Assembly (NCBI RefSeq): GCF_000170855.1
Contig: NZ_ABCQ01000017.1
Coordinates: 1 to 64,000 of the forward strand
Origin: Moritella sp. PE36
GTDB taxonomy: Bacteria; Pseudomonadota; Gammaproteobacteria; Enterobacterales; Moritellaceae
Direction: 5' to 3'
DNA length: 64,000 nt
Shown here in pieces: positions 1 through 64,000 of this stretch; the stretch's first letter is position 1; every line of letters starts with the position of its first letter. The notes beneath the pieces were generated by a model. The model worked only from the letters and a program-made list of their open reading frames with translations. It did not search any database and had not been told where the DNA came from. Made by a program: the position numbers and the translations under genes.

Positions 1-374
1 TTATGGCGGGTTAAATAGCTACTTTGCTCTGGTGTAATTTGATCAAATTTTTCAAGAAAAAATAGGTTTACCGCAGCATCCAATACCGTATTTACATTAC
101 AAAATAAATTAAAGTCTTGAGCATCAGTTAAAAATCCCTTGCCTGACTGCTCGCGTAAATACATTAAAATACTAGCAGAATCTGTTAAACCAATATCTTT
201 ACCAGCTTGCTGGTCTTGTAGAAAAGGCACTTTTTTCGTCGGAGAAAGTTTTGCGCTGCTATCAGCATCCGTTTCGATGAATTCACATTCTAAACCGCCG
301 TTTAGTTGACCTTCCAATAATGCAATGCGGCAATGACGAACAAATGGCGAAGTGTAGCTTCCGTATAATTTCAT
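1..374 (-). CDS. Glutathione S-transferase family protein, C-terminus cut by window edge
   Basis: The reverse strand opens at an ATG at 374 and stays open to base 1, giving about 124 residues of an N-terminal thioredoxin-like GST domain. It starts MKLYGSYTSPFVRHCRIAL, and TSPFVRHCR is the usual substrate/glutathione entry motif. Further on are KVPFLQD (the cis-proline region) and LTDSASILMYL (the glutathione gamma-glutamyl contact region). The helical C-terminal domain is only beginning when the window ends. The protein would be cytosolic and conjugate or reduce electrophiles; its substrate cannot be told. It is a different paralogue from the GST at 23852. The family call is firm from the motifs. 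Confidence 0.85.
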   Translation of the reverse strand, partial: MKLYGSYTSPFVRHCRIALLEGQLNGGLECEFIETDADSSAKLSPTKKVPFLQDQQAGKDIGLTDSASILMYLREQSGKGFLTDAQDFNLFCNVNTVLDAAVNLFFLEKFDQITPEQSSYLTRH

Positions 375-485
375 ATTAATTCCTTGTGTCACCTTTGGCC
401 AAAACCCTTATTGGCTATTTGGCCTATGCTAAATCCTTATCGTATTGGTAATGAGTGTGCCATTAAAGGTCTTTAAAGCACAAGG

Positions 486-608
486 ATGATTTCTTCGAAT
501 CGATGTGAATGCTATGTCGATATAGAACACGATGGATTCTATGGTGTTGAACTAATGGCAACAGGCTATCACCCGCCAGTCATGTTGAGCCGTGAGTTCA
601 AGGCCTAG
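486..608 (+). CDS. Possible small protein of 40 residues, unrecognised
   Basis: An ATG at 486 opens a 40-codon frame starting MISSNRCECYVDIEHDG and ending SREFKA before TAG. The composition (VDIEHDGFYGVELMATGYH) looks protein-like and not random. However, the ribosome-binding sequence CAAGG abuts the ATG with no spacer, and no family is recognised. It could be the remnant of a longer gene or chance. It sits directly before the inverted-repeat-rich segment and repeat copy A, in an accessory region. Confidence 0.25.
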   Translation: MISSNRCECYVDIEHDGFYGVELMATGYHPPVMLSREFKA

Positions 609-721
609 TTCACGGTTAATGCAAGCGCAATGGCCACGTTAAAGGCGACAATGTGAAACCTGAGCCACATCGACAGCGTCCGGAGTGAGTTTCACGGCTA
701 ATTTTAGCTCGTACACTTGCA

Positions 722-820
722 GCTTAGAGCAATAATGTTAAGCCATTTCTGCCCCATTTCGGCTTAGAGTCCTTACTCTGTCATGATATGAGCATACCGA
801 TTTGCCATATATTTTATTAT
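722..820. repeat. Dispersed repeat, copy A (3' part only)
   Basis: The segment shares CTGCCCCATT, a CTTAGAGT block, TTACTC and the tail ATATGAGCATACCGATTTGCCATA with copies at 1747 and 3808. The central palindrome is degenerate here (GCTTAGAGC and a separate GGCTTAGAG). Boundaries are approximate because only the 3' half matches well. Confidence 0.5.
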
Positions 821-976
821 GGATAAGTTCTATTGATCAATCGCAAACCTAGTTTTATATACAGCTATAACTGTATTTATTTTATTTGATAGATATTTGC
901 TATTTTTTTATTAACCATTTGTAATTACTTATTAATTTGATATTATTGAGGGTAATTAAATTGGAATTGGATTCGC

Positions 977-998
977 GTTATACGGAATTCCGTATAAC
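977..998. promoter_or_regulatory. Perfect 22-bp palindrome, probable operator upstream of LysE-type gene
   Basis: The arm GTTATACGGAA is followed directly by its exact reverse complement, centred on an EcoRI-like GAATTC. It ends 33 bases before the ATG of the exporter gene and is not followed by a T-run, so an operator for a dimeric repressor or activator is likelier than a terminator. The regulator is unknown. The AraC-type gene at 1978 is the nearest regulator, but AraC sites are usually direct repeats. Confidence 0.55.
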
Positions 999-1031
999 TA
1001 ACGGTTATATGCCCCTTGGAGTATTGTAATA

Positions 1032-1661
1032 ATGGAAATGAATACATTAATACTGTTTGTAATTGCTGCACTATCTATAAACCTGATTCCCGGTCCTGAC
1101 GTGATCTACATTGTGACAAATACCATGAAAGGAAAAATGAAGTCTGGTATCAAAGCTTCATTGGGTTTAGGTGTTGGCTATTTGATTCATACTTTAGCTG
1201 CTGTTTTAGGTCTTTCTGCATTAATTTTGAGTTCTTCATTTTTATTTACAATCATCAAATATTTAGGCGCAATCTACTTGCTTTACCTAGGTGTGCAATC
1301 GCTTATTAATTGCTATCGAAATGAATCTAAAATTTGTGTTGAAAATACAAATGAAAAACAAAGTAATATTTTCAAGCAAGGCGTTATTGTTAGTGTATTA
1401 AACCCTAAGGTTGCAATGTTCTTTTTAGCATTTCTACCGCAGTTTATTGACCCTACTGCACTTAATGCTACAAGTGAGTTACTGACCTTAGGTTTGTTAT
1501 TTAGTGCGTTAGCAACAGGTTGTAACTTGTTCTATGCAAGTTTAGGCAGTATTTTATTCAGTAGTCCTAAAGCACAGAAATACTCAAGGGTACTTGAAGG
1601 TGTATCTGGAACTATCTTAATTGGTTTAAGTGCTAAAATAGCTTTAAGTAGTAATAAATAG
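1032..1661 (+). CDS. LysE/RhtB family amino-acid exporter
   Basis: This is a 209-residue inner-membrane protein of the usual LysE/RhtB size. The N-terminal helix carries the family signature INLIPGPDVIYIVTN (about residues 16-30), with the conserved PGP. Several hydrophobic segments follow: 41-63, 68-88, the re-entrant region near 115-138 with LNPKVAMFFLAFLPQF, and 150-205. By family it exports amino acids or small metabolites with proton antiport; the substrate cannot be assigned. The start at 1032 is supported by GGAG ten bases upstream; the second Met (1038) is an alternative. A perfect palindrome lies 33 bases upstream. It is a single gene with no operon partner, and repeat copy B follows its stop. 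Confidence 0.85.
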   Translation: MEMNTLILFVIAALSINLIPGPDVIYIVTNTMKGKMKSGIKASLGLGVGYLIHTLAAVLGLSALILSSSFLFTIIKYLGAIYLLYLGVQSLINCYRNESKICVENTNEKQSNIFKQGVIVSVLNPKVAMFFLAFLPQFIDPTALNATSELLTLGLLFSALATGCNLFYASLGSILFSSPKAQKYSRVLEGVSGTILIGLSAKIALSSNK

Positions 1662-1746
1662 TGCGTATGACAGGGCGTTAATCCTAATTTTATTATACTT
1701 TATGTAATGTGAACTACATCCTTTAAAGCTCGAGCACTAAGCCATT

Positions 1747-1893
1747 TATGTCCATCAATGGCTTAGGGTGATCGCTCTAAGCCGTGTGATCGCTCTAAGC
1801 CGAAACTGCCCCATTCTGTGTTAGAGTTTTAACTCAATCAGAATGTTAACATATCAATTTTCTTTACATTTACTAATGCAGAGAATCGGGTCC
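1747..1893. repeat. Dispersed repeat, copy B, with duplicated palindrome arm
   Basis: TATGTCCATCAAT precedes a 24-bp near-perfect palindrome at 1760-1783 (GGCTTAGG...CTCTAAGCC, centre GATC). The right arm TGATCGCTCTAAGCCG is then duplicated. GAAACTGCCCCATTC, GTGTTAGAG and the tail (AACATATCAATTTTC, ACATTTACTAATG) follow, as in copy C. It fills most of the 316-base gap between the exporter (ending 1661) and the AraC gene (ending 1978). Confidence 0.65.
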
Positions 1894-1977
1894 GTTTCTC
1901 ATTTCACATAATGTATAGAAGTGAGCCGAAACAGCGAAATGTATCACTTAGCCATACAATAAATGGAAAATAGGTAG

Positions 1978-2802
1978 CTACCAGTTTAAACGCCACTGAT
2001 GTTCAATTCTAAACTGTTTAGGTGTTAACGAGCTATATAATTTAAACGCTTCATTAAATGAGCGAACGGAATTGAAATTACTTTGTTCCGCAATAATCGA
2101 AATCGGAGTGGATGTTCTCGCCAATAACCTCTGAGCTTTCTTAATCCTGATATGCCTATATAACTCGGTAAAGTTAGTATCTAGTTCTTTCTTTAACAAT
2201 CTCTTCAAAGATGACTCACTCATATTCAATTTCGAGACACAATCAGTAAAAGACCGAATTTCATCAGCACTAATATACTCTATAAGTTTAGGTAGCCAGA
2301 CTTGTGGAGTGGCTGTTATATACGACTCATTTTTATCACAACTGGTGCGTAGGGAATCAAGAATACTAATCACTTTGGTTACTTGTTCGACTGAATTAGA
2401 CCGCTTCATTTCTAACATAGGTGCTTTATATAGAGTTTCTTTACATTTTGTATCCAGTGTTAAAGTAACCACCTGATTAATAGTCTTTAGCCAATGCATA
2501 ACAGGTTGAAGCTCAGGGATGGCAGTGTCGAGCAGCTCATTTCCAAATAACACCACCACGATATCTTGAGCCTTACTTTCGCAATCCCAAGTATGTCGTA
2601 CATATGGTGGAATGAGAAGCAACTCACTCTCCTTTGTTCTAGATACTGAATCACCGATATAACGCTTACCATTACAATTAGTTAACATTATTAATTCATA
2701 ACTGTCATGAGCATGGAATTCAAACATTGGAGAACTATTTTTTAAATGATGAACTCGGATCGAACGGTTCGGTGGAAAACGAGTTAACTTGATATTTGCC
2801 AT
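1978..2802 (-). CDS. AraC family transcriptional regulator
   Basis: The protein has 274 residues. The N-terminal half resembles a cupin sensor: FEFHAHDSYELIMLT (about 27-41) and LLLIPPYVRHTW (about 62-73). The C-terminal ~100 residues form the two-helix-turn-helix AraC domain, with LNMSESSLKRLLKKEL as first HTH, IRIKKAQRLLARTSTPISIIAE as linker and second HTH start, and SFNEAFKLYSSLTPKQFR as the family signature. It is a cytosolic DNA-binding regulator; the ligand is unknown. The ATG at 2802 has GAGAGG upstream. The gene stands alone, divergent from the HAD phosphatase gene at 2949, which is a candidate target. Confidence 0.85.
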   Translation of the reverse strand: MANIKLTRFPPNRSIRVHHLKNSSPMFEFHAHDSYELIMLTNCNGKRYIGDSVSRTKESELLLIPPYVRHTWDCESKAQDIVVVLFGNELLDTAIPELQPVMHWLKTINQVVTLTLDTKCKETLYKAPMLEMKRSNSVEQVTKVISILDSLRTSCDKNESYITATPQVWLPKLIEYISADEIRSFTDCVSKLNMSESSLKRLLKKELDTNFTELYRHIRIKKAQRLLARTSTPISIIAEQSNFNSVRSFNEAFKLYSSLTPKQFRIEHQWRLNW

Positions 2803-2948
2803 TTGGACTAAAACCTCTCGAAGACGAGCTTAAACCACTAAAAGTACCATGGGTAGTTGTTAAAGTTAAGAACTAGGTAAGAAAATGAATAGCCAATTTT
2901 TTACATTTTAACTCTCGTACATATTTTTAATTTATTAAGGTAACTAGC

Positions 2949-3719
2949 ATGGGTAATGAAAATCTAAATATTGTTTTCGATTTGGACGGAACCATAATTA
3001 AACACGGGAAGCCGTTAGATAGCCAAAAGGCTAAAGATATAGTAAGGCTTACATCGGGTTATAATTTGTTTTTTGCATCAGCCAGACCGATTAGAGATAT
3101 GTTACCGTTAATACCAGAAGAATTGAGAGGTGCTACATTTATCGGTTGTAATGGTGGGCAAGCATGGAAACATGGGGATATGATTTTCTCAAACCAATTT
3201 TCCTATGAAGAAATAGGACCTATAATTGCCCTTTTAAAAACTAAATCGATCCCCTATGTTATTGATGGTGATTGGAAATATTCTTTTTCACAAAAGAAAC
3301 ACGACTTCCACAGTTATATTGAATCACTATCAAATTTTAGAGTATCTGAGGAAGAAATCATTACGCATGGCATTACTAAGATCTTAATTCTCTGCTCAAA
3401 AGTAAAAAAAAATATCGAGCAGTTTATTCTGTCTAACAATCTGAAATGTAGTCTTCATTCACATACTCATGACAATATTTTTGACTTAACACCCATTAAA
3501 ACGAACAAAGCAGAAGCCCTTAATAAACTCGGCGTCGAATTCGAGAACACTTTGGCAATAGGTAACGACTACAACGACTTTGACATGTTAGATAATTCGA
3601 AAATATCGATTTTCGTTGGAGAGACTGGTACTTATGATAAAGCAAATTACCGCTGTTCATTTGATTGTGTTTTAGATGTAGTGGAAGATATTATAAAAAA
3701 TTCGAGTTGTAATCACTAA
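2949..3719 (+). CDS. HAD superfamily phosphatase, Cof-type
   Basis: The 256-residue protein carries all HAD motifs: motif I DLDGTI (about residues 11-16, nucleophile Asp and acid Asp), motif II FASARP (about 37-42), a Lys in the ITK...TNKAEAL region (motif III), and motif IV GNDYNDFDML (about 204-213). The cap insertion between motifs II and III (about 75-180) makes it a C2-cap Cof-like enzyme, which by family dephosphorylates sugar phosphates or nucleotides in the cytosol. The substrate is unknown. AAGG eight bases before the ATG supports the start. The gene is divergent from the AraC gene at 1978-2802. Confidence 0.8.
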   Translation: MGNENLNIVFDLDGTIIKHGKPLDSQKAKDIVRLTSGYNLFFASARPIRDMLPLIPEELRGATFIGCNGGQAWKHGDMIFSNQFSYEEIGPIIALLKTKSIPYVIDGDWKYSFSQKKHDFHSYIESLSNFRVSEEEIITHGITKILILCSKVKKNIEQFILSNNLKCSLHSHTHDNIFDLTPIKTNKAEALNKLGVEFENTLAIGNDYNDFDMLDNSKISIFVGETGTYDKANYRCSFDCVLDVVEDIIKNSSCNH

Positions 3720-4251
3720 AGTAGTTTAAGGGGAGTCAGGGCATCAGTTGGGTACCTTCACTTCTCCCACAATATCTAATGAGTATTACCATCAGGTAGA
3801 ACAATGACTCTAACAAGGTTTTGTCCATCAATGGCTTAGGGTGATCGCTCTAAGCCGAAATTGCCCCTTTCTTTGTTAGTTCCGTTACTCACTCACAATA
3901 TGCTCATATCGGTTTTCCATACATTTACTCATGTGAGGAATGGGATTGATTTATCATATCTCAACTGCTCACGCGAACCTATTGCGAGCATAATTGGGAT
4001 CCAGTATTTAACTAGGTCGGTATCATGCTGAGGGGGTGTTCACCAAAATAATCTTGGTGATACATTAGATATTTCAAGGGTTTAACTGTAAGAAGTAAGA
4101 CACTAATAGGACGATTACATCTCACAATCAAGAAAGCCTCCAACTAGGAGGTAAAATTCAACGAACCAATACAGCATTCACATTGTTGTGGTCAACTAAT
4201 TCAAATTAAACTAACAACTTAAATCTTTAAACCGTCGAGTGCCGCAAACTT
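3720..4251. other. 532-base gap with repeat copy C and small hairpins
   Basis: Besides repeat copy C there is a 7-bp hairpin TCACCAA/TTGGTGA (4040-4060) and a CCTCC/GGAGG stem near 4137-4151. I see no ORF with a start and ribosome-binding site, and no RNA gene. Confidence 0.4.
3808..3945. repeat. Dispersed repeat, copy C (most complete)
   Basis: CTCTAACAAGG opens the unit, followed by TGTCCATCAAT and the 24-bp palindrome at 3833-3856, then GAAATTGCCCC, CTTTGTTAG (complementary to the opening arm), TTACTCACTCA and the tail ATATGCTCATATCGG, TTTTCCATACATTTAC. Outer arms CTAACAA and TTGTTAG enclose about 70 bases. This copy defines the consensus used for the others. Confidence 0.65.
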
Positions 4252-4758
4252 TTAACTAACAGAAAAATGCCAATTAAATTGTTCCTCCGACTCACTCTCT
4301 TTCTTAAAATTATTTTTTTCAAGAACCGTATAAGAGGCTACATTCGTTTTATCTGTCGAAGCTATTACCGCCTTAACTTTTGCTTGCTTTGCAGCCCAAT
4401 TAATTATGCCTTGTACGGCTTCGGTCATATACCCTTTTCCCTGAAACTGTTCATATGTTCCGTAGCCAATTTCAATTTCACCCTTATCATTGGGCTCACC
4501 TTGAAAGCAAACATCAGCCACTGATCTATGTTCATCTTTATCAATAACTGTCCATAAAGTAGAAAAAAGGTAATTTTTATTCTCGTCTTTCAAACTAGGT
4601 AATATTGATTGCTCTAACGCGTCTTTTAATAAGGGGGTGATCACCATTGATGAGTTATTTAGCTTTAATTCGGCTTCTAAAGAATGATCGTTTTTAATGT
4701 ATTTCAACATTTGCTGATAAGTTAAAGGTTTTAAAATTAATCTATTGGTTTCTATCAC
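4252..4758 (-). CDS. GNAT family N-acetyltransferase, RimJ/RimL-like
   Basis: The protein has 168 residues. The N-terminus IETNRLILKPLTYQQ is typical of RimJ/RimL-type acetyltransferases. IEIGYGTYEQFQGKGYMTEA (about residues 94-113) carries the acetyl-CoA-binding Q/RxxGxG/A loop (QGKGYM), and AVIASTDKTNVASYTVLEKNNF is the late motif around the conserved Asn. It would acetylate an amine on a protein N-terminus, antibiotic or small molecule; the target is unknown. The start codon is GTG at 4758. The gene is single, between repeat copy C and an AraC gene on the same strand about 155 bases away. Confidence 0.8.
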   Translation of the reverse strand: MIETNRLILKPLTYQQMLKYIKNDHSLEAELKLNNSSMVITPLLKDALEQSILPSLKDENKNYLFSTLWTVIDKDEHRSVADVCFQGEPNDKGEIEIGYGTYEQFQGKGYMTEAVQGIINWAAKQAKVKAVIASTDKTNVASYTVLEKNNFKKESESEEQFNWHFSVS

Positions 4759-4914
4759 GTTGGCTATTCTCTTTATTTTAGGCTTTGTATTTATATTGAC
4801 GATAAATTACTGCTAAGTTAGTTTCCGTACATACTGTTGTATTAATGCTATTTAATGAATTATTATACGATTACTATAAATGAAAAAATTTGGAATATCT
4901 TTGCTTTACAGGTG

Positions 4915-5646
4915 TTATTGTTTGTCAAACTGGCGATAAATTCTGGGACTTCGGCCAAAGTGCTTTTTAAACCTGTCACTAAACGCAGACAGATTTTGAT
5001 AACCTACAGACTCTGCAATAGTTGTTATTGGCAATGTTGATTGAATAAGTAAGATTTGCGCCTCTTTCATTCTTTGTTCTCTTATATAATTTAGCGGGGT
5101 AAAGCCTAATTGCTCTTTAAAAAGAGTTGATAGCTGCCGCACACTTAAATGCGCTGCCATAGCGACCTGTTCTAGCGAAACGCTAGTTGCGACATGATCA
5201 TCTAAGAATGTTTTGGCCAACAAAATACGTTTATCTATTTTCTCGTTATTAATTAATGGTTTGGAAATTAAGTCTAGTAACATTATTAAAATTTGTTCTT
5301 GATTTAATGCTGATACAGCGAGGTCTTGCAGTTGGCAACTAATGAAATAAATATAACTTTTTACTGTTGGCGTCAATTTTAAAAATGGTGGTAATTCCCT
5401 TAATGTGTCTCTCCACGCTAAAGGAACATTGGCGAGAATAAATCTATTTTCTTGTTCAGCAATAAATGAATGTTTGTTACTAGCAGAAACAAAAGCAATA
5501 ACATCGTTATTGACCTTAGCTTGATCACCTTCTATTTCTAATACTAAATCACCACTAATCGGCAGTATTAGTTGATGAAAATCATGCCCATGACTTGGGC
5601 TTTCAATATCATTACATTGAATGTCTATCAATAAAGGATGTTTCAA
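4915..5646 (-). CDS. AraC family transcriptional regulator (second)
   Basis: The protein has 243 residues. The N-terminal cupin-like sensor has SHGHDFHQLILPISG (about 18-32) and AFVSASNKHSF (about 52-62). The C-terminal AraC domain has SVSLEQVAMAAHLSVRQLSTLF as first HTH, and TPLNYIREQRMKEAQILL and SDRFKKHFGRSPRIYR as the second HTH and signature. No Met is available at the natural N-terminus; the frame begins with TTG at 5646, so the exact start is uncertain. The target is unknown. It lies upstream of, and on the same strand as, the GNAT gene. Confidence 0.82.
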   Translation of the reverse strand: MKHPLLIDIQCNDIESPSHGHDFHQLILPISGDLVLEIEGDQAKVNNDVIAFVSASNKHSFIAEQENRFILANVPLAWRDTLRELPPFLKLTPTVKSYIYFISCQLQDLAVSALNQEQILIMLLDLISKPLINNEKIDKRILLAKTFLDDHVATSVSLEQVAMAAHLSVRQLSTLFKEQLGFTPLNYIREQRMKEAQILLIQSTLPITTIAESVGYQNLSAFSDRFKKHFGRSPRIYRQFDKQ

Positions 5647-5807
5647 AGATCATTGCCTACAAACGAAGTAAATTGGTTATTCATTATAAACTATTTTTAT
5701 TACGCTTAGCATTGTAGTTGTCTAATAAAATTGGCCATTATATCGGAGGTTCAAGGCTATATTTGAGATACTTAAACTAACCTTGAAACTGCGAATTAGA
5801 ACTAATG

Positions 5808-5856
5808 GTCTAACACGCTTATGTCCATCAATGGCTTAGGGTTATCGCTCTAAGCC
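5808..5856. repeat. Dispersed repeat, copy D (5' part only)
   Basis: GTCTAACACGC, TTATGTCCATCAAT and the palindrome at 5833-5856 (with GTTATC in place of GTGATC) match the 5' half of copy C. The 3' half is absent and replaced by unrelated sequence containing the short direct repeat at 5868-5910. Confidence 0.6.
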
Positions 5857-5867
5857 TTGTGAACACC

Positions 5868-5910
5868 AAGGGACTCTGTCGTACCATAACTACCAAGCGA
5901 CTTTGTCGTC
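5868..5910. repeat. Imperfect 19-bp direct repeat
   Basis: ACCAAGGGACTCTGTCGTA and ACCAAGCGACTTTGTCGTC lie about five bases apart in the gap upstream of the SRPBCC gene. Three of nineteen positions differ. The role is unknown; the spacing of about 24 bases would place two bound proteins on nearly the same face of the helix. The rest of the 5647-6004 gap holds repeat copy D and nothing else recognisable. Confidence 0.4.
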
Positions 5911-6004
5911 CTCCCCCCACTCTATTCCCGAATCCCCGCCTTGCTTGAGATACCCAAAAAACTAACTAAACTGAATGTGTACGCCCACATATAAGGAAAA
6001 ATGA

Positions 6005-6427
6005 ATGGGACATTGTTACAACACGATAAATATCAACGCACCTATCGAAAAAGTTTGGGAAACCATCAGTAACTTCCACGATTTATCATGGGCTGAAGGT
6101 GTGATCACTTCTTTGCGTATCGTCGGTGCGAAGCAAGGTGACGAAATAGGGGCGAGACGGGTATTAAACGACGCTTTTCATGAAACCTTAACCGAGTTAG
6201 ATGCAGCGCAGCATAGTTTTTCATACAGCATTGATGATGGGCCGGGTCCAATCGCTAAAGATGCGGTAGACAACTATATTGGCAGCGTTAAATTATCGCA
6301 GACACATAACGGCACTTTCGTTGAATGGCGTTCAAGTTTCGAGTCAACGAATAGCAAAGAAGTCGCTGAGTTCTGTGATCCGATTTACCAAGCGCTATTA
6401 TCTGCACTGCAAGAAACATACTCTTAG
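6005..6427 (+). CDS. SRPBCC (START/Bet v1-like) family protein
   Basis: The 140-residue protein has the shape of a polyketide cyclase/dehydrase-like SRPBCC domain: NINAPIEKVWETISNFHDLSWAEG (about residues 8-31) is the usual opening beta strand and helix pair. The middle is beta-rich (SFSYSIDDGPGPI, SVKLSQTHNGTFVEWRSSF), and the C-terminal helix EFCDPIYQALLSALQ closes the hydrophobic cavity. It should bind a small hydrophobic ligand in the cytosol; no enzymatic role can be given. AAGGAA eight bases upstream supports the ATG at 6005; an ATG at 6001 is in another frame. A weak hairpin (6465-6488) follows the gene. Confidence 0.75.
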   Translation: MGHCYNTININAPIEKVWETISNFHDLSWAEGVITSLRIVGAKQGDEIGARRVLNDAFHETLTELDAAQHSFSYSIDDGPGPIAKDAVDNYIGSVKLSQTHNGTFVEWRSSFESTNSKEVAEFCDPIYQALLSALQETYS

Positions 6428-6464
6428 CTACAAAAATGTAACCTTTAACAAAAGTAGTCGTTAA

Positions 6465-6488
6465 AAAGGAAGCATTTCAGCTTCCTTT
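6465..6488 (+). terminator. Hairpin after SRPBCC gene
   Basis: AAAGGAAGC pairs with GCTTCCTTT across a six-base loop. Only a short, interrupted T-run (TTTGATT) follows, so termination may be weak. Confidence 0.45.
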
Positions 6489-6582
6489 GATTATTCATGT
6501 CTCAACCATTACTAGCCAATACATTACTAATCAATACTTTATTAAAAAACAAGTAGTTATACATGAGCAAGACGTTTATTGA

Positions 6583-7599
6583 TTATAAATCAGCTAATGC
6601 AGTTTCAACTTTTTTAGCCACGTTCTTCGGCACCCACTGACTCCACATCACTTTATTATTCAATAAGAAGTGTTCTGCGGCATAGTCACCATCAGCTTGC
6701 TCTTCTTGTATCCAGGCCAACTGCTGATTCATTTGCATATTAGTAAATGAACGCTTAGACAGGTACTGCATCACCCCAGGCTCTCTTTTCGAAAAACTGG
6801 TTGTGACAATAGTCTGTACAGGCGCGGCAGGATAATCCGTCACTTTCGGGTTTTCACAATCTTCGATGATAGTACAGTTTTCAAATTCTTCACGATTAAA
6901 ACCAGTGCCAAAATCAACACGTACCATATCGTATTTATCCATGATCGCGGTTGGCGACCAATAATAGCCAAACCATGCTTCTTTATTTTCGTACGCTTTA
7001 ACCATAGAACCCGCTAATCCAGCACCGGAACCCGGATCAACTAAGTCAAAGCCATAATCAGCCAGATCCATCGCGTTGAATAAGTTGGTGGTTGAGATCT
7101 GACAAGTCCAGCCCGCAGGGCAAGCCATGAAAGCAGAACGACTTGGGTCTTCGGGGTGTTTGAATAATTTAGCATTAGCCTTAATACCAGCTAGCGTAGC
7201 CAAAGATGGATCCTTCTCGACCATATAGGCAGGAACCCAAAAACCAGAAACCGCACCGTCAGACAGTAAATCACCGGCAACAACAATACGCCCTTCTTCA
7301 CCACCTTTAGCTAATGTCGCTCGGATCTGGTTTGTCCAGAATTCGGGCGCAATATCCGGGGTGTTTTTTTCAATCATTGACGTCGCTGTTATTGTCGAAT
7401 TGCCCGGTACTATTTCAACATCACAATCATAGCCATGCTCTAAAATAAAAGCATCAATATTGGCGACTAAGGTTGCACTACCCAAATTCATATCTGCAAT
7501 AGTCACTGAACCACACTCAGCTGCGAACGTATTCTCTGCGGCAAACGAACTAAAAGATGCCATGGTTAACAGCATTGCTAAAGGCGCTTTTTTAAACAT
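6583..7599 (-). CDS. Glycine betaine/proline-type ABC transporter substrate-binding protein
   Basis: The 338-residue protein has a Sec signal peptide (MFKKAPLAMLLTMASFSSFA, cleavage after about residue 20). An OpuAC-type fold follows: CGSVTIADMNLGSATLVANI (about 29-48), TPDIAPEFWTNQIRA, GLAGSMVKAYENKEAWFGYYWSP. The aromatic residues (FWTN, WFGYYW) are the kind that cage quaternary amines. It is expected in the periplasm, delivering an osmolyte such as betaine or choline to an ABC permease. No permease or ATPase gene adjoins it, so it is an orphan component. The mature protein contains an unusual number of Cys residues (CGS, CDVE, CPAGWTC, ENCTIIEDCEN). GAGG eight bases upstream supports the ATG. 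Confidence 0.8.
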   Translation of the reverse strand: MFKKAPLAMLLTMASFSSFAAENTFAAECGSVTIADMNLGSATLVANIDAFILEHGYDCDVEIVPGNSTITATSMIEKNTPDIAPEFWTNQIRATLAKGGEEGRIVVAGDLLSDGAVSGFWVPAYMVEKDPSLATLAGIKANAKLFKHPEDPSRSAFMACPAGWTCQISTTNLFNAMDLADYGFDLVDPGSGAGLAGSMVKAYENKEAWFGYYWSPTAIMDKYDMVRVDFGTGFNREEFENCTIIEDCENPKVTDYPAAPVQTIVTTSFSKREPGVMQYLSKRSFTNMQMNQQLAWIQEEQADGDYAAEHFLLNNKVMWSQWVPKNVAKKVETALADL

Positions 7600-7635
7600 A
7601 ATAAAACCTCAAATTAAACTAGGTATATTGATTGA

Positions 7636-7903
7636 TATATGCCCAAGCTACTTCAAAATGCACAATCAGCAAACCGAAAGAAGAGTATATTCAAGGCATG
7701 AAGTCGAGGATTTAGTTATTCTAAATCAAGACTTCATAACGCCGAAGATGCCTTCGTTCGGCTTGCCCTACGGGAGACGAGCAAGAATAACAGCACAGCG
7801 TTACAATATTTGAAAATGGAATAGCCATTATCTACATATTGCGCCTTGTGCTGTTATCCCTGCTCGTCTCTGATATAGCATCTTGAAGTAACTTGGGTAT
7901 ACC
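7636..7903. mobile_element. MITE-like palindromic element, about 268 bp
   Basis: The terminal inverted repeats are ATGCCCAAGCTACTTCAA at the left end and TTGAAGTAACTTGGGTAT at the right. Inside, GAGACGAGCAAGAATAACAG (about 7772) is complementary to CTGTTATCCCTGCTCGTCTC (about 7851-7870), so the whole unit can fold into a long hairpin. It has no transposase and lies in the 7600-8056 gap between divergent genes. Terminal sequences of the form TACCCAAGTTACTTCAAGATG are, to my knowledge, common in marine gammaproteobacterial intergenic repeats. A related short copy is at 63516-63558. Confidence 0.65.
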
Positions 7904-8056
7904 TTACGATATTGTACTCATTATTTTCCACTAAACCTTCATTTTCACTAAAATATGTTAATTAAACAGTCAAATTCAAAAAGTTAGCTGCAAACGATAA
8001 TATGATTGGCGCTTATTCAAACATACACAATACTTAATATAAATGAGTGGATAAGG

Positions 8057-9793
8057 ATGCCAAGCGTGAAACGTGAATCAATGGAATTTGATGTTGTCAT
8101 TGTCGGTGCTGGTCCCGCGGGGTTGTCTGCGGCCTGTCGCTTGCGTCAACTTGCACTTGAATCAGACACCGAACTCAGCGTTTGCGTACTCGAAAAAGCG
8201 GCCGATATCGGTGGCCATATCCTTGCAGGTACGATCTTTGAAACCCACGCATTAGACGAACTTTTCCCCGACTGGAAAAACTTAAACACACCAGTGACTA
8301 ACACAGTCAAACAAGATGATACCTGGTTACTCAAAAATGCAACCACAGCACGCCGCGTCCCTAGTATGTTAGTGCCATCAAGCTTAGACAACAAACATAA
8401 CTATATCATCAGTCTTGGCGATTTATGTATTTGGTTAGCCAAGCAAGCTGAAGATTTGGGTGTTGAAATATTCACTGGTTTTGCCGCTAATGAATTAACA
8501 TTTGATAACGATGGCAGCGTCAAAGGGGTGATCACGGGTGACATGGGTCGAGACAAACACGGTAATGAAAGAGACAATTTTATGCCGGGCATGGAACTCA
8601 TTGGTAAATATACTTTAGTCACCGAAGGATCACGCGGTCATTTAGGCAAACAATTAATCGAAAAATACCAGTTAGATAAAGACGCTGATCCACAGCATTA
8701 CGGGCTGGGCATTAAAGAACTGTGGCAAATAGATCCAGCCCTTCATCATCCGGGATTAGTCATGCACAGCATCGGCTGGCCACTAGCTGAACACGGAGCC
8801 ACTGGTGGTGGGTTTCTCTATCACGTTGGCAAAGATCAGGTTTATGTCGGTCTCATCACCGATTTAAACTACCAAAATCCCTACCTCAGTCCTTTCGAAG
8901 AATTTCAACGCCTTAAATTACATCCCTCGTTCAGCCGCTATCTAAAAGGTGGAAAACGCCTTGCTTACGGCGCCAGAACCATCACCAAGGGTGGTTATAA
9001 CTGCCTCCCTAAGATGGTGTTCCCCGGCGGCCTATTACTGGGTTGTGATGCGGGGACTTTGAATGTAGCTAAATTAAAGGGCACGCATACCGCAATGAAA
9101 ACGGGCATGATAGGTGCTGAATCGGTGTTTGCAGCAATGGCGTTAAATCGCTATAAAGCCAACGAAAAACAAGAGCAAGAACAAGACTTAAATAAAGCGT
9201 TAAACAAGGATGAAAAATTGAATGAAGAGATCGATACTGGTAACAGCCTCGAACATTTCACCTTATTGTATAAATCGTCATGGGTATATCAAGAGTTATA
9301 CCAATCCCGTAATTTTGCCCCCATTACCCACAGATGTAATGCCATGCTAGGCGTGACTTGGTTTGAACAGAACATACTGCATAAAAGCTTACCCTTTACC
9401 CTGCACGATTCAAAACCAGACCATAGCCAATTACAAAAAGTCACTCGATCGTCAGCAATCACTTACCCTAAACCAGATAACCTTTTAACCTTTGACCGCC
9501 TCAGTTCGGTGTTTTTAGCTAATATACAACATGATGCCGATCAGCCATGCCACCTTAAACTTACCGACTCCAGTATACCTATGTGTACTAACCTACCCCT
9601 CTTTGCAGAGCCTGCGCAACGTTATTGCCCTGCTGCAGTTTATGAAATAGTCACGATAGATAAAGAAGTAAAGTTCCAAATCAATGCTGAAAACTGCATC
9701 CACTGTAAAGCTTGCGACATAAAAGATCCGTCACAAAACATCGTGTGGACACCACCGGAAGGCGGCAGCGGACCTAACTATTCCGGCATGTAA
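8057..9793 (+). CDS. Electron transfer flavoprotein-ubiquinone oxidoreductase (ETF-QO)
   Basis: This enzyme takes electrons from reduced ETF (acyl-CoA and other dehydrogenases) and passes them to ubiquinone at the inner membrane. FDVVIVGAGPAGLSAACR near residue 11 is the FAD-binding Rossmann motif, with ADIGGHILAG just after. GMELIGKYTLVTEGSRGHLG lies in the middle, and GCDAGTLNVAKLKGTHTAMK is the second FAD contact. The 4Fe-4S ligands are RYCPA plus the C-terminal ENCIHCKACDIKDP (Cys about 547, 550, 553). The length, 578 residues, is normal. The frame is open from 8006, but the family N-terminus and a GAGTGG sequence favour the ATG at 8057. There is no ETF gene alongside. It is convergent with glpD across a shared terminator. 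Confidence 0.9.
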   Translation: MPSVKRESMEFDVVIVGAGPAGLSAACRLRQLALESDTELSVCVLEKAADIGGHILAGTIFETHALDELFPDWKNLNTPVTNTVKQDDTWLLKNATTARRVPSMLVPSSLDNKHNYIISLGDLCIWLAKQAEDLGVEIFTGFAANELTFDNDGSVKGVITGDMGRDKHGNERDNFMPGMELIGKYTLVTEGSRGHLGKQLIEKYQLDKDADPQHYGLGIKELWQIDPALHHPGLVMHSIGWPLAEHGATGGGFLYHVGKDQVYVGLITDLNYQNPYLSPFEEFQRLKLHPSFSRYLKGGKRLAYGARTITKGGYNCLPKMVFPGGLLLGCDAGTLNVAKLKGTHTAMKTGMIGAESVFAAMALNRYKANEKQEQEQDLNKALNKDEKLNEEIDTGNSLEHFTLLYKSSWVYQELYQSRNFAPITHRCNAMLGVTWFEQNILHKSLPFTLHDSKPDHSQLQKVTRSSAITYPKPDNLLTFDRLSSVFLANIQHDADQPCHLKLTDSSIPMCTNLPLFAEPAQRYCPAAVYEIVTIDKEVKFQINAENCIHCKACDIKDPSQNIVWTPPEGGSGPNYSGM

Positions 9794-9845
9794 TGAACAC
9801 CGCCCTTATGGCCTTACCCTTATATTCATAAAATTCAGATGTAAA

Positions 9846-9878
9846 AAAGCACAACTAATCAGTGATTAGTTGTGCTTT
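9846..9878. terminator. Bidirectional terminator between ETF-QO gene and glpD
   Basis: A 15-bp perfect stem (AAAGCACAACTAATC and its complement) encloses a three-base loop. A-runs on the left and T's on the right let it serve both converging genes. Confidence 0.75.
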
Positions 9879-9916
9879 AAGGTTAAGCTGTTTAATTAGC
9901 GCAGTGAGTTACGCAA

Positions 9917-11476
9917 TTAACCAACTTTATCTAGCTTTACCGGCTTTAGCTTTACTACTTTTGCATTGACGTAGTCAGCAACCGCCGCTTGTTGTTCTTT
10001 GCTTAAGTACAAACCAAGCTTGGTACGACGCCATAATACGTCTTCCGCTTTCTTGGCAAATTCAGTTTCAATTAAGTAATCAATTTCACGACTGTAAACA
10101 CCGTGGCCAAAGTGAATACCGAAATCAGCTTCAGATGTACATCCCGCAAATAAGTCCCAAGAATCGGTACCAAACTGATTAACATAACGCGTCGCTGTTT
10201 CAGGGTTTAACCATAAATGCTGTGAACAGATGTTTTCAACTAACTGCGCACGTGGGTAGTTAAAATCACCACCAGGAAGCGCTGTATCAGCTGTCCATGA
10301 ATCACCCATTTTATCAAAGTACGGTGAAATTAGTTTCATTGCCGACTCCGCTAGTTTACGGTAAGTCGTTAACTTGCCACCGAAGATAGATAGCAATGGC
10401 GCTTGTGTGCCTTCTTGCTCAATTTCCAGTGTGTAATCACGGGTGATTGCTTGTGGTGATGAAGATTCGTCATCACACAATGGGCGCACGCCGCTGTAAG
10501 TCCAAACCACATCACTTGGGTTAAGTTGCTTAACAAAATGTTCGTTTACCACGTCAATCAGGTAATCAACCTCATCATCAGAGATCGCGACTTTACGTGG
10601 GTCGCCAACATATTCAACATCTGTCGTACCGATAATTGAGAAGTCTTCCATGTAAGGAATAACAAAAACAATACGGTTATCTTTATTTTGGAGAATGTAA
10701 GCTTGCTCTTCGTCATGGATACGCGGGACAACGATGTGTGAACCTTTCACTAAACGAATGTTACGTGGAGAGTTTTCTTCCATGCTGTCATCGAAGAATT
10801 GTTTAACCCAAGGGCCCGCTGCGTTCACTAATGCACGAGCAGTACGCTCAAAACGAACATTAGTTTGTTCGTTTAACATAGTTACTTGCCATAAACCATC
10901 TTTACGAACGGCTTTTTCTACACGGCAATAGTTTTCAACTTCGGCGCCGTTACGTTGTGCAGCCATGGCATTTAGGATCACTAAACGCGCATCATCAACC
11001 CAGCAATCTGAATATTCAAAACCTTTGGTAATTTCTTTTTTAAGTAAGCCTGATTTCGCTAAATTTACTTGTTTACTGCCTTTTAACGTCGTACGTTTAC
11101 CCAAGTTGTCATACAAGAACAAACCTGCACGAATCAGTATTGCAGGGCGTAAGAAAGGACGATGTGGTAAACGGAAACGCATTGGTTTAACAATGTGTGG
11201 CGCTTTCTTAAGTAATACTTCACGTTCTGCTAGTGCTTCAGATACCAGACGAAATTCGTAATGTTCAAGATAACGTAAACCGCCATGAATTAGCTTAGAG
11301 CTTGCTGATGACGTTGCTGAAGCAAAATCGGCTGCTTCATATAAACCAACAGTGAGGCCTCGGCCAGCAGCATCTGCAGCAATACCTGCACCATTAATAC
11401 CGCCGCCTACAACGATCAGATCTAACACTCTATTGTTCACGTCATTGGTCATTACTTTCTGATTTCCATTATCCAT
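9917..11476 (-). CDS. glpD: Aerobic glycerol-3-phosphate dehydrogenase
   Basis: The 519-residue flavoenzyme oxidises sn-glycerol-3-phosphate to dihydroxyacetone phosphate at the inner membrane face and reduces quinone. LDLIVVGGGINGAGIAADAA (about residues 18-37) is the FAD-binding motif. SSASSKLIHGGLRYLEHYEF is the strongly conserved GlpD segment. VRPLCDDESSSPQAITRDY and LSIFGGKLTTYRKLAE are the second conserved block. The C-terminal helical cap (ENICSQHLWL...VLWRRTKLGLYL) is complete. It is a separate transcription unit downstream of glpFK, with its own leader containing several TCGAA half-sites that resemble GlpR operators. The N-terminus is somewhat long; a Met at residue 9 is an alternative start. 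Confidence 0.95.
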   Translation of the reverse strand: MDNGNQKVMTNDVNNRVLDLIVVGGGINGAGIAADAAGRGLTVGLYEAADFASATSSASSKLIHGGLRYLEHYEFRLVSEALAEREVLLKKAPHIVKPMRFRLPHRPFLRPAILIRAGLFLYDNLGKRTTLKGSKQVNLAKSGLLKKEITKGFEYSDCWVDDARLVILNAMAAQRNGAEVENYCRVEKAVRKDGLWQVTMLNEQTNVRFERTARALVNAAGPWVKQFFDDSMEENSPRNIRLVKGSHIVVPRIHDEEQAYILQNKDNRIVFVIPYMEDFSIIGTTDVEYVGDPRKVAISDDEVDYLIDVVNEHFVKQLNPSDVVWTYSGVRPLCDDESSSPQAITRDYTLEIEQEGTQAPLLSIFGGKLTTYRKLAESAMKLISPYFDKMGDSWTADTALPGGDFNYPRAQLVENICSQHLWLNPETATRYVNQFGTDSWDLFAGCTSEADFGIHFGHGVYSREIDYLIETEFAKKAEDVLWRRTKLGLYLSKEQQAAVADYVNAKVVKLKPVKLDKVG

Positions 11477-11823
11477 ACTAAACTCACTTTAATACATTCT
11501 TGTTTGAGCGAACGACCGCTATCGAACATCTGCAACTAATATAGAACATTTTTCTATTAAAATCACCACTTACTTTCGAATGCGCGCATTTATTTTTACA
11601 TTTCGAACATTTAACTTTGGGTTTAGCCGACTGTGAATGCTCGAATGACGATTAAACATTAAAACCATGTCAACATGATGACAAACATAGACCAAATAAT
11701 GCCAAAACACATAAAAAATCAAAAAAAAGAGCGCCACTATATAAACACTTTCTATTTATATAACCGGCACTCTTTCTATTTAGACTAGGATGACGACCTA
11801 TTGGCAATCAAACTCAAACACGA
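11477..11823. promoter_or_regulatory. glpD leader with GlpR-like half-sites
   Basis: Within 11505-11660 I read GAGCGAACGACCGC, TATCGAACATC, TTACTTTCGAATGC, CATTTCGAACATTT and AATGCTCGAATGACG. The half-site CGAACAT / ATGTTCG is the core of the E. coli GlpR operator, so several sites probably control glpD. Exact operator boundaries cannot be fixed by eye. The region also holds the glpK terminator. Confidence 0.5.
11727..11775 (-). terminator. Terminator of the glpFK operon
   Basis: Read on the minus strand, AAAGAGTGCCGGTTATATAAA pairs imperfectly with TTTATATAGTGGCGCTCTTT and is followed by a run of eight T's and a second T-rich stretch. Confidence 0.65.
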
Positions 11824-13356
11824 TTACAGTAAATCGTCTTCTTCGTCATGACCTTCAGACCATGACTGTGCCGCTTTAACAGCACGTTTCCAACCACGGT
11901 AACGACGTTGACGTTTCACTTCATCATCGTGTGGTACAAATGATTTTTCGATAACAGCTTTATCAGAAAGTTCATCGAGACCATCCCAGAAACCAACAGC
12001 CAGACCAGCAAGGTATGCAGCACCTAGCGCAGTTACTTCTGTTACAGCCGGACGTAATACCGTTGTATTTAGTACATCAGCTTGGAATTGCATTAGGAAG
12101 TTATTTGCTACTGCACCGCCATCTACACGTAATTCAGCTAATTTGATACCTGAATCTGCTTGCATTGCATCAAGTACATCACGTGTTTGATAGGCAATAC
12201 TTTCTAGTGTTGCACGGATAATGTGGTTTGCACCCACACCACGTGTTAGACCAACGATCGTACCACGTGCATATGCATCCCAGTACGGAGCGCCTAAACC
12301 AGTAAATGCAGGAACAACATAAACACCGTTTGATGAGTCTACTTTGGTGGCAAAATATTCAGAATCTTTCGCATCGGCAAGTAATTTCATTTCGTCACGT
12401 AACCATTGGATAGAAGCTCCACCCATGAATACTGCGCCTTCAAGTGCATAGGCAACTTCACCGCGTGGACCACATGCTAAGGTAGTTAATAGACCATTTT
12501 GCGATGTTACTTTTTCTTTACCCGTATTCATTAATAAGAAACAACCAGTACCATACGTGTTTTTCGCTTGACCTTGCTCTACACACATTTGACCGTAAAG
12601 TGCAGCTTGTTGATCACCAGCAATACCAGCAAGAGGGATACGCGTACCGCCCTTACCACCGATGTTCATTTGACCATACACTTCTGAAGAAGATTTCACT
12701 TCTGCCATCATTGATAGTGGAATATCAAGGATCTTAAGTAGTTTTTCATCCCACTGTAGTGTATTGATATTAAACAGCATTGTACGTGATGCATTCGTGT
12801 GGTCTGTTACATGAACGCGTCCTTGGGTCATTTTCCAAACTAACCAAGTATCAACGGTACCGAACAATAGTTTACCGGCTTCAGCGTCTTCACGTGCACC
12901 CTCTACATTATCAAGGATCCATTTAATTTTTGTACCTGAGAAGTACGGGTCAACAACAAGGCCTGTATTTTCACGAACATACTCTTCAAAACCTGCATCT
13001 TGTGCTTTTAATTTATCGCACATATCCGCGGTACGACGACACTGCCATACGATTGCATTATAAACTGGCTTGCCTGTTTCTTTATTCCAAACAATAGTCG
13101 TTTCACGTTGGTTGGTAATACCGATAGCGGCGATTTCATCGCTGGTGATACCTGTTTTCGCTAATACTTCAACTAACACTGAACTCTGAGTTGCATAAAT
13201 TTCAAGTGGATCATGTTCAACCCAACCGGCTTGCGGATAGATTTGCGTAAATTCACGTTGAGAAACGCTGACAATATTTGCATCGTGGTCAAGAATAACG
13301 GCACGAGAACTAGTTGTACCTTGGTCTAAAGCAATAATGTATTTTTTCTCAGTCAT
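11824..13356 (-). CDS. glpK: Glycerol kinase
   Basis: The 510-residue FGGY kinase makes sn-glycerol-3-phosphate from glycerol and ATP in the cytosol. [14 protein letters not shown] (about residues 8-21) is the phosphate-1 motif, NQRETTIVW the glycerol-contacting segment, and [20 protein letters not shown] and [15 protein letters not shown] conserved catalytic blocks. [16 protein letters not shown] and [19 protein letters not shown] follow in the C-terminal ATPase lobe. The length is usual for the family. AAGGACTT precedes the ATG. It lies 154 bases downstream of glpF on the same strand, the normal glpFK operon, and ends at a strong minus-strand terminator. The C-terminus is acidic ([10 protein letters not shown]). 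Confidence 0.96.
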
Positions 13357-13510
13357 TATGAAGTCCTTTTAATTTCATTTGGTAGAGTACTTTATACTTA
13401 GTGTTTAAAGTAATAGGTCTTATTTTACTTATTCGTGGTAAACAATATCGTATTCAAAGTCGATTAGGTATTATTCAACATTTATTAAACAATGATTCAT
13501 CGTTGCCAGA

Positions 13511-14368
13511 TTATACTTTAGCAACTTCACCTTCAGCGGATTCATCATCACACTGGTTTGGGATAGTACAACCGTGACCTGCTGATGGTAGAAATTGACC
13601 AATCACTTTTGGATATAACCAGCCACCGAAACATGCACCTACAATTGGGCCTAAGATTGGTACGATGAAGTAAGGAATATCTTTAGCACCTGTTAGTGCG
13701 TAGTCCCAACCTGCGAAATAAGCGAATAGTTTAGGACCAAAGTCACGTGCAGGGTTCATTGCAAAACCAGTTAGTGGACCTAAAGAACCACCGATAACTG
13801 CAATTAGTACACCGATAAGTACTGGGTTCATTGCGCCGCGTGGTTCACCGTTACTTTCATCACCCAATGCTAAAATAGCAAACATCAATACCGCAGTGAT
13901 CACGAACTCAACCGCAAATGCACCAATGAATGTTAATGATGGATGTGGGTAAGTTGAGAAAATACCTGCTGTCGATAATGCCGCTTCACTGCTACGTAGG
14001 AAACCGTTTGCGATTTCGTAGTCAGTAAATAAGTTGCTATATAAGCCGTATACTAAAGCTGCTGAGCAGAAAGCACCGGATAGTTGCGCGAAAATATAAG
14101 GTAATACTTTGCTTTTATCAAATCCGTGAAAAGCTGCTAAAGCAATCGTCACAGCTGGGTTAATGTGAGCACCAGAAACACCAGCGGTACAGTAAATAGC
14201 AATTGCTACACCCATACCCCAGATAATACTGATTTCCCATTGACCAAAACTAGCGCCTGTTAATACTAATGCCGCTACACAGCCGACACCAAAAAATATT
14301 AACAGTCCAGTACCAATAAACTCAGCTAGGCATTCGCCCATCAGAGTACGTTGTTTATTGTTAGCCAT
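13511..14368 (-). CDS. glpF: Glycerol facilitator (aquaglyceroporin)
   Basis: The 285-residue inner-membrane channel carries both pore motifs: GAHINPAVTIA (NPA at 70-72) and FAMNPARDFGPK (NPA at 205-207, followed by the selectivity Arg208 and the glycerol-channel Asp209 that marks aquaglyceroporins over aquaporins). Six hydrophobic spans are visible. It allows passive glycerol entry; GlpK traps it as glycerol-3-phosphate. AAGGA eight bases before the ATG supports the start. It is the first gene of the glpFK operon. AATGTTCG (14407-14414) and GCGTTCGAGC (about 14472) upstream look like GlpR half-sites. Confidence 0.95.
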   Translation of the reverse strand: MANNKQRTLMGECLAEFIGTGLLIFFGVGCVAALVLTGASFGQWEISIIWGMGVAIAIYCTAGVSGAHINPAVTIALAAFHGFDKSKVLPYIFAQLSGAFCSAALVYGLYSNLFTDYEIANGFLRSSEAALSTAGIFSTYPHPSLTFIGAFAVEFVITAVLMFAILALGDESNGEPRGAMNPVLIGVLIAVIGGSLGPLTGFAMNPARDFGPKLFAYFAGWDYALTGAKDIPYFIVPILGPIVGACFGGWLYPKVIGQFLPSAGHGCTIPNQCDDESAEGEVAKV

Positions 14369-14888
14369 GATTCATTCCTTTGTTTTATTTTATGTAGGGT
14401 GTACACAATGTTCGTGTGGATTTGAATTTACACTTTTAATACATAATTAAAACAAATAAAGAATAAAAATGAGCGTTCGAGCACAAAAATACGCTCAAAT
14501 GAGACATGCTGAATCAAATTTACTTACAAAATACTCAGTATCGAGCTGGTTTGACCAGGTTGTAGACACTCACTCGTTAGGTATAATACATTCGCTTAAC
14601 ATACCTATTACTTTAGTGATATTTTTGTTCGCGATGGATGGCATTCACTCTAACTTAGTGATAAACGCTTAACCCTAGTGCCAAGTTAGTTTTTAATTAT
14701 AAACTCATGAGAAAAATGAAAAATAAAAGGGATACCTATTGAATCGAAGCAAGGTTCAATAGGTATTGTTGTAATAATGATTGTAATTATAGCGGCTACT
14801 GAGGAATTTAAACATGAGCACTTGATTTCGATATCGCACTTTTAATTAGCATCCGTTAAATTGAACCGATCCAACTTTTATGGGGGCA
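14369..14888. other. glpF upstream region and DGC downstream gap
   Basis: The right part of this gap follows the 3' end of the GGDEF gene and the left part is the glpF control region. It holds GlpR-like half-sites AATGTTCG (14407-14414) and GAGCGTTCGAGC (about 14470-14481), and a perfect 12-bp inverted repeat (14732-14766). A 67-codon frame from 14469 has no family features and no ribosome-binding site. Confidence 0.45.
14732..14766. terminator. Perfect 12-bp inverted repeat, probable terminator
   Basis: ATACCTATTGAA and TTCAATAGGTAT enclose an 11-base loop. It lies about 120 bases past the stop of the GGDEF gene (minus strand) with an A-rich stretch on that side, so it may end that transcript. 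The AT-rich stem is unusual for a terminator. Confidence 0.4.
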
Positions 14889-16364
14889 TTAGGGTTCCAG
14901 TGAGTTACTGCCATTAAAGTCGCCATATAACACACGATTTTTGCCCGCGATCTTGGCTTCATACAAGAGTGCATCGGCTTGCTTCATGATACTTTCGATT
15001 AATTTAATCTGATCAATTGATGACGTTGTCACAGCCCCACCAGACATGGTCACGTGAAACTCAATATCTTCACTGTAATGTGGTAAGTTCGCTACCGCTT
15101 CACAGATGCGTTCAAATATATTAATTTGTTTATTATCTTTGTTATAAGCGATCAGCAAACCAAATTCTTCACCACCGAGACGTAATAATATGTCCTTTTC
15201 ACGGATTTGTTGCTGAATAACGGTTGCAACTCGGATCAATACGTCATCACCAACCGGGTGACCATACGTATCGTTAACGTGCTTAAAATTATCTAAATCA
15301 ATGATCATAAAAGAATAATATTGATGACGTTCTACACTTTTCAGTGCCGCCATAAAACCACGGCGATTTAATAAGCCCGTTAGCGGATCATGATGTGATT
15401 CAGTCGCTAATTTTTGCGATACCGTACGTAAATTCAAGGTATATAGCACCCAGCCAGCCAGTACAATAGCAATGAAATAGAAAGCGATATCAACAAGGCT
15501 GTTTTTAATTAAATAGGTAAGTTGATCACTCACTGAATTAGGCATAACTAAACGTAAATCGCTGGCTAAACCATCAAAGCTGAGCGGATCACTAAGTAGT
15601 GAATCACCAGGTATCGGCTTCGGATCATTAATAATGTGGAAGTCTGAGTCTATTCCTGCAACCAGATCCTCCCATAAAATGTCCATATTAAGCACACCGT
15701 AGAACTTTTTATTCATAAAAATAGCAATGGAGAAAGTAATAACGTCTTTATTTAAACTAAAATCTGCATAAGGACCCGAAATGAAAATATTGTTGCCCAG
15801 ATTTTCAATACCCACACTGAATACCTTTTGCATATAAGGTCGTGTAAATAGTTTACTTTCAAATTCACTGGGCTTGATTACCAACGCATTATATTTTGGT
15901 GAGGTGATCACAAATTTATCCATAGAGATAAAATAAAGACTAATCACATCTTCTGCGCGGCCTGCCAAAAATGTCATCATTGGTGCGATCTTAATAGTCT
16001 CAGTGATCTTATCGTGTAATACCGAATTTGGCTCACAACCGGAACCATCACTTACCACTAAAAAATTGGTTTCAAAGTCGTACATTTGCTCACGACTCGG
16101 ATTTTTTGATATTTGACAGGTATTATCTTCGGTACGCTTAAAGTTCAAGTTTGCCTTATTCGCTAATGGATCACTTAAACTGCTCAGTTGTGACATGCCA
16201 TATTGGATAGCTTGAAGTTGATAGAAAAGTTCACCTAAACGCCCCTCTACCACTTGAAATGATTGTTGAAATTTATCTAACTGTTTGCTCTCAGAACGGT
16301 TGATCTGATAAATAAGAATGACACTGATAATAACAACTAAGTAAGTAACAACTCTATATTTCAA
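14889..16364 (-). CDS. Membrane diguanylate cyclase with periplasmic sensor (GGDEF)
   Basis: The 491-residue protein makes cyclic di-GMP from two GTP. One membrane helix lies at about 3-21, a periplasmic sensor of roughly 265 residues follows (dCache-like by size; the fold is not certain), then a second helix around 290-312. The GGDEF domain begins at SHHDPLTGLLNRRGF. The active loop is GGEEF (397-401), and the product-inhibition I-site REKD sits five residues before it (388-391), so feedback control is likely. FMIIDLDNFKHVNDTYGH holds the metal-binding Asp. The start is TTG at 16364 with AGGTG just upstream. It is a single gene; the signal sensed is unknown. Confidence 0.88.
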   Translation of the reverse strand: MKYRVVTYLVVIISVILIYQINRSESKQLDKFQQSFQVVEGRLGELFYQLQAIQYGMSQLSSLSDPLANKANLNFKRTEDNTCQISKNPSREQMYDFETNFLVVSDGSGCEPNSVLHDKITETIKIAPMMTFLAGRAEDVISLYFISMDKFVITSPKYNALVIKPSEFESKLFTRPYMQKVFSVGIENLGNNIFISGPYADFSLNKDVITFSIAIFMNKKFYGVLNMDILWEDLVAGIDSDFHIINDPKPIPGDSLLSDPLSFDGLASDLRLVMPNSVSDQLTYLIKNSLVDIAFYFIAIVLAGWVLYTLNLRTVSQKLATESHHDPLTGLLNRRGFMAALKSVERHQYYSFMIIDLDNFKHVNDTYGHPVGDDVLIRVATVIQQQIREKDILLRLGGEEFGLLIAYNKDNKQINIFERICEAVANLPHYSEDIEFHVTMSGGAVTTSSIDQIKLIESIMKQADALLYEAKIAGKNRVLYGDFNGSNSLEP

Positions 16365-16565
16365 GATACACCTGTTCTTCGTATAATTTGGGCTAAGGAT
16401 GATATACCGATTACATCTTAATGACTATATACAATATAGTATTAATAAGTAATTAGAACATTATGTTACGCAAAAACATAAAATTAAAGCATAATCTAAC
16501 GTCTGTTATCACATCGCCAACACAAATTAAGAATAAAAACTAATCATAAGGTAATGATTTATTAA

Positions 16566-16594
16566 ACAAAAAAGGCCACATCAAGCAACCTTCT
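16566..16594 (-). terminator. Weak terminator after the DASS transporter pseudogene
   Basis: On the minus strand AAGG...CCTT forms a short imperfect stem followed by six T's and TTGTTT. Confidence 0.35.
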
Positions 16595-16635
16595 CATTTA
16601 TAGGTGGGGAGCATATTAGTTCAGGACTTGTCGAC

Positions 16636-18001
16636 CTATGACCAGAATAACCACGCCACTATCGACAATACAAAGATACAAATTAAGTTGAGGTAGATAC
16701 CTACACGCATCATTTCTGATTGCTTAATATGTCCAGTACTAAATACAATAGCATTAGGCGGCGTTGCCACAGGTAACATAAAGGCACAGGATGCCGCAAT
16801 TGCGATCAAGACAGAAAGAATAACCGGTGACATACCAAGCGCCTCCGCAACCCCAGCAAACACCGGTATTACTGGCAAACTCAGTTAACATCACCACAAA
16901 CGCAACAATGGTTAAGATAATAATGACCATACCCGCTTGTGAAAGCACATCACTCAAGCTTTCAGCTAAGAATACACTGGCACCCGTGGCTTTTAAAATA
17001 TTACTTAAACAAATACCACCACCAAATAACAGTAATACACCCCAATCTGTGGTTTTCTCAATATCTTTCCAGTGAACCACGCGCGCGACGCCGACTAATA
17101 CAATTGCCATTAATGCTACTAACGTATCAAACTTAGAAAAACCACCCAGCATCGCATTAACGGGCTTACTGAATATCCATAAAAATACCGTTAATGCAAA
17201 GATAGCGAGAGTAACAATTTTACCTTTATCCCACTCAATTGGTTTGTGGTCTAATTCGAATACTTCATTAAGATTTGGCTTAAGCAGCATGTACAGCACA
17301 CCAACCGTCACAGGCAATAATATCAAGGAAATTGGTACACCGTATGACATCCACTCCGTAAAGCTCAAATCAAGTTGTGCCGCGGCAATCGCATTGGGTG
17401 GACTACCGACAATTGTGGCAATACCACCGATACTCGCACAATAAGCAATACCAAGCAGGACAAATACATACGTATTGTGACCGGTTTTTGTATTTACTTT
17501 ATTTAATACACCGAGCACCAGAGGTAGCATCATCGCAGTTGTTGCGGTGTTACTGATCCACATAGACAAACCAGCTGTTACACCAAATAACATAAATACT
17601 GCAACATCCATTCTGCCTTTCGCCAGTACTAAAACTTTATCTGCAATCGCTTTATCTAACTCTTGTCTGTGCAAAGCCGCTGCCAGCGCAAAACCACCAA
17701 GGAACAAAAAGATGATTGGATTAGAAAAGTTATTTAACGCCGTTTGTGTATCAAACACCCCAAAAACGACTGCCAGCACAGGCACTAATATAGCGGTAAT
17801 ACTGACATGCAGCGCTTCGGTTAACCACAAAATAGCGACAAAACTCAGAATACTAAGCCCTAATACTACGTCCTTTTCAAAGGGCAAAAAATTATATAAT
17901 AAGGCAAATAAAATAACATCTAGAATAACAATAACGCTGTTTTTATTTGTCAGCCACTCCATTGTATTGGTGGGTAGCGGTAGACTTTCATTTTTATTCA
18001 T
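16636..18001 (-). pseudogene. DASS/SLC13 sodium:carboxylate symporter, frameshifted
   Basis: Two overlapping frames together make one divalent-anion:sodium symporter. The first frame (from 18001) runs through the N-terminal repeat, with [14 protein letters not shown] (the first SNT sodium motif) and [17 protein letters not shown], to LTEFASNT, then breaks into nonsense. The second frame (from about 16872) resumes at [19 protein letters not shown] and runs to the normal end, including [19 protein letters not shown]. The break lies inside the second SNT motif: by family pattern roughly 23 bases encoding TASAALL are missing at about 16864-16872. The start at 18001 is preferred over 18046 because GGAGCT precedes it. 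Either a true pseudogene or a sequence error; a two-piece functional protein is unlikely. Confidence 0.8.
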
Positions 18002-18404
18002 GTGAGCTCCATTCTCGTGATTACATTTACGCGCAAGTACTCCCATAGGGTTACTTTTATATATCCTATAATAAAATAGATATTATTAAGGCTAATAATC
18101 AGGGGTAAAATAACAGGAATATTCAATAAAGAGAGTTCACTCACATTTTACAAGGTTATTGTTATTTTTTAACCTGCCACCCCAAAATGAAAAACAATTA
18201 ATCAACATAACCATCTGCATAAATTAACCTATTAACACAAAAAAATAGCCGTAATCGCGCCTGTTATTGGTCTAAAATTTCCACAGTTCTAGATCAAAGT
18301 GCTAATGTAAATATTTGTAAATAACGCTAAATAAGCCTATAATACGCAGGGTATTAGGGATCGTATATCAGCGCTTATACAGATTGAATAAAGGATAGAA
18401 AAGT
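18002..18404. other. Divergent intergenic region
   Basis: The 403-base AT-rich gap lies between the broken transporter and the 252-residue protein gene. Apart from the promoter at 18315 nothing specific is recognised. Confidence 0.4.
18315..18343 (+). promoter_or_regulatory. Sigma-70-type promoter of the 252-residue protein gene
   Basis: TTGTAA and TATAAT are separated by exactly 17 bases and end about 60 bases before the TTG start at 18405. Confidence 0.6.
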
Positions 18405-19163
18405 TTGAATTTAATGTTCATGGAAATGGGAATTCTACTGTTTGTATTTTCAATGATTGTTTATGCAATTATCAGACAAACAAAAAAAATGATATCAACC
18501 AAAAATCGTCAAATTTTATCTAAGCACTACAAACGCATCACAGAAACAGAAACGGTATTGAAATATGCTGCGTTGCTTTCTTTCAATACTCGGCTTATTG
18601 TTTTATTACATGAACGTATTGTTTCATCGCTGAAAGCTATTTTAGCCGTTGAACCTAAACATGAAAATGTAAAACTGAGTATAAACCAACATAACAGCCA
18701 TATATCAACAGCAAAAATAACATCTCTTTCAGGTACTTTCGTGGAGCCTACAGATGAACGAATTGCCATTGACTTGGCTCGAAGTATCTCTCGCCTTAAG
18801 AGCATATTACGTGATGAAGTAACACAGAAAAATATCACTTTACAAGATTGTCTAGCAGAAGAAAAAAAACTAGAACAGATACGTTTAAAACTGCGTCTTA
18901 GCAACTGCCTAATAAAAGCAACACAATTCTTTAAGCAAGGGAAATATAGCATCACCGAGAAGTTGCTAACCGACAACCTTGCCTTACTGGAATCAATTGA
19001 GATTAAAGATGAATATCTCACTGATCAATTTAATCAAATGACGACTTTATTAAATAAAGCAAATTTCGAACTATCACTGATTGAAATTAAAATACAATCC
19101 GATAAAGAAGCAACAGAAAATCTCACGTCGCTTGATACCTTATTTGATCAGAAACAGAAATAG
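18405..19163 (+). CDS. Uncharacterised membrane-anchored helical protein
   Basis: I do not recognise a family. The 252 residues begin with one hydrophobic helix (MEMGILLFVFSMIVYAII, about residues 6-23). A mostly helical, charged, Leu/Lys/Glu-rich body follows (for example LAEEKKLEQIRLKLRLSN, LEQ and LLN heptad-like segments from about 140 to 250), which suggests coiled coil facing the cytoplasm. The start is TTG at 18405, with AAGGA nine bases upstream; the first ATG (18414) is too far from it. A good sigma-70 promoter lies upstream, and a shared bidirectional terminator lies between it and efpL. No function is proposed. Confidence 0.7.
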   Translation: MNLMFMEMGILLFVFSMIVYAIIRQTKKMISTKNRQILSKHYKRITETETVLKYAALLSFNTRLIVLLHERIVSSLKAILAVEPKHENVKLSINQHNSHISTAKITSLSGTFVEPTDERIAIDLARSISRLKSILRDEVTQKNITLQDCLAEEKKLEQIRLKLRLSNCLIKATQFFKQGKYSITEKLLTDNLALLESIEIKDEYLTDQFNQMTTLLNKANFELSLIEIKIQSDKEATENLTSLDTLFDQKQK

Positions 19164-19192
19164 ATACAGAAAAATAGTGACTGAAATAAAAA

Positions 19193-19221
19193 AACCCGTT
19201 ATCTGCTTTAGATAACGGGTT
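19193..19221. terminator. Bidirectional terminator
   Basis: AACCCGTTATCT and its complement enclose the loop GCTTT, flanked by A-run and T-run. It serves the 252-residue protein gene and efpL, which converge here. Confidence 0.85.
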
Positions 19222-19242
19222 TTTCGCTAATAGACTAAGCTA

Positions 19243-19815
19243 TTATTTATCTGCACGACTCATGAACTTGTGGTCCGTCGTATTGATCTTGATTTTTTCG
19301 CCGCTAGCGATGTATTCAGGTACTTGTACCGTAAGGCCAGTAGAAAGGATCGCTGGTTTAGTTCGCGCACTTGCCGACGCACCTTTAATTGACGGGTCAG
19401 TTTCTACAATCACCATTTCAACTGCAGAAGGTAGCTCGATAGATACAGGCTTGCCGTCAACAATAAGTACTTGAAGGCCTTGCGTGTCTTCTGTGATGAA
19501 TAATAACTCATCAGCAATTGTTGCTTTATCTAGGCTGTAAGGTGTGTAGTCTTCTGTATCCATGAATACATATTCGTCACCGTCAGAGTAAGAGAATATA
19601 ACTTGGCTACGTGTAAGATCAGCAAGGTTAAGGTTGTCGCTGTCTTTAAATACTACATCAATTTTTGACCCTGTAACGACATCGTACAAGCGCATGCGGT
19701 AGATGCTGCCACCGGCACGGCCTTGTGGTACTGAGCGCTCGATATCACGGATGATGTATACGCCGTTATTATATTCAACAGCGGTATTCTTTTTAACGTC
19801 ACTTGCCTTTGGCAT
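19243..19815 (-). CDS. efpL: Elongation factor P-like protein EfpL (YeiP)
   Basis: The 190-residue protein is an EF-P paralogue that binds ribosomes stalled on difficult peptide motifs. The YeiP-type features are the start [30 protein letters not shown] where EF-P would carry its modified Lys loop, [19 protein letters not shown], and the C-terminal [18 protein letters not shown] and [13 protein letters not shown]. It has the family's normal three beta-barrel domains and length. The loop tip has Pro-Gln-Gly-Arg, with Arg in place of the Lys of EF-P, matching the YeiP branch. It is a single gene with a shared terminator at its 3' end. Confidence 0.92.
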
Positions 19816-19945
19816 TTTAGGTATTCCCTATAATAAATTGTGTATAGAAAATAGCATAAAGGCTAAATCAGACCAAGCACTGCAACAAGGAAGCGCCGAC
19901 TTCTTCACCATTTTTAACGACTTTATTGTATTACTAAACAAATAT

Positions 19946-20524
19946 CTATTTAAGCATACCTTGGCTCACTGCCTTTTCCAGCTTCTGCTCCAACGAAGTC
20001 CACAGTTGCTTGCTGCCTTTAGCAATCCTACTGTTAACCGAGAATACTTGTTCTTTCGAGATATTATGCGCTTTCCAACTGTGCCCTTCACCATGAATGT
20101 TATGCAATAACGGTGGCACGCGATCGATGGCTTTGGCGTAGACCGAATCAGGTGTAACACCAAGCTCAAACTCATGCCAAAGCTCGATATACTCCTTTGC
20201 TTGTTCGGTTGGTAATAAACTGAAAAGCCGATTAATACCTGCAGTTTCTTTAGCCTTGTTCTCTGGTGTTTCCGCAGCATAAACAATTGTGTCACCGGCA
20301 TCTATTTCACCAAGATCATGCAGCAACAGCATTTTAATAACACGATCAATATTAATCTCATCATCCGCATAGTCTTTTAACATCAATGCAGATATACACA
20401 CATGCCAACTATGCTCAGCGGAATTTTCGTAACGATCTAGGCCGACAGGTTTTGTCTTACGTAATACATCTTTTAGTTTTTCTATTTCGACAATAAAATT
20501 TAATACCTTCTCAATGTTTTCCAA
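19946..20524 (-). CDS. HD-domain phosphohydrolase, HDDC2/YfbR-like nucleotidase
   Basis: The 192-residue protein has the metal-binding HD motifs: ENSAEHSWHV (about residues 33-42, first His), MLLLHDLGEIDAGD (about 65-78, the HD pair) and the late Asp in KAIDRVPPLLHNI. This pattern is that of COG1896-type 5'-deoxynucleotidases, which remove phosphate from deoxynucleoside monophosphates in the cytosol. The substrate is inferred from the family only. The start is TTG at 20524, backed by AAGGAG six bases upstream; there is no Met nearby in frame. The next gene on the same strand, a GNAT, ends about 25 bases upstream, so the two may be co-transcribed. Confidence 0.8.
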   Translation of the reverse strand: MENIEKVLNFIVEIEKLKDVLRKTKPVGLDRYENSAEHSWHVCISALMLKDYADDEINIDRVIKMLLLHDLGEIDAGDTIVYAAETPENKAKETAGINRLFSLLPTEQAKEYIELWHEFELGVTPDSVYAKAIDRVPPLLHNIHGEGHSWKAHNISKEQVFSVNSRIAKGSKQLWTSLEQKLEKAVSQGMLK

Positions 20525-20549
20525 ACCAGCTCCTTGGTTAATTATGCAC

Positions 20550-21146
20550 TTACCGATCCATCTTATAATTTAAACTGTGTTTCACCATCGGCCATTCGTG
20601 ATCAATAATTGAAAACACCACCGTATCGCGGTAGTGGCCATCTTTGTCTTTTTGATGATTACGTAGTACCCCATCCTGTTTCGCGCCTAAACGCGCGATT
20701 GCAGCACGTGAAACATGGTTATGCCAATGCGTTCTGAACTCAGTCGCAATCACATTTAACTGTTCAAAAGCATGCTGTAATAACAAGTACTTACATTCTG
20801 TATTAACACCTGTTTTTTGATGACGTTTTGCATACCAAGTATAGCCAATTTCAACACGGTCATTCTCTGGCGTAATGTTACATAAGCGGGTCGAACCAAT
20901 AATACCACCTGTGTTGTTATCGACAATAACGAAAGGTAGGGCTTGCCCTAGTGAATGATCATTGAGGGCTTTCTCGATATACGCATCGATCGTTTCTGCA
21001 GACGGCACGCTGGTAAACCATAACTCCCACAAGTTGCCGTCTGAAGCCGCTTCCACTAACGCCGAGGCATGCTTTCGTTGTAATGGCATTAACGTGACTT
21101 TACTACCAACAAGTTTGGTTTCTTCTAACCAAGTATGATTATCCAT
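20550..21146 (-). CDS. GNAT family N-acetyltransferase
   Basis: From ATG 21146 the protein is about 198 residues. TKLVGSKVTLMPLQRKHASAL is a RimJ/RimL-like opening. GIIGSTRLCNITPENDRVEIGYTWY spans the central strands. HQKTGVNTECKYLLLQHAFE replaces the usual QGKG loop with QKTGVN, which is the form seen in several COG1670 members. EFRTHWHNHVSRAAIARLGAK carries the conserved Asn/Arg motif. The start at 21146 is chosen for GAGGAA nine bases upstream; the frame is open to 21179. It is the likely first gene of a pair with the HD hydrolase. Confidence 0.78.
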   Translation of the reverse strand: MDNHTWLEETKLVGSKVTLMPLQRKHASALVEAASDGNLWELWFTSVPSAETIDAYIEKALNDHSLGQALPFVIVDNNTGGIIGSTRLCNITPENDRVEIGYTWYAKRHQKTGVNTECKYLLLQHAFEQLNVIATEFRTHWHNHVSRAAIARLGAKQDGVLRNHQKDKDGHYRDTVVFSIIDHEWPMVKHSLNYKMDR

Positions 21147-21474
21147 GTTTAACAGTTCCTCAGATTGACACAATGACAATACACTTTATAAATGAGACAA
21201 AGTAATTTATAAAAAATAGCAACAACAATCAAATACCCATAAATGGGTGCTTTTATATTTTAACATCACTCATCTCATTAATATACTTACGATTTACGAC
21301 AGCATTAGAATTTCTAAAGTTACGTTTATTATATTATATATATAACTCTTTATGATTGGATTTAACCTGTGAAACTGACTATGAATTGCCATTTACATAG
21401 TGAATATAATAACTTAAAGTGCTATGACCAGTTCGAATAATAGATAAAATCGACTCGCTCTTCTAGGTTATACA

Positions 21475-23211
21475 ATGAAAAGAAATGTAATAAGTAAAAA
21501 ATGGATGTACTTCCCAATTGTCAGCATGCTGATTTCTACAATCATCGGGTTATTTATCTTCAATTTAACCCTGTCAAATTGGATAGAAGAGAAAATAGAA
21601 GCGGGTTTAGCGACTGAAATCACCCGAATTACTCATAAACTACAAGCTTCCAATTTATCGTTTAGCGATCTTGAAAAGCTCGATGTTTACATCAAAACAG
21701 ACATAGAGTTAAATCGTCAGAATCACATAACCTTGGTGGCATTTGATGGTACGGTATTGGCAGACAGTGACATCTCTTTGCTTGAAGTACTGAACATTGA
21801 AAATCATCTAAACAGAAAAGAAATTGTTGATGCTAAAAACACTGGGCACGGTACCACTACCCGTTTTAGTACCAGTCGTTTTAAAAATTTACTTTATTCA
21901 GCAAAATCATTTTCCTACCAAGGGAAAAACTACATCCTTCGCGTTGCCACACCTCTGACACGTATTGAAGTGATGGCGAATGAATTAATGACTATTTTAG
22001 CTCTGCTAATGACCATTAGTTTAGGCTTAGTGACAGCATCAACACTGCTTAGTAGCAAATTAATGAACCAGCAAGTACAACATGAAAAAGACCGACAAGA
22101 AAGCTTGATTGAACAGCGTACCCTAGAGATTGAGTTGTTACGTCGTCTTACTAATATGCTGGCAGCTTGTAACTCGATTGATGAAGCGCAAATGATTGTC
22201 GAAGATATCATTCCGCGTATATTGGGTGATGTGAACGGTGTTGTGTCACTGATTCGTTCATCTCGAAATCAACTACTGGTAAAACTGGACTGGGGCGGCG
22301 TTTGGCCTGGTAGTAAAACTTATGCGCCTGAAGAATGTTGGGCGCTGCGTAAAGGTAAATTCCATCTGGCTAATGATAAATATACAACATTACCTTGCTC
22401 GCATATGGCGGAAGCTCAAACTGAAAACCCAGAGGAAAATCAGACATTATGTATTCCACTCGTTGCACACGGTAATACCATTGGCATGATGCACCTGTAC
22501 TCGGGTGATCAAGATTTAAGCCACGAAACTCAGCAACTGGCATTTACCGTGGCTGAGCATTTAGGCCTGGCCCTTGCTAACTTAAACATCCAAGAAAAAT
22601 TACGTGAACAAGCTATTAGCGATCCACTGACGGGTCTCTATAACCGTCGTTATTATGAAGAAACAATTAACCAAGAATTAATGAGAGCAAAACGTCATAA
22701 ACAAGAGCTGTCACTGTTAATGTTAGATTTGGATCACTTCAAACGATTTAATGATAACTATGGTCATGATGCGGGTGATTACGTGCTTAAAACAATTGGT
22801 TCGCTGCTGCTTGAATCAATGCGCGGCGAAGATACAATTTGTCGTCTTGGTGGTGAAGAGTTCATCATTGTGTTACCGGGCACGGGTATTGAAGCGGCCA
22901 GACAAATTGCTAATGGCTTGTGTAAATCAATCAATGAATTACACCTCGCAATGAAAGATTTATCATTAGGTAAGTTAAGTGTATCAATCGGTATTTCGAC
23001 TTATCCTATCAATGGTATGCAGAAGGATGAATTAACCAAGCTTTCGGATATTGCTTTATACGAAGCAAAAGAGCGTGGTCGAAATCAATCTTGCCATTAC
23101 AGCGATTTGATTATCAGAGATGAAGCACTCGTTTCGCCAACTGAAAAATTGATTACTGAAGATAAAAATAATGTAAATTCAGACACTGATTCCAACGTTA
23201 TCAATATCTAA
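21475..23211 (+). CDS. Diguanylate cyclase with membrane sensor and GAF-like domain
   Basis: The 578-residue protein has a membrane helix at about 14-31, a small periplasmic sensor to about 165 and a second helix about 168-192. A short helical linker and a GAF-like domain follow (about 220-370, TPEE-type segment CIPLVAHGNTIGMMHLYSG). The GGDEF domain begins ISDPLTGLYNRRYYEE. The active loop GGEEF is at 459-463 with I-site RGED at 450-453, so it should be active and product-inhibited. MLDLDHFKRFNDNYGHDAGD carries metal ligands. The C-terminal 40 residues are a polar tail. It is a single gene with a UUCG-loop terminator; the ligand is unknown. Confidence 0.88.
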   Translation: MKRNVISKKWMYFPIVSMLISTIIGLFIFNLTLSNWIEEKIEAGLATEITRITHKLQASNLSFSDLEKLDVYIKTDIELNRQNHITLVAFDGTVLADSDISLLEVLNIENHLNRKEIVDAKNTGHGTTTRFSTSRFKNLLYSAKSFSYQGKNYILRVATPLTRIEVMANELMTILALLMTISLGLVTASTLLSSKLMNQQVQHEKDRQESLIEQRTLEIELLRRLTNMLAACNSIDEAQMIVEDIIPRILGDVNGVVSLIRSSRNQLLVKLDWGGVWPGSKTYAPEECWALRKGKFHLANDKYTTLPCSHMAEAQTENPEENQTLCIPLVAHGNTIGMMHLYSGDQDLSHETQQLAFTVAEHLGLALANLNIQEKLREQAISDPLTGLYNRRYYEETINQELMRAKRHKQELSLLMLDLDHFKRFNDNYGHDAGDYVLKTIGSLLLESMRGEDTICRLGGEEFIIVLPGTGIEAARQIANGLCKSINELHLAMKDLSLGKLSVSIGISTYPINGMQKDELTKLSDIALYEAKERGRNQSCHYSDLIIRDEALVSPTEKLITEDKNNVNSDTDSNVINI

Positions 23212-23221
23212 CCTCGAGTTT

Positions 23222-23239
23222 AAGGGCCTTCGGGTCCTT
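23222..23239 (+). terminator. Terminator with TTCG tetraloop
   Basis: AAGGGCC and GGTCCTT pair (one G-T) around TTCG just after the GGDEF gene. TATTT follows. Confidence 0.6.
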
Positions 23240-23282
23240 ATTTCTCGCGTCTAAGCGCCAGACACCGAGTAATTTACCTCCG

Positions 23283-23810
23283 CTAGCAACACTCAAGTTT
23301 ATCCACCAGCGCATCTCGTAATAACTGAATTGTGCCAACAAGACTATCTTCTAAATCCGTCGATTCTATGTTATCTGGCGATATACTATTAAGAAACGGT
23401 AACGCGTTATGTTCGCCACCGATCATCTCGACAATGCTGTTTTGCACCTCTAATTCTGTGAGGGCTTTCTTAGTACTGCTCGATTGCACATGGGCAATAT
23501 AATCATTACGTAACGCTTTGATGGCGGTGTTGTTATTGATTAATGCGATGTATTTGTTTTTCTGTTCTTGATATTCAGGAATAATAGCGTTAAGTATTTG
23601 TCCATATTTTGCCGTAAATTCAACATATTTACGGCAATTAATCACAATCGAAGAAAAGCACAGACGGTAAACACTCTGGCGAAACGCCTTTTTAGACTCA
23701 AGGTGAAATGAAGGCTGCTTTTCATAGTCTTTAATTACTTCAACCGCGACACTCAAGTCACTAATTAATCCAGTGAGTATATTCACGCATTCTTCAATAT
23801 TTTTACGCAT
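23283..23810 (-). CDS. HEPN/AbiU2-like helical protein
   Basis: From the ATG at 23810 (AAGG six bases upstream) the protein is 175 residues and nearly all helical. It carries ALRNDYIAHVQ with Arg101 and His107, an RNxxxxH pattern of the kind that forms the RNase site in HEPN proteins. The flanking layout resembles AbiU2-type HEPN proteins, which are linked to phage abortive infection. That assignment is inference from one motif and the helical character; no partner toxin or antitoxin gene adjoins it. The next gene on the strand, a GST, ends close upstream, so co-transcription is possible. Confidence 0.5.
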   Translation of the reverse strand: MRKNIEECVNILTGLISDLSVAVEVIKDYEKQPSFHLESKKAFRQSVYRLCFSSIVINCRKYVEFTAKYGQILNAIIPEYQEQKNKYIALINNNTAIKALRNDYIAHVQSSSTKKALTELEVQNSIVEMIGGEHNALPFLNSISPDNIESTDLEDSLVGTIQLLRDALVDKLECC

Positions 23811-23851
23811 ATGCATCCTTAGCGTTATGAGTACACAGTCACTCATTTACC

Positions 23852-24475
23852 TTAGACAATGAGCCCAGCCGCAGTAGCTTGCATGGGCACAAAGCCTTTA
23901 AGTTCCTCAACGCGAGATAACCAACGCCTAACATGCGGGTAGTCTTGTAACGATACCCCTCCTTCCGGCGCGTGTGCGATATAGGTGTAATTGGCAATAT
24001 CTGCAATGGTGGGTTTATGTCCCACTAACCAAGGGTGGTGTTCTAAATGCGGGTCTAATTGTTTTAACATCGCATGTGCGATATCTAAGGCTTTTTGGTG
24101 ATCAAGTTTCGCGTGAAAGATGTTAATTAAACGCGCCGTCGCGGGGCCATAATCAACACTACTCGCAGCAATGGTAAGAAAACCTTGTACTTGAGCGGCA
24201 AGTACGGGATCAATTGGCAACCAAATATGCGCATCATCGTATTTACTGGCGAGGTAAATCAAAATAGCATTGGAGTCTGACAAGGTCACATCACCGTCTT
24301 CAATAACAGGCACTTGCCCGGCATTATTTTTTTTCAAAAATTCAGGCTGTTTGTGCTCACCTTTCAGCAAGTCGACATCAATAAGTTCGGTTTCTAATCC
24401 AAGTAACGATAACAGCAATTCGACTCTGTGGGCATGCCCAGATAATGGATGGCGGTATAGTTTGATTGCTGACAT
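23852..24475 (-). CDS. Glutathione S-transferase
   Basis: The complete 207-residue GST has an N-terminal thioredoxin fold with KLYRHPLSGHAHRVELLLSL (Ser in the glutathione-thiol position), NNAGQVPVIEDGD (cis-Pro) and LSDSNAILIYLASKYD. A helical C-terminal domain follows with WLVGHKPTIADIANYTYIAH, the N-capping motif. It is cytosolic; its substrate is unknown. ATG 24475 has GGGGAT seven bases upstream. It is divergent from the LysE-type gene, and its 3' end nearly meets the HEPN-like gene on the same strand. Confidence 0.88.
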   Translation of the reverse strand: MSAIKLYRHPLSGHAHRVELLLSLLGLETELIDVDLLKGEHKQPEFLKKNNAGQVPVIEDGDVTLSDSNAILIYLASKYDDAHIWLPIDPVLAAQVQGFLTIAASSVDYGPATARLINIFHAKLDHQKALDIAHAMLKQLDPHLEHHPWLVGHKPTIADIANYTYIAHAPEGGVSLQDYPHVRRWLSRVEELKGFVPMQATAAGLIV

Positions 24476-24539
24476 GAGATATCCCCTGCTATTGTTGTAT
24501 ATGTTGTTTATGTCTATAAATAATAGCTGGTGCTGAGAT

Positions 24540-24667
24540 AAGTATCCTTAGTCGTACTTACTTAATTGTAGTTATTACTTTTACACCTTCACGTATTTCG
24601 AATTTGATGTTAATCTTTTTACTGTTAGCCCAAGGATTGGAGGCTAGATACAAGAGTAAGGATACTT
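24540..24667 (+). promoter_or_regulatory. Inverted repeat that would mask the ribosome-binding site of the LysE gene
   Basis: AAGTATCCTTA (24540-24550) is exactly complementary to TAAGGATACTT (24657-24667), and the second copy contains the AAGGA ribosome-binding sequence of the exporter starting at 24670. If transcription begins upstream of 24540, the leader RNA could pair and close the site. No known riboswitch class is recognised in the 106 bases between. Confidence 0.35.
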
Positions 24668-24669
24668 CA

Positions 24670-25281
24670 ATGGACTATTTTTTCGCGGTTATACTTTTTG
24701 CAATATCATCATCGGTTACCCCCGGCCCTAATAATATTATGATCATGACATCTGGCGTTAATTTTGGGGTAAAGAAAAGCCTGCCATTACTGACTGGGAT
24801 TTGTGTTGGATTTACCGTGATGCTGTTACTTATTGGGATAGGTTTCGGTCAAATATTTGAGTTATTACCTGGTCTACATTTAGTCATTAAATGTGTCGGC
24901 ACCTTATATCTACTGTATTTAGCTTGGTTAATTGCCACATCCACCGATACACTCACATCTAATACTCAAGTCCAACCGCTTACATTCATGAAAGGTGCGT
25001 TATTCCAATGGGTTAATGCAAAAGCTTGGGTGGTTGCCACTGGCGCTATCGCCGCGTTTACAACCGTGGGAGCAGGTTTCTATAGTCAAAACTTAACCAT
25101 AGCGTTAACTTTCTTTATTATTTCATTTCCATGCGTTGGCATTTGGCTGTTATTTGGCTCAATGCTCAAGACGTTATTGAAGAACGACAAATATCGACGG
25201 TATTTCAACTTTGTCATGGCATCTTTACTGGTGTTATCTGTATTGCCTGTTATCAACGAAATAGTTAATCAACTGGCCTAA
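24670..25281 (+). CDS. LysE family amino-acid exporter
   Basis: From ATG 24670 the protein is 203 residues, the family's usual length. SSSVTPGPNNIMIMTSGVNF (about residues 13-32) is the LysE/RhtB signature. About six hydrophobic segments follow, with FQWVNAKAWVVATGAI as the middle re-entrant motif. It is an inner-membrane exporter of amino acids or related compounds; substrate unknown. The frame is open from 24604, but AAGGA is placed correctly for 24670 and the extra residues are polar and untypical. A complementary copy of the ribosome-binding region lies about 120 bases upstream. It is the first of three membrane-protein genes on this strand. Confidence 0.85.
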   Translation: MDYFFAVILFAISSSVTPGPNNIMIMTSGVNFGVKKSLPLLTGICVGFTVMLLLIGIGFGQIFELLPGLHLVIKCVGTLYLLYLAWLIATSTDTLTSNTQVQPLTFMKGALFQWVNAKAWVVATGAIAAFTTVGAGFYSQNLTIALTFFIISFPCVGIWLLFGSMLKTLLKNDKYRRYFNFVMASLLVLSVLPVINEIVNQLA

Positions 25282-25354
25282 TGTACCGTTAATACCCGAC
25301 TAACCACCAGTGAACTGGTTACGCGATCTAAAATAAATCAAAAGGATATGACTT

Positions 25355-26395
25355 ATGAATCAAGAACGCCCTTCTATTTTTTATATCGACTTCCTGCGAT
25401 TTATAGCCGTATTTGCGGTGATAGCCATTCATGTACTGGGTCCTTTTCGCTTCTTATATGGGGATATACCTAACTCTGACTGGCTAGCCGCAAGTGGCAT
25501 TAATAGTGTGACTCGCTGGGCCGTACCGGTGTTCATCATGATCACCGGCGCGTTGTTATTATCCACAGAACGCGCTTTCAGTTGTGAAGATTACTTAGTT
25601 AAACGCCTATCAAAAGTAGCGGTTCCTTTTGTCGGTTGGACATTGATTTATGCTGTCGTCGGTGGTTTTTTTGTTAATGACTTAATCACTGGCACTTGGT
25701 CTGCGAACGAAACCATGAGCATTATTTCTAACGCGCCAAATGATCCCGTGTGGTATCACCTCTGGTTTTTTTACGACTTTATTCCCTTGTATTTTGTTAT
25801 CCCTTTTCTTATACCGTTATTAAAAAAGGCGTCACCTGAGTTAATCAAACTGGTAATTGTCGCTTGGATGGTACTGTTTGCAATGAAATGGTTAAAAGTA
25901 GATAGCTTTTTACAAGAAAATTTAATTTTGTATACAGGTTACTTAATTCTCGGCTGGTATCTATTTAATCGAGATAATGCCCCGCAATTAAACTACTGGG
26001 TGATGGCGGGTAGTTGCATGCTTATTTTTAACTTCTTTGGCACTTGGCAGTTAGCGATAGACACGGGTAAATACAGTAGCTTATTCATGGGTTATAAAAC
26101 CCTTAATACGGTTTTGATTGGTGGCATGCTGTTTGTGTTAGCACAGACTTATGCCGATAAGATCCAAGGTAAGTTAAGAGCGTTTGTGCTCATTATTTCA
26201 AAATATAGCTTGGGTATTTATTTACTTCATCCGCTACTATTAATTCCTGTCAGACAGCTAGATAACGGGTTTTACAGTGCCTTTGGCAGTAACTGGTTAG
26301 CGATACCCATTATTACATTATTGACTATGGTTCTGTCATTATTATGTACCATGTTGTTAGTTAAAATACCGATAATGAAGCGCTTAGTACCATAA
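25355..26395 (+). CDS. Acyltransferase family 3 membrane protein
   Basis: The 346-residue multi-pass membrane protein belongs to the OafA/YiaH-type acyltransferases. YIDFLRFIAVFAVIAIHVL (about residues 9-27) contains the conserved Arg and the catalytic-type His, and WAVPVFIMITGALLL and WYHLWFFYDFIPLYFVIPF are family motifs. LGIYLLHPLLL lies near the C-terminus. About ten hydrophobic spans are present. Such enzymes move acetyl or other acyl groups onto sugars or lipids across the inner membrane; the acceptor is not known. AAGGA precedes the ATG. It follows the LysE gene by 73 bases on the same strand. Confidence 0.82.
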   Translation: MNQERPSIFYIDFLRFIAVFAVIAIHVLGPFRFLYGDIPNSDWLAASGINSVTRWAVPVFIMITGALLLSTERAFSCEDYLVKRLSKVAVPFVGWTLIYAVVGGFFVNDLITGTWSANETMSIISNAPNDPVWYHLWFFYDFIPLYFVIPFLIPLLKKASPELIKLVIVAWMVLFAMKWLKVDSFLQENLILYTGYLILGWYLFNRDNAPQLNYWVMAGSCMLIFNFFGTWQLAIDTGKYSSLFMGYKTLNTVLIGGMLFVLAQTYADKIQGKLRAFVLIISKYSLGIYLLHPLLLIPVRQLDNGFYSAFGSNWLAIPIITLLTMVLSLLCTMLLVKIPIMKRLVP

Positions 26396-26455
26396 TAACA
26401 ACACCAATTTTACGGGTGTTAGGATTCCCTCATTTTAGTGTAAGGACAACACGTT

Positions 26456-27175
26456 TTGCCAATTGAATACATTTTAGGGTTTGCCTCATTCCTTACCTCT
26501 GTGGTGGCAGGTGTACTTGGCTTTGGTGGCGGAATGCTGCTCATTGCCCTCCTGCCGTTATATTTACATCCTAGTACTATCATTCCTATTCATGGCATAA
26601 CCCAGTTAGCCAGTAACTCGTCTCGCATGCTATTTTCCATAAAGGATGTGCAATGGTCGCTACTACCTAAATTCCTGCTCGGATCCTTAGTTGGCATGGT
26701 TTTGTTTGGGGTGTTGCTGGCGAATATTTCCAGTGCCTATATCCCCATCGCCATTGGATCCTATATCCTGCTCAATTTATGGAGTGCTCGGTTTACAATC
26801 TTCATCAAAAAATATGAAAACTATTATATTATTGGTTTATTACAGACCGGTTTAGGGCTTATCGTCGGCGCGACAGGGCCAATCGCCATCAGTGTATTAA
26901 CCAAAGAGTTAACCTGTAAAAATCAGATAATAGCCACCAGTTCTATGTTTATGAGCATCAGCCATGTGGCTAAAATTTTCGTTTTTGGCTTCATTGGTTT
27001 TGCATTTATTGAACATATTAGCTTGCTCATATATATGATACTGGGCTCAATCATAGGTTCATTCGTCGGGACTAAATTACGTAGCCTTGCTGACAACAAT
27101 CAATTGCTGTTTACCATCAAATTATTACTGAGCTTGTTAGCAATAAAAATGATTGTTACCGTGATCACTAGCTAG
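26456..27175 (+). CDS. TauE/SafE (TSUP) family membrane transporter
   Basis: The 239-residue protein has seven or eight hydrophobic segments. FLTSVVAGVLGFGGGMLLIALLP (about residues 12-34) is the first TSUP repeat with its Gly-rich loop, and the second repeat appears at LLQTGLGLIVGATGPIAISVL. The family exports sulfite, sulfoacetate or related organosulfur anions; the substrate here is unknown. The start is TTG at 26456 (PIEYILGF follows) with AAGG about ten bases upstream. It follows the acyltransferase gene by 60 bases, perhaps in one unit. Confidence 0.8.
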   Translation: MPIEYILGFASFLTSVVAGVLGFGGGMLLIALLPLYLHPSTIIPIHGITQLASNSSRMLFSIKDVQWSLLPKFLLGSLVGMVLFGVLLANISSAYIPIAIGSYILLNLWSARFTIFIKKYENYYIIGLLQTGLGLIVGATGPIAISVLTKELTCKNQIIATSSMFMSISHVAKIFVFGFIGFAFIEHISLLIYMILGSIIGSFVGTKLRSLADNNQLLFTIKLLLSLLAIKMIVTVITS

Positions 27176-27317
27176 CATTGATCAGCCTTGGTATTTAAGC
27201 ATAAGCTGGTCAGCACAACTTTATTCCTAGCTCGTAAAATTTAACGACAAATCCCTGATTACATCGCCTTTCACTCTCAACCAAAGTTCCGTCACAATCA
27301 AAGAGTAAACATTTTAT

Positions 27318-27776
27318 TCATTCATTACTTTCAAAATACGATGTTCTCAATTTATTTAATATTAACCCTAAACCAACAATCACACATGCTCCGATCAGCA
27401 CAGGATTAAATAAGAATGCCCAACTTTGACCTGCGAGCATGATAACCATAGGGTTTGCCCCAGCGGGTGGGTGCGTTGTGTTTGTCAGTAGCATAATAGT
27501 AACCGCTAACCCCGTTGCAATAGCCAGCGACCAAGGTGCAACGCCAACATATTCAACAAATAACACACCGATAAACGCTGTTAATAAATGCCCAACAATA
27601 ACATTCTTAGGTTGAGCAAGCGGACTTTTAGGTACGCCAAATACCAAGACAACAGTCGCGCCAAAGGGCGCCATTAACCACAGTACAGAATTTGTAATAC
27701 TGCCTAAATAAGCCAAAATACCGATAGTTAGCGTTGCAAAAGTGCCCGCAATAATCGGAAAAACAAATTTTTTCAT
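27318..27776 (-). CDS. HPP family integral membrane protein
   Basis: The protein is 152 residues from ATG 27776, which has GGAGAGG upstream. It has four to five hydrophobic helices and the family motif THPPAGANPMVIML (about residues 102-115), where HPP gives the name. LMAPFGATVVLVFGVPKSPLAQP is the other conserved block. Bacterial and plant HPP proteins have been linked to nitrite transport; the substrate here is not known. It is divergent from the TetR gene and shares with it a double palindromic operator at 27791-27838, so it is very probably that regulator's target. Confidence 0.85.
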   Translation of the reverse strand: MKKFVFPIIAGTFATLTIGILAYLGSITNSVLWLMAPFGATVVLVFGVPKSPLAQPKNVIVGHLLTAFIGVLFVEYVGVAPWSLAIATGLAVTIMLLTNTTHPPAGANPMVIMLAGQSWAFLFNPVLIGACVIVGLGLILNKLRTSYFESNE

Positions 27777-27790
27777 ATAACCTCTCCTCA

Positions 27791-27838
27791 ATGTAGACCA
27801 CTCTGTCTACCTGCAATAGTAGACAGAGTGGTCTACAT
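27791..27838. promoter_or_regulatory. Double palindromic operator between HPP and TetR genes
   Basis: Two perfect 20-bp inverted arms (27791-27810 and 27819-27838) flank CTGCAATA. Each arm is itself a palindrome of the form GTAGAC-N6-GTCTAC, so two dimer sites lie side by side. Their placement between divergent starts suggests TetR-type autorepression and control of the HPP gene. Confidence 0.85.
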
Positions 27839-27870
27839 GTGTCAACATATTTCATAACAAGGGGTTATTC

Positions 27871-28443
27871 ATGAATGAAAAGAAACTAGTATTAATTCAA
27901 ACAGCCTTACATCTTTTTTATAGCAAAGGCGTTAACTCTGTTGGTATTAATGAAATATTGAAGCAGTCAGGTATCGCGAAGAAAACGCTATATAATCATT
28001 TTTCTAGTAAAGATGATCTTGTATTAGCGACTCTTAAATATCGAGATGGTATTTTTAATCAATGGTTTAAGGATATTATTGATAGTGAAGAGTTAGGCGA
28101 AAAATCCATACTTGCACTATTTTATGGTTTAGACGATTGGTTTAATAACAAGGTGCCAGAACTTAGCCCATTTAGAGGTTGTTTTTTTATCAATACCGCC
28201 GCCGAATACAGCGTAACCGACTCTCCGGTACGTCAGTACTGTCGTTCACATAAACAAACAATCAGAGCATTAATAAAGAACAAAATTAGTTTATTTAGAG
28301 ATAATCCAGAAGACGTAAACTCGCTTACGGACATGATTTTTATGCTTAAAGAAGGGGCGATTGTTTCAGCTTTAGTCGAAGGGAACAAAAACGCAGGCAA
28401 GGCATGTATCCCCGCTGTGACTAGGATTCTTAATCTAAGATAG
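27871..28443 (+). CDS. TetR family transcriptional regulator
   Basis: The 190-residue protein opens with the TetR HTH: LIQTALHLFYSKGVNSVGIN and EILKQSGIAKKTLYNHFSSK (about residues 8-48). The C-terminal ligand domain has FRGCFFINTAAEY and is of normal size. It should repress by binding as dimers and release DNA on binding an unknown inducer. AAGGGG stands upstream of the ATG. The double palindrome 33 bases upstream is its likely operator, and the HPP gene the main target. Confidence 0.88.
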   Translation: MNEKKLVLIQTALHLFYSKGVNSVGINEILKQSGIAKKTLYNHFSSKDDLVLATLKYRDGIFNQWFKDIIDSEELGEKSILALFYGLDDWFNNKVPELSPFRGCFFINTAAEYSVTDSPVRQYCRSHKQTIRALIKNKISLFRDNPEDVNSLTDMIFMLKEGAIVSALVEGNKNAGKACIPAVTRILNLR

Positions 28444-28508
28444 CGCCGGTATTCCCGCTTTATAATAAGTTTCTACATCAATCAATAAGGACAACGTCGA
28501 TGTGTCCA

Positions 28509-29417
28509 CTAGCTCAGCAACAACTCAATAAAACGCGATAGAAGTACATCTTTGCGCTTATCATGTCGAGTAACAATACCATAACAGCTCCCTAAATCGA
28601 GGTTAGTTGGTAGTTCAATGACTTCCAAATTAACCTTATCCTCCGCGTTAATTGACAATGTGCTTATAACTGCAATCCCTAAACCTAAAGACACATAATG
28701 TTTTAACGCATTGACTGTACCGATTTCTAAACTGGCACTCCGCTGCAAGTCAAGATTAGCTAATACTTGCGTTAAACGGAATCCCTCTTGCTGACTATCT
28801 TGGAAAATCAGTGGGTATTTATCTAATGCCTCTTTGGTTAATACAGAGTAAATATCAGCATTCGCGGCATCGGTAAGATGATGGCCTTTAGCCATGATAA
28901 GACAAGACGGATAAGTTTTAATTGCTTGGAAACGTAACTCTTTCGGTAATTCCCGCTGTGCAACAATGCCTAAATCAAGTTCATTAGAACGCACAAGTCG
29001 TAACGTTTCCTCAACGGGTCGAGATAATAAACGGAGTCGAACAAGCGGACATTCTTGGCAGAATATTTTTACTTTATCAGGCAGTAAATAACGCAGTACT
29101 GAATCATGTGCTGACAAACATATTTCCCCAGCACTCTCCCCTTCTTTCAATGCCTGCTCGAACGTATCTAGTTCATCAAAGACCGACATTGCAAAAGTAA
29201 ATACTCGCTCTCCCGCAGGCGTGATACGAATATGCCCTCCGCGGTTTTCGTATAACTTAGTCTGTAAATAAACCTCTAATAATTTTATTTGCTGGGATAC
29301 AGCAGATGGCGATATTCCTAACTCAATACTTGCTTGCGAAACGCTTTCTTGTTGAATCATTACGTAAAAACAACGTAACGCTTTCAGATCCATTACATCA
29401 TAAGTTTGCCGTCTCAT
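28509..29417 (-). CDS. LysR family transcriptional regulator
   Basis: The protein is about 302 residues from ATG 29417. The winged HTH covers DLKALRCFYVMIQQESVSQA and LGISPSAVSQQIKLLE. The substrate-binding domain begins at GEICLSAHDSVLRYLLP and includes LGLGIAVISTLSI. The frame is open to 29435. The start is uncertain: 29417 has GGGAT in range, and Met at 29393 (MDLKALRC) matches the family's usual N-terminus but lacks a ribosome-binding site. The coinducer is unknown. The divergent neighbour is a truncated ceramidase-like gene, perhaps its former target. A GCTTAG/CTAAGC palindrome lies at 29439-29456. Confidence 0.82.
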   Translation of the reverse strand: MRRQTYDVMDLKALRCFYVMIQQESVSQASIELGISPSAVSQQIKLLEVYLQTKLYENRGGHIRITPAGERVFTFAMSVFDELDTFEQALKEGESAGEICLSAHDSVLRYLLPDKVKIFCQECPLVRLRLLSRPVEETLRLVRSNELDLGIVAQRELPKELRFQAIKTYPSCLIMAKGHHLTDAANADIYSVLTKEALDKYPLIFQDSQQEGFRLTQVLANLDLQRSASLEIGTVNALKHYVSLGLGIAVISTLSINAEDKVNLEVIELPTNLDLGSCYGIVTRHDKRKDVLLSRFIELLLS

Positions 29418-29549
29418 ACATATCATCCCGACCACGATGCTTAGGGGGTGCTAAGCCCTACCCTGTGGCGTTAAAACAAAAAAAGGTTCATAGTTAATTT
29501 TAGATGAAGTAGCTGAAACTGCTTAATCATAGTGTAGGAGAGGTGGCAC

Positions 29550-29804
29550 ATGAGCAACATCAATATTTATTGCGAAAGACTAGGGCCTGAGCTGCTCGCT
29601 GAACCTATCAATTTATTTACCAATATAGCGTTTTTGCTAGCCGCAGTCCTGTTATTAAAACAACTATCAACGCCAAATAAACACATCACAGGTCTCATCG
29701 GTCTATTATTTATTATCGGCATTGGCAGTATGCTATTCCACTCTTTTGCTACATCTTGGGCTCGTTTTTTGGATGTACTGCCCATCCTGTTATTCCAAAT
29801 GTAG
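29550..29804 (+). pseudogene. Truncated ceramidase-like membrane protein
   Basis: The 84-residue frame starts MSNINIYCERLGPELLAEPI and includes NLFTNIAFLLAA and GIGSMLFHSFATSWARFLDV, the opening part of the alkaline ceramidase-like seven-helix family with its conserved FHS and a metal-type Asp. Family members are usually over 200 residues; here the frame ends after LLFQM. The sequence just beyond encodes ELPEAEGTILDFLSALF followed by a stop, which reads like the tail of another protein. A deletion that joined two gene ends would explain this. The remaining piece cannot hold the full active site, so it is called a pseudogene. Confidence 0.6.
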
Positions 29805-29931
29805 AATTACCAGAAGCGGAAGGAACAATCCTAGATTTTTTGTCCGCGTTATTCTGAAATAATAATTAACCTCGATCACTTTCATAGTAGAATGCGGGAA
29901 AAGCTAAAACCGTGATTTAAAGGGATAAACA

Positions 29932-31023
29932 GTGATTGGAAAACATAAATTAGAATTAGATACGCCATGTCTGGTTATTGATAAGCGTAAACTGATGCAT
30001 AACATTGAAACGATGCAAAAGTTTGCAGCAGCAAAATCGAAGCATGTTCGCCCGCATGCTAAGACCCACAAATGTGTCGAGATCTGTCAGCTACAACTTG
30101 ATGCTGGTAGCATAGGTATATCAATTACTAAACCGTCAGAAGCGTATGAACTTGCCAAAGCCCATATTCGCCATCTGCTAATCACCTCCCCGATTGTCAC
30201 TAAGCATAAACTGGCAACTTTAGCTAAAATTATCAAGCTTGCCCCAGAGACCATGATCGTCGTGGATTCTGAGACTAATCTCACGCAGTTAAACCAATTA
30301 GGCAGCGAGCTTAACCAACGTATTAACCTGGTTGTTGATATTGACGCCGGTATCGGTAGAACTGGCGCATCATTTGAAACTGCGTTTGATTTAGCATTGT
30401 CGGTACACAGGAATGCCAACACGACCCTTAAAGGTATTCAGTGTTATGCCGGGCATTTCCAACATATTCTTGATAACGAAGAAAGAAAACAAGCATCTGC
30501 CACACTATTAAATAAAGCAGGAAAGCTAAAGCAAGACATAGAAAGCGCAACAGGCTTAGTTAATCTGATCCAAACAGGCTCAGGTACTGGTACCTATGAA
30601 ATAGACAGTAATATTGCGTCTGTCACCGAAATACAACCGGGTTCATACACTGTGATGGATAAGGAATACTTCGATATTGAATATAGCGCAGGTCACTTCC
30701 AACCTGCGATGACATTACTAACCAGTGTTATCAGTGCGAATCACGCATCTCACGTCACTGTAGATGCAGGTACCAAAGCATTGTACAAAGAAGCGACTCA
30801 TCCACAAATTATCAGCCATGACAGTCTTAGTTATGAGTGGCATTATTTTGGTGATGAGCACGGTAAAGTAACTGGCGAGAGTTTACCTGAGATAGGTGAC
30901 GTCATTGAAATGATTGTGCCGCACTGCGATCCAACCATTAATCTGCATGATAAATTCTATGTGATTGAAAACGACATTGTTGTCGATGTTTGGGATATCG
31001 CACTACGTGGTAAATTAGCTTAA
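29932..31023 (+). CDS. DSD1-family PLP-dependent enzyme (D-threonine aldolase / D-serine dehydratase-like)
   Basis: The 363-residue protein has a fold-type III alanine-racemase-like barrel: LDTPCLVIDKRKLMHNI (about 7-23), then VRPHAKTHKCVEIC, with the PLP-binding Lys in HAKTHK (about residue 46). VVDIDAGIGRTG and IQTGSGTGTYEID bind cofactor phosphate. The C-terminal beta domain has VIEMIVPHCDPTINLHDKFY, where His and Cys are the zinc-type ligands of this family. It should act on a D-3-hydroxy-amino acid in the cytosol. The start is GTG at 29932 with AAGGGA upstream. It is a single gene; aldolase against dehydratase cannot be decided by eye. Confidence 0.82.
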   Translation: MIGKHKLELDTPCLVIDKRKLMHNIETMQKFAAAKSKHVRPHAKTHKCVEICQLQLDAGSIGISITKPSEAYELAKAHIRHLLITSPIVTKHKLATLAKIIKLAPETMIVVDSETNLTQLNQLGSELNQRINLVVDIDAGIGRTGASFETAFDLALSVHRNANTTLKGIQCYAGHFQHILDNEERKQASATLLNKAGKLKQDIESATGLVNLIQTGSGTGTYEIDSNIASVTEIQPGSYTVMDKEYFDIEYSAGHFQPAMTLLTSVISANHASHVTVDAGTKALYKEATHPQIISHDSLSYEWHYFGDEHGKVTGESLPEIGDVIEMIVPHCDPTINLHDKFYVIENDIVVDVWDIALRGKLA

Positions 31024-31113
31024 CCCTCAAGGTTAAGGCAAAGCTGAACGTCACGATTTAACGCCATGCTATGCGGTTAAAAAACGCTAGCATGGTACAG
31101 AAAACACCGACTA

Positions 31114-31629
31114 CTAAGCGTGTTTCATTGATCTGTACTCATATAAATTATTTTCAGAGCCATACAAGTTAACCACGCCATTTTTCGTAAAACCAGCACG
31201 TTGTAATAACCGATTGGAATTCAAGTTATCCGGCAGCGTCACCGCTAATACCAGCTCTAAACAATGAGCCTTCATGCCCTTTTTTAGCACCGAATTAGCC
31301 GCCTCAAGTGCATAACCTTGACCACAATGACTTGGTAAGAATGCATACCCTAAATCTGGATCCTGCAGTTCATCGCGTTTAAGCAAGCCACACATACCGA
31401 TTGGCGTATTAGTTCCTTTCAACATGACTAAATTCAAACCAAAGCCGAATTTGTCATAACTCGCCATTGGACCTACGGTGAGATAATTTTCTGCGTCAGC
31501 TATATTACGGACCTGCTTATCTGCAATATAACGGATGAAGGACTCTTCATTCAACAACTCAACAATAAATTCAGCGTCCGCCAAAGTGAAATGTCGAACA
31601 ATTAACTTTTCAGTCTCGCATACAATCAT
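31114..31629 (-). CDS. GNAT family N-acetyltransferase
   Basis: The protein is 171 residues from ATG 31629 (AAGGAG six bases upstream; the frame is open to 31656). CETEKLIVRHFTLADAEFIV is the RimJ/RimL-like opening, DLGYAFLPSHCGQGYALEAA holds the acetyl-CoA loop CGQGYA, and LPDNLNSNRLLQRAGFTKNG carries the conserved Asn-Ser-x-R-L-L-x-x-x-G motif. The target is unknown. It is a single gene between the PLP enzyme gene and a 290-base gap. Confidence 0.82.
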   Translation of the reverse strand: MIVCETEKLIVRHFTLADAEFIVELLNEESFIRYIADKQVRNIADAENYLTVGPMASYDKFGFGLNLVMLKGTNTPIGMCGLLKRDELQDPDLGYAFLPSHCGQGYALEAANSVLKKGMKAHCLELVLAVTLPDNLNSNRLLQRAGFTKNGVVNLYGSENNLYEYRSMKHA

Positions 31630-31919
31630 CAAAAACTCCTTTAAAACGGCTGACACCAGTTCAATGCTTTATGATTTTAAAGCAATATAATTACAGTGGG
31701 TCCCCTAATAACTCAGTGCATACTGAAATGATGAGTCCCAGCCCCTTTATACCATTTAATACCACTTAATACATGCATCCTTGTACATACTGATATAGCT
31801 AATAAACGACCTCTTTATTAACCGACATGACATTAGTCAATTACTTGGGCAATACACTTGGTTATAGTGACTGGGTATTTTTCTTAACACTAAATTGATC
31901 GAACAAAGAGGATATTATT

Positions 31920-32000
31920 ATGAGTTGTTGTGGTGGCTGCGGCGGACAAGATCTAGAAGAAACTAAAAAAGTTGAAGAAACAGAACAAGATTCAGAGTAG
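31920..32000 (+). CDS. 26-residue Cys/Gly-rich microprotein
   Basis: ATG 31920 opens MSCCGGCGGQ, then the charged tail DLEETKKVEE and TEQDSE, stop at 32000. AGAGGA seven bases upstream is a good ribosome-binding site, and a hairpin with T-run follows within about 25 bases, so this looks like a complete small gene. The three cysteines in CCGGC could bind a metal or carry a redox or thiol group; the acidic tail is probably disordered. I know of similar CCGG-rich small proteins annotated in related marine bacteria but not of a function. The neighbour at 32745 has an RGGCGSCYN motif, which may or may not be related. Confidence 0.7.
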   Translation: MSCCGGCGGQDLEETKKVEETEQDSE

Positions 32001-32023
32001 TTAATAATACTGACTCTTTAAAT

Positions 32024-32054
32024 TAAGGCCTTACTTATATAAGTAGGGTCTTTT
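32024..32054. terminator. Terminator after the microprotein gene
   Basis: CCTTACTTATATAAGTAGGG forms a near-perfect stem flanked by AAGG and a T-run. It may also serve the CAP gene that ends at 32056 on the other strand. Confidence 0.65.
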
Positions 32055-32055
32055 G

Positions 32056-32646
32056 CTATAACGGGGTCGCTAATACTTGTGTCCAATAAATGCCATAATA
32101 TGAGCCTTTATTGGTATAAGACGCCATGCCCATCTGCGAATACTCCGCATCCATAATATTCAAGCAATGCCCTTTACTGCCTAACCAACCCTGGATGACA
32201 ACGCTAGCCTCGAGCTGACCGGCAGCAATATTCTCACCCGCAGCACGCCAATTATACCCAGCGGCATAAGTCCGCTCCCCGACTCGATTGCCTTGTTTAT
32301 CTCGATGATTAAAATAATCACCAGCTGCCATATTTTGCGAATGAGCATAAGCTGATTGCTGCAATTGCTCATTCCATACCACAGGGGCAACTGCTGGCAT
32401 CTTGCGATTACCGCAAGTATAACCGCCGACACGAGCAGCATTCACCGCGGCTAGCATCTGACGTTTAAATCCAGGCGTTGGCTCAGGACCGAGCCTTCTC
32501 GTCGGTTTTGAGGAAGGTGGAATAACTTGCTCAACCGCTTTATCTGGTGATACAGCCTCACTATCGGTATTATCATATCGACCATCGCTTACACATGCGG
32601 TTAGCAATACAGCCATCACACAAGTCGAGATCCATTTCGACATCAT
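32056..32646 (-). CDS. CAP-superfamily (SCP/PR1-like) lipoprotein
   Basis: From the Met at 32646 the protein begins MMSKWISTCVMAVLLTAC, a clean lipoprotein signal with lipobox LTAC, so it is probably anchored in the membrane envelope. A short low-complexity linker leads to the CAP domain: FKRQMLAAVNAAR, WNEQLQQSAYAHSQNMAAGD (His), YNWRAAGENIAAGQ (Glu) and GHCLNIMDAEYSQMG (His). Function of bacterial CAP proteins is poorly known. The frame is open upstream to a GTG at 32745 that overlaps the preceding gene's stop (TAGTG). Starting there would put 33 residues before the signal peptide, so the inner start is preferred, though coupling is possible. Confidence 0.75.
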   Translation of the reverse strand: MMSKWISTCVMAVLLTACVSDGRYDNTDSEAVSPDKAVEQVIPPSSKPTRRLGPEPTPGFKRQMLAAVNAARVGGYTCGNRKMPAVAPVVWNEQLQQSAYAHSQNMAAGDYFNHRDKQGNRVGERTYAAGYNWRAAGENIAAGQLEASVVIQGWLGSKGHCLNIMDAEYSQMGMASYTNKGSYYGIYWTQVLATPL

Positions 32647-32744
32647 TTTAGATTTATCTCTTAATGTCGTCTGTAATCTAGCTTTAACTCGCTCAGGTTT
32701 GATCATTCGCCCTCTCGTTTCTATCGAACTTACGGTGTCGTTCA

Positions 32745-33521
32745 CTACTTTAACGCTAATAACTGTTGTAAGCGCGCAGGTTCTCGCTCAATTTGCTTTA
32801 ATGCCTGTTTAAAATCACGTCTTAAATAACCTTTCAAATTACGGGTTGCGTCGCCTGTTGAAATCCCTTTTAGTCGGCAAAATAAGGCTAATGCAAAGAC
32901 AACATTGTCTTCTGACAAACTGGCTTGTCGATTGGCTTGCGCATTATAACAACTGCCACAACCGCCCCTAAAAGTATAAGCTGAGTTTGCCATCATTACC
33001 CCAAAACCCATAAAAACAGCTACTATCTCGGTGCTTGCATTAAAATAATCAGCACCACCTGGTGGTAATTGTTGTAATTGGGCCACGATATGTTGGGCTA
33101 AATGATGCGCATAACTCGAGGCTAGATCACCCGGTTTTGATGCCTGCTGTGGATTGTAAGTCATGGCTAAAGGCTGAGGTGCGATTAATGCAGGCAAAGT
33201 GTTGGACACAGATGAATTTCGTTGAATGGCAGATAAATCGAGCAATGCAGGCGGCTGACTACTGAAATTCTGCGGTGCTTGCAACTGTAGCGGCCAATGG
33301 CTTAATCCTGCATATTTAACTACGTGATTAAAAATGGTTTCTGCCATGCCGTGACGGCTGTCGATATTACCGGGAAAGAAATCATTCGTTGGTTGGATCA
33401 ACTGACTGCGCTGAAAAAATTCTTGTTGGTCGAAATGTGTTAACGCCCACTCAAAAGTGTCAAACATCCACTCACAACTGGCGTCGTCAATGAGCGGTTT
33501 AGAACGAAAAATATTCAGCAT
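32745..33521 (-). CDS. Uncharacterised protein with RGGCGSCYN motif
   Basis: I do not recognise a named family. The 258-residue protein has no signal peptide. A proline-rich middle (QPPALL, IAPQPLAM) follows an N-terminal acidic/aromatic segment. The best candidate functional part is ASTEIVAVFMGFGVMMANSA (about residues 163-182) followed by RGGCGSCYNAQANRQASLSE and a helical stretch with FALALFCRLKG. The E..A.F.GFG..N pattern and the two Cys hint at metal binding, but this is not proven. It overlaps the long form of the CAP gene by one base (TAGTG), so the two are probably one transcript. Confidence 0.65.
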   Translation of the reverse strand: MLNIFRSKPLIDDASCEWMFDTFEWALTHFDQQEFFQRSQLIQPTNDFFPGNIDSRHGMAETIFNHVVKYAGLSHWPLQLQAPQNFSSQPPALLDLSAIQRNSSVSNTLPALIAPQPLAMTYNPQQASKPGDLASSYAHHLAQHIVAQLQQLPPGGADYFNASTEIVAVFMGFGVMMANSAYTFRGGCGSCYNAQANRQASLSEDNVVFALALFCRLKGISTGDATRNLKGYLRRDFKQALKQIEREPARLQQLLALK

Positions 33522-33628
33522 AGATTGTCTTCAAACATAATAATGAGTTAACAAGTATCATATCCTAACTATCTACACCTTCCTAAAAACCAATGCCAAT
33601 TTTTGGCTTTCACCGAGATTTTTATCGA

Positions 33629-34498
33629 TTATAACTGCGAGATCTTATACCCAGCCGCTTCTAGTCGCTGTAACAAACCATCTTTACCAACCAAATGTAG
33701 CGTTCCAACCAGGATTAATTCCGTCTGCTGATTACTAAACATCGCTTCAATTTGGGGTAGCCAGTTATTATTACGTTGTACTAATAGTGATTGATAGATG
33801 TCGGGGAAATCTTTAACCAAAGGCGTGATAGCAAGATCAACCAATGCTTGCGGATCACCATTACGCCATGCCACTTTCATTTCTTGCATAAATGTTGGCA
33901 GTGTTTTCAAATCTTCTAAACTGTAGCGGATCAAGGCATCCTCTTTGCCTTTACCCATACTGGCAATAAACGCCAGCTGTTCCTCAACGGTTTCTAACTT
34001 ACCTAAGGATTTAGCATCTGCGATGGCCTTATCGTTATAGTACTTATCAACACCCATACCAGTGAAATTGAGACGCTGTAATTCAATCATGGTTAGCATT
34101 AACGAGATCATGCTCGGTTTAAAGTTATTAATAACCTGCATACCAATACCGCGAGACTCACAATATGCAGTTAAAAGTTTATATGTTTCAGGCGTTAAGT
34201 GTTGCGTTAAATTTTGGCCTTCAGAATAACTAAGCTGGCGTAGCATAGTTTGCTGGAATTGAGGGCTTTCTAATTTAGCCATATCAGTTTCAAATACCAA
34301 GGTATCAGCCAATGCATATGCTTGGTCAAACTCGGCTGGTAACGGATAATCATCGGCCATTAAGACATGCACAGTCCCACCCAGATATAAACTTGATTTG
34401 CCGTTACTCACCTTCCATACCGATGATGTCGCATGCACGCTATTAACCACTCCGAAAATAAGCATAGAAAGTACATACCATAATTTAACTATTTTCAT
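33629..34498 (-). CDS. TraB/GumN family protein
   Basis: The 289-residue protein has a Sec signal peptide (LWYVLSMLIFGVVNSVHA, about residues 6-23). The TraB/GumN domain follows: SSVWKVSNGKSSLYLGGTVHVL (two Gly-x-x-H-type segment), ADTLVFETDM (conserved Glu) and, at the C-terminus, ELILVGTLHLVGKDGLLQRL with the second GTxHL. The family is thought to have metalloprotease-like features in the periplasm; one member limits pheromone signalling. The target here is unknown. GAGGC precedes the ATG. It follows the fetB-like gene on the same strand. Confidence 0.85.
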   Translation of the reverse strand: MKIVKLWYVLSMLIFGVVNSVHATSSVWKVSNGKSSLYLGGTVHVLMADDYPLPAEFDQAYALADTLVFETDMAKLESPQFQQTMLRQLSYSEGQNLTQHLTPETYKLLTAYCESRGIGMQVINNFKPSMISLMLTMIELQRLNFTGMGVDKYYNDKAIADAKSLGKLETVEEQLAFIASMGKGKEDALIRYSLEDLKTLPTFMQEMKVAWRNGDPQALVDLAITPLVKDFPDIYQSLLVQRNNNWLPQIEAMFSNQQTELILVGTLHLVGKDGLLQRLEAAGYKISQL

Positions 34499-34558
34499 TG
34501 AAGCCTCTACTGTATTTTACAACGTGGTTATAATCATTAATGGTAAGTATTGTACAAC

Positions 34559-35293
34559 TTAATCTTTATTCAGCATAACAGGTTTAGTCAACATCAAAGG
34601 TTTTATCAACGACAAGAAAAATGCAGCGGATATCACCGATGAACCGAACATCATGCACATGATCATTATCTGATAACGCACAGCAATAAACGGCGACACC
34701 CCAGAGAGGATCTGCCCCGTCATCATGCCAGGCAAAGACACTAACCCGACAGCAAACAATGCATTGATGATCGGAATTAACGATGCTCTTAGCGCAATAC
34801 GACGTGCGATAAGATAATCTTCACCTCGCCGCATTTCGGCATGTAAACGCTCTGCGGATAAGCTGACACTGTTCATTGCATTCGCAAATGCCATTCCCGC
34901 GAGTGGCACCATATATTGGGGGTTATACCAAGGGTCTAAACCAAGTACACCCGCGCTCATAATAAACAAGGTAAAACCACCGCCTGAGATCACCGCGGCT
35001 AACGCATATTTATACATTTTCCAGCGCTGGTCAGGCACCGCACCTAAGGCAATCCAACTGGAAGCAATCACCATAATTAACAGTACACCAACGACAATGC
35101 CTGCACTATGTGACTCAAAGATATAAGATAAAAAATAACCGATTAATAACAGCTGGATCAACATACGAGATAAGGCATACAAACCATTTTTAATCGGTAA
35201 TCGCCATTGCAGTAAGATCGCCAACGCCACTAACACTGGAATAAATGCAAACGCTAAATGGCTAAACGAGATCACCTGTACAGTATTACTCAC
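34559..35293 (-). CDS. fetB: FetB-like ABC permease (UPF0014)
   Basis: The 244-residue membrane protein has about seven hydrophobic spans. Family blocks are LSRMLIQLLLIGYFLSYIF, LAGMAFANAMNSVSLSAERL and SLPGMMTGQILSGVSPFIAVRYQI. In E. coli FetA-FetB takes part in iron export and oxidative-stress resistance. No FetA ATPase gene adjoins it here, so the partner must be elsewhere or missing. The start is GTG at 35293, three bases after the stop of the Crp/Fnr gene, indicating translational coupling. Confidence 0.85.
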   Translation of the reverse strand: MSNTVQVISFSHLAFAFIPVLVALAILLQWRLPIKNGLYALSRMLIQLLLIGYFLSYIFESHSAGIVVGVLLIMVIASSWIALGAVPDQRWKMYKYALAAVISGGGFTLFIMSAGVLGLDPWYNPQYMVPLAGMAFANAMNSVSLSAERLHAEMRRGEDYLIARRIALRASLIPIINALFAVGLVSLPGMMTGQILSGVSPFIAVRYQIMIMCMMFGSSVISAAFFLSLIKPLMLTKPVMLNKD

Positions 35294-35296
35294 AAC

Positions 35297-36037
35297 TTAC
35301 TCACCCGGTACGAATTGCGTAGGAATATTACCCGTCACTGATTGTACCGGTATATCCGACGCCGCATATAACGCGTCAATATCCATAATGCGAATAAGCC
35401 CTTTTCGCTCTTCTATTAAACCTTCTTTGGTCATTTTTTTAAGCAAACGAGAGAACGTTTCGGGTTGAATGGACAATAACGATGCGAGCGTACGTTTTGG
35501 TATATCCAGCTCAATAATACCTTCATTACCGTTGTTATCTTGTAGGTTTTTTAATAGGAATAATAGCAAGCGGTTTTTAGCATTTTCAACCGACAGCATC
35601 TCAATTTCATTCAAATCATGGTGTAAACGAATACTCATATTCGCCATAATTGCGATGCCAGCTTCAGGATTAATTTTGAGTATCTTTAAGTATGTTTCAT
35701 TATCAATCGAAATCAGTTCACTTTCCGATACAGCCTGTGCTGCAACCGGGTAAAACGGCTTATTGTTAAACATTAATGCTTCCGCAAAGGTATTACCTTG
35801 GCGCATTACTTCAACCACTTTCTCTTGGCCACTTGGGCTAGTACGGTAGAGTTTAAGGTGTCCGCGTAGCACGAGGTAAAATCGATTGGCTTCATCACCT
35901 TGGTGAAATACGTTCTCTAGTGGCTCAACTTTAAATGTTTTTGCTGTAGCAAATAATTGCTTAAATTCAGCGTCAGTGAGTGCCGAAAACAAGTGATGAG
36001 TTGATACTATATCAATGATATGACTGTCGGTGATCAT
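35297..36037 (-). CDS. Crp/Fnr family transcriptional regulator
   Basis: The 246-residue protein has a cyclic-nucleotide-type beta-barrel: LENVFHQGDEANRFYLVLRG, then KVVEVMRQGNTFAEALMF (about residues 38-95). A dimer helix (LNEIEMLSVENAKNRLLLFLL) leads to a winged HTH with LDIPKRTLASLLSIQPETFS and RLLKKMTKEGLIEERKG (about 170-210). There are no N-terminal Cys residues for an Fe-S cluster, and the barrel lacks the clear cAMP-binding RSA motif, so it resembles the DNR/NNR branch that senses nitric oxide by haem; that is inference. It is immediately upstream of fetB. Confidence 0.82.
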   Translation of the reverse strand: MITDSHIIDIVSTHHLFSALTDAEFKQLFATAKTFKVEPLENVFHQGDEANRFYLVLRGHLKLYRTSPSGQEKVVEVMRQGNTFAEALMFNNKPFYPVAAQAVSESELISIDNETYLKILKINPEAGIAIMANMSIRLHHDLNEIEMLSVENAKNRLLLFLLKNLQDNNGNEGIIELDIPKRTLASLLSIQPETFSRLLKKMTKEGLIEERKGLIRIMDIDALYAASDIPVQSVTGNIPTQFVPGE

Positions 36038-36281
36038 GGGGTTAGACCTTTAAATACGAATATTATCAGCATATATGGAACATAGCGTTAAACAAATGAT
36101 ACGAATCAATATAATGCCACGATTTTGGTTTTAAACAAGCACACCTATAGCGATAACCAATCACGTAACAATGTCTAATTTGACTTACTACCTAAAAAGT
36201 AGAGGTTTATCTATTTTTAATATTAATATTAAACCTTTTGTGCTACCTTCCAGCGGTTTGTTCAAAAATGGAGAAAAAACA

Positions 36282-37535
36282 ATGCAAGTTTTGCTCGGTC
36301 TACAAATGCTTTTTGTCGCATTTGGTGCCCTCGTACTGGTTCCACTGCTTACTGGCTTGGATCCAAATGTCGCTCTTTTCGGTGCTGGTCTTGGTACCTT
36401 GGTTTTTCAAATTATTACTAAACGTTCTGTCCCTGTCTTTCTTGCTTCCTCTTTTGCTTTTATTGCCCCGATCATGTTCGGCGTGCAAACTTGGGGTATT
36501 GCCAGCACGATGGGTGGTTTAATGGCGGCCGGTTTTACTTATGTATTATTGTCAGTCGTGATTAAATTCCGCGGTGTTAGTATCATTCATAAATTACTGC
36601 CACCAGTCGTTGTCGGCCCTGTGATCATGGTAATTGGTCTAGGCTTATCCCCTGTTGCAGTGAATATGGCAATGGGCAAAACCGGCGACGGATCAATACA
36701 ATTAATTGATAATGAAGTTGCCATTATCATTGCGGCTATCTCATTATTCACCACTATTGCGGTAAGTGTTTTTGGTAAAGGTTTGCTTAAACTTATGCCA
36801 ATTATGGCCGGTATTGTGGCTGGCTACATAGCAAGTTTAGCTTATGGCATTATTGATTTTACGCCTGTTGCTCAAGCAAGCTGGTTAGCACTGCCAAACT
36901 TTACTTACCCAGAATTTAACATCAATGCGATATTGTTTATGATCCCAGTTGCGTTAGCCCCTGCGATTGAACATGTTGGTGACATTCTCGCTATCTCTAA
37001 TGCGACAGGTAAAGACTACCTTAAAAAACCAGGTTTACATCGTACCCTTGCTGGTGATGGAATGGCGACAATGGCTGCGTCTATGTTTGGTGCGCCACCC
37101 AATACCACCTACAGTGAAGTAACAGGTGCAGTGATACTAACCAAAGCATTCAACCCTGCCATCATGACATGGGCAGCCGTGATCGCCATTGTGTTGGCTT
37201 TTGTGGGTAAACTCGGGGCGTTACTGCAAACCTTCCCAGTACCAGTGATGGGTGGCATCATGATCTTACTGTTCGGTACAATCGCAACCGTAGGCCTTAA
37301 TACCCTTATTACTAATCGTGTCGATCTACACAAATCTCGTAACTTAATCATTGTTGCGGTGACATTAGTATTCGGTATTGGTGGTATGGCATTTGGTATC
37401 GGCGATTTCAGCCTTCAAGGTGTGAGTCTATGCGGTATTGTGGCTATTATTCTTAATTTAGTATTACCACAGGACTTAGGTGATAACCATGTTGTTGATA
37501 ATGTTGAAGTGAATACAGATATTAACACTAAGTGA
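36282..37535 (+). CDS. uraA: Uracil permease (NCS2 family)
   Basis: From ATG 36282 the protein is 417 residues. LLGLQMLFVAFGALVLVPLL (about residues 4-23) opens the family fold. The substrate-binding core has APAIEHVGDILAISNATGKD (uracil-contacting Glu) and MFGAPPNTTYSEVTGAV (second conserved Glu). Fourteen spans are expected, with pyrimidine:proton symport at the inner membrane. The frame is open from 36171, but the 37 extra residues are untypical, while GGAGA precedes 36282. It is a single gene, convergent with the GFA gene over a long terminator. Confidence 0.85.
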   Translation: MQVLLGLQMLFVAFGALVLVPLLTGLDPNVALFGAGLGTLVFQIITKRSVPVFLASSFAFIAPIMFGVQTWGIASTMGGLMAAGFTYVLLSVVIKFRGVSIIHKLLPPVVVGPVIMVIGLGLSPVAVNMAMGKTGDGSIQLIDNEVAIIIAAISLFTTIAVSVFGKGLLKLMPIMAGIVAGYIASLAYGIIDFTPVAQASWLALPNFTYPEFNINAILFMIPVALAPAIEHVGDILAISNATGKDYLKKPGLHRTLAGDGMATMAASMFGAPPNTTYSEVTGAVILTKAFNPAIMTWAAVIAIVLAFVGKLGALLQTFPVPVMGGIMILLFGTIATVGLNTLITNRVDLHKSRNLIIVAVTLVFGIGGMAFGIGDFSLQGVSLCGIVAIILNLVLPQDLGDNHVVDNVEVNTDINTK

Positions 37536-37572
37536 TCAGGCTTCTGGCTAGATAGATAATAAATAGGTAAGT

Positions 37573-37611
37573 AACAAGTTATAACGGATAATTTATCGGT
37601 TATAACTTGTT
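37573..37611. terminator. Long inverted repeat between uraA and GFA gene
   Basis: Perfect 13-bp arms AACAAGTTATAAC and complement enclose GATAA/TTATC, which can extend the stem. It lies between converging genes and can act for both. Confidence 0.6.
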
Positions 37612-37616
37612 AATTC

Positions 37617-38033
37617 TTACTTTGGAAATCCTGCAAACGTCGGAGCAGCTAAAGCCGCATCATACCAAGCCGCCCGTTCATGCCAAAATATATTGTCTTG
37701 CGGTGCAACGTTAAGCACCGTCTCTTCGTCTAGATCCAATGAACCCGCAGGGACGATTAAGGTTTTACCTTTATTGACTAAATACGGTAATCCAGTGCCA
37801 CATTCGGTGCAAAACACGCGCGCGAAATGACGGTCAGGATAATCAAAACGCTTGGTTTTATCTGTGCCTGCCAACCACGTAATGTGGCTGGATTTGCAGA
37901 ATAAATTAGATGCATGCGCAGAGCCGGTGATCTTTTGGCACTGCTGACAATGACACAAATGAAATTGGCTAAAATCATTGCTCACTTCAAATGTCACCGA
38001 GCCACATAAGCAGCCCCCAGTTATTTTCTTCAT
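37617..38033 (-). CDS. GFA family protein (CENP-V/GFA zinc fold)
   Basis: The 138-residue protein has the glutathione-dependent formaldehyde-activating enzyme fold. Zinc ligands are in GGCLCGSVTFEV (Cys8, Cys10), LCHCQQCQKITG (Cys27, 29, 32) and FCTECGTGLPY. Whether the family as a whole acts on formaldehyde-glutathione adducts is doubtful; a cytosolic thiol or aldehyde-related role is possible. AAGGAAG precedes the ATG. It starts 18 bases after the dodecin gene on the same strand, so the two form an operon. Confidence 0.85.
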   Translation of the reverse strand: MKKITGGCLCGSVTFEVSNDFSQFHLCHCQQCQKITGSAHASNLFCKSSHITWLAGTDKTKRFDYPDRHFARVFCTECGTGLPYLVNKGKTLIVPAGSLDLDEETVLNVAPQDNIFWHERAAWYDAALAAPTFAGFPK

Positions 38034-38051
38034 CGTTTACTTCCTTATAAT

Positions 38052-38267
38052 TTAACTCTCTCCGATACGGAAACCTATTTTCAGTGTCACTTGAAAGTGT
38101 CCAACCGCACCATCAACAATGTGTCCGCGCGTTTCAATCACTTCAAACCAATCCATATTTTTTACCGTTTTATTACACTCTGCAAGCGCATTCTGAATCG
38201 CTTCTTCAATACTTGTTTTCGATGAACCAACCATTTCAATTTTTTTGTACGTATGATGATTTGACAT
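38052..38267 (-). CDS. Dodecin family flavin-binding protein
   Basis: The 71-residue protein shows the dodecin pattern: KKIEMVGSSKTSIEEAIQNA (first strand and helix), KTVKNMDWFEVIETRGHI with the Trp that stacks on flavin, and the last strand GHFQVTLKIGFRI. Dodecins form 12-mers that store or buffer flavins in the cytosol. GGAG lies before the ATG. It is the first gene of a pair with the GFA gene. Confidence 0.9.
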   Translation of the reverse strand: MSNHHTYKKIEMVGSSKTSIEEAIQNALAECNKTVKNMDWFEVIETRGHIVDGAVGHFQVTLKIGFRIGES

Positions 38268-38427
38268 AACTCACTCCAATTAATCATAAAACAACCTAAG
38301 TGTAAATATAGCTCGGTATTTATCTTTTATATCAGTATTACTAATTTAGGGTTATTTATGGCTTTGGGTATAAGCGCTCAAATTCATCATTTCAGTATTG
38401 CTATACTAATAAAAACAAGGAGGTTAC

Positions 38428-39150
38428 ATGTTCAAGTCATTAAATAAATTATTTACTAAAGCTGTGTATGCACCGATCATCATTGCACAAGGGCGCTATG
38501 TAAAAAAAGTCACACCAAAACTGCCAGAGGCTGCCGGAGAACGCTCTGGGAAAACAGGCGAAGGACAAAAAATAAGACTACTCATTGTTGGAGATTCTGC
38601 TGCAGCGGGCGTTGGCGTCGATAATCAAGCACAAGCGTTAACGGGAAACTTAGTTTCTGCATTAGCTGACTGTTACCAAGTTGAATGGCAATTATTGGCG
38701 AAATCAGGTTATACCACATTAGACAGTCTGCAAATGATATCAGAGCAACCTAAACAAACTTTCGATATTATCGTCACCTCATTAGGCGTTAATGATGTGA
38801 CAGGGTCGTTACCGGCCGCCACTTGGCTAACACAACAACAAAATTTAATAACGCTATTACGTAAACAATTTAATTGCCAACAAATTCTTATCACACAAGT
38901 TCCACCAATGGGACAATTCTCAGCACTACCACAACCATTACGACGTTATTTAGGCGCAAGAGCAGCTCAGTTTAATCGTAAACTAGCGACCCTAATTGAA
39001 AGCCAAAGTGATTGCCAATTAATTGATTTCAATTCTGAATTAAATGCTAAAGATATGGCTAAAGATGGTTTTCACCCGGGGCCCATCATTTACCAACGCT
39101 GGGCTGAAATTGTTGCCGAGAAAATTAAATTACAACACAATTACAAATAA
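38428..39150 (+). CDS. SGNH/GDSL-type hydrolase
   Basis: The 240-residue protein has the four SGNH blocks: IVGDSAAAGVG (Ser57 nucleophile, about residues 53-63), SGYTTLDS (Gly), SLGVNDVTG (Asn) and DGFHPGPIIYQ near the C-terminus (catalytic Asp and His). The N-terminal 20 residues are weakly hydrophobic (VYAPIIIAQ) and may serve as a membrane anchor. It is an esterase or lipase of unknown substrate. The ribosome-binding site AAGGAGG is very strong. It is a single gene, convergent with the next. Confidence 0.85.
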   Translation: MFKSLNKLFTKAVYAPIIIAQGRYVKKVTPKLPEAAGERSGKTGEGQKIRLLIVGDSAAAGVGVDNQAQALTGNLVSALADCYQVEWQLLAKSGYTTLDSLQMISEQPKQTFDIIVTSLGVNDVTGSLPAATWLTQQQNLITLLRKQFNCQQILITQVPPMGQFSALPQPLRRYLGARAAQFNRKLATLIESQSDCQLIDFNSELNAKDMAKDGFHPGPIIYQRWAEIVAEKIKLQHNYK

Positions 39151-39262
39151 CGAAAACAATGAAGCCCTATATCGACAGGGCTCCATAACTTATTATCATG
39201 AATCGATATTAATGATACAGGTCTCGCCTGTTATACCAATTGCATTAAATAAGTGATTGGTG

Positions 39263-40561
39263 TCACTCATAATAGGCATCGGGGCGCGCACCGTCATAAT
39301 AACGATACAATCGAGGCAATACAGCGGCCGTTTCTCCTGCTTGCAGCGCATAAGGATTCGTTATTTTGTCACTATCTTGAAGGTATTCAGCCATACCAAA
39401 TAAGTAATGCTGATTGAGTAAATGCCCCCACGCATGTCCGCCTTGTTTTTCGTATACGGCACCATCAATCTCAATAATGTTACCCTCCTCTCGCAATGGT
39501 GATAGCACCCCTAATCTCGCAACCAAGTCGAATTGATTAGCGAAGTTTTCAATGTAGGGTAAACCAATCAGCTCGCCTTTATTATTGGTGGAATGGCAAA
39601 CATAATTCATCTTGTCGGCACAATTAGCAAAAGTGTAAACCTCCAGTTTTTTCATCATACTAACCAAATAAGAATCCAGTTCAGCATCGCTAAAAGTAAC
39701 AATGGCTTCCATCCAAAAGAGCTCAAATGCCAAGCGCTCCAAATGGTTTAGCTGCAGTGTTAATTTTAGTTCTGGAGCTTGATGCACTGCTTTAATTTGA
39801 CTAACACTTTTCTGTAGCGCCCGTAATACGTTGGCGGTAATAATAGTGCCTTGAGAATGACATAACAGCACAACTCTATCTTTAGTTGGATCTTTCAGCG
39901 CGTCCAACACCGCAACAGTGGCCTTAACCGCTGGTTCCGTCATCGACTGCTCGTCATTTAGGTTCGGGTTGGTTTTAAATACTTTACCCGTCACACACTG
40001 CATCAGGTCTAAAATAGTCGAATCAGTTTGGTTATGCACCACAGTTAACGGTCGTTTGAATAGCTGACTCAGTAACTCAGAATTCATCATCGCGACATCT
40101 TCATTGGTGGCGATACCATTGACATAGATCCACTGCTCATTAATAAATGAGGTGACGCTCACTAGCGGGTCGGCTTGCTGAAAATAATTACTTGGACGCC
40201 AAAATAAATTCTGAACAACGGGTGGCAGTAAGGTACGAGCCCAAGGTCCAGGGGCATGCGAGAACGCCGGAACCAAGGTATCGACTAAGTAGTTAGCTGT
40301 CCTTATCGGTCGCCAAAAATCAATAATGTTAAACTCTGAGTCTTTTTTATGTGGTGGGATCCAAGTTCGAATTGGTCCAAATATAGATTGGGTATAGAGA
40401 GGAGGAAAGAAATTCAACGCTTGAAATAGCACCTTAGCGACAATTTCATAATCGTTATACTCAGTTGGCTCATTAATTTTCAATACTGAATCTATAATTT
40501 TTGATATTTGTGGATCTAAATTTTCCTGCTTTACCACGGTATCTTTAATGCTATCTGGCAT
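39263..40561 (-). CDS. Uncharacterised alpha/beta-hydrolase-like protein
   Basis: The 432-residue protein has no signal peptide. A nucleophile-elbow-like segment VVLLCHSQGTIITANVLRAL lies at about residues 230-249, where Ser236 sits in C-H-S-Q-G, a variant of GxSxG with Cys for the first Gly. WIYVNGIATNEDVAMMNS at about 144-161 resembles a hydrolase opening strand. GGHAWGHLLNQHYLF near the end could supply the catalytic His. I do not recognise a named family; similar proteins are annotated as lipase-like or hypothetical. GGAGCAC precedes the ATG. Confidence 0.6.
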   Translation of the reverse strand: MPDSIKDTVVKQENLDPQISKIIDSVLKINEPTEYNDYEIVAKVLFQALNFFPPLYTQSIFGPIRTWIPPHKKDSEFNIIDFWRPIRTANYLVDTLVPAFSHAPGPWARTLLPPVVQNLFWRPSNYFQQADPLVSVTSFINEQWIYVNGIATNEDVAMMNSELLSQLFKRPLTVVHNQTDSTILDLMQCVTGKVFKTNPNLNDEQSMTEPAVKATVAVLDALKDPTKDRVVLLCHSQGTIITANVLRALQKSVSQIKAVHQAPELKLTLQLNHLERLAFELFWMEAIVTFSDAELDSYLVSMMKKLEVYTFANCADKMNYVCHSTNNKGELIGLPYIENFANQFDLVARLGVLSPLREEGNIIEIDGAVYEKQGGHAWGHLLNQHYLFGMAEYLQDSDKITNPYALQAGETAAVLPRLYRYYDGARPDAYYE

Positions 40562-41031
40562 AATGTGCTCCTTGCAATCACTTATAATGTATTAGCACGT
40601 ACAACATAACCGACACTATTCGTTCCCATTAACAACTGGGCTAATTCATTATTTACGCTAACGGATATTGTTTACAGGACCAAGTTATCCAAGATTTTTC
40701 TTGTCTTATTATAAATTTATTTAAAACACTGTGAGCAGCAACTTATATAAAAATCTAAACTGTGAACTCGGAATTATCATTTATTAAAACAAGGTACTGG
40801 GCAAATAAATACTGTATATCCCACGACTAAAGACAAAATCGTTACTTTTATGATACAAAGCCTCTACACTCGACAGATCATCAAACCACAAAAATAAAAA
40901 ATAACACTCTGATAATTAACAAAAAAAATAACCAACACCTTATATTTTATAATTTAAAAAGTAATAAATACTTGCAAACATCTCTTTAAAATACTACTGT
41001 ATGTATAACCACTGGATATGCAAACAGGCAA
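40562..41031. other. AT-rich gap upstream of the SulA-like gene
   Basis: The 470-base divergent region holds a LexA-box-like site near its right end. Otherwise it is AT-rich with no ORF or structured RNA that I can support. Confidence 0.45.
40995..41014 (+). promoter_or_regulatory. LexA-box-like site upstream of the SulA-like gene
   Basis: TACTGTATGTATAACCACTG matches 15 of 20 positions of the usual SOS box TACTGTATATATATACAGTA. The left half is perfect and the right half weak. It ends 18 bases before the ATG at 41032, a normal place for a LexA operator. Confidence 0.5.
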
Positions 41032-41403
41032 ATGACCATGCAAACTAAATCTATTATGTATAACGCAAACACAACTACACACGACTCTGATGTTATGGAT
41101 GTAAATAAAGAAATAGTAGAAGACAACCATGGTCAATGGACCGCAATTATTGCACCACCGATGACAATCACAGCGGCACTGTTATCACAACATGGAATTA
41201 GTGCCGATAGTGCATTAATCATCCACAAAGCTAAGATCAATAATAAATTTCATACATTGCTAAAAGCAGCCCAGAGCCCAACTATTTCAACAATCGTAAC
41301 TTGGGATGACGAGTTAACCACGGATGAAATATTCCAAGTTAAAGCCACCATGAAAGCCTATAACACTGAGTGTGTGATACAGAGCAACAAGAAATTACAC
41401 TAA
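41032..41403 (+). CDS. sulA: SulA-like SOS cell-division inhibitor
   Basis: The 123-residue protein lines up by eye with the core of E. coli SulA: QWTAIIAPPMTITAALLSQ, HGISADSALIIHKAK and STIVTWDDELTTDEIFQVKA correspond to SulA's W-x-x-x-x-TP, the Leu-rich middle and VIGWLADDLTEEE. SulA binds FtsZ and blocks septation after DNA damage. This protein is shorter, with a polar N-terminus of about 33 residues and no Lon-recognition tail that I can identify. A LexA-like box lies just upstream. Start choice between 41032 and 41038 is open; the ribosome-binding site is weak. A GGDEF regulator follows after 73 bases without a terminator. Confidence 0.65.
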   Translation: MTMQTKSIMYNANTTTHDSDVMDVNKEIVEDNHGQWTAIIAPPMTITAALLSQHGISADSALIIHKAKINNKFHTLLKAAQSPTISTIVTWDDELTTDEIFQVKATMKAYNTECVIQSNKKLH

Positions 41404-41476
41404 TTAAACAAATACTTGCTATATTTAGTTATTAGATCCTTATATTGGATAACGACTAAAAGAGCAAGGACTGCCG

Positions 41477-42403
41477 ATGAAGATCCTCATAATTGATGAC
41501 TCTAAAATTGAACGTGTAATTATTCGCTCTTATCTACAGCATCTCAATCACGAAGTCTTCGACGCTGGGAACGGTGAAACCGGTATTACTTTATTTGCAG
41601 AATGCAACCCTGATATTGTGTTATTAGGTGTTGTCATGAATGGAATTAACGGCTACGAAGTTGCGAGAAAAATCAGACAAGAATTCACCGATTGGGTGCC
41701 TATTATTTTTCTTAGTGGCAAAACCGCCCCTGAAGATATCATGATTGGTATTGAAGCCGGTGGTGATGATTACTTACCAAAACCAATTCAAAAAACAATC
41801 CTGATTGCTAAAATGACAGCGATGGAACGTATTGCAGTAATGCGTACACAACTATTAAAAACCAAAAACGATTTAGAGTTAGCCAATGAAGAGTTAGGCC
41901 GTCTGGCAACTCTTGATGGCTTAACCGGTATTGCCAACCGCCGACATTTAGACATCACCATAGCCAAAGAACTCGCACGCGCACAACGCCATGCACAACC
42001 ACTTACCTTCATCATTGCAGATATAGATTTCTTTAAAAAGTACAACGATCACTACGGCCATATCCAAGGCGATGAATGCTTGAAAGCAGTTGCATCCACA
42101 CTTGATAATTCTTTGCGTCGGCCTGCAGAGCTGGCTGCACGCTATGGCGGCGAAGAATTTTGTATGGTATTACCCAATACCGACACAGCAGGTGCTAAGT
42201 TAGTTGCTGATAAACTTGTTAATGCAGTTCGTTCATTAGAGATTCACCATGCAGGGCTGCACAAACATGCCATTGTCACAATGAGTTTTGGTGTGGTAAG
42301 TATGATTCCAGACAGAAACGTCACCGTAAAAAGTTTAATGCTCGAAGCAGACGAGAAACTATACCAAGCCAAACATAACGGGCGAGATCAGTGGGTAATA
42401 TAA
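41477..42403 (+). CDS. Response regulator with GGDEF domain; receiver lacks phospho-acceptor Asp
   Basis: The 308-residue protein joins a receiver domain (residues 1-120) to a GGDEF domain (about 145-308). The receiver keeps the acidic pair IIDDS (Asp7, Asp8), IIFLSGK and the Lys in YLPKP. However, in DIVLLGVVMNGINGYE the phospho-acceptor position is Gly51 (codon GGT at 41627-41629), where a working receiver has Asp. The GGDEF loop is intact (GGEEF, 224-228), while the I-site position reads RPAE (215-218) and not RxxD, so product inhibition may be weak. It is probably an active cyclase controlled by expression and not by phosphorylation. AAGGAC precedes the ATG; it is likely in one transcript with the SulA-like gene. 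Confidence 0.85.
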   Translation: MKILIIDDSKIERVIIRSYLQHLNHEVFDAGNGETGITLFAECNPDIVLLGVVMNGINGYEVARKIRQEFTDWVPIIFLSGKTAPEDIMIGIEAGGDDYLPKPIQKTILIAKMTAMERIAVMRTQLLKTKNDLELANEELGRLATLDGLTGIANRRHLDITIAKELARAQRHAQPLTFIIADIDFFKKYNDHYGHIQGDECLKAVASTLDNSLRRPAELAARYGGEEFCMVLPNTDTAGAKLVADKLVNAVRSLEIHHAGLHKHAIVTMSFGVVSMIPDRNVTVKSLMLEADEKLYQAKHNGRDQWVI

Positions 42404-42405
42404 CG

Positions 42406-42436
42406 AAAAAGGGAAGCCGATATGGCTTCCCTTTTT
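42406..42436. terminator. Bidirectional terminator
   Basis: AAAAAGGGAAGCC and its complement enclose GATAT. A-run and T-run on either side serve the GGDEF gene and hrpA, which converge. Confidence 0.85.
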
Positions 42437-42474
42437 TGTTATAACTTACCGGTACTAAATAGCATTAAGTCAGA

Positions 42475-45400
42475 CTACAAACTCGCTTTAAACTCTGCAA
42501 ATGCGATCTTAACGCGTTTAATCGACACCGGATAACTGGTCCCTAATTGTTGAGCAAATAACGATACTCGCAACTCTTCCAACATCCAACGCAGTTTTAA
42601 TAACTCACTTTGCTGCGCAAGTGTTAATCGTGGCATCTTTGTTAACTGAACATACTTTTCCAATAACGGTTGCACTTCAACCGAATGACCACGATCACGG
42701 ATAGGATCAATCTTTAGTTTATTCAATCTATGCTCAATCGCTGCAATGTAACGTTGTACATCCGCTAATTTCTTAACACCTGTATTGGTCACAAAACCAC
42801 TGTAAATAAGCTTTCCTAGTTGCGCTTTGATATCACCATTCGCCACGATCATATCAAGAGAAACTTTACCTTTAATCTGCTTATGCACTTGATGCGCAGC
42901 AGTGAGTATCTTCTCAACCTGCTTAGCGACTTCAACCGTTTCATCAGCAATATTGGCACGAACCAATTCTTTTAATACTTCAAAGCTGTCAGCATCACTC
43001 GGTGCAGGCTGTTTTTCGATTATGTTATCAACAGCACAAGAAATACAATCGTGGATCAAGTCAGTTACTTTACCAAACGGGTTGAAATACAGTCCAAGTT
43101 TCGCTTTGTTTGGTAGTTTCTGTTCAAGGTATTTAATCGGTGACGGTACATTAAGTAAAATCAAACGACGCAAACCAGCTTTTGCAGCGACAGCTGCATC
43201 TTCTTGATGATCGAACAACTTAATTTCAACCGAATTTTTGTTATCAACTAATGCCGGATAAGCTTTAACTTCATAACCACCATGTTTTTGCTTGAATTCA
43301 GTGGGTAAGTTGCCGAAATCCCAGGTAATAAGGTCCTTTTTCTCAATGCCTTTATCGGCTACTTTGACTAACGTTTTTTGGATATTACCTTGTAGTTTTT
43401 GCTTTAACGCACCGAGATCATCACCAACACAAATTTGTTTTAGATTTTCATCTACAATCTTGAAATGCATTTTAAGGTGAGTTGGTAGCGTTAAGAGCTC
43501 CCATACATCTTGCTCTAAACGGACACCCGTCATGCGCAATAACTGTTTATTCAGACTTGCGGCTAATTCACCTTGGCTAGGGTCCATATTCTCCAGTGCT
43601 GCGCCTGCATAATTTGGCGCAGGTACAAAATTACGGCGTAGTGTTTTTGGCAACGCCTTAATCATGGTAATGATTAATTCTTCACGTAAAGCAGGGATCA
43701 GCCAATCAAAGCCTTGTTCATTAACTTGATTGAGGATCGCTAATGGAATAATCACCGTGATACCATCTTCAACGGTACCCGGTTCAAAATTGTATTCCAA
43801 TTTAAATTTAAAGCTGTTTTGACTCCAAAATTCTGGATAGCTATGTGCAGTAATTGCTTCGGCATTATGCTTCATCAAACGAGCTTGGGTGAGCGTTAAC
43901 AAATCCGGTGTTTGCTTGATCTCGTTCTTCCACCAGCTATCAAAGTGACGACCAGAGCAAACGTGTTCAGGAATAATATCAGCATAAAAACCAAATAAAT
44001 CATCGTCACTAACCAAAATATCACGACGACGAGATTTATGTTCTAATGCATGAATACGCTCTACTTCCGCCATATTGTGCTTAAAGAACGCATGTTTAGT
44101 ATTAAACTCACCTTCAACTAACCCACTACGAATAAATATTTCACGACATAATGCAGGGTCAATTTGACTGTAGTTCACCATGCGTTTAGCAACAATGACT
44201 AAACCATATAAGGTTACTTTTTCTGCAGCAACAACCGCAGCTCGGCGTTTTTCCCAATGCGGTTCACTGTAACTTGATTTGTTTAAATGTGTCGCAAGCG
44301 GTTCAATCCATTCTGGTTGGATCTTCGCCGCAATACGGCCAAATAAACGTGATGTTTCCACCAGTTCTGCAACCATCACCCATTTAGGCTGTTTCTTAAA
44401 TAAGCCAGAACCTGGGAAGATATTAAATTTACTGTTACGCGCACCTAAATAATCTTGGTCTTTATCTTTAAAGCCAATGTGGCTTAACATGCCTGATAAT
44501 AAGGCTTTATGAATATTATCGCTGTTACTTACTTCACCCTCTTCATTCACTGCGACAGGGTTTACGGTAAAACCTAACTCTTTCACTACTTGTGATAATT
44601 GACTGTAAATATCCTGCCATTCACGTACTCGCATATACGCAAGATAATCTTTCTTACATAAACGACGGAACTGCGATGACGATAACTCATCTTGTTGTTG
44701 CTTGACGTAATTCCATAAATTAACAAACGTAATAAAGTCTGATTCTTTATCGTAAAAACGACGATGCTGTTCATCAGCCGCTTGCTGTTTTTCTATTGGT
44801 CGTTCACGTGGATCTTGAATCGACAGTGCTGCAGTAATCACCATTACTTCATTCAAACAACCATTGGTATTTGCTTCCATGACCATACGCGCCAGACGTG
44901 GATCAATCGGCAACTTCGCCAATGATACACCGACAGATGTGAGGCGTTTATTATGGTCAGCGTTACTGGTATCAATCGCACCGAGTTCTTCGAGCAGTTT
45001 TAAGCCGTCGGTAATGTTACGGCTATCTGGCGGCTGTACAAAGGGGAAGTTAGCAACATCCCCTAACCCCAATGCATGCATTTTTAAAATAACCGAGGCG
45101 AGGTTAGTACGGGTAATTTCAGGATCCGTGAATTCGGGACGATTATTAAAATCATCTTCACTATAGAGTCGAATACAAATACCTGCGCTAACACGGCCAC
45201 AACGGCCCATACGCTGATTTGCACTGGCTTGTGATATCGCCTCAATTGGCAGGCGTTGCACCTTAGTACGGAAACTATAGCGACTGATACGTGCAGTGCC
45301 CGGATCAATGACATATTTGATACCTGGTACCGTTAATGACGTTTCCGCTACGTTAGTCGATAACACAATACGACGACCAACATGACTTTGAAAAATACGG

Positions 45401-46383
45401 TTTTGCTCAGCATTGGTCAAACGTGCATACAGAGGTAGCACTTCGGTATCTCGAAGTTTTAATTTGTTTAACGCATCCGCAGTATCACGGATCTCACGCT
45501 CACCGTTAAGGAATACCAGAATATCCCCAAGGCCTTCGCTCTGCAGTTCATCGACCGCATCAACAATGCCTTGAATTTGATCACGCTCATGCCCGTCTTC
45601 TTGTTCTGCTAACGCGTTGTAGCGCACTTCAACAGGATAAGTACGACCAGACACTTCAATCATTGGCGCGTTATTAAAGTGCTTAGAGAAACGTTCTGGA
45701 TCGATTGTCGCAGAAGTAATAATCACTTTTAAATCAGGGCGACGGTTAAGTAGCTGCTTTAAATAACCGAGAATGAAATCAATATTTAAACTACGTTCAT
45801 GGGCTTCATCAATAATGATCACGTCATATTTACTTAAGAAGCGATCTTGTTGGATCTCCGCCAGTAAAATACCGTCCGTCATCAATTTAATGTAACTGTT
45901 CTTACTGACATTATCGTTAAAACGGATCTTATAACCAACGTGCTCACCAAGCTCTGAATCTAGCTCTTCGGCAATACGGTTCGCCACGGTACGTGCGGCA
46001 AGTCGTCTTGGCTGAGTATGGCCAATCATGCCATCAATGCCTAAGCCAAGCTCGAGACATATTTTAGGGATCTGAGTGGTTTTACCTGAGCCCGTTTCAC
46101 CCGCAATAATAACCACTTGGTTATTTAAAATAGCGTTAGCGATATCGTCACGTTTTTGACTAATAGGCAGAGATTCTGGATATGAAACAACCGGTAAATT
46201 ATCAATACGCGACTGACGCAGATTCGAAGATGCAGCAATATCTAGCTGTATTTTTTCAACTGTTTTTTGTTGTTTTTCAGACGGTAATTTTTGTGCAGCT
46301 TGCAAACGACGTTTAAAACGAAAACGATCGAAATGCATACAATTAGATAATTCAGCGGTCAGGGATTTGAAGATACTCTGCAT
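42475..46383 (-). CDS. hrpA: ATP-dependent RNA helicase HrpA
   Basis: The 1302-residue DEAH/RHA helicase has the expected length. Motifs: VIIAGETGSGKTTQIPK (Walker A, about residues 92-108), HTQPRRLAAR, DVIIIDEAHERSLN (DEAH), KVIITSATID, then in the second RecA domain STNVAETSLTVPGIKYVIDPG and QRMGRCGRVSAG. The winged-helix, ratchet and OB-type domains follow, and a long C-terminal HrpA-specific part ends near FAQQLGTSYPVSIKRVKIAF. HrpA unwinds RNA and in E. coli rescues stalled ribosomes; it acts in the cytosol. It is a single gene. Confidence 0.95.
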   Translation of the reverse strand: MQSIFKSLTAELSNCMHFDRFRFKRRLQAAQKLPSEKQQKTVEKIQLDIAASSNLRQSRIDNLPVVSYPESLPISQKRDDIANAILNNQVVIIAGETGSGKTTQIPKICLELGLGIDGMIGHTQPRRLAARTVANRIAEELDSELGEHVGYKIRFNDNVSKNSYIKLMTDGILLAEIQQDRFLSKYDVIIIDEAHERSLNIDFILGYLKQLLNRRPDLKVIITSATIDPERFSKHFNNAPMIEVSGRTYPVEVRYNALAEQEDGHERDQIQGIVDAVDELQSEGLGDILVFLNGEREIRDTADALNKLKLRDTEVLPLYARLTNAEQNRIFQSHVGRRIVLSTNVAETSLTVPGIKYVIDPGTARISRYSFRTKVQRLPIEAISQASANQRMGRCGRVSAGICIRLYSEDDFNNRPEFTDPEITRTNLASVILKMHALGLGDVANFPFVQPPDSRNITDGLKLLEELGAIDTSNADHNKRLTSVGVSLAKLPIDPRLARMVMEANTNGCLNEVMVITAALSIQDPRERPIEKQQAADEQHRRFYDKESDFITFVNLWNYVKQQQDELSSSQFRRLCKKDYLAYMRVREWQDIYSQLSQVVKELGFTVNPVAVNEEGEVSNSDNIHKALLSGMLSHIGFKDKDQDYLGARNSKFNIFPGSGLFKKQPKWVMVAELVETSRLFGRIAAKIQPEWIEPLATHLNKSSYSEPHWEKRRAAVVAAEKVTLYGLVIVAKRMVNYSQIDPALCREIFIRSGLVEGEFNTKHAFFKHNMAEVERIHALEHKSRRRDILVSDDDLFGFYADIIPEHVCSGRHFDSWWKNEIKQTPDLLTLTQARLMKHNAEAITAHSYPEFWSQNSFKFKLEYNFEPGTVEDGITVIIPLAILNQVNEQGFDWLIPALREELIITMIKALPKTLRRNFVPAPNYAGAALENMDPSQGELAASLNKQLLRMTGVRLEQDVWELLTLPTHLKMHFKIVDENLKQICVGDDLGALKQKLQGNIQKTLVKVADKGIEKKDLITWDFGNLPTEFKQKHGGYEVKAYPALVDNKNSVEIKLFDHQEDAAVAAKAGLRRLILLNVPSPIKYLEQKLPNKAKLGLYFNPFGKVTDLIHDCISCAVDNIIEKQPAPSDADSFEVLKELVRANIADETVEVAKQVEKILTAAHQVHKQIKGKVSLDMIVANGDIKAQLGKLIYSGFVTNTGVKKLADVQRYIAAIEHRLNKLKIDPIRDRGHSVEVQPLLEKYVQLTKMPRLTLAQQSELLKLRWMLEELRVSLFAQQLGTSYPVSIKRVKIAFAEFKASL

Positions 46384-46760
46384 AATAGTTAGAAAGCGCC
46401 CATTAACTCTAGTTTAAAGGCGAAATACTATGCCAGTCTTTGGGGAATTTCAAATGATTATTTAATTTCAAATGAAAAGCACATCAGTCACATCACTATA
46501 ACCCCCATTGGTAATCGTTATGGCACATTTTTTAGGCTATTAGCTCGACACCAAGCAAATATAAATTTAATTACACATGGAACAAATTATTTACACTATT
46601 TGACATGACAATACCTTTCAACCATTGAAATACCACCAAGTGAGTAGCCACCACATGGCTTTACACGCTGTCACGATTTATTTACAGACGCAATGCCGAT
46701 TAACTAATTTATATATGTTTATTCACATATCTTAGCTGATTGATTTTTAACAGATATTTA

Positions 46761-46776
46761 TTCGATCTGAATCACA
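46761..46776 (+). promoter_or_regulatory. Candidate CRP site upstream of glpT
   Basis: TTCGATCTGAATCACA matches 12 of 16 positions of TGTGATCTAGATCACA, with a perfect right half. E. coli glpT is cAMP-CRP dependent, which fits. Confidence 0.4.
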
Positions 46777-46809
46777 TAAATAATACGCGAAAGAAAATAG
46801 AATTCACTC

Positions 46810-46831
46810 GATTTTCGCTCGAACGAACATC
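46810..46831 (+). promoter_or_regulatory. GlpR-like operator upstream of glpT
   Basis: ATTTTCG and CGAACAT half-sites lie six bases apart (ATTTTCGCTCGAACGAACAT), matching about 19 of 22 positions of the E. coli GlpR operator consensus as I recall it. It is 57 bases upstream of the glpT start. Confidence 0.6.
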
Positions 46832-46887
46832 ACACCCTATAAAATGGTTATTTAAAACCATTAACACGTTAAAACTCGAGGTTATAA

Positions 46888-48249
46888 ATGTTTGGTATTT
46901 TCAAACCGAAAGAGCACATTGCTCGTTTACCCGCAGACCAGGTTGACTCCACCTATAAATATTTAAGATGGCAGTTATTCTTTGGTATTTTCGTTGGCTA
47001 CGCAGGTTATTACCTAGTTCGTAAAAATTTCAGTTTGGCCATGCCATACTTGATTGAACAAGGTTTTAGCCGTGGCGATCTTGGTGTTGCTCTCTCTGCA
47101 GTCTCTATTTCGTACGGCCTATCTAAGTTCCTGATGGGTAGTGTTTCCGATCGCTCTAATCCACGCTATTTCTTAACCGCTGGGTTATTAATGTCCGCCG
47201 CGATCATGTTTACTTTTGGCTATATGCCTTGGGCCACCAGCAGTATTACTGCGATGTTCGTTTTACTATTTTTAAATGGTTGGTTTCAAGGTATGGGCTG
47301 GCCAGCTTGTGGCAGAACCATGGTTCACTGGTGGTCTAAAAAAGAACGGGGTGAATTAGTTTCCGTTTGGAATGTTGCGCATAACGTCGGTGGTGGTTTA
47401 ATCGGCCCTATGTTCTTGCTTGGCTTATGGGCATTTAATGACGATTGGCATTCGGCATTTTATGTTCCAGCTTTCTTTGCTGTACTCGTGGCCATCTTTG
47501 TCTGGTTCACGGTGCGTGATACGCCGCAATCTTGTGGGTTACCACCAATCGAAGAATATAAAGATGATTACCCAGATGATTACAGCAAAGATCATGAACA
47601 AGAAATGACGGCAAAAGAGATTTTCTTCAAATATGTTCTTAATAATAAACTGTTATGGTCTATCGCGATTGCTAACGCCTTTGTTTACTTGATCCGTTAC
47701 GGTGTTTTAGATTGGGCCCCTGTTTATCTAAAAGAAGCAAAAGGTTTCACTGTCGATGGTTCTTCTTGGGCTTATTTCTTGTATGAATGGGCGGGTATTC
47801 CAGGCACCCTACTTTGTGGTTGGATCTCAGATAAATTATTTAAAGGACGTCGTGCGCCAGCGGGAATACTATTTATGGCTCTAGTCACTATTGCGGTGCT
47901 TGTTTACTGGTTTAACCCACCAGGAAACCCTGCCATTGATATGGCCGCACTCATTGCGATTGGATTCCTAATTTACGGCCCTGTCATGTTAATTGGTCTA
48001 TATGCACTCGAGCTTGCACCTAAAAAAGCTGCAGGCACAGCAGCGGGCCTAACAGGTCTATTCGGCTACCTAGGTGGTGCGGTAGCTGCAAACGCAGTGC
48101 TGGGTTATACCGTGGACCATTTCGGTTGGGATGGCGGTTTCATGGTACTCGTCGCCTCTTGCTTCGCGTCTATCATTTGCTTAACTTACGCGTATTTCGG
48201 TGAAAAACGATTCCACGAGAACAAAACAAACGATGCAGCTATTGCATAG
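46888..48249 (+). CDS. glpT: Glycerol-3-phosphate transporter (antiporter with phosphate)
   Basis: The 453-residue major-facilitator protein has twelve hydrophobic spans. Typical GlpT segments are [20 protein letters not shown] and [13 protein letters not shown], the substrate-binding Arg in [46 protein letters not shown] and [20 protein letters not shown] (second Arg). It exchanges external glycerol-3-phosphate for internal phosphate at the inner membrane. GAGG precedes the ATG. It stands apart from glpFK and glpD but carries a matching GlpR-like operator, so it belongs to the same regulon. A strong terminator follows. Confidence 0.94.
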
Positions 48250-48277
48250 TTAGTTCATATTGTTGGTAACTAGTTTA

Positions 48278-48304
48278 AAGGCTACAAATCTTGTAGCCTT
48301 TTTT
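48278..48304 (+). terminator. Terminator after glpT
   Basis: AAGGCTACAA and TTGTAGCCTT pair around ATC, followed by TTTT. The A-run on the left also lets it serve the convergent CBS gene. Confidence 0.85.
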
Positions 48305-48318
48305 AACATTGAAATTAA

Positions 48319-48744
48319 CTAAATATTAGCGGCATTTTTATAACAAGCTTGTTGTTGTTTATCCATTGCTTTAAGTACATCTCGACGAGAAATGATCCCC
48401 ACTAATAAACCCTCTTCGTCAATCACTGGATATACCTTAGGTTTAACTTCTAACATTTGTTGTGCTAATTCAATAATACCGTCTTCAACCCGAACCGTGA
48501 GTACATCCGATCTCATCAGATCTTCAACTATCGCGACCTCTTCACAGTAATAACTCGATTCCAGTAATGATGCTAAGCAATCCTGCTCAGATATCCAGCC
48601 AATAAGCGTATCACTATCATCTACCACAGGAGCACCGATATGACCTGATTTTAGTAATCGGTCTACAGCGGTGGCCACCGGCATATCTGCGGTTAACTTA
48701 ATTGGCCGTAACTGCATATAATCAGATACTTTTAAAGAATTCAT
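48319..48744 (-). CDS. Tandem CBS-domain protein
   Basis: The 141-residue protein is made of two CBS domains: VSDYMQLRPIKLTADMPVAT to IGWISEQDCLASLL (about residues 6-60) and VEDLMRSDVLTVRVEDG to GIISRRDVLKAM (about 72-130). Each has the hhh-x-D/E-R/Q-D end that binds adenosine ligands. Stand-alone CBS pairs sense AMP, ATP or related nucleotides and act on partner proteins; the partner is unknown. GGGGTGAGG precedes the ATG. It is a single gene. Confidence 0.85.
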   Translation of the reverse strand: MNSLKVSDYMQLRPIKLTADMPVATAVDRLLKSGHIGAPVVDDSDTLIGWISEQDCLASLLESSYYCEEVAIVEDLMRSDVLTVRVEDGIIELAQQMLEVKPKVYPVIDEEGLLVGIISRRDVLKAMDKQQQACYKNAANI

Positions 48745-49137
48745 TCCCTCACCCCTTTAATACGTTGATCTATCTAAAATAATACATGGCTATGACTTCT
48801 CTTAAGCATAGGTTATATGGTTATTTCTACCATCAAGACCTTAAAATGGCTAAAATTACTTTATTTCCAGCATTGAAAAGCTGAAAAGTAAAAAAACAAA
48901 ACATAATGTAAAAAACAAATAACTCCATAAAAACCAAAATTAACAACATATAAAACCAGTTAATTTTAATTAGGTAGTATTATAACCCTACACAATGACA
49001 ATCGACGGGATTACACAACCCTCAAGATTTGTAATTACAACGGTTAATGAAATTATGTTCTTGAAGACGATCGCATAATTGTCATAGTATCGAAGGATAA
49101 GAAAGTATAAATATCTCGCTTGATGGGAAGGGAAGCA
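48745..49137. other. Leader region of the leuCD gene set
   Basis: The 393-base AT-rich gap contains a possible 27-codon frame (48995-49078, MTIDGITQPSRF...) with five scattered Ile codons and no Leu run. I see no clear terminator/antiterminator pair, so attenuation is not supported. Confidence 0.35.
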
Positions 49138-50538
49138 ATGAAAAAGACAATGTATGAAAAAATTTGGGATTCACACTTAGTTCACGAACCTAAGAATGGC
49201 ACCCCGCTACTCTACATCGATCGTCACTTGATGCATGAAGTAACAAGTCCACAAGCATTTGAAGGCTTAAGAGTTCAACACCGTCCGATCCGTAATCGTC
49301 ATAGTATCTTGGCAACAATGGATCACTGTGTACCGACTGTTGACCGTCATTTACCGATTAAAGATCCAATTGCCGCGAAACAAATTGATACGATGGCAAA
49401 TAACTGTAGTGAACACGACCTGCTTATTTACGATATGCAGAGCGTTAATAACGGCGTTATTCATATTGTTGTACCTGAACATGGTTTCATTCACCCAGGT
49501 ATGACAGCAGTGTGTGGTGATTCACATACAGCAACACACGGTGCATTCGGTGCGTTAGCATTCGGTATCGGTACTTCTGAAGTTGAACATGTCATGGCAA
49601 CTCAGACGCTACAACAACAAAAATCAAAAACTATGCTAATAAGTGTAGAAGGTAAATTATCTAAATATTCAACAGCAAAAGATATTGCCCTTGCTGTTAT
49701 CGGTAAAATTGGTACTGCTGGCGGTACTGGCCATGTCATCGAATTTGCAGGTTCTGCCATCCGAGACCTGACAATGGAAGGTCGTATGACCTTATGTAAT
49801 ATGGCGATTGAAGGTGGCGCACGTGCTGGCCTTATTGCACCAGATGAAACGACATATGCTTACCTTGAAGGTAAAGAATTCGCACCAAAAGGTGATCACT
49901 GGCCTGCTGCACTCGCATACTGGAAATCACTGCCAACTGATGACGGCGCTGTATTTGATACTATCGTCGAGCTTAAAGCGGAAGATATTGCACCACAAGT
50001 TACTTGGGGTACTTCACCAGAGCAAGTTGTAGCAGTTAACGCAACGGTACCTTCACCAAGTGATTTCAGTGATGAAATTAAAGCGTCGGCATGTAAAGGT
50101 GCCCTTGCCTACATGGACATTGAAGCCGGTGCCGCAATCACAGATATTAATATTGATCTTGTGTTCGTTGGTTCTTGTACTAACGGTCGTATTGAAGATT
50201 TCCGTGCCATAGCTGAATTAACAGCAGGTAAAAAGGTAAGCGCTTCAGTACAAGCTATCGCAGTTCCTGGTTCATATTTAGTGAAAGAACAAGCAGAAAA
50301 AGAAGGTCTAGATAAGATCTTAGTTGCTGCGGGTTGGGAATGGCGTGAACCAGGTTGTTCTATGTGTCTAGCAATGAATGGTGATCAACTAGGTGAAGGT
50401 CAACGTAGTGCATCTACGTCAAACCGTAACTTCGAAGGTCGTCAAGGTAAAGGTGGACGTACTCATCTAGTATCACCAGCAATGGCTGCAGCGGCAGCGA
50501 TTGAAGGCCATTTTGTTGACATCCGTAACTGGGCATAA
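49138..50538 (+). CDS. leuC: 3-isopropylmalate dehydratase large subunit
   Basis: The 466-residue aconitase-family subunit isomerises isopropylmalate in leucine synthesis (or citramalate-derived acids). [11 protein letters not shown] opens it. The catalytic blocks are [20 protein letters not shown], and the 4Fe-4S Cys ligands are in [15 protein letters not shown] and [35 protein letters not shown] is the substrate-phosphate-like loop. The frame is open from 49120, but the family N-terminus and GGGAAG favour 49138. It is followed by leuD after 31 bases. No leuB is in this set. Confidence 0.94.
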
Positions 50539-50569
50539 AATTTAGCACATTAGTGATCAAGGAATTAAA

Positions 50570-51190
50570 ATGAAAGCATATAAAAATCATACTAGTGTTG
50601 CTGCATTAATGAATCGTAGTAACGTAGATACAGATCAAATCATCCCAAAACAATTCTTGAAAAAAGTTGAACGTACCGGCTTTGGTATTCACTTATTTCA
50701 TGATTGGCGTTTTCTTGATGATGGTTCAGAAAATCCTAAATTTGAATTAAACAAACCGGCATTCAAAGGCGCTAAAATTTTAGTTGCTGGCGATAACTTC
50801 GGCTGTGGTTCATCACGTGAGCATGCGCCGTGGGCAATTGAAGATTTTGGTTTCAATACCATTATTTCAACTAGCTATGCTGATATTTTTTACTCAAATT
50901 GCTTTAAAAACGGTATTTTACCAATCCGTGTAAGCAAAGCAGAACTCGCAGCGTTAATGTCTGAAATTGAGGCAAATGAAGGTATCGAGTTTACTGTTGA
51001 CCTACCTGCACAAACAGTAACAACACCGGGTGGTATTGTTATTAACATTGAAGTGGACGAATTCCGTAAGCAAAGCCTTATTGAAGGCGCTGATGATATT
51101 TCATGGACATTGAAACATGAAGCTAAAATCACTGAATTCGAAACTAAAAATAAGCAACAGTTTCCATGGTTATGGACGGAAGCAAGCTAA
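50570..51190 (+). CDS. leuD: 3-isopropylmalate dehydratase small subunit
   Basis: The 206-residue swivel subunit partners LeuC. NRSNVDTDQIIPKQFLKKVE (about residues 15-34) and GDNFGCGSSREHAPWAIEDF (about 70-89) are the family blocks, the second contacting substrate. SYADIFYSNCFKNGILPI follows. AAGGAATTAAA precedes the ATG. The normal length and close spacing show a working leuCD pair. A LeuA-family synthase gene follows on the same strand after about 145 bases. Confidence 0.94.
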   Translation: MKAYKNHTSVAALMNRSNVDTDQIIPKQFLKKVERTGFGIHLFHDWRFLDDGSENPKFELNKPAFKGAKILVAGDNFGCGSSREHAPWAIEDFGFNTIISTSYADIFYSNCFKNGILPIRVSKAELAALMSEIEANEGIEFTVDLPAQTVTTPGGIVINIEVDEFRKQSLIEGADDISWTLKHEAKITEFETKNKQQFPWLWTEAS

Positions 51191-51335
51191 CTTTTCGGTA
51201 TAGCTCAATCTCAATAAATCGAAGCTCTGTGGTAGCAATACAAAACGCTATCGCAAAGTACACTAAGATACAGTTTAAAAGCGGGTAGTCATCTTCTATC
51301 CGCTCCTTCCCTACAATTTGAAGCAGGTAGCAAAT

Positions 51336-52874
51336 ATGGAAATCATGCGCCCTCAAGTCCAATTAATGGACACAACTCTTCGTGATGGAGAGCAAACCCA
51401 AGGGGTCTCCTTCACCCCCGACGAAAAAGTTAGTATTGCCAAAGCCCTACTCCAATCCCTTAATGTTGACCGAATTGAAGTTGCATCTGCACGCGTTTCT
51501 CTTGGCGAAAAACAGGCCGTATCCTCATTAATGCAGTGGGCAGAACAAGAACAAGTTGCAGACCGAATCGAGATACTGGGTTTTGTCGATCATACCAAAA
51601 GCGTTGACTGGATAACATCCAGCGGTGCCAAAGTGATAAACTTACTCACCAAAGGCAGTGAAAAACACTGTACCGAACAGCTCAGAAAAACCCCTTCTCA
51701 ACATATTGCCGATGTCAGGGAAACGATTTATTACGCAATAGAACAAGGATTATCGGTAAATATTTACCTTGAAGATTGGTCTAACGGTTACAGTGATAAC
51801 CCTGAATACGTTTATAACATGGTCAGTGAGCTATCGGATTTACCTATCCAACATTACATGCTGCCTGATACGCTTGGGATTATGTCTCCAGACGAGGTTC
51901 ACACTAGCCTATCTGACATGATCAGGCGTTTCCCCCAGCTGAAATTTGATTTTCATCCACACAATGATTATGGCTTGGCAACAGCGAATGCGCTTACCGC
52001 TGCCAAAGTCGGCATTAGCGCTATCCATTGCACAGTAAACTGCTTAGGTGAACGCGCTGGTAATGCGTCTCTGGCCGAAGTTGCGGTGGTATTGAAAGAT
52101 AAACTCGGTATCGAATCATCAATCAATGAACAACGCATTCATCAGATTAGCCAAATGATTGAAAACTTCTCAGGTAAGATCACATCGGCAAACGCGCCAA
52201 TCATCGGTGCTGACGTGTTTACACAAACCAGTGGTATTCATGCTGATGGCGATAACAAAGGCGGATTATATCAAACGGTATTAGGCCCTGAACGATTTGA
52301 ACGTACACGTACCTACGCACTCGGTAAAATGAGTGGCAAAGCATCGCTTGAGAAGAATTTAGAAGATTTAAACATTGATTTGAGTGCGGAACAAAAAACC
52401 AAGTTACTCCAACGAATTGTGACACTCGGCGATCAAAAATCCACTATCACACCAGAGGATTTGCCCTTTATTATTGCAGACCTCTTGGAAAGCAAAGATT
52501 ACTCGCACATTGAACTGCTCGACTGTTCGATAACATCAGGGTTAAATGTTGACTCAACGGCAAGTATCCGTGCTCGCATTGGTGATGAAATGTATAAATC
52601 TGCTGGCTCAGGTAATGGCGGATTTGATGCCTTCAGTATGGCGATACAAGCGATTATGCAAAAGGTTGGCTTTGACTACCCTAGCTTAGAAAACTACCAA
52701 GTGCGTATTCCACCAGGTGGTAAAACCAGTGCATTAACAGAAAGCTTTATCACTTGGCAGCAAGATAATAAAACCTTCCGCACCCGTGGCGTTAGCTCTA
52801 ACCAAGTATTTGCAGGTGTGCAAGCCACAATGAGAATGTTAAATAAATTGCTACATGAAAAAATAACAGCATAA
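51336..52874 (+). CDS. LeuA/CimA-family synthase (isopropylmalate or citramalate synthase-like), divergent type
   Basis: The protein is 512 residues from ATG 51336 (AGG nine bases upstream; the frame opens at a TTG, 51318). VQLMDTTLRDGEQTQGVSF (about residues 8-26) is the DRE-TIM synthase signature with metal Asp. NIYLEDWSNGYSDNPEYVYN and LKFDFHPHNDYGLATANAL supply the HxH metal ligands, and VNCLGERAGNASLAEV follows. A C-terminal LeuA regulatory domain is present (about 385-505). The wording of the motifs resembles the Bacteroidetes-type LeuA and CimA more than the enterobacterial LeuA. It condenses a 2-oxo acid with acetyl-CoA; which acid cannot be told. It belongs with leuCD, so leucine or isoleucine precursors are the likely product. 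Confidence 0.78.
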   Translation: MEIMRPQVQLMDTTLRDGEQTQGVSFTPDEKVSIAKALLQSLNVDRIEVASARVSLGEKQAVSSLMQWAEQEQVADRIEILGFVDHTKSVDWITSSGAKVINLLTKGSEKHCTEQLRKTPSQHIADVRETIYYAIEQGLSVNIYLEDWSNGYSDNPEYVYNMVSELSDLPIQHYMLPDTLGIMSPDEVHTSLSDMIRRFPQLKFDFHPHNDYGLATANALTAAKVGISAIHCTVNCLGERAGNASLAEVAVVLKDKLGIESSINEQRIHQISQMIENFSGKITSANAPIIGADVFTQTSGIHADGDNKGGLYQTVLGPERFERTRTYALGKMSGKASLEKNLEDLNIDLSAEQKTKLLQRIVTLGDQKSTITPEDLPFIIADLLESKDYSHIELLDCSITSGLNVDSTASIRARIGDEMYKSAGSGNGGFDAFSMAIQAIMQKVGFDYPSLENYQVRIPPGGKTSALTESFITWQQDNKTFRTRGVSSNQVFAGVQATMRMLNKLLHEKITA

Positions 52875-53299
52875 AACCTCATCCATATAGATTTACGTTA
52901 AAATCCATTTAGCGTAAATCTTCTACTAAAGTCATATCCAATATCGCAATGCCATGATAAATACATAGCAATACCACCATTAACAAATATCAATCCTAAA
53001 TAATGTTTATTCACATTTCGATTAGGCTATACTTTATTTATATATCGAAAAATCAACATTTAACAATACAAAGACCCACAAAACAACTCTAATTACTCCG
53101 CATTCACTGACGCACGCACACTTATCATTAAAATATAATATTACCACCACAATTATAAAATAATAAAACGCTTATAAAACCGCAATTTAATTGCGCAATT
53201 TTAAAATCAAAGTCTAAATTTAAACTAGCAATGAGAAATAGTTCAGACTTGTAGATGCTAATGTTTGCGGATGCAAGTAATTACATTTGGGGGTTACTA
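52875..53299. other. AT-rich promoter region of the yeaG operon
   Basis: The 425-base gap is very AT-rich. I can read no operator or RNA with confidence. In E. coli yeaGH is RpoS- and NtrC-dependent; no clear sigma-54 -24/-12 element (GG-N10-GC) was found by eye. Confidence 0.35.
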
Positions 53300-55222
53300 A
53301 TGGGTATTTTTGAACATTATCAGCAAAGATACGAAGAAAGTCGTGAAGAAGAATATACAATTCAAGAATTCTTGAATTTATGTCGTGACGACAAAAGCGT
53401 ATATGCATCTGCAGCTGAACGATTATTAAACGCAATCGGTGAACCTGAAATGGTTGATACCGCGACCGATTCTCGCCTAAGCCGATTATTTTCCAACAGA
53501 GTTGTGGCACGCTACCCTGCTTTTGCAGACTTTTACGGCATGGAAGATGCTATCGAGCAGATTGTTGCGTATCTAAAACACTCAGCGCAAGGTTTAGAAG
53601 AAAAGAAACAGATCTTATATTTACTCGGCCCTGTCGGTGGTGGTAAATCATCCCTAGCCGAAAAATTGAAAGACTTAATGCAGAATATCCCCATTTACCG
53701 CATAAAAGGATCCCCCGTAAACGACCATCCATTTAGCTTGTTTGATGTCAATGAAGATGCCAATATCTTACGTAATGAATACGGTATCCCAACCCGCTGC
53801 CTTGGTCATGTGATGTCTCCTTGGGCCGCTAAACGTTTAAAAGAATTTTGTGGTGATATCAGCAAGTTTAAAGTTGAAAAAGTACACCCATCTATACTTC
53901 ACCAGATTGCCATTGCTAAAACAGAACCAGGGGATGAAAATAACCAAGATATATCATCGTTAGTCGGTAAAGTTGATATTCGTCAGTTAGAACATTTCTC
54001 ACAAGATGATCCGGATGCTTACAGCTATTCAGGGGCATTGTGTAAAGCGAATCAAGGCATTATGGAGTTCGTAGAGATGTTTAAAGCACCGATTAAAGTG
54101 CTGCACCCCCTACTTACGGCAACGCAAGAAGGTAACTATAACAGTACCGAAGGTCTATCAGCGCTGCCTTTCGAAGGCATTATTCTTGCTCACTCTAATG
54201 AATCCGAGTGGCAAACATTCCGTAATAACAAAAATAACGAAGCCTTTTTAGATCGGGTATACATAGTTAAAGTCCCTTACTGTTTACGTATCAGTGAAGA
54301 ACAATCTATTTATCGTAAATTACTCGAAAACAGTGCATTACATAACGCCAAATGTGCGCCTGGGACTCTCGATGCGCTTGCTCAATTCACCGTGCTATCT
54401 CGACTTAAAGACCCTGAAAACTCATCAATCTACTCGAAAATGCGCGTTTACGATGGCGAGACCTTAAAAGATACCGATCCGAAAGCCAAGTCATATCAAG
54501 AATACCGGGATTACGCTGGTGTAGACGAAGGTATGTCAGGCCTTTCTACCCGTTTTGCTTATAAGATCTTATCTAAAGTATTCAACTTTGATCATGTGGA
54601 AGTTGCCGCTAACCCTGTACACCTTTTTTATGTACTCGAACAGCAGATTGAACGTGAACAATTCCCGCAAGATATTGCAGATCGATATTTAGAGTTCTTG
54701 AAAGGTTATTTAATCCCGAAATATGTTGAGTTTATCGGCAAAGAAATTCAAACAGCTTACTTAGAATCTTATTCTGAATATGGCCAAAACATTTTCGACC
54801 GCTATGTGATATATGCCGATTTCTGGATCCAAGACCAGGAATATCGAGACCCTGAAACAGGCCAATTATTTGATCGCGAAGCATTAAATAATGATCTAGA
54901 AAAAATAGAAAAACCAGCGGGCATAAGCAACCCTAAAGATTTCCGTAATGAAATCGTTAACTTCGTTTTGCGTGCCAGAGCCAATAACAGCGGTAAAAAC
55001 CCTGCTTGGGTTAGTTATGAAAAACTCCGTGTTGTGATCGAAAAGAAAATGTTCTCCAATACCGAAGAGTTGTTACCTGTTATTTCATTTAACGGTAAGA
55101 CATCCACTGACGAACAGCAAAAACATGAAAACTTTGTTGACCGCATGATGGAGAAGGGCTACACCAAAAAACAAGTGAGATTGTTGTCAGAATGGTATTT
55201 ACGTGTACGTAAATCATCATAA
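53300..55222 (+). CDS. yeaG: PrkA-type serine protein kinase YeaG
   Basis: The 640-residue protein is close to E. coli YeaG along its whole length: MGIFEHYQQRYEESREEEYT, NRVVARYPAFADFYGMEDAI, the Walker A in LLGPVGGGKSSLAEKLKDL (about residues 106-124), AYSYSGALCKANQGIMEFVE and the C-terminal kinase-like part. It combines an AAA-type ATPase core with a PrkA C-terminal domain and acts in the cytosol in starvation and stress adaptation. Start 53300 has GGGGG upstream; the frame opens at 53255. It is the first gene of yeaG-yeaH-ycgB with gaps of 23 and 9 bases. Confidence 0.95.
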   Translation: MGIFEHYQQRYEESREEEYTIQEFLNLCRDDKSVYASAAERLLNAIGEPEMVDTATDSRLSRLFSNRVVARYPAFADFYGMEDAIEQIVAYLKHSAQGLEEKKQILYLLGPVGGGKSSLAEKLKDLMQNIPIYRIKGSPVNDHPFSLFDVNEDANILRNEYGIPTRCLGHVMSPWAAKRLKEFCGDISKFKVEKVHPSILHQIAIAKTEPGDENNQDISSLVGKVDIRQLEHFSQDDPDAYSYSGALCKANQGIMEFVEMFKAPIKVLHPLLTATQEGNYNSTEGLSALPFEGIILAHSNESEWQTFRNNKNNEAFLDRVYIVKVPYCLRISEEQSIYRKLLENSALHNAKCAPGTLDALAQFTVLSRLKDPENSSIYSKMRVYDGETLKDTDPKAKSYQEYRDYAGVDEGMSGLSTRFAYKILSKVFNFDHVEVAANPVHLFYVLEQQIEREQFPQDIADRYLEFLKGYLIPKYVEFIGKEIQTAYLESYSEYGQNIFDRYVIYADFWIQDQEYRDPETGQLFDREALNNDLEKIEKPAGISNPKDFRNEIVNFVLRARANNSGKNPAWVSYEKLRVVIEKKMFSNTEELLPVISFNGKTSTDEQQKHENFVDRMMEKGYTKKQVRLLSEWYLRVRKSS

Positions 55223-55245
55223 CGGTATTCGTTTAAGGGGATGAG

Positions 55246-56514
55246 ATGGCACACTTTATTGATCGCAGATTAAACGGAAAAAATAAAAGTACCGTTAATC
55301 GGCAACGCTTTATGCGTCGCTATAACTCACAAATAAAAAAGGCGGTATCTGATGCTGTAAATAATCGCAGTATCCAGGATATTACATCTGGAGAAAGTGT
55401 CAGCATTCCAACTCGTGACATCTCCGAGCCTATATTCCATCAAGGTAAAGGCGGTGAACGTACCATAGTACATCCAGGTAACGACCAGTTTATTACTGGT
55501 GATAAAATCAAACGTCCACCTCCCGGAAGCGGTTCTGGTGCCGGAGATGGTGAAGCCAGTGACAGCGGTGAAGGTAATGATGATTTTAGTTTTCAGATTT
55601 CAAAAGACGAATATCTTGATTTGTTATTTGAAGACCTAGAATTGCCTAACTTACAAGAAAATCAACTTAACAGTATTGTTGAAATGAAAACCCATCGCGC
55701 AGGTTATACATCAAGTGGTACCCCAGGTAACATCGCGCTTGTGAAATCATTGAAAAACTCGTTAGCAAGACGTACCGCTTTAACGGGGAGTAAAAAAAGA
55801 AAAGTAAAAGCATTGCAACAGCAAGTTGATGAGTTAACTAATCAGGGGGAAATTGAAGGCCAGTTTGTTGACGAATTAAAAAATGAAATTGCAGCGCTTA
55901 AAGAGCGGATCAGTAAAGTTCCGTTCATCGATACATTTGATTTACGCTATAACAATTTTGAGCAATATGCGGTACCGAATAGCCAAGCCGTCATGTTCTG
56001 TCTCATGGATGTATCAGGTTCTATGGACCAGCCAACCAAAGACATGGCTAAGCGTTTCTATATCTTACTGTATTTATTTTTAACACGTACTTATAAAACG
56101 ATTGAGGTGGTTTATATACGCCACCATACACAAGCAAAAGAAGTCGATGAACATGAATTCTTTTACTCGCAAGAAACAGGCGGCACGATTGTATCGTCGG
56201 CATTAAAGTTGATGGATAAAATTGTCACCGATAAATTTCCGGCTAACGAATGGAATATTTACGCTGCACAAGCTTCTGATGGCGATAATTGGGCTGATGA
56301 TTCTCCTTTATGTCGTAAGATTTTACTTGATAAAATCATGCCGCGAGTACGTTATTTCAGTTATATAGAAATAACGAGTCGTGCACATCAAACATTATGG
56401 CGAGAATATGAAAAAGTAGCGGAAGAATACTCACAATTTGCCTTACAACATATCCGCCAACTCGAAGATATTTATCCTGTATTCCGTGAATTATTTAAGA
56501 AACAGGTCGCTTAG
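55246..56514 (+). CDS. yeaH: YeaH family protein with von Willebrand A-type domain
   Basis: The 422-residue DUF444 protein starts [20 protein letters not shown] Gly/Ser-rich acidic linker ([20 protein letters not shown], about residues 90-110) is followed by a coiled-coil stretch ([17 protein letters not shown]) and a VWA-type fold with [18 protein letters not shown], the MIDAS DxSxS motif (about 252-269). [20 protein letters not shown] and [13 protein letters not shown] complete the site. It is thought to work with YeaG and YcgB in the same stress pathway. AAGGGGATGAG precedes the ATG. Confidence 0.93.
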
Positions 56515-56523
56515 GGAGTCTAT

Positions 56524-58035
56524 ATGTTAAGAGATAAAGTGAAGCAGCTCGACGATGGTCCTGATTGGAACTTTCCATTACTTGAAGAATACCATGTCGA
56601 AATCAAACGTATTGCTGAATACTATCGACTTGATACTTACCCCAATCAAATTGAAGTCATCACCACCGAGCAAATGATGGATGCTTATTCTTCTGTCGGG
56701 ATGCCGATTGGTTATAACCATTGGAGCTTTGGTAAGAAATTTATTCAAACAGAGCAGAGCTATAAACGTGGTCAAATGGGGTTAGCCTATGAAATTGTGA
56801 TTAACTCAAATCCTTGTATCGCCTACCTGATGGAAGAAAATACCATCCCAATGCAGGCCTTAGTTATCGCGCATGCCTGCTATGGCCATAATTCTTTTTT
56901 TAAAAATAATTACCTATTTAAAACATGGACAGATGCTGATTCCATTATTGATTACCTGGTATTTTCAAAGAACTATATTGCTGATTGTGAACAAAAATAT
57001 GGTATTGATGCCGTTGAGAATATCGTCGATTCTTGTCATGCATTAATGAATTATGGTGTTGATCGATATAAGCGCCCTAGTGAGCCGTCGTTAAGTGAAG
57101 AAAAGCGCCGTCAGCAAGAGCGTACTGATTATTTACAAACTCAGGTGAACGAATTGTGGCGTACCCTGCCCCAATACAACCAAAAAGAAGAACCTGTTGA
57201 GCCTAATTATCCCGCCGAACCACAAGAGAACATTCTTTATTTTGTTGAGAAAAACGCACCACTGTTACAATCATGGCAACGAGAAATAATTCGTATTGTC
57301 CGTAAAATAAGCCAGTATTTTTATCCACAAAAACAAACTCAAGTAATGAATGAAGGTTGGGCAACATTTTGGCATTATACGATGACTAACCATATGTATG
57401 ACGAAGGGATAGTGTCCGATAAGTTTATGTTAGAGATTTTACATAATCATACTAACGTTATCGCACAACCGGCCTATAATAGTCCTCATTACTCAGGTAT
57501 GAACCCCTATGCTCTTGGTTTTTCGATGTTTATTGATATCCGGCGTATATGCGAGCACCCAACCGAAGAAGACAAGGCTTGGTTCCCTGATATCGCGGGT
57601 AGTGATTGGTTAGACACATTACATTTTGCAATGCAAAACTTTAAAGACGAGAGCTTTATTAGCCAATATTTATCACCAAAAGTAATGCGTGATATGCATT
57701 TATTTTCAATCGAAGATAACGAAAATAGTAAGTATATTGAAGTATCGGCAATTCATAATGAAGAAGGCTATCAACGTCTGCGGAGTAAGTTATCTGCTCA
57801 GTATAATTTAAGTAATAACGAACCCAATATTCAGGTATTCAATGTCGATAAGAAGGGGGATCGTTCTTTAACGTTACGCTACGTAGCTCATAAAGACATA
57901 CCACTAGACAATAAATCAGCACAAGAGGTGATGAAACACCTCCATCGATTATGGAGCTTTGACGTTCGTTTAGAACAAGTTCTAGCAAATGGTGAAACAG
58001 AGGTTATCAGCCAAAGTTCTAGCCAAAAATCATAA
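56524..58035 (+). CDS. ycgB: SpoVR family protein YcgB
   Basis: The 503-residue protein carries the SpoVR hallmarks: LEEYHVEIKRIAEYYRLDTY and TYPNQIEVITTEQMMDAYSS, YNHWSFGKKFI, VIAHACYGHNSFFKNN (His pair), MNEGWATFWHYTMTNHMYDE (Glu/His, zincin-like) and NPYALGFSMFIDI. SpoVR in Bacillus acts in spore cortex formation. In gammaproteobacteria the gene is tied to yeaG-yeaH and its biochemical role is unknown. AGGGAG precedes the ATG, nine bases after yeaH. A strong terminator ends the operon. Confidence 0.94.
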   Translation: MLRDKVKQLDDGPDWNFPLLEEYHVEIKRIAEYYRLDTYPNQIEVITTEQMMDAYSSVGMPIGYNHWSFGKKFIQTEQSYKRGQMGLAYEIVINSNPCIAYLMEENTIPMQALVIAHACYGHNSFFKNNYLFKTWTDADSIIDYLVFSKNYIADCEQKYGIDAVENIVDSCHALMNYGVDRYKRPSEPSLSEEKRRQQERTDYLQTQVNELWRTLPQYNQKEEPVEPNYPAEPQENILYFVEKNAPLLQSWQREIIRIVRKISQYFYPQKQTQVMNEGWATFWHYTMTNHMYDEGIVSDKFMLEILHNHTNVIAQPAYNSPHYSGMNPYALGFSMFIDIRRICEHPTEEDKAWFPDIAGSDWLDTLHFAMQNFKDESFISQYLSPKVMRDMHLFSIEDNENSKYIEVSAIHNEEGYQRLRSKLSAQYNLSNNEPNIQVFNVDKKGDRSLTLRYVAHKDIPLDNKSAQEVMKHLHRLWSFDVRLEQVLANGETEVISQSSSQKS

Positions 58036-58045
58036 AATTGGTATA

Positions 58046-58072
58046 AAAAAACCAGTCAATGACTGGTTTTTT
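58046..58072. terminator. Bidirectional terminator between ycgB and fadR
   Basis: AAAAACCAGTC and GACTGGTTTTT pair around AAT with A- and T-runs on each side. It serves the convergent genes. Confidence 0.88.
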
Positions 58073-58092
58073 ATGCATCTATTAGACAATAA

Positions 58093-58872
58093 TTATTTAA
58101 TGCGTTGTTCGAAAGCCACGCAAATATCATCCCATGTTTCGTCACGATACTGCTGCCAAAGCAGGCCAGAATTCATACCGTAATTACGCACAATATTCAA
58201 ACAGTCATCCGCTCGATTTTCTACTGCAACCGTTTTTAGTTGTTTGTAAAAATCTTGAGCCAATAAACGTGCTTCTGGGTAATCGAAATAAATTTTACCA
58301 AGAATACGATACATATTATCAAAGCCGTTTAGAATCAAAGCATAGACTAAATTACCAGACAAAAAGGCCAATTTGTGTAACATACGGTAATCATATTCAG
58401 TGTAAGCATCTTTGTCATCCGCTAATGTTTCAGCTTCAGTTAAAATCTCAGCAACTCTTTCAGGGTCACGTTTGATCGCTGCACGAATAAAAATCACACT
58501 AATATTGGTTCGCGCTGACAATAAGTCACGCACTAATTCTGGTAGACGCTCAGGATCTAATCGTACTAAATCTTCTAAAATTGAGAGACTTGATGTTTCC
58601 CAAAAATTATTAACCTGTGTTGGTTTCCCATGGCGAATAGTGAGCCAACCATCACGTGCTAAGCGTTGTAGCACTTCACGTAACGTAGTTCGGGTAACAC
58701 CAATAAGCTCAGAAAGTTCTCTTTCTGCAGGAAGAATTGAACCTGGAGGAAAGCGATTTTTCCAAATCGATTCGATCAGATATTCCTCGGCAAACCCTGC
58801 AGGGCTCTTCGCCTTAATAATACCGTCATTCCGACGCCTTCTATTTGTTGTTTTACTATCAGTAATATCCAT
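58093..58872 (-). CDS. fadR: Fatty-acid regulator FadR (GntR family) with basic N-terminal extension
   Basis: The core matches FadR: IKAKSPAGFAEEYLIESIWK, PPGSILPAERELSELIGVTR and TTLREVLQRLARDGWLTIRH are the winged HTH. The C-terminal helical domain binding acyl-CoA follows (RTNISVIFIRAAI, MLHKLAFLSGNLVYALI, RNYGMNSGLLWQQYRDE). FadR represses fatty-acid degradation genes and activates unsaturated fatty-acid synthesis; acyl-CoA releases it. E. coli FadR starts at MVIKAKSPAG, but here no Met exists there (DGIIKAK), and the frame begins 18 residues earlier with MDITDSKTTNRRRRND. The Arg run might add DNA contact. It is divergent from nhaB, as in E. coli. Confidence 0.9.
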   Translation of the reverse strand: MDITDSKTTNRRRRNDGIIKAKSPAGFAEEYLIESIWKNRFPPGSILPAERELSELIGVTRTTLREVLQRLARDGWLTIRHGKPTQVNNFWETSSLSILEDLVRLDPERLPELVRDLLSARTNISVIFIRAAIKRDPERVAEILTEAETLADDKDAYTEYDYRMLHKLAFLSGNLVYALILNGFDNMYRILGKIYFDYPEARLLAQDFYKQLKTVAVENRADDCLNIVRNYGMNSGLLWQQYRDETWDDICVAFEQRIK

Positions 58873-58929
58873 TTAACTTCTCATTAGGAAATAGAACAGG
58901 TTGTGTCCTTTAGGATCTTAGCACCTACA

Positions 58930-58946
58930 AGCAACTCCGACCAGAT
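58930..58946. promoter_or_regulatory. FadR-operator-like site between fadR and nhaB
   Basis: The right part TCCGACCAG matches the FadR consensus perfectly and the left half is weak; about 14 of 17 positions fit overall. It lies 58 bases upstream of fadR, so autoregulation is possible. Confidence 0.4.
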
Positions 58947-59126
58947 TTAAATTAGATACTATCACCAGAATAATTATTTTCCGATTTAAATATTAAAATA
59001 AGTTTATTTGCAATAACAATAATCTGTATCAATAAAAAGGATGGCGCACGTCACAAAATATGCTTAGAATATCCCGGTTTTCAAATTACTTAAACTTAAT
59101 CTTAACAAAATATTGGACAACTCCTC

Positions 59127-60713
59127 ATGGACATAAGCCTTAGTACGGCGGCAAAGTTAAACTTCTTAGGTAACTCACCTCAGTGGTACAAAATTGCAAT
59201 CGTTGCCTTCCTTATTATTAACCCTTTCATTTTTGCAATCGACCCATTTATTGCAGGTTGGTTATTAGTCGTTGAATTTATTTTCACCTTAGCAATGGCG
59301 CTTAAATGCTACCCGCTTCAACCCGGTGGCCTGCTTGCTATTGAAGCGGTCGCAATAGGGATGACATCTGCGGATCAAGTTCAGCATGAAATTGTGAGTA
59401 ACATCGAAGTATTATTGTTATTAATCTTCATGGTTGCAGGTATTTATTTCATGAAGTCGTTATTACTTTATGTATTTACCAAAATGCTTATTAATATCAA
59501 ATCAAAAGCATTACTTGCACTTTCTTTTTCTCTTGTTTCAGCTTTTTTATCTGCATTTTTAGATGCATTAACAGTTATCGCGGTTGTAATTAGTGTCGCT
59601 ATTGGTTTCTACAGCATTTATCACAAAGTTGCTTCAGGTCGTGATTTTAAACAAGATCATGACCATACTGATGATGGTTCTGTAAATGAACTTAAACGTC
59701 AAGATCTTGATGATTATCGCGCATTCCTACGTACTCTTATGATGCATGCTGGTGTAGGTACTGCACTCGGCGGTGTATGTACTATGGTTGGTGAACCACA
59801 AAATCTAATTATTGCTGAACAAGCAGGTTGGAATTTTCTAGAATTTGCACTACGTATGGCACCTGTAACGGTTCCTGTGTTCTTTTTTGGTCTATTGACA
59901 TGCGTCCTTGTCGAGAAATTCAAAGTCTTTGGTTACGGCGCGGAATTACCCGCAGCTGTACGCACTATTCTTGTCGATTTTGACAAATATGAAGATGCAA
60001 ACCGCAGCCAACGTGAACGTGTAAAACTTTACACGCAAGCAGCGATTGGCGTTTGGTTAATTATTGGTCTTGCATTCCATTTAGCGTCGGTTGGTTTAAT
60101 TGGTTTATCTGTCATCATCCTAGCCACCGCATTTAATGGTATTACTGAAGAGCACGCACTGGGTAAAGCATTCGAAGAGGCACTGCCTTTCACGGCATTA
60201 CTTGCTGTATTCTTCACTATTGTCGCGGTTATTATTGATCAGCAATTATTCATACCGTTAATTAATTCCGTATTAGCAGCTTCACCACATGATCAACTGC
60301 CGTTATTCTATTTGGCTAATGGTATTCTTTCGATGGTGAGTGATAACGTATTCGTTGGTACCGTTTATATCACTGAAGTTAAAGCAGCGTTAGATAATGG
60401 TACCGTGACGCGTGACCAATTTGATTTACTTGCTGTGGCAATTAATACCGGTACTAACCTACCATCAGTGGCAACACCAAATGGTCAAGCGGCGTTCTTA
60501 TTCTTATTAACGTCGGCTGTTGCACCGCTATTACGTTTATCTTATGGCCGTATGGTAATCATGGCACTACCATATACTATCGTAATGACACTTGTTGGTC
60601 TTGGTGCGATCCTGTTCTTCTTAGAGCCAATGACAAATAGCATGCTTGAGATGGGCTGGATCACTCCTCATGCTGAGGCCGCTATTGACGCGATAAAATC
60701 GACAGGTCACTAG
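59127..60713 (+). CDS. nhaB: Sodium/proton antiporter NhaB
   Basis: The 528-residue inner-membrane antiporter has about twelve hydrophobic spans. Typical NhaB segments are [79 protein letters not shown] and [18 protein letters not shown]. It exports sodium in exchange for protons, useful in seawater. Normal length. The ribosome-binding site is weak. It is divergent from fadR and followed by a terminator, then dsbB, the same neighbours as in E. coli. Confidence 0.94.
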
Positions 60714-60732
60714 GTCATTAATTCACGAATAA

Positions 60733-60757
60733 AACGCCGCGATTTGCGGCGTTTTTT
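60733..60757 (+). terminator. Terminator after nhaB
   Basis: AACGCCGC and GCGGCGTT pair around GATTT, followed by a run of T's. Confidence 0.9.
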
Positions 60758-60895
60758 TGTGTGGGTAATCGTTTATATCAATGACCACCCACACATAAGC
60801 GTTTATTCTTACACACTTTTACACACTGCAGCACATATCTAGTCCGACAATATGTTATAACAGCAGACAATCATTTAATTCATTTGAGATAATAT

Positions 60896-61420
60896 ATGTA
60901 CCAGTTTATTTCTAACCTACCAAAACAACGCCTCCCTTGGGTTTTACTCGCCCTAACAGGTATGGGATTAGAAGCATCAGCCCTGTTCTTTCAATATGTT
61001 ATGGAACTGAGCCCTTGCGTATTATGCGTTTATGAACGTGTAGCGATAATGGGGATAATCATTGCAGGTTTAGTTGGTGCTATTGCGCCTGCCAATCCAG
61101 TCATGCGTTTTAGTGGTTTTGCATTATGGTTCATCAGTGCAGGTTACAGCTTAAGCCTGGCTATTGAGCATGTCGATATTCAACTAAATCCGTCACCATT
61201 TTCGACGTGTGACTTCTTCCCTAATTTCCCGACTTGGGTACCACTGCATGAGTGGGCACCTTGGTTGTTTAATCCAACCGGTTTTTGTGATGAAATTAGC
61301 TGGCAGTTTTTATCGTATACAATGCCACAATGGTTAATCGTAACCTCTTCAATTTACTTAGCTGTTGCAGCTATCGTATTTAGTTGCCATATTACAGGCC
61401 TGATTAAGTCAGCGAAATAA
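60896..61420 (+). CDS. dsbB: Disulfide bond formation protein DsbB
   Basis: The 174-residue four-helix inner-membrane protein reoxidises DsbA and passes electrons to quinone. Both redox pairs are present: Cys41-Val-Leu-Cys44 (ELSPCVLCVYER) and Cys105/Cys131 (FSTCDFFPNFPTW, NPTGFCDEISW) in the second periplasmic loop. Arg48 after the CxxC, needed for quinone reactivity in E. coli, is kept. A ribosome-binding sequence GAGAT precedes the ATG. The DUF1244 gene follows after 13 bases in one transcript. Confidence 0.95.
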   Translation: MYQFISNLPKQRLPWVLLALTGMGLEASALFFQYVMELSPCVLCVYERVAIMGIIIAGLVGAIAPANPVMRFSGFALWFISAGYSLSLAIEHVDIQLNPSPFSTCDFFPNFPTWVPLHEWAPWLFNPTGFCDEISWQFLSYTMPQWLIVTSSIYLAVAAIVFSCHITGLIKSAK

Positions 61421-61433
61421 CAAGGAATAGATA

Positions 61434-61742
61434 ATGAGCAAACCAGAATTAACTCAAGTTCAACAAGATCAATTGGATGCTAAAGTATTACAGCGTTTAT
61501 TAGCGCATTTAGATGAGAACAAACAAGTTCAAAATATTGATTTAATGATCTTGGCTGATTTTTGCCGAAATTGCTTAGGTAAATGGTATAAGTCTGCGGC
61601 GGATGAACTTGAACTAGACGTGACAGATGAACAAGCAAGAGAACGCATCTACGGTATGACTTATGCAGAATGGAAAGAAAACCACCAGCTTCCAGCAACT
61701 GAAGAACAACTTGCAGCATTCAATGCCAAGCCGAAAAAATAA
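61434..61742 (+). CDS. DUF1244 family small protein
   Basis: The 102-residue protein has the family core VLQRLLAHLDENKQVQNIDL and MILADFCRNCLGKWYKSAAD, where FCRNCLxKWY holds two conserved Cys, then ERIYGMTYAEWKENHQ. Function is not known. It is cytosolic and mostly helical. AAGGAAT precedes the ATG. Its tight coupling to dsbB might point to a thiol-related role, but this is only positional. A strong terminator follows. Confidence 0.85.
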   Translation: MSKPELTQVQQDQLDAKVLQRLLAHLDENKQVQNIDLMILADFCRNCLGKWYKSAADELELDVTDEQARERIYGMTYAEWKENHQLPATEEQLAAFNAKPKK

Positions 61743-61779
61743 CGCTTAGCCATTAATTGAATGGTTTATAGTGGATACT

Positions 61780-61816
61780 AAAAGGGAGAGTAAACTTAAC
61801 GTTTACTCTCCCTTTT
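61780..61816. terminator. Bidirectional terminator
   Basis: A 16-bp perfect stem (AAAAGGGAGAGTAAAC and complement) with loop TTAAC serves the dsbB-DUF1244 unit and the convergent ppnP. Confidence 0.9.
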
Positions 61817-61841
61817 CTATATTGTGCATTAAACTAAGTGG

Positions 61842-62123
61842 TTAGCCATATTGACAAAGGTATGCTGTTTCTTGCGCTACTTTAACTTGAAACTTACTGT
61901 CGGCAGGCACATTGAACTGCTCACCCGCATTGAATGTTTGCCACTCAGATTGTCCAGGAAGTAACACAGTTAACGCACCTGTAATCACAATCATCACTTC
62001 AGCTAAGGCTGTACCAAACTCATACTCACCGACAGCCATCACGCCAACACTTGCTGCTTTATCTGCTTCTTGAAATCCAATAGAAGCCACTTGACCATCA
62101 AAATACTGATTTACCTTAAACAT
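61842..62123 (-). CDS. ppnP: Pyrimidine/purine nucleoside phosphorylase PpnP
   Basis: The 93-residue cupin-fold protein matches the DUF1255/YaiE family: [44 protein letters not shown] and [21 protein letters not shown]. coli PpnP splits several nucleosides with phosphate. The length and motifs are normal. AAGGATTTAAG precedes the ATG. It is a single gene. Confidence 0.92.
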
Positions 62124-62231
62124 CTTAAATCCTTTTATACGGTTAACTTAATCTACAACTAAGATATCAGAATAACCGAAAATAAATTGGATTAACAGTA
62201 CCCTAACTGACGAACCGATAATTCATGTTGA

Positions 62232-63449
62232 TTAAAAGTTATAATAACCAGTCAACTGGATCATATTATCATCATTGAAGGTTTTATTTGCATAATCGTC
62301 ATCACTCACATTAAACCACCAGCCTTCTAGGCCAACAGAAAGTGCTTTGGTGACATTTACCTTGGCCTGAACAAAACCATGCTGAGAACCAAAATCAAAA
62401 TCATAGTTATGACCGATAAGTATTTCGCTATCATTTAAACCATTCAGGGTTACTCTTACACCAGCAAATATGTCATTTTGAAAACTATTATCAAATGCAT
62501 TTTCACCATGTTGGTCCCAGCTATATTCCGCTAGCAAGTTAACAGCAATATTTTGATTTTGTATTAGCTTAAACTCCGAGCCTAACACCACCGCTCGCGT
62601 CGATTTATCTTCAACAATCTTATAAAGCACTTCTGCTTTTAATTCGATCCGGTTCAAATCAGCTTTAATATCCACCGACACTTGATCAACCAAATTAACA
62701 TGCCAAACAGGGTCTCCGACGTCTGGAGTAATTAATTCAGGTGTGCGTGAATGTCCGCCAAAATAGCTCACGCCAACATCAATATTCTTGATACTCTTGC
62801 TATAACGTAGTGCCACATCGGGATGGTATTCTTCTCCCCAACCTTCATATTCATAGCTATAATCATTATCAAAACTAAAGCGAGCCCCCGGTGTTGGCAT
62901 AGCGGCCTCACGGTAGCCAATCAATATCATCGCTTCCAGTAGTGCGTCTTTAATATTAATACCTAACCTAAACATAGGTTGACCGAGCTTATCTTCTCCG
63001 TTCGGTGATTCATTATAATCAGTTTGATTAACAATATCGACCAAATGGTGGTTCTCCATCACCCCCCAATGCACTTGATCAAAGCCGAAAGAAGCTTGCC
63101 ATTTTTTAGTGACAACAGCTGCTTTTAACTCTCTAAAATCAATATTTGTGCGTTCATCATCTCGTTCATCAAAACGAAGAAATGGATGTACGGTATACAC
63201 CATATTATTCTGTTCTGATGACGCTTCCACGTGTGGTGACAACGCTATCGATACTTGATGATAAACGGGATAAGGGTAACTACTATCCACGGGCTGCATT
63301 GCTTGATCTGGTCGGTCTAAGAATATGCGCTGCTCCAAGCTTGCGCTACCCTTTACTTTTATTTCAGCGTTGACGGTGGTCAAAACGCTCGACGTTATAA
63401 AGCCTAAGGTAATTAACCCGCAGCATTTTATTAATGATTTCAATTTCAT
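62232..63449 (-). CDS. Outer-membrane beta-barrel protein, uncharacterised
   Basis: The 405-residue protein has a Sec signal peptide (LIKCCGLITLGFITSSVLTTVNA, about residues 5-28). After that, alternating strands run to the end, and the last residues GYYNF close with the aromatic that BAM recognises. Strand-rich stretches such as FGFDQVHWGVMENHHLVDIV, LRYSKSIKNIDVGVSYFGG and AVNLLAEYSWDQHGEN suggest a barrel of about 16-18 strands. The overall form recalls alginate-export-like or DUF1302-like porins, but I do not recognise a named family. GGGGA precedes the ATG. Confidence 0.7.
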   Translation of the reverse strand: MKLKSLIKCCGLITLGFITSSVLTTVNAEIKVKGSASLEQRIFLDRPDQAMQPVDSSYPYPVYHQVSIALSPHVEASSEQNNMVYTVHPFLRFDERDDERTNIDFRELKAAVVTKKWQASFGFDQVHWGVMENHHLVDIVNQTDYNESPNGEDKLGQPMFRLGINIKDALLEAMILIGYREAAMPTPGARFSFDNDYSYEYEGWGEEYHPDVALRYSKSIKNIDVGVSYFGGHSRTPELITPDVGDPVWHVNLVDQVSVDIKADLNRIELKAEVLYKIVEDKSTRAVVLGSEFKLIQNQNIAVNLLAEYSWDQHGENAFDNSFQNDIFAGVRVTLNGLNDSEILIGHNYDFDFGSQHGFVQAKVNVTKALSVGLEGWWFNVSDDDYANKTFNDDNMIQLTGYYNF

Positions 63450-63515
63450 TCCCCATCAAAGAAACCAGTAACTAGGGCGAAGTAATAAACAACGATCCTT
63501 GTTGTCTTATTTATA

Positions 63516-63558
63516 TCTACGCCTAAGCCATATCAGCTTGAAATAACTTGGGTGTAGA
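63516..63558. repeat. Short copy of the MITE terminal repeat
   Basis: TCTACGCCTAAG and CTTGGGTGTAGA pair imperfectly, and the right part TTGAAATAACTTGGGTGTA resembles the right end (TTGAAGTAACTTGGGTATA) of the element at 7636-7903. It looks like a solo or internally deleted copy. Confidence 0.5.
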
Positions 63559-63785
63559 TTTTTCATTAGTATGTCTTTGTATGCTTATGCGAAGCAATTT
63601 TTTTATAAAAAACCATGCCTAGCAAGTATCGATATCTAGCACTTCATAACCAATAAGTATGAGCGCAAGCCTAAACCAAGCATTAAATAACGACACCAGG
63701 CATAATCTTGGTATAATTAGTGCTTAAGATTATTTATTAACATATTTGACAGGTAACGACGTAAAAATGACACAAAGGAATACAC

Positions 63786-64000
63786 ATGCGTTTTAAATTA
63801 TTCAGCATTATATTGCTCGCTTTAAGCCCAATGAGCAGTTTTGCAAGCGGTTGGCTATTTGGCATGCATAATGACGTGATCTCAGATGAAGATGGTAACT
63901 ATACCAATGCAGTTTTCATTAACTACACTGCAGAAGCACCAGCTTTAAATAATCAGTTTTGGCAAGCATTAACGGCCTTTGATCCTAACGCACTTAAATA
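63786..64000 (+). CDS. LpxR-like lipid A deacylase family protein, cut by window edge
   Basis: The first 71 residues are present. A signal peptide (LFSIILLALSPMSSFA) ends near residue 20, then GWLFGMHNDVISDEDGNYTN and AVFINYTAEAP follow. The N-D-x-x-x-x-x-D-x-x-Y-T-N pattern is typical of LpxR (DUF2219) outer-membrane proteins, which remove the 3'-acyloxyacyl chain from lipid A in a calcium-dependent way. AAAGGA precedes the ATG. The call rests on the N-terminus only. Confidence 0.6.
   Translation, partial: MRFKLFSIILLALSPMSSFASGWLFGMHNDVISDEDGNYTNAVFINYTAEAPALNNQFWQALTAFDPNALK

Follow-up and report, generated by a model that had tools for sequence, protein, structure and literature searches.

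The analysis of a 26-codon ORF of Moritella sp. PE36 reveals a microprotein, MSCCGGCGGQDLEETKKVEETEQDSE, which is, on the evidence of its sequence, a member of an undescribed bacterial family composed of an M[S/G]CCGxCGG core and a tail rich in Glu, Gln, Lys and Asp. The best explanation of our results, to which we assign a probability of about 0.5, is that of a stand-alone microprotein of the nitric oxide (NO) and Fe–S stress response, which would bind iron or nitrosylated iron alongside the membrane protein NnrS. Its parts differ in firmness: that the microprotein belongs to the NO/Fe–S stress response is highly probable, and the odds that its chemistry consists in the handling of iron or iron-nitrosyl species are about even.

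The gene is located near the middle of the 64,000-nucleotide stretch of contig NZ_ABCQ01000017.1 that was analysed as a whole (hereafter the window), and the features discussed here are collected in Table 1. It had been proposed in a first-pass annotation as a genuine microprotein gene with a good ribosome-binding site, and both proposals hold at the level of the genus. The ORF is present in 11/11 Moritella genomes, which are also the entire family-level sample, at 92–100% amino acid identity. Its pN/pS ratio in these genomes is 0.11 (pS 0.305, pN 0.032), with residue changes confined to codons 12 and 18 and silent variation at 10 other codons. About 95 bp 5′ of the ORF are also conserved in Moritella, and the DNA farther upstream is not. 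The conservation across the genus, the low pN/pS ratio, and the preserved ribosome-binding site and upstream DNA together argue that the initial observation holds and that the peptide is selected; the pattern of substitutions indicates purifying selection on the encoded protein. Such conservation goes well past what chance would give, and a lack of conservation in relatives, the refuting outcome named in the first-pass annotation, was not observed.

Table 1. Positions of the microprotein gene, its putative control elements and the neighbouring genes within the window.
Feature	Position	Strand	Evidence or remark
CCGxCGG microprotein, 26 aa	31920..32000	+	ORF read, genus conservation, pN/pS, family matches
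Shine–Dalgarno AAGAGGA	31906..31912	+	7 nt before ATG; AGAGGATAT kept in 11/11 Moritella genomes
FNR/DNR-like box ATGACATTAGTCAA	31827..31840	+	7/10 to TTGATnnnnATCAA; centre at about −41.5 from inferred transcription start
IscR type-1-like box TTACTTGGGCAATACACTTGGTTAT	31841..31865	+	3.3 bits vs control maximum of 2.0 (325 upstreams)
Putative −10 element TATAGT	31863..31868	+	29 bp after centre of FNR-like box
Hairpin, probable weak terminator	32025..32052	+	−14.2 kcal/mol, z −2.7; pairing conservation
CAP/SCP-domain gene	32056..32745	-	
258-aa protein with RGGCGSCYN	32745..33521	-	
FetB-like permease beside DNR-like regulator	34559..36037	-	
CRP/FNR-family regulator, candidate activator	35297..36037	-	PDB match DNR; syntenic in genus

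The hairpin 3′ of the ORF had been described as the gene's own terminator. Its stability and its pairing, which is kept in 94% of cells versus 30–72% when the structure is slid, agree with that proposal; however, the T-run is short, a strict terminator scan found no terminator and covariation was not above that of shuffles. Owing to this last result in particular, the hairpin is retained as a likely but modest terminator. Its presence, together with upstream DNA that is conserved in Moritella like the ORF itself, could also mean that the conserved unit is an RNA or a promoter and that the short ORF is incidental or encodes a leader peptide. We consider this extremely improbable, since silent sites change with residues remaining fixed, the same peptide core is found in distant genera with different flanks, and Rfam contains no match at the locus. 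In addition, the microprotein gene trails nnrS in the operons seen and heads none; the leader-peptide reading was rejected.

The extent of the family was estimated with a degenerate DNA pattern for the core, which was scanned over one genome per species and returned at least 116 stretches. Among the matches listed, 90 of 116 are credible members, all of them labelled gammaproteobacterial or general proteobacterial. They comprise 63 of the first 80 loci (L051–L130), on which most counts are based, and 27 of the other 36 (L131–L166). The loci discarded by eye had no charged tail and, for most of them, no ribosome-binding site; they are 17 of the first group (L061, L063, L072, L073, L075, L090, L094, L097, L106, L112, L113, L116, L119, L125, L126, L127 and L130) and nine of the second (L132, L133, L134, L136, L142, L143, L153, L157 and L165). 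A simple test for a ribosome-binding site is passed by 62 of the 63 members and by 25 of the 27 later ones among the matches listed, the failures being all from Vibrio (L129, and L144 and L159, respectively). Members among these matches are found in Moritella, Psychromonas, Colwellia, Thalassotalea, Thalassomonas, Litorilituus, Shewanella, Pseudoalteromonas, Vibrio, Alginatibacterium, Endozoicomonas, Motiliproteus, Oleiphilaceae, Oceanospirillaceae, Hahellaceae and uncultured lineages.

The 63 aligned members among the matches listed are 23 to 51 residues long and share invariant M1, C3, C4, G5, C7, G8 and G9, an invariance largely fixed by the DNA pattern itself; matches to a pattern-free profile carry the same core. 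The CCGxC motif first noticed in the Moritella peptide is thus the invariant core of a family. In the same listed members, position 6 is occupied by G, S, A, V or Q, and E, Q, K and D make up 67% of the tail, which never contains a cysteine and has F, W or Y in 0/63. A profile of the genus sequences also found short ORFs with this core in other families of the order. Its matches at E values up to 10 concern 100/394 order genomes and are mostly due to chance, and 20 genomes outside Moritella match at E ≤ 0.003. The DNA pattern itself occurs in 32/394 order genomes versus 0/394 for the reversed control, and in 3/331 genomes of the class sample, own genome included. Two variant cores, MSGCCGACGG (L030, genome G352) and SCCGACGG with a putative start (L046, genome G153), were missed by the pattern, and both genomes have NnrS; as such variants escape detection, the family is wider than counted.

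Neither the peptide nor the alignment of 63 members found a credible homologue in Pfam, NCBIfam or PDB sequences, and the peptide of the Moritella window found none in PHROGs. Matches to YdiJ (E 0.008, 3/63 members) and to TIGR04165 (E 0.03, 1/63 members) were judged to result from chance or analogy, and the single match of a plasmid search, inside rlmD, from chance. In the portions of the open-licence PMC literature that were covered, exact peptide strings gave nothing beyond a single occurrence of one string. The same collection returned nothing joining nnrS, NsrR and a small protein, nothing on a cysteine-rich small protein of Moritella or on a "CCGSCS motif", and, among the matches listed for the microprotein literature, no link to NsrR.

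The main lead to a function comes from the genomic company of the microprotein gene. Among the matches listed, nnrS is located directly upstream in 28 of 90 loci. Within the first 63, it is the next gene upstream on the same strand, 62–370 bp away, in 18 loci, and all 18 genes encode NnrS above the Pfam cut-off, eight of them being far from the training set of the search profile. Among the later members listed, nnrS was detected with our own profile within 122 bp in 10/27 and at 861 bp in L162. All these adjacency counts are lower bounds because of short contigs. The microprotein gene comes after NsrR-like and NnrS-like genes on the same strand in 11 of the 19 loci that were fetched, and an NsrR-like gene is also present in 11 of the 90 listed loci, partly from the same genomes as the fetched ones. 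A representative of these NsrR-like proteins has the NCBIfam NsrR model as its best match, at 124 bits and below the cut-off of 182. Nowhere in Moritella is nnrS adjacent to the microprotein gene; it lies elsewhere in the genome.

At the genome level, the tie is close to complete in one direction. A genome-wide search, which covered the first 63 members among the matches listed, detected NnrS in the genomes of 62 (18 adjacent, 2 Moritella, 19 of a 21/21-positive set and 23/24), the single genome without a match being a 1.7 Mb MAG. In the order sample, NnrS is found in 32/32 pattern-positive genomes versus 202/394 overall (P 1.4e-10 by genome, 2.5e-4 by genus), counts which are not independent since the order-sample genomes overlap the listed loci, and for which related species were counted one by one, as throughout. 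In the class sample, NnrS is found in 3/3 pattern-positive genomes (own genome included) versus 158/331 overall, and both positives outside the order have it. In genome G573, an NnrS match stops about 93 bp short of the microprotein gene, and in G470 one stops about 0.7 kb short of it. Among the five sampled genomes of one genus (g15), only G084 has the pattern and only G084 is in the NnrS list. Conversely, 170 of the 202 NnrS genomes are without the microprotein by pattern (at least two of them, G352 and G153, have a variant of the core), from which it follows that NnrS does not need the microprotein. Judged from these counts, the microprotein occurs almost only in nnrS-carrying genomes, and the association is strong.

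The promoters bring independent support for a link with NO and Fe–S stress. For their inspection, an IscR matrix was built solely from the IscR sites (12 distinct ones) in the iscR promoters of Moritella, and 325 gene upstreams, with a highest matrix score of 2.0 bits, served as controls; the IscR type-1 consensus was checked against passages of PMC6599224, and those of NsrR and DNR against passages of PMC1274295. An IscR type-1-like box scoring above all 325 controls precedes the microprotein gene in 34 of 90 promoters among the matches listed (24/63 and 10/27), and 22 of those 24 score 11–34 bits. In 32 of these 34 listed promoters (23/24 and 9/10), the IscR-like box is preceded, at a distance of exactly 14 bp, by an FNR/DNR-like box scoring 7/10 or more, versus 1.0% of places for a fixed-place box in controls; in one of the exceptions, L120, a 10/10 FNR-like box is shifted by one base. 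FNR-like boxes of 9–10/10 are found in 25/63 listed members versus 11/325 controls. Where the IscR-like box ends, the 24 listed promoters display a hexamer with 3–5/6 matches to TATAAT; relative to it, the FNR-like box would be centred at about −41.5, the position of a class II activator.

NsrR boxes of 12–13/14 are less common. They precede 4/63 and 3/27 members among the matches listed, versus 3/325 controls, and belong to Vibrio, one Psychromonas, Oceanospirillaceae and Endozoicomonas members; in the fetched set, they occur at 4/12 microprotein genes. A box of 13–14/14 is found at nsrR in 11/11 nsrR-nnrS-microprotein operons. In contrast to these indications, nnrS of the class-A genomes has an IscR-like box above 11 bits in only 4 of 30 loci scanned, which counts against a simple co-regulation of both genes. 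Several other arrangements were observed in the course of this survey. Four Psychromonas loci (L034, L038, L040 and L049) share the element ACACCTTAAGTTGT, ACACCTTAAG(T)TGT, upstream of the microprotein gene, with no NsrR box there. In L226 (family f5, Shewanella) and L203 (family f6), IscR-like boxes flank a central FNR box, as seen by eye. Finally, three Shewanella nnrS promoters (L262, L263 and L266) carry an NsrR-like box (11–12/14) directly before an IscR type-1-like box (14.7–18.7 bits), a tandem of two Fe–S sensor sites.

Judged from its boxes, the Moritella promoter keeps the FNR-like and IscR-like anatomy of the family, in a conserved but weaker form. The FNR-like box, TGAC-N4-GTCAA, is present in 11/11 genomes in the same register as the 9–10/10 boxes of other genera. 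The IscR-like box stands directly 3′ of it, over the putative −35 to −10 region, and is much weaker than the Colwellia or Shewanella boxes: its best score exceeds all 325 controls in 9/11 genomes (at another register in L007) and is −6.2 in two. The −10 element reads TATAGT in 10 and TATACT in one of the 11 genomes, all in register. No sigma-70 consensus promoter was found at the gene, which fits, without proving it, an activator-dependent promoter. Two loci scanned for an NsrR operator revealed no clear one (best 9–10/14). As for Moritella nnrS, an IscR-like box is found in 10/11 genomes (9/11 by matrix).

A candidate activator is encoded nearby. The CRP/FNR-family regulator of the window has the NO sensor DNR as its best PDB match (3dkw, E 1.7e-45; best non-DNR match 2.9e-23), and is found in the window and in the 10 other Moritella genomes adjoining a FetB-like permease; the regulator lies on the downstream side of the microprotein gene, at a distance of about 2.9 to 4.2 kb. 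This pairing of a FetB-like iron-export permease with a DNR-like regulator, conserved in Moritella, is possibly an NO-controlled iron export pair. Closer to the microprotein gene, on the opposite strand, a CAP/SCP-domain gene overlaps the gene of a 258-aa protein. The latter, present in the window and 10 other Moritella genomes at 84–93% identity, has no match in Pfam, NCBIfam, PHROGs or PDB. The best aligned stretch of the CAP/SCP protein varies from 57 to 231 residues across Moritella genomes and no CAP match is found in L294, which suggests that this gene may be decaying or fast evolving. The first-pass annotation had pointed to this opposite pair because of the RGGCGSCYN motif of its first product. 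A functional link was rejected, since among the loci examined the pair adjoins the microprotein gene only in Moritella, and the cysteine motif as such offers no evidence of a link.

From these elements, the following mechanism can be sketched. An activator of the FNR/DNR type bound near −41.5 would turn the gene on at low oxygen or in the presence of NO, and cluster-bearing IscR sitting on the −35/−10 region would repress it up to the point where the Fe–S cluster is lost to NO or to a lack of iron. After removal of the methionine, the N-terminal (S/G)-C-C-G-x-C-G-G would offer three thiols, and perhaps the amine of the N-terminus, carried by a short and flexible charged tail. The peptide may then bind ferrous or nitrosylated iron (or a nitrosothiol), keep it from damaging other proteins and cooperate with NnrS in the membrane. 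According to passages of PMC9246220 and PMC11526790, NnrS shields the iron pool from dinitrosyl iron complexes (DNICs) and does not act by removing NO. In line with this, the three-thiol peptide, as a member of a new cytosolic family, could be a DNIC or ferrous-iron carrier for NnrS, catching nitrosylated iron from damaged Fe–S proteins so that the iron is returned with NnrS; we put this forward only tentatively, as a doubtful proposal. That three cysteines are few for an iron sink also counts against the iron-binding reading. The early guess of iron binding or a role in thiol stress is partly supported to the extent that it agrees with the NnrS, NsrR, IscR and FNR context.

The thiols of a CC-x2-C motif are also suited to Cu(I). 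The peptide might then act as a chaperone or buffer of copper(I), either supplying a heme-copper NnrS or guarding cells from copper freed by stress, an idea in keeping with the genome-level tie to NnrS and with the description of NnrS as a heme-copper-containing membrane protein in the part of PMC1274295 considered. However, the promoter boxes found are of the types of Fe–S, NO and oxygen regulators and most NnrS genomes are without the microprotein, which makes a copper function unlikely. We deem it equally unlikely that the peptide is a small regulator or folding partner docking through its charged tail on NnrS or on an Fe–S protein, with its cysteines as a redox or NO switch. Its small size, the adjacency of nnrS in 28 of the 90 listed loci and the pairing of a variable, charged tail with a cysteine core that never changes would suit such a role, but no hydrophobic or aromatic surface is conserved along the tail (no F, W or Y in the 63 listed members), which is unusual for a docking peptide. 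Less probable still is a general thiol buffer, for nitrosothiols or disulfides and with no specific metal: although three invariant thiols in a Gly-rich N-terminus are compatible with it, so short a peptide would need a high abundance against the low-molecular-weight thiols of the cell, and the constancy of the CCGxCGG spacing points to a defined ligand site. Binding of iron or nitrosylated iron alongside NnrS is our preferred reading.

Several known systems resemble the microprotein in part. A metal-type motif is found at the extreme N-terminus of HypB, and the microprotein shares such a terminal cysteine/glycine motif; HypB_prefix (NCBIfam) gave no match over the cut-off (best E 0.51, 3/63 listed members). 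Likewise, the CCG cysteine-rich domain (PF02754) has a Cys-Cys-Gly core in common with the microprotein, which is without the full domain and gave no match over the cut-off (2/63 listed members, best E 0.16); both sets of matches were judged to be due to chance or analogy. Metallothioneins are similar by their short cysteine/glycine metal-type motif but have many clustered cysteines, whereas the microprotein has three in its core and none in the tail (63/63 listed members). Tiny cysteine proteins that annotation easily misses include, as described in part of PMC10716476, the C(P)XCG zinc microproteins, such as archaeal HVO_0758; these contain two motifs, unlike the single CCGxC(GG) core with three cysteines found here. 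The IscR-regulated Fe–S assembly genes have a type-1 box over −35/−10, to which the type-1-like box of the family promoters, weak in Moritella, may correspond in kind and placement, but the microprotein is, by its sequence, no assembly factor and its promoter adds an FNR/DNR-like box. With NnrS (PF05940) and the NsrR regulon, the likeness resides in common genomes, operons and some NsrR-type boxes, NnrS being a membrane protein of about 400 residues and the microprotein a peptide of 26. The NsrR regulon, as set out in the sections considered of Rodionov et al. 2005 (PMC1274295), includes Hmp, NnrS, DnrN/YtfE and Hcp, and no small three-cysteine member was found in these sections.

To conclude, our results illustrate that a shared promoter architecture combined with co-occurrence can suggest a function even where an ORF is too short to be annotated by ordinary means. 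How NnrS protects iron is not settled in the portions of PMC9246220 and PMC11526790 considered, and the microprotein offers a genetic and biochemical handle on this question; if it does act as a carrier, NnrS would gain a soluble partner. Given its near-restriction to nnrS-carrying genomes, the microprotein is probably an overlooked part of the way in which marine bacteria protect their iron from nitric oxide.
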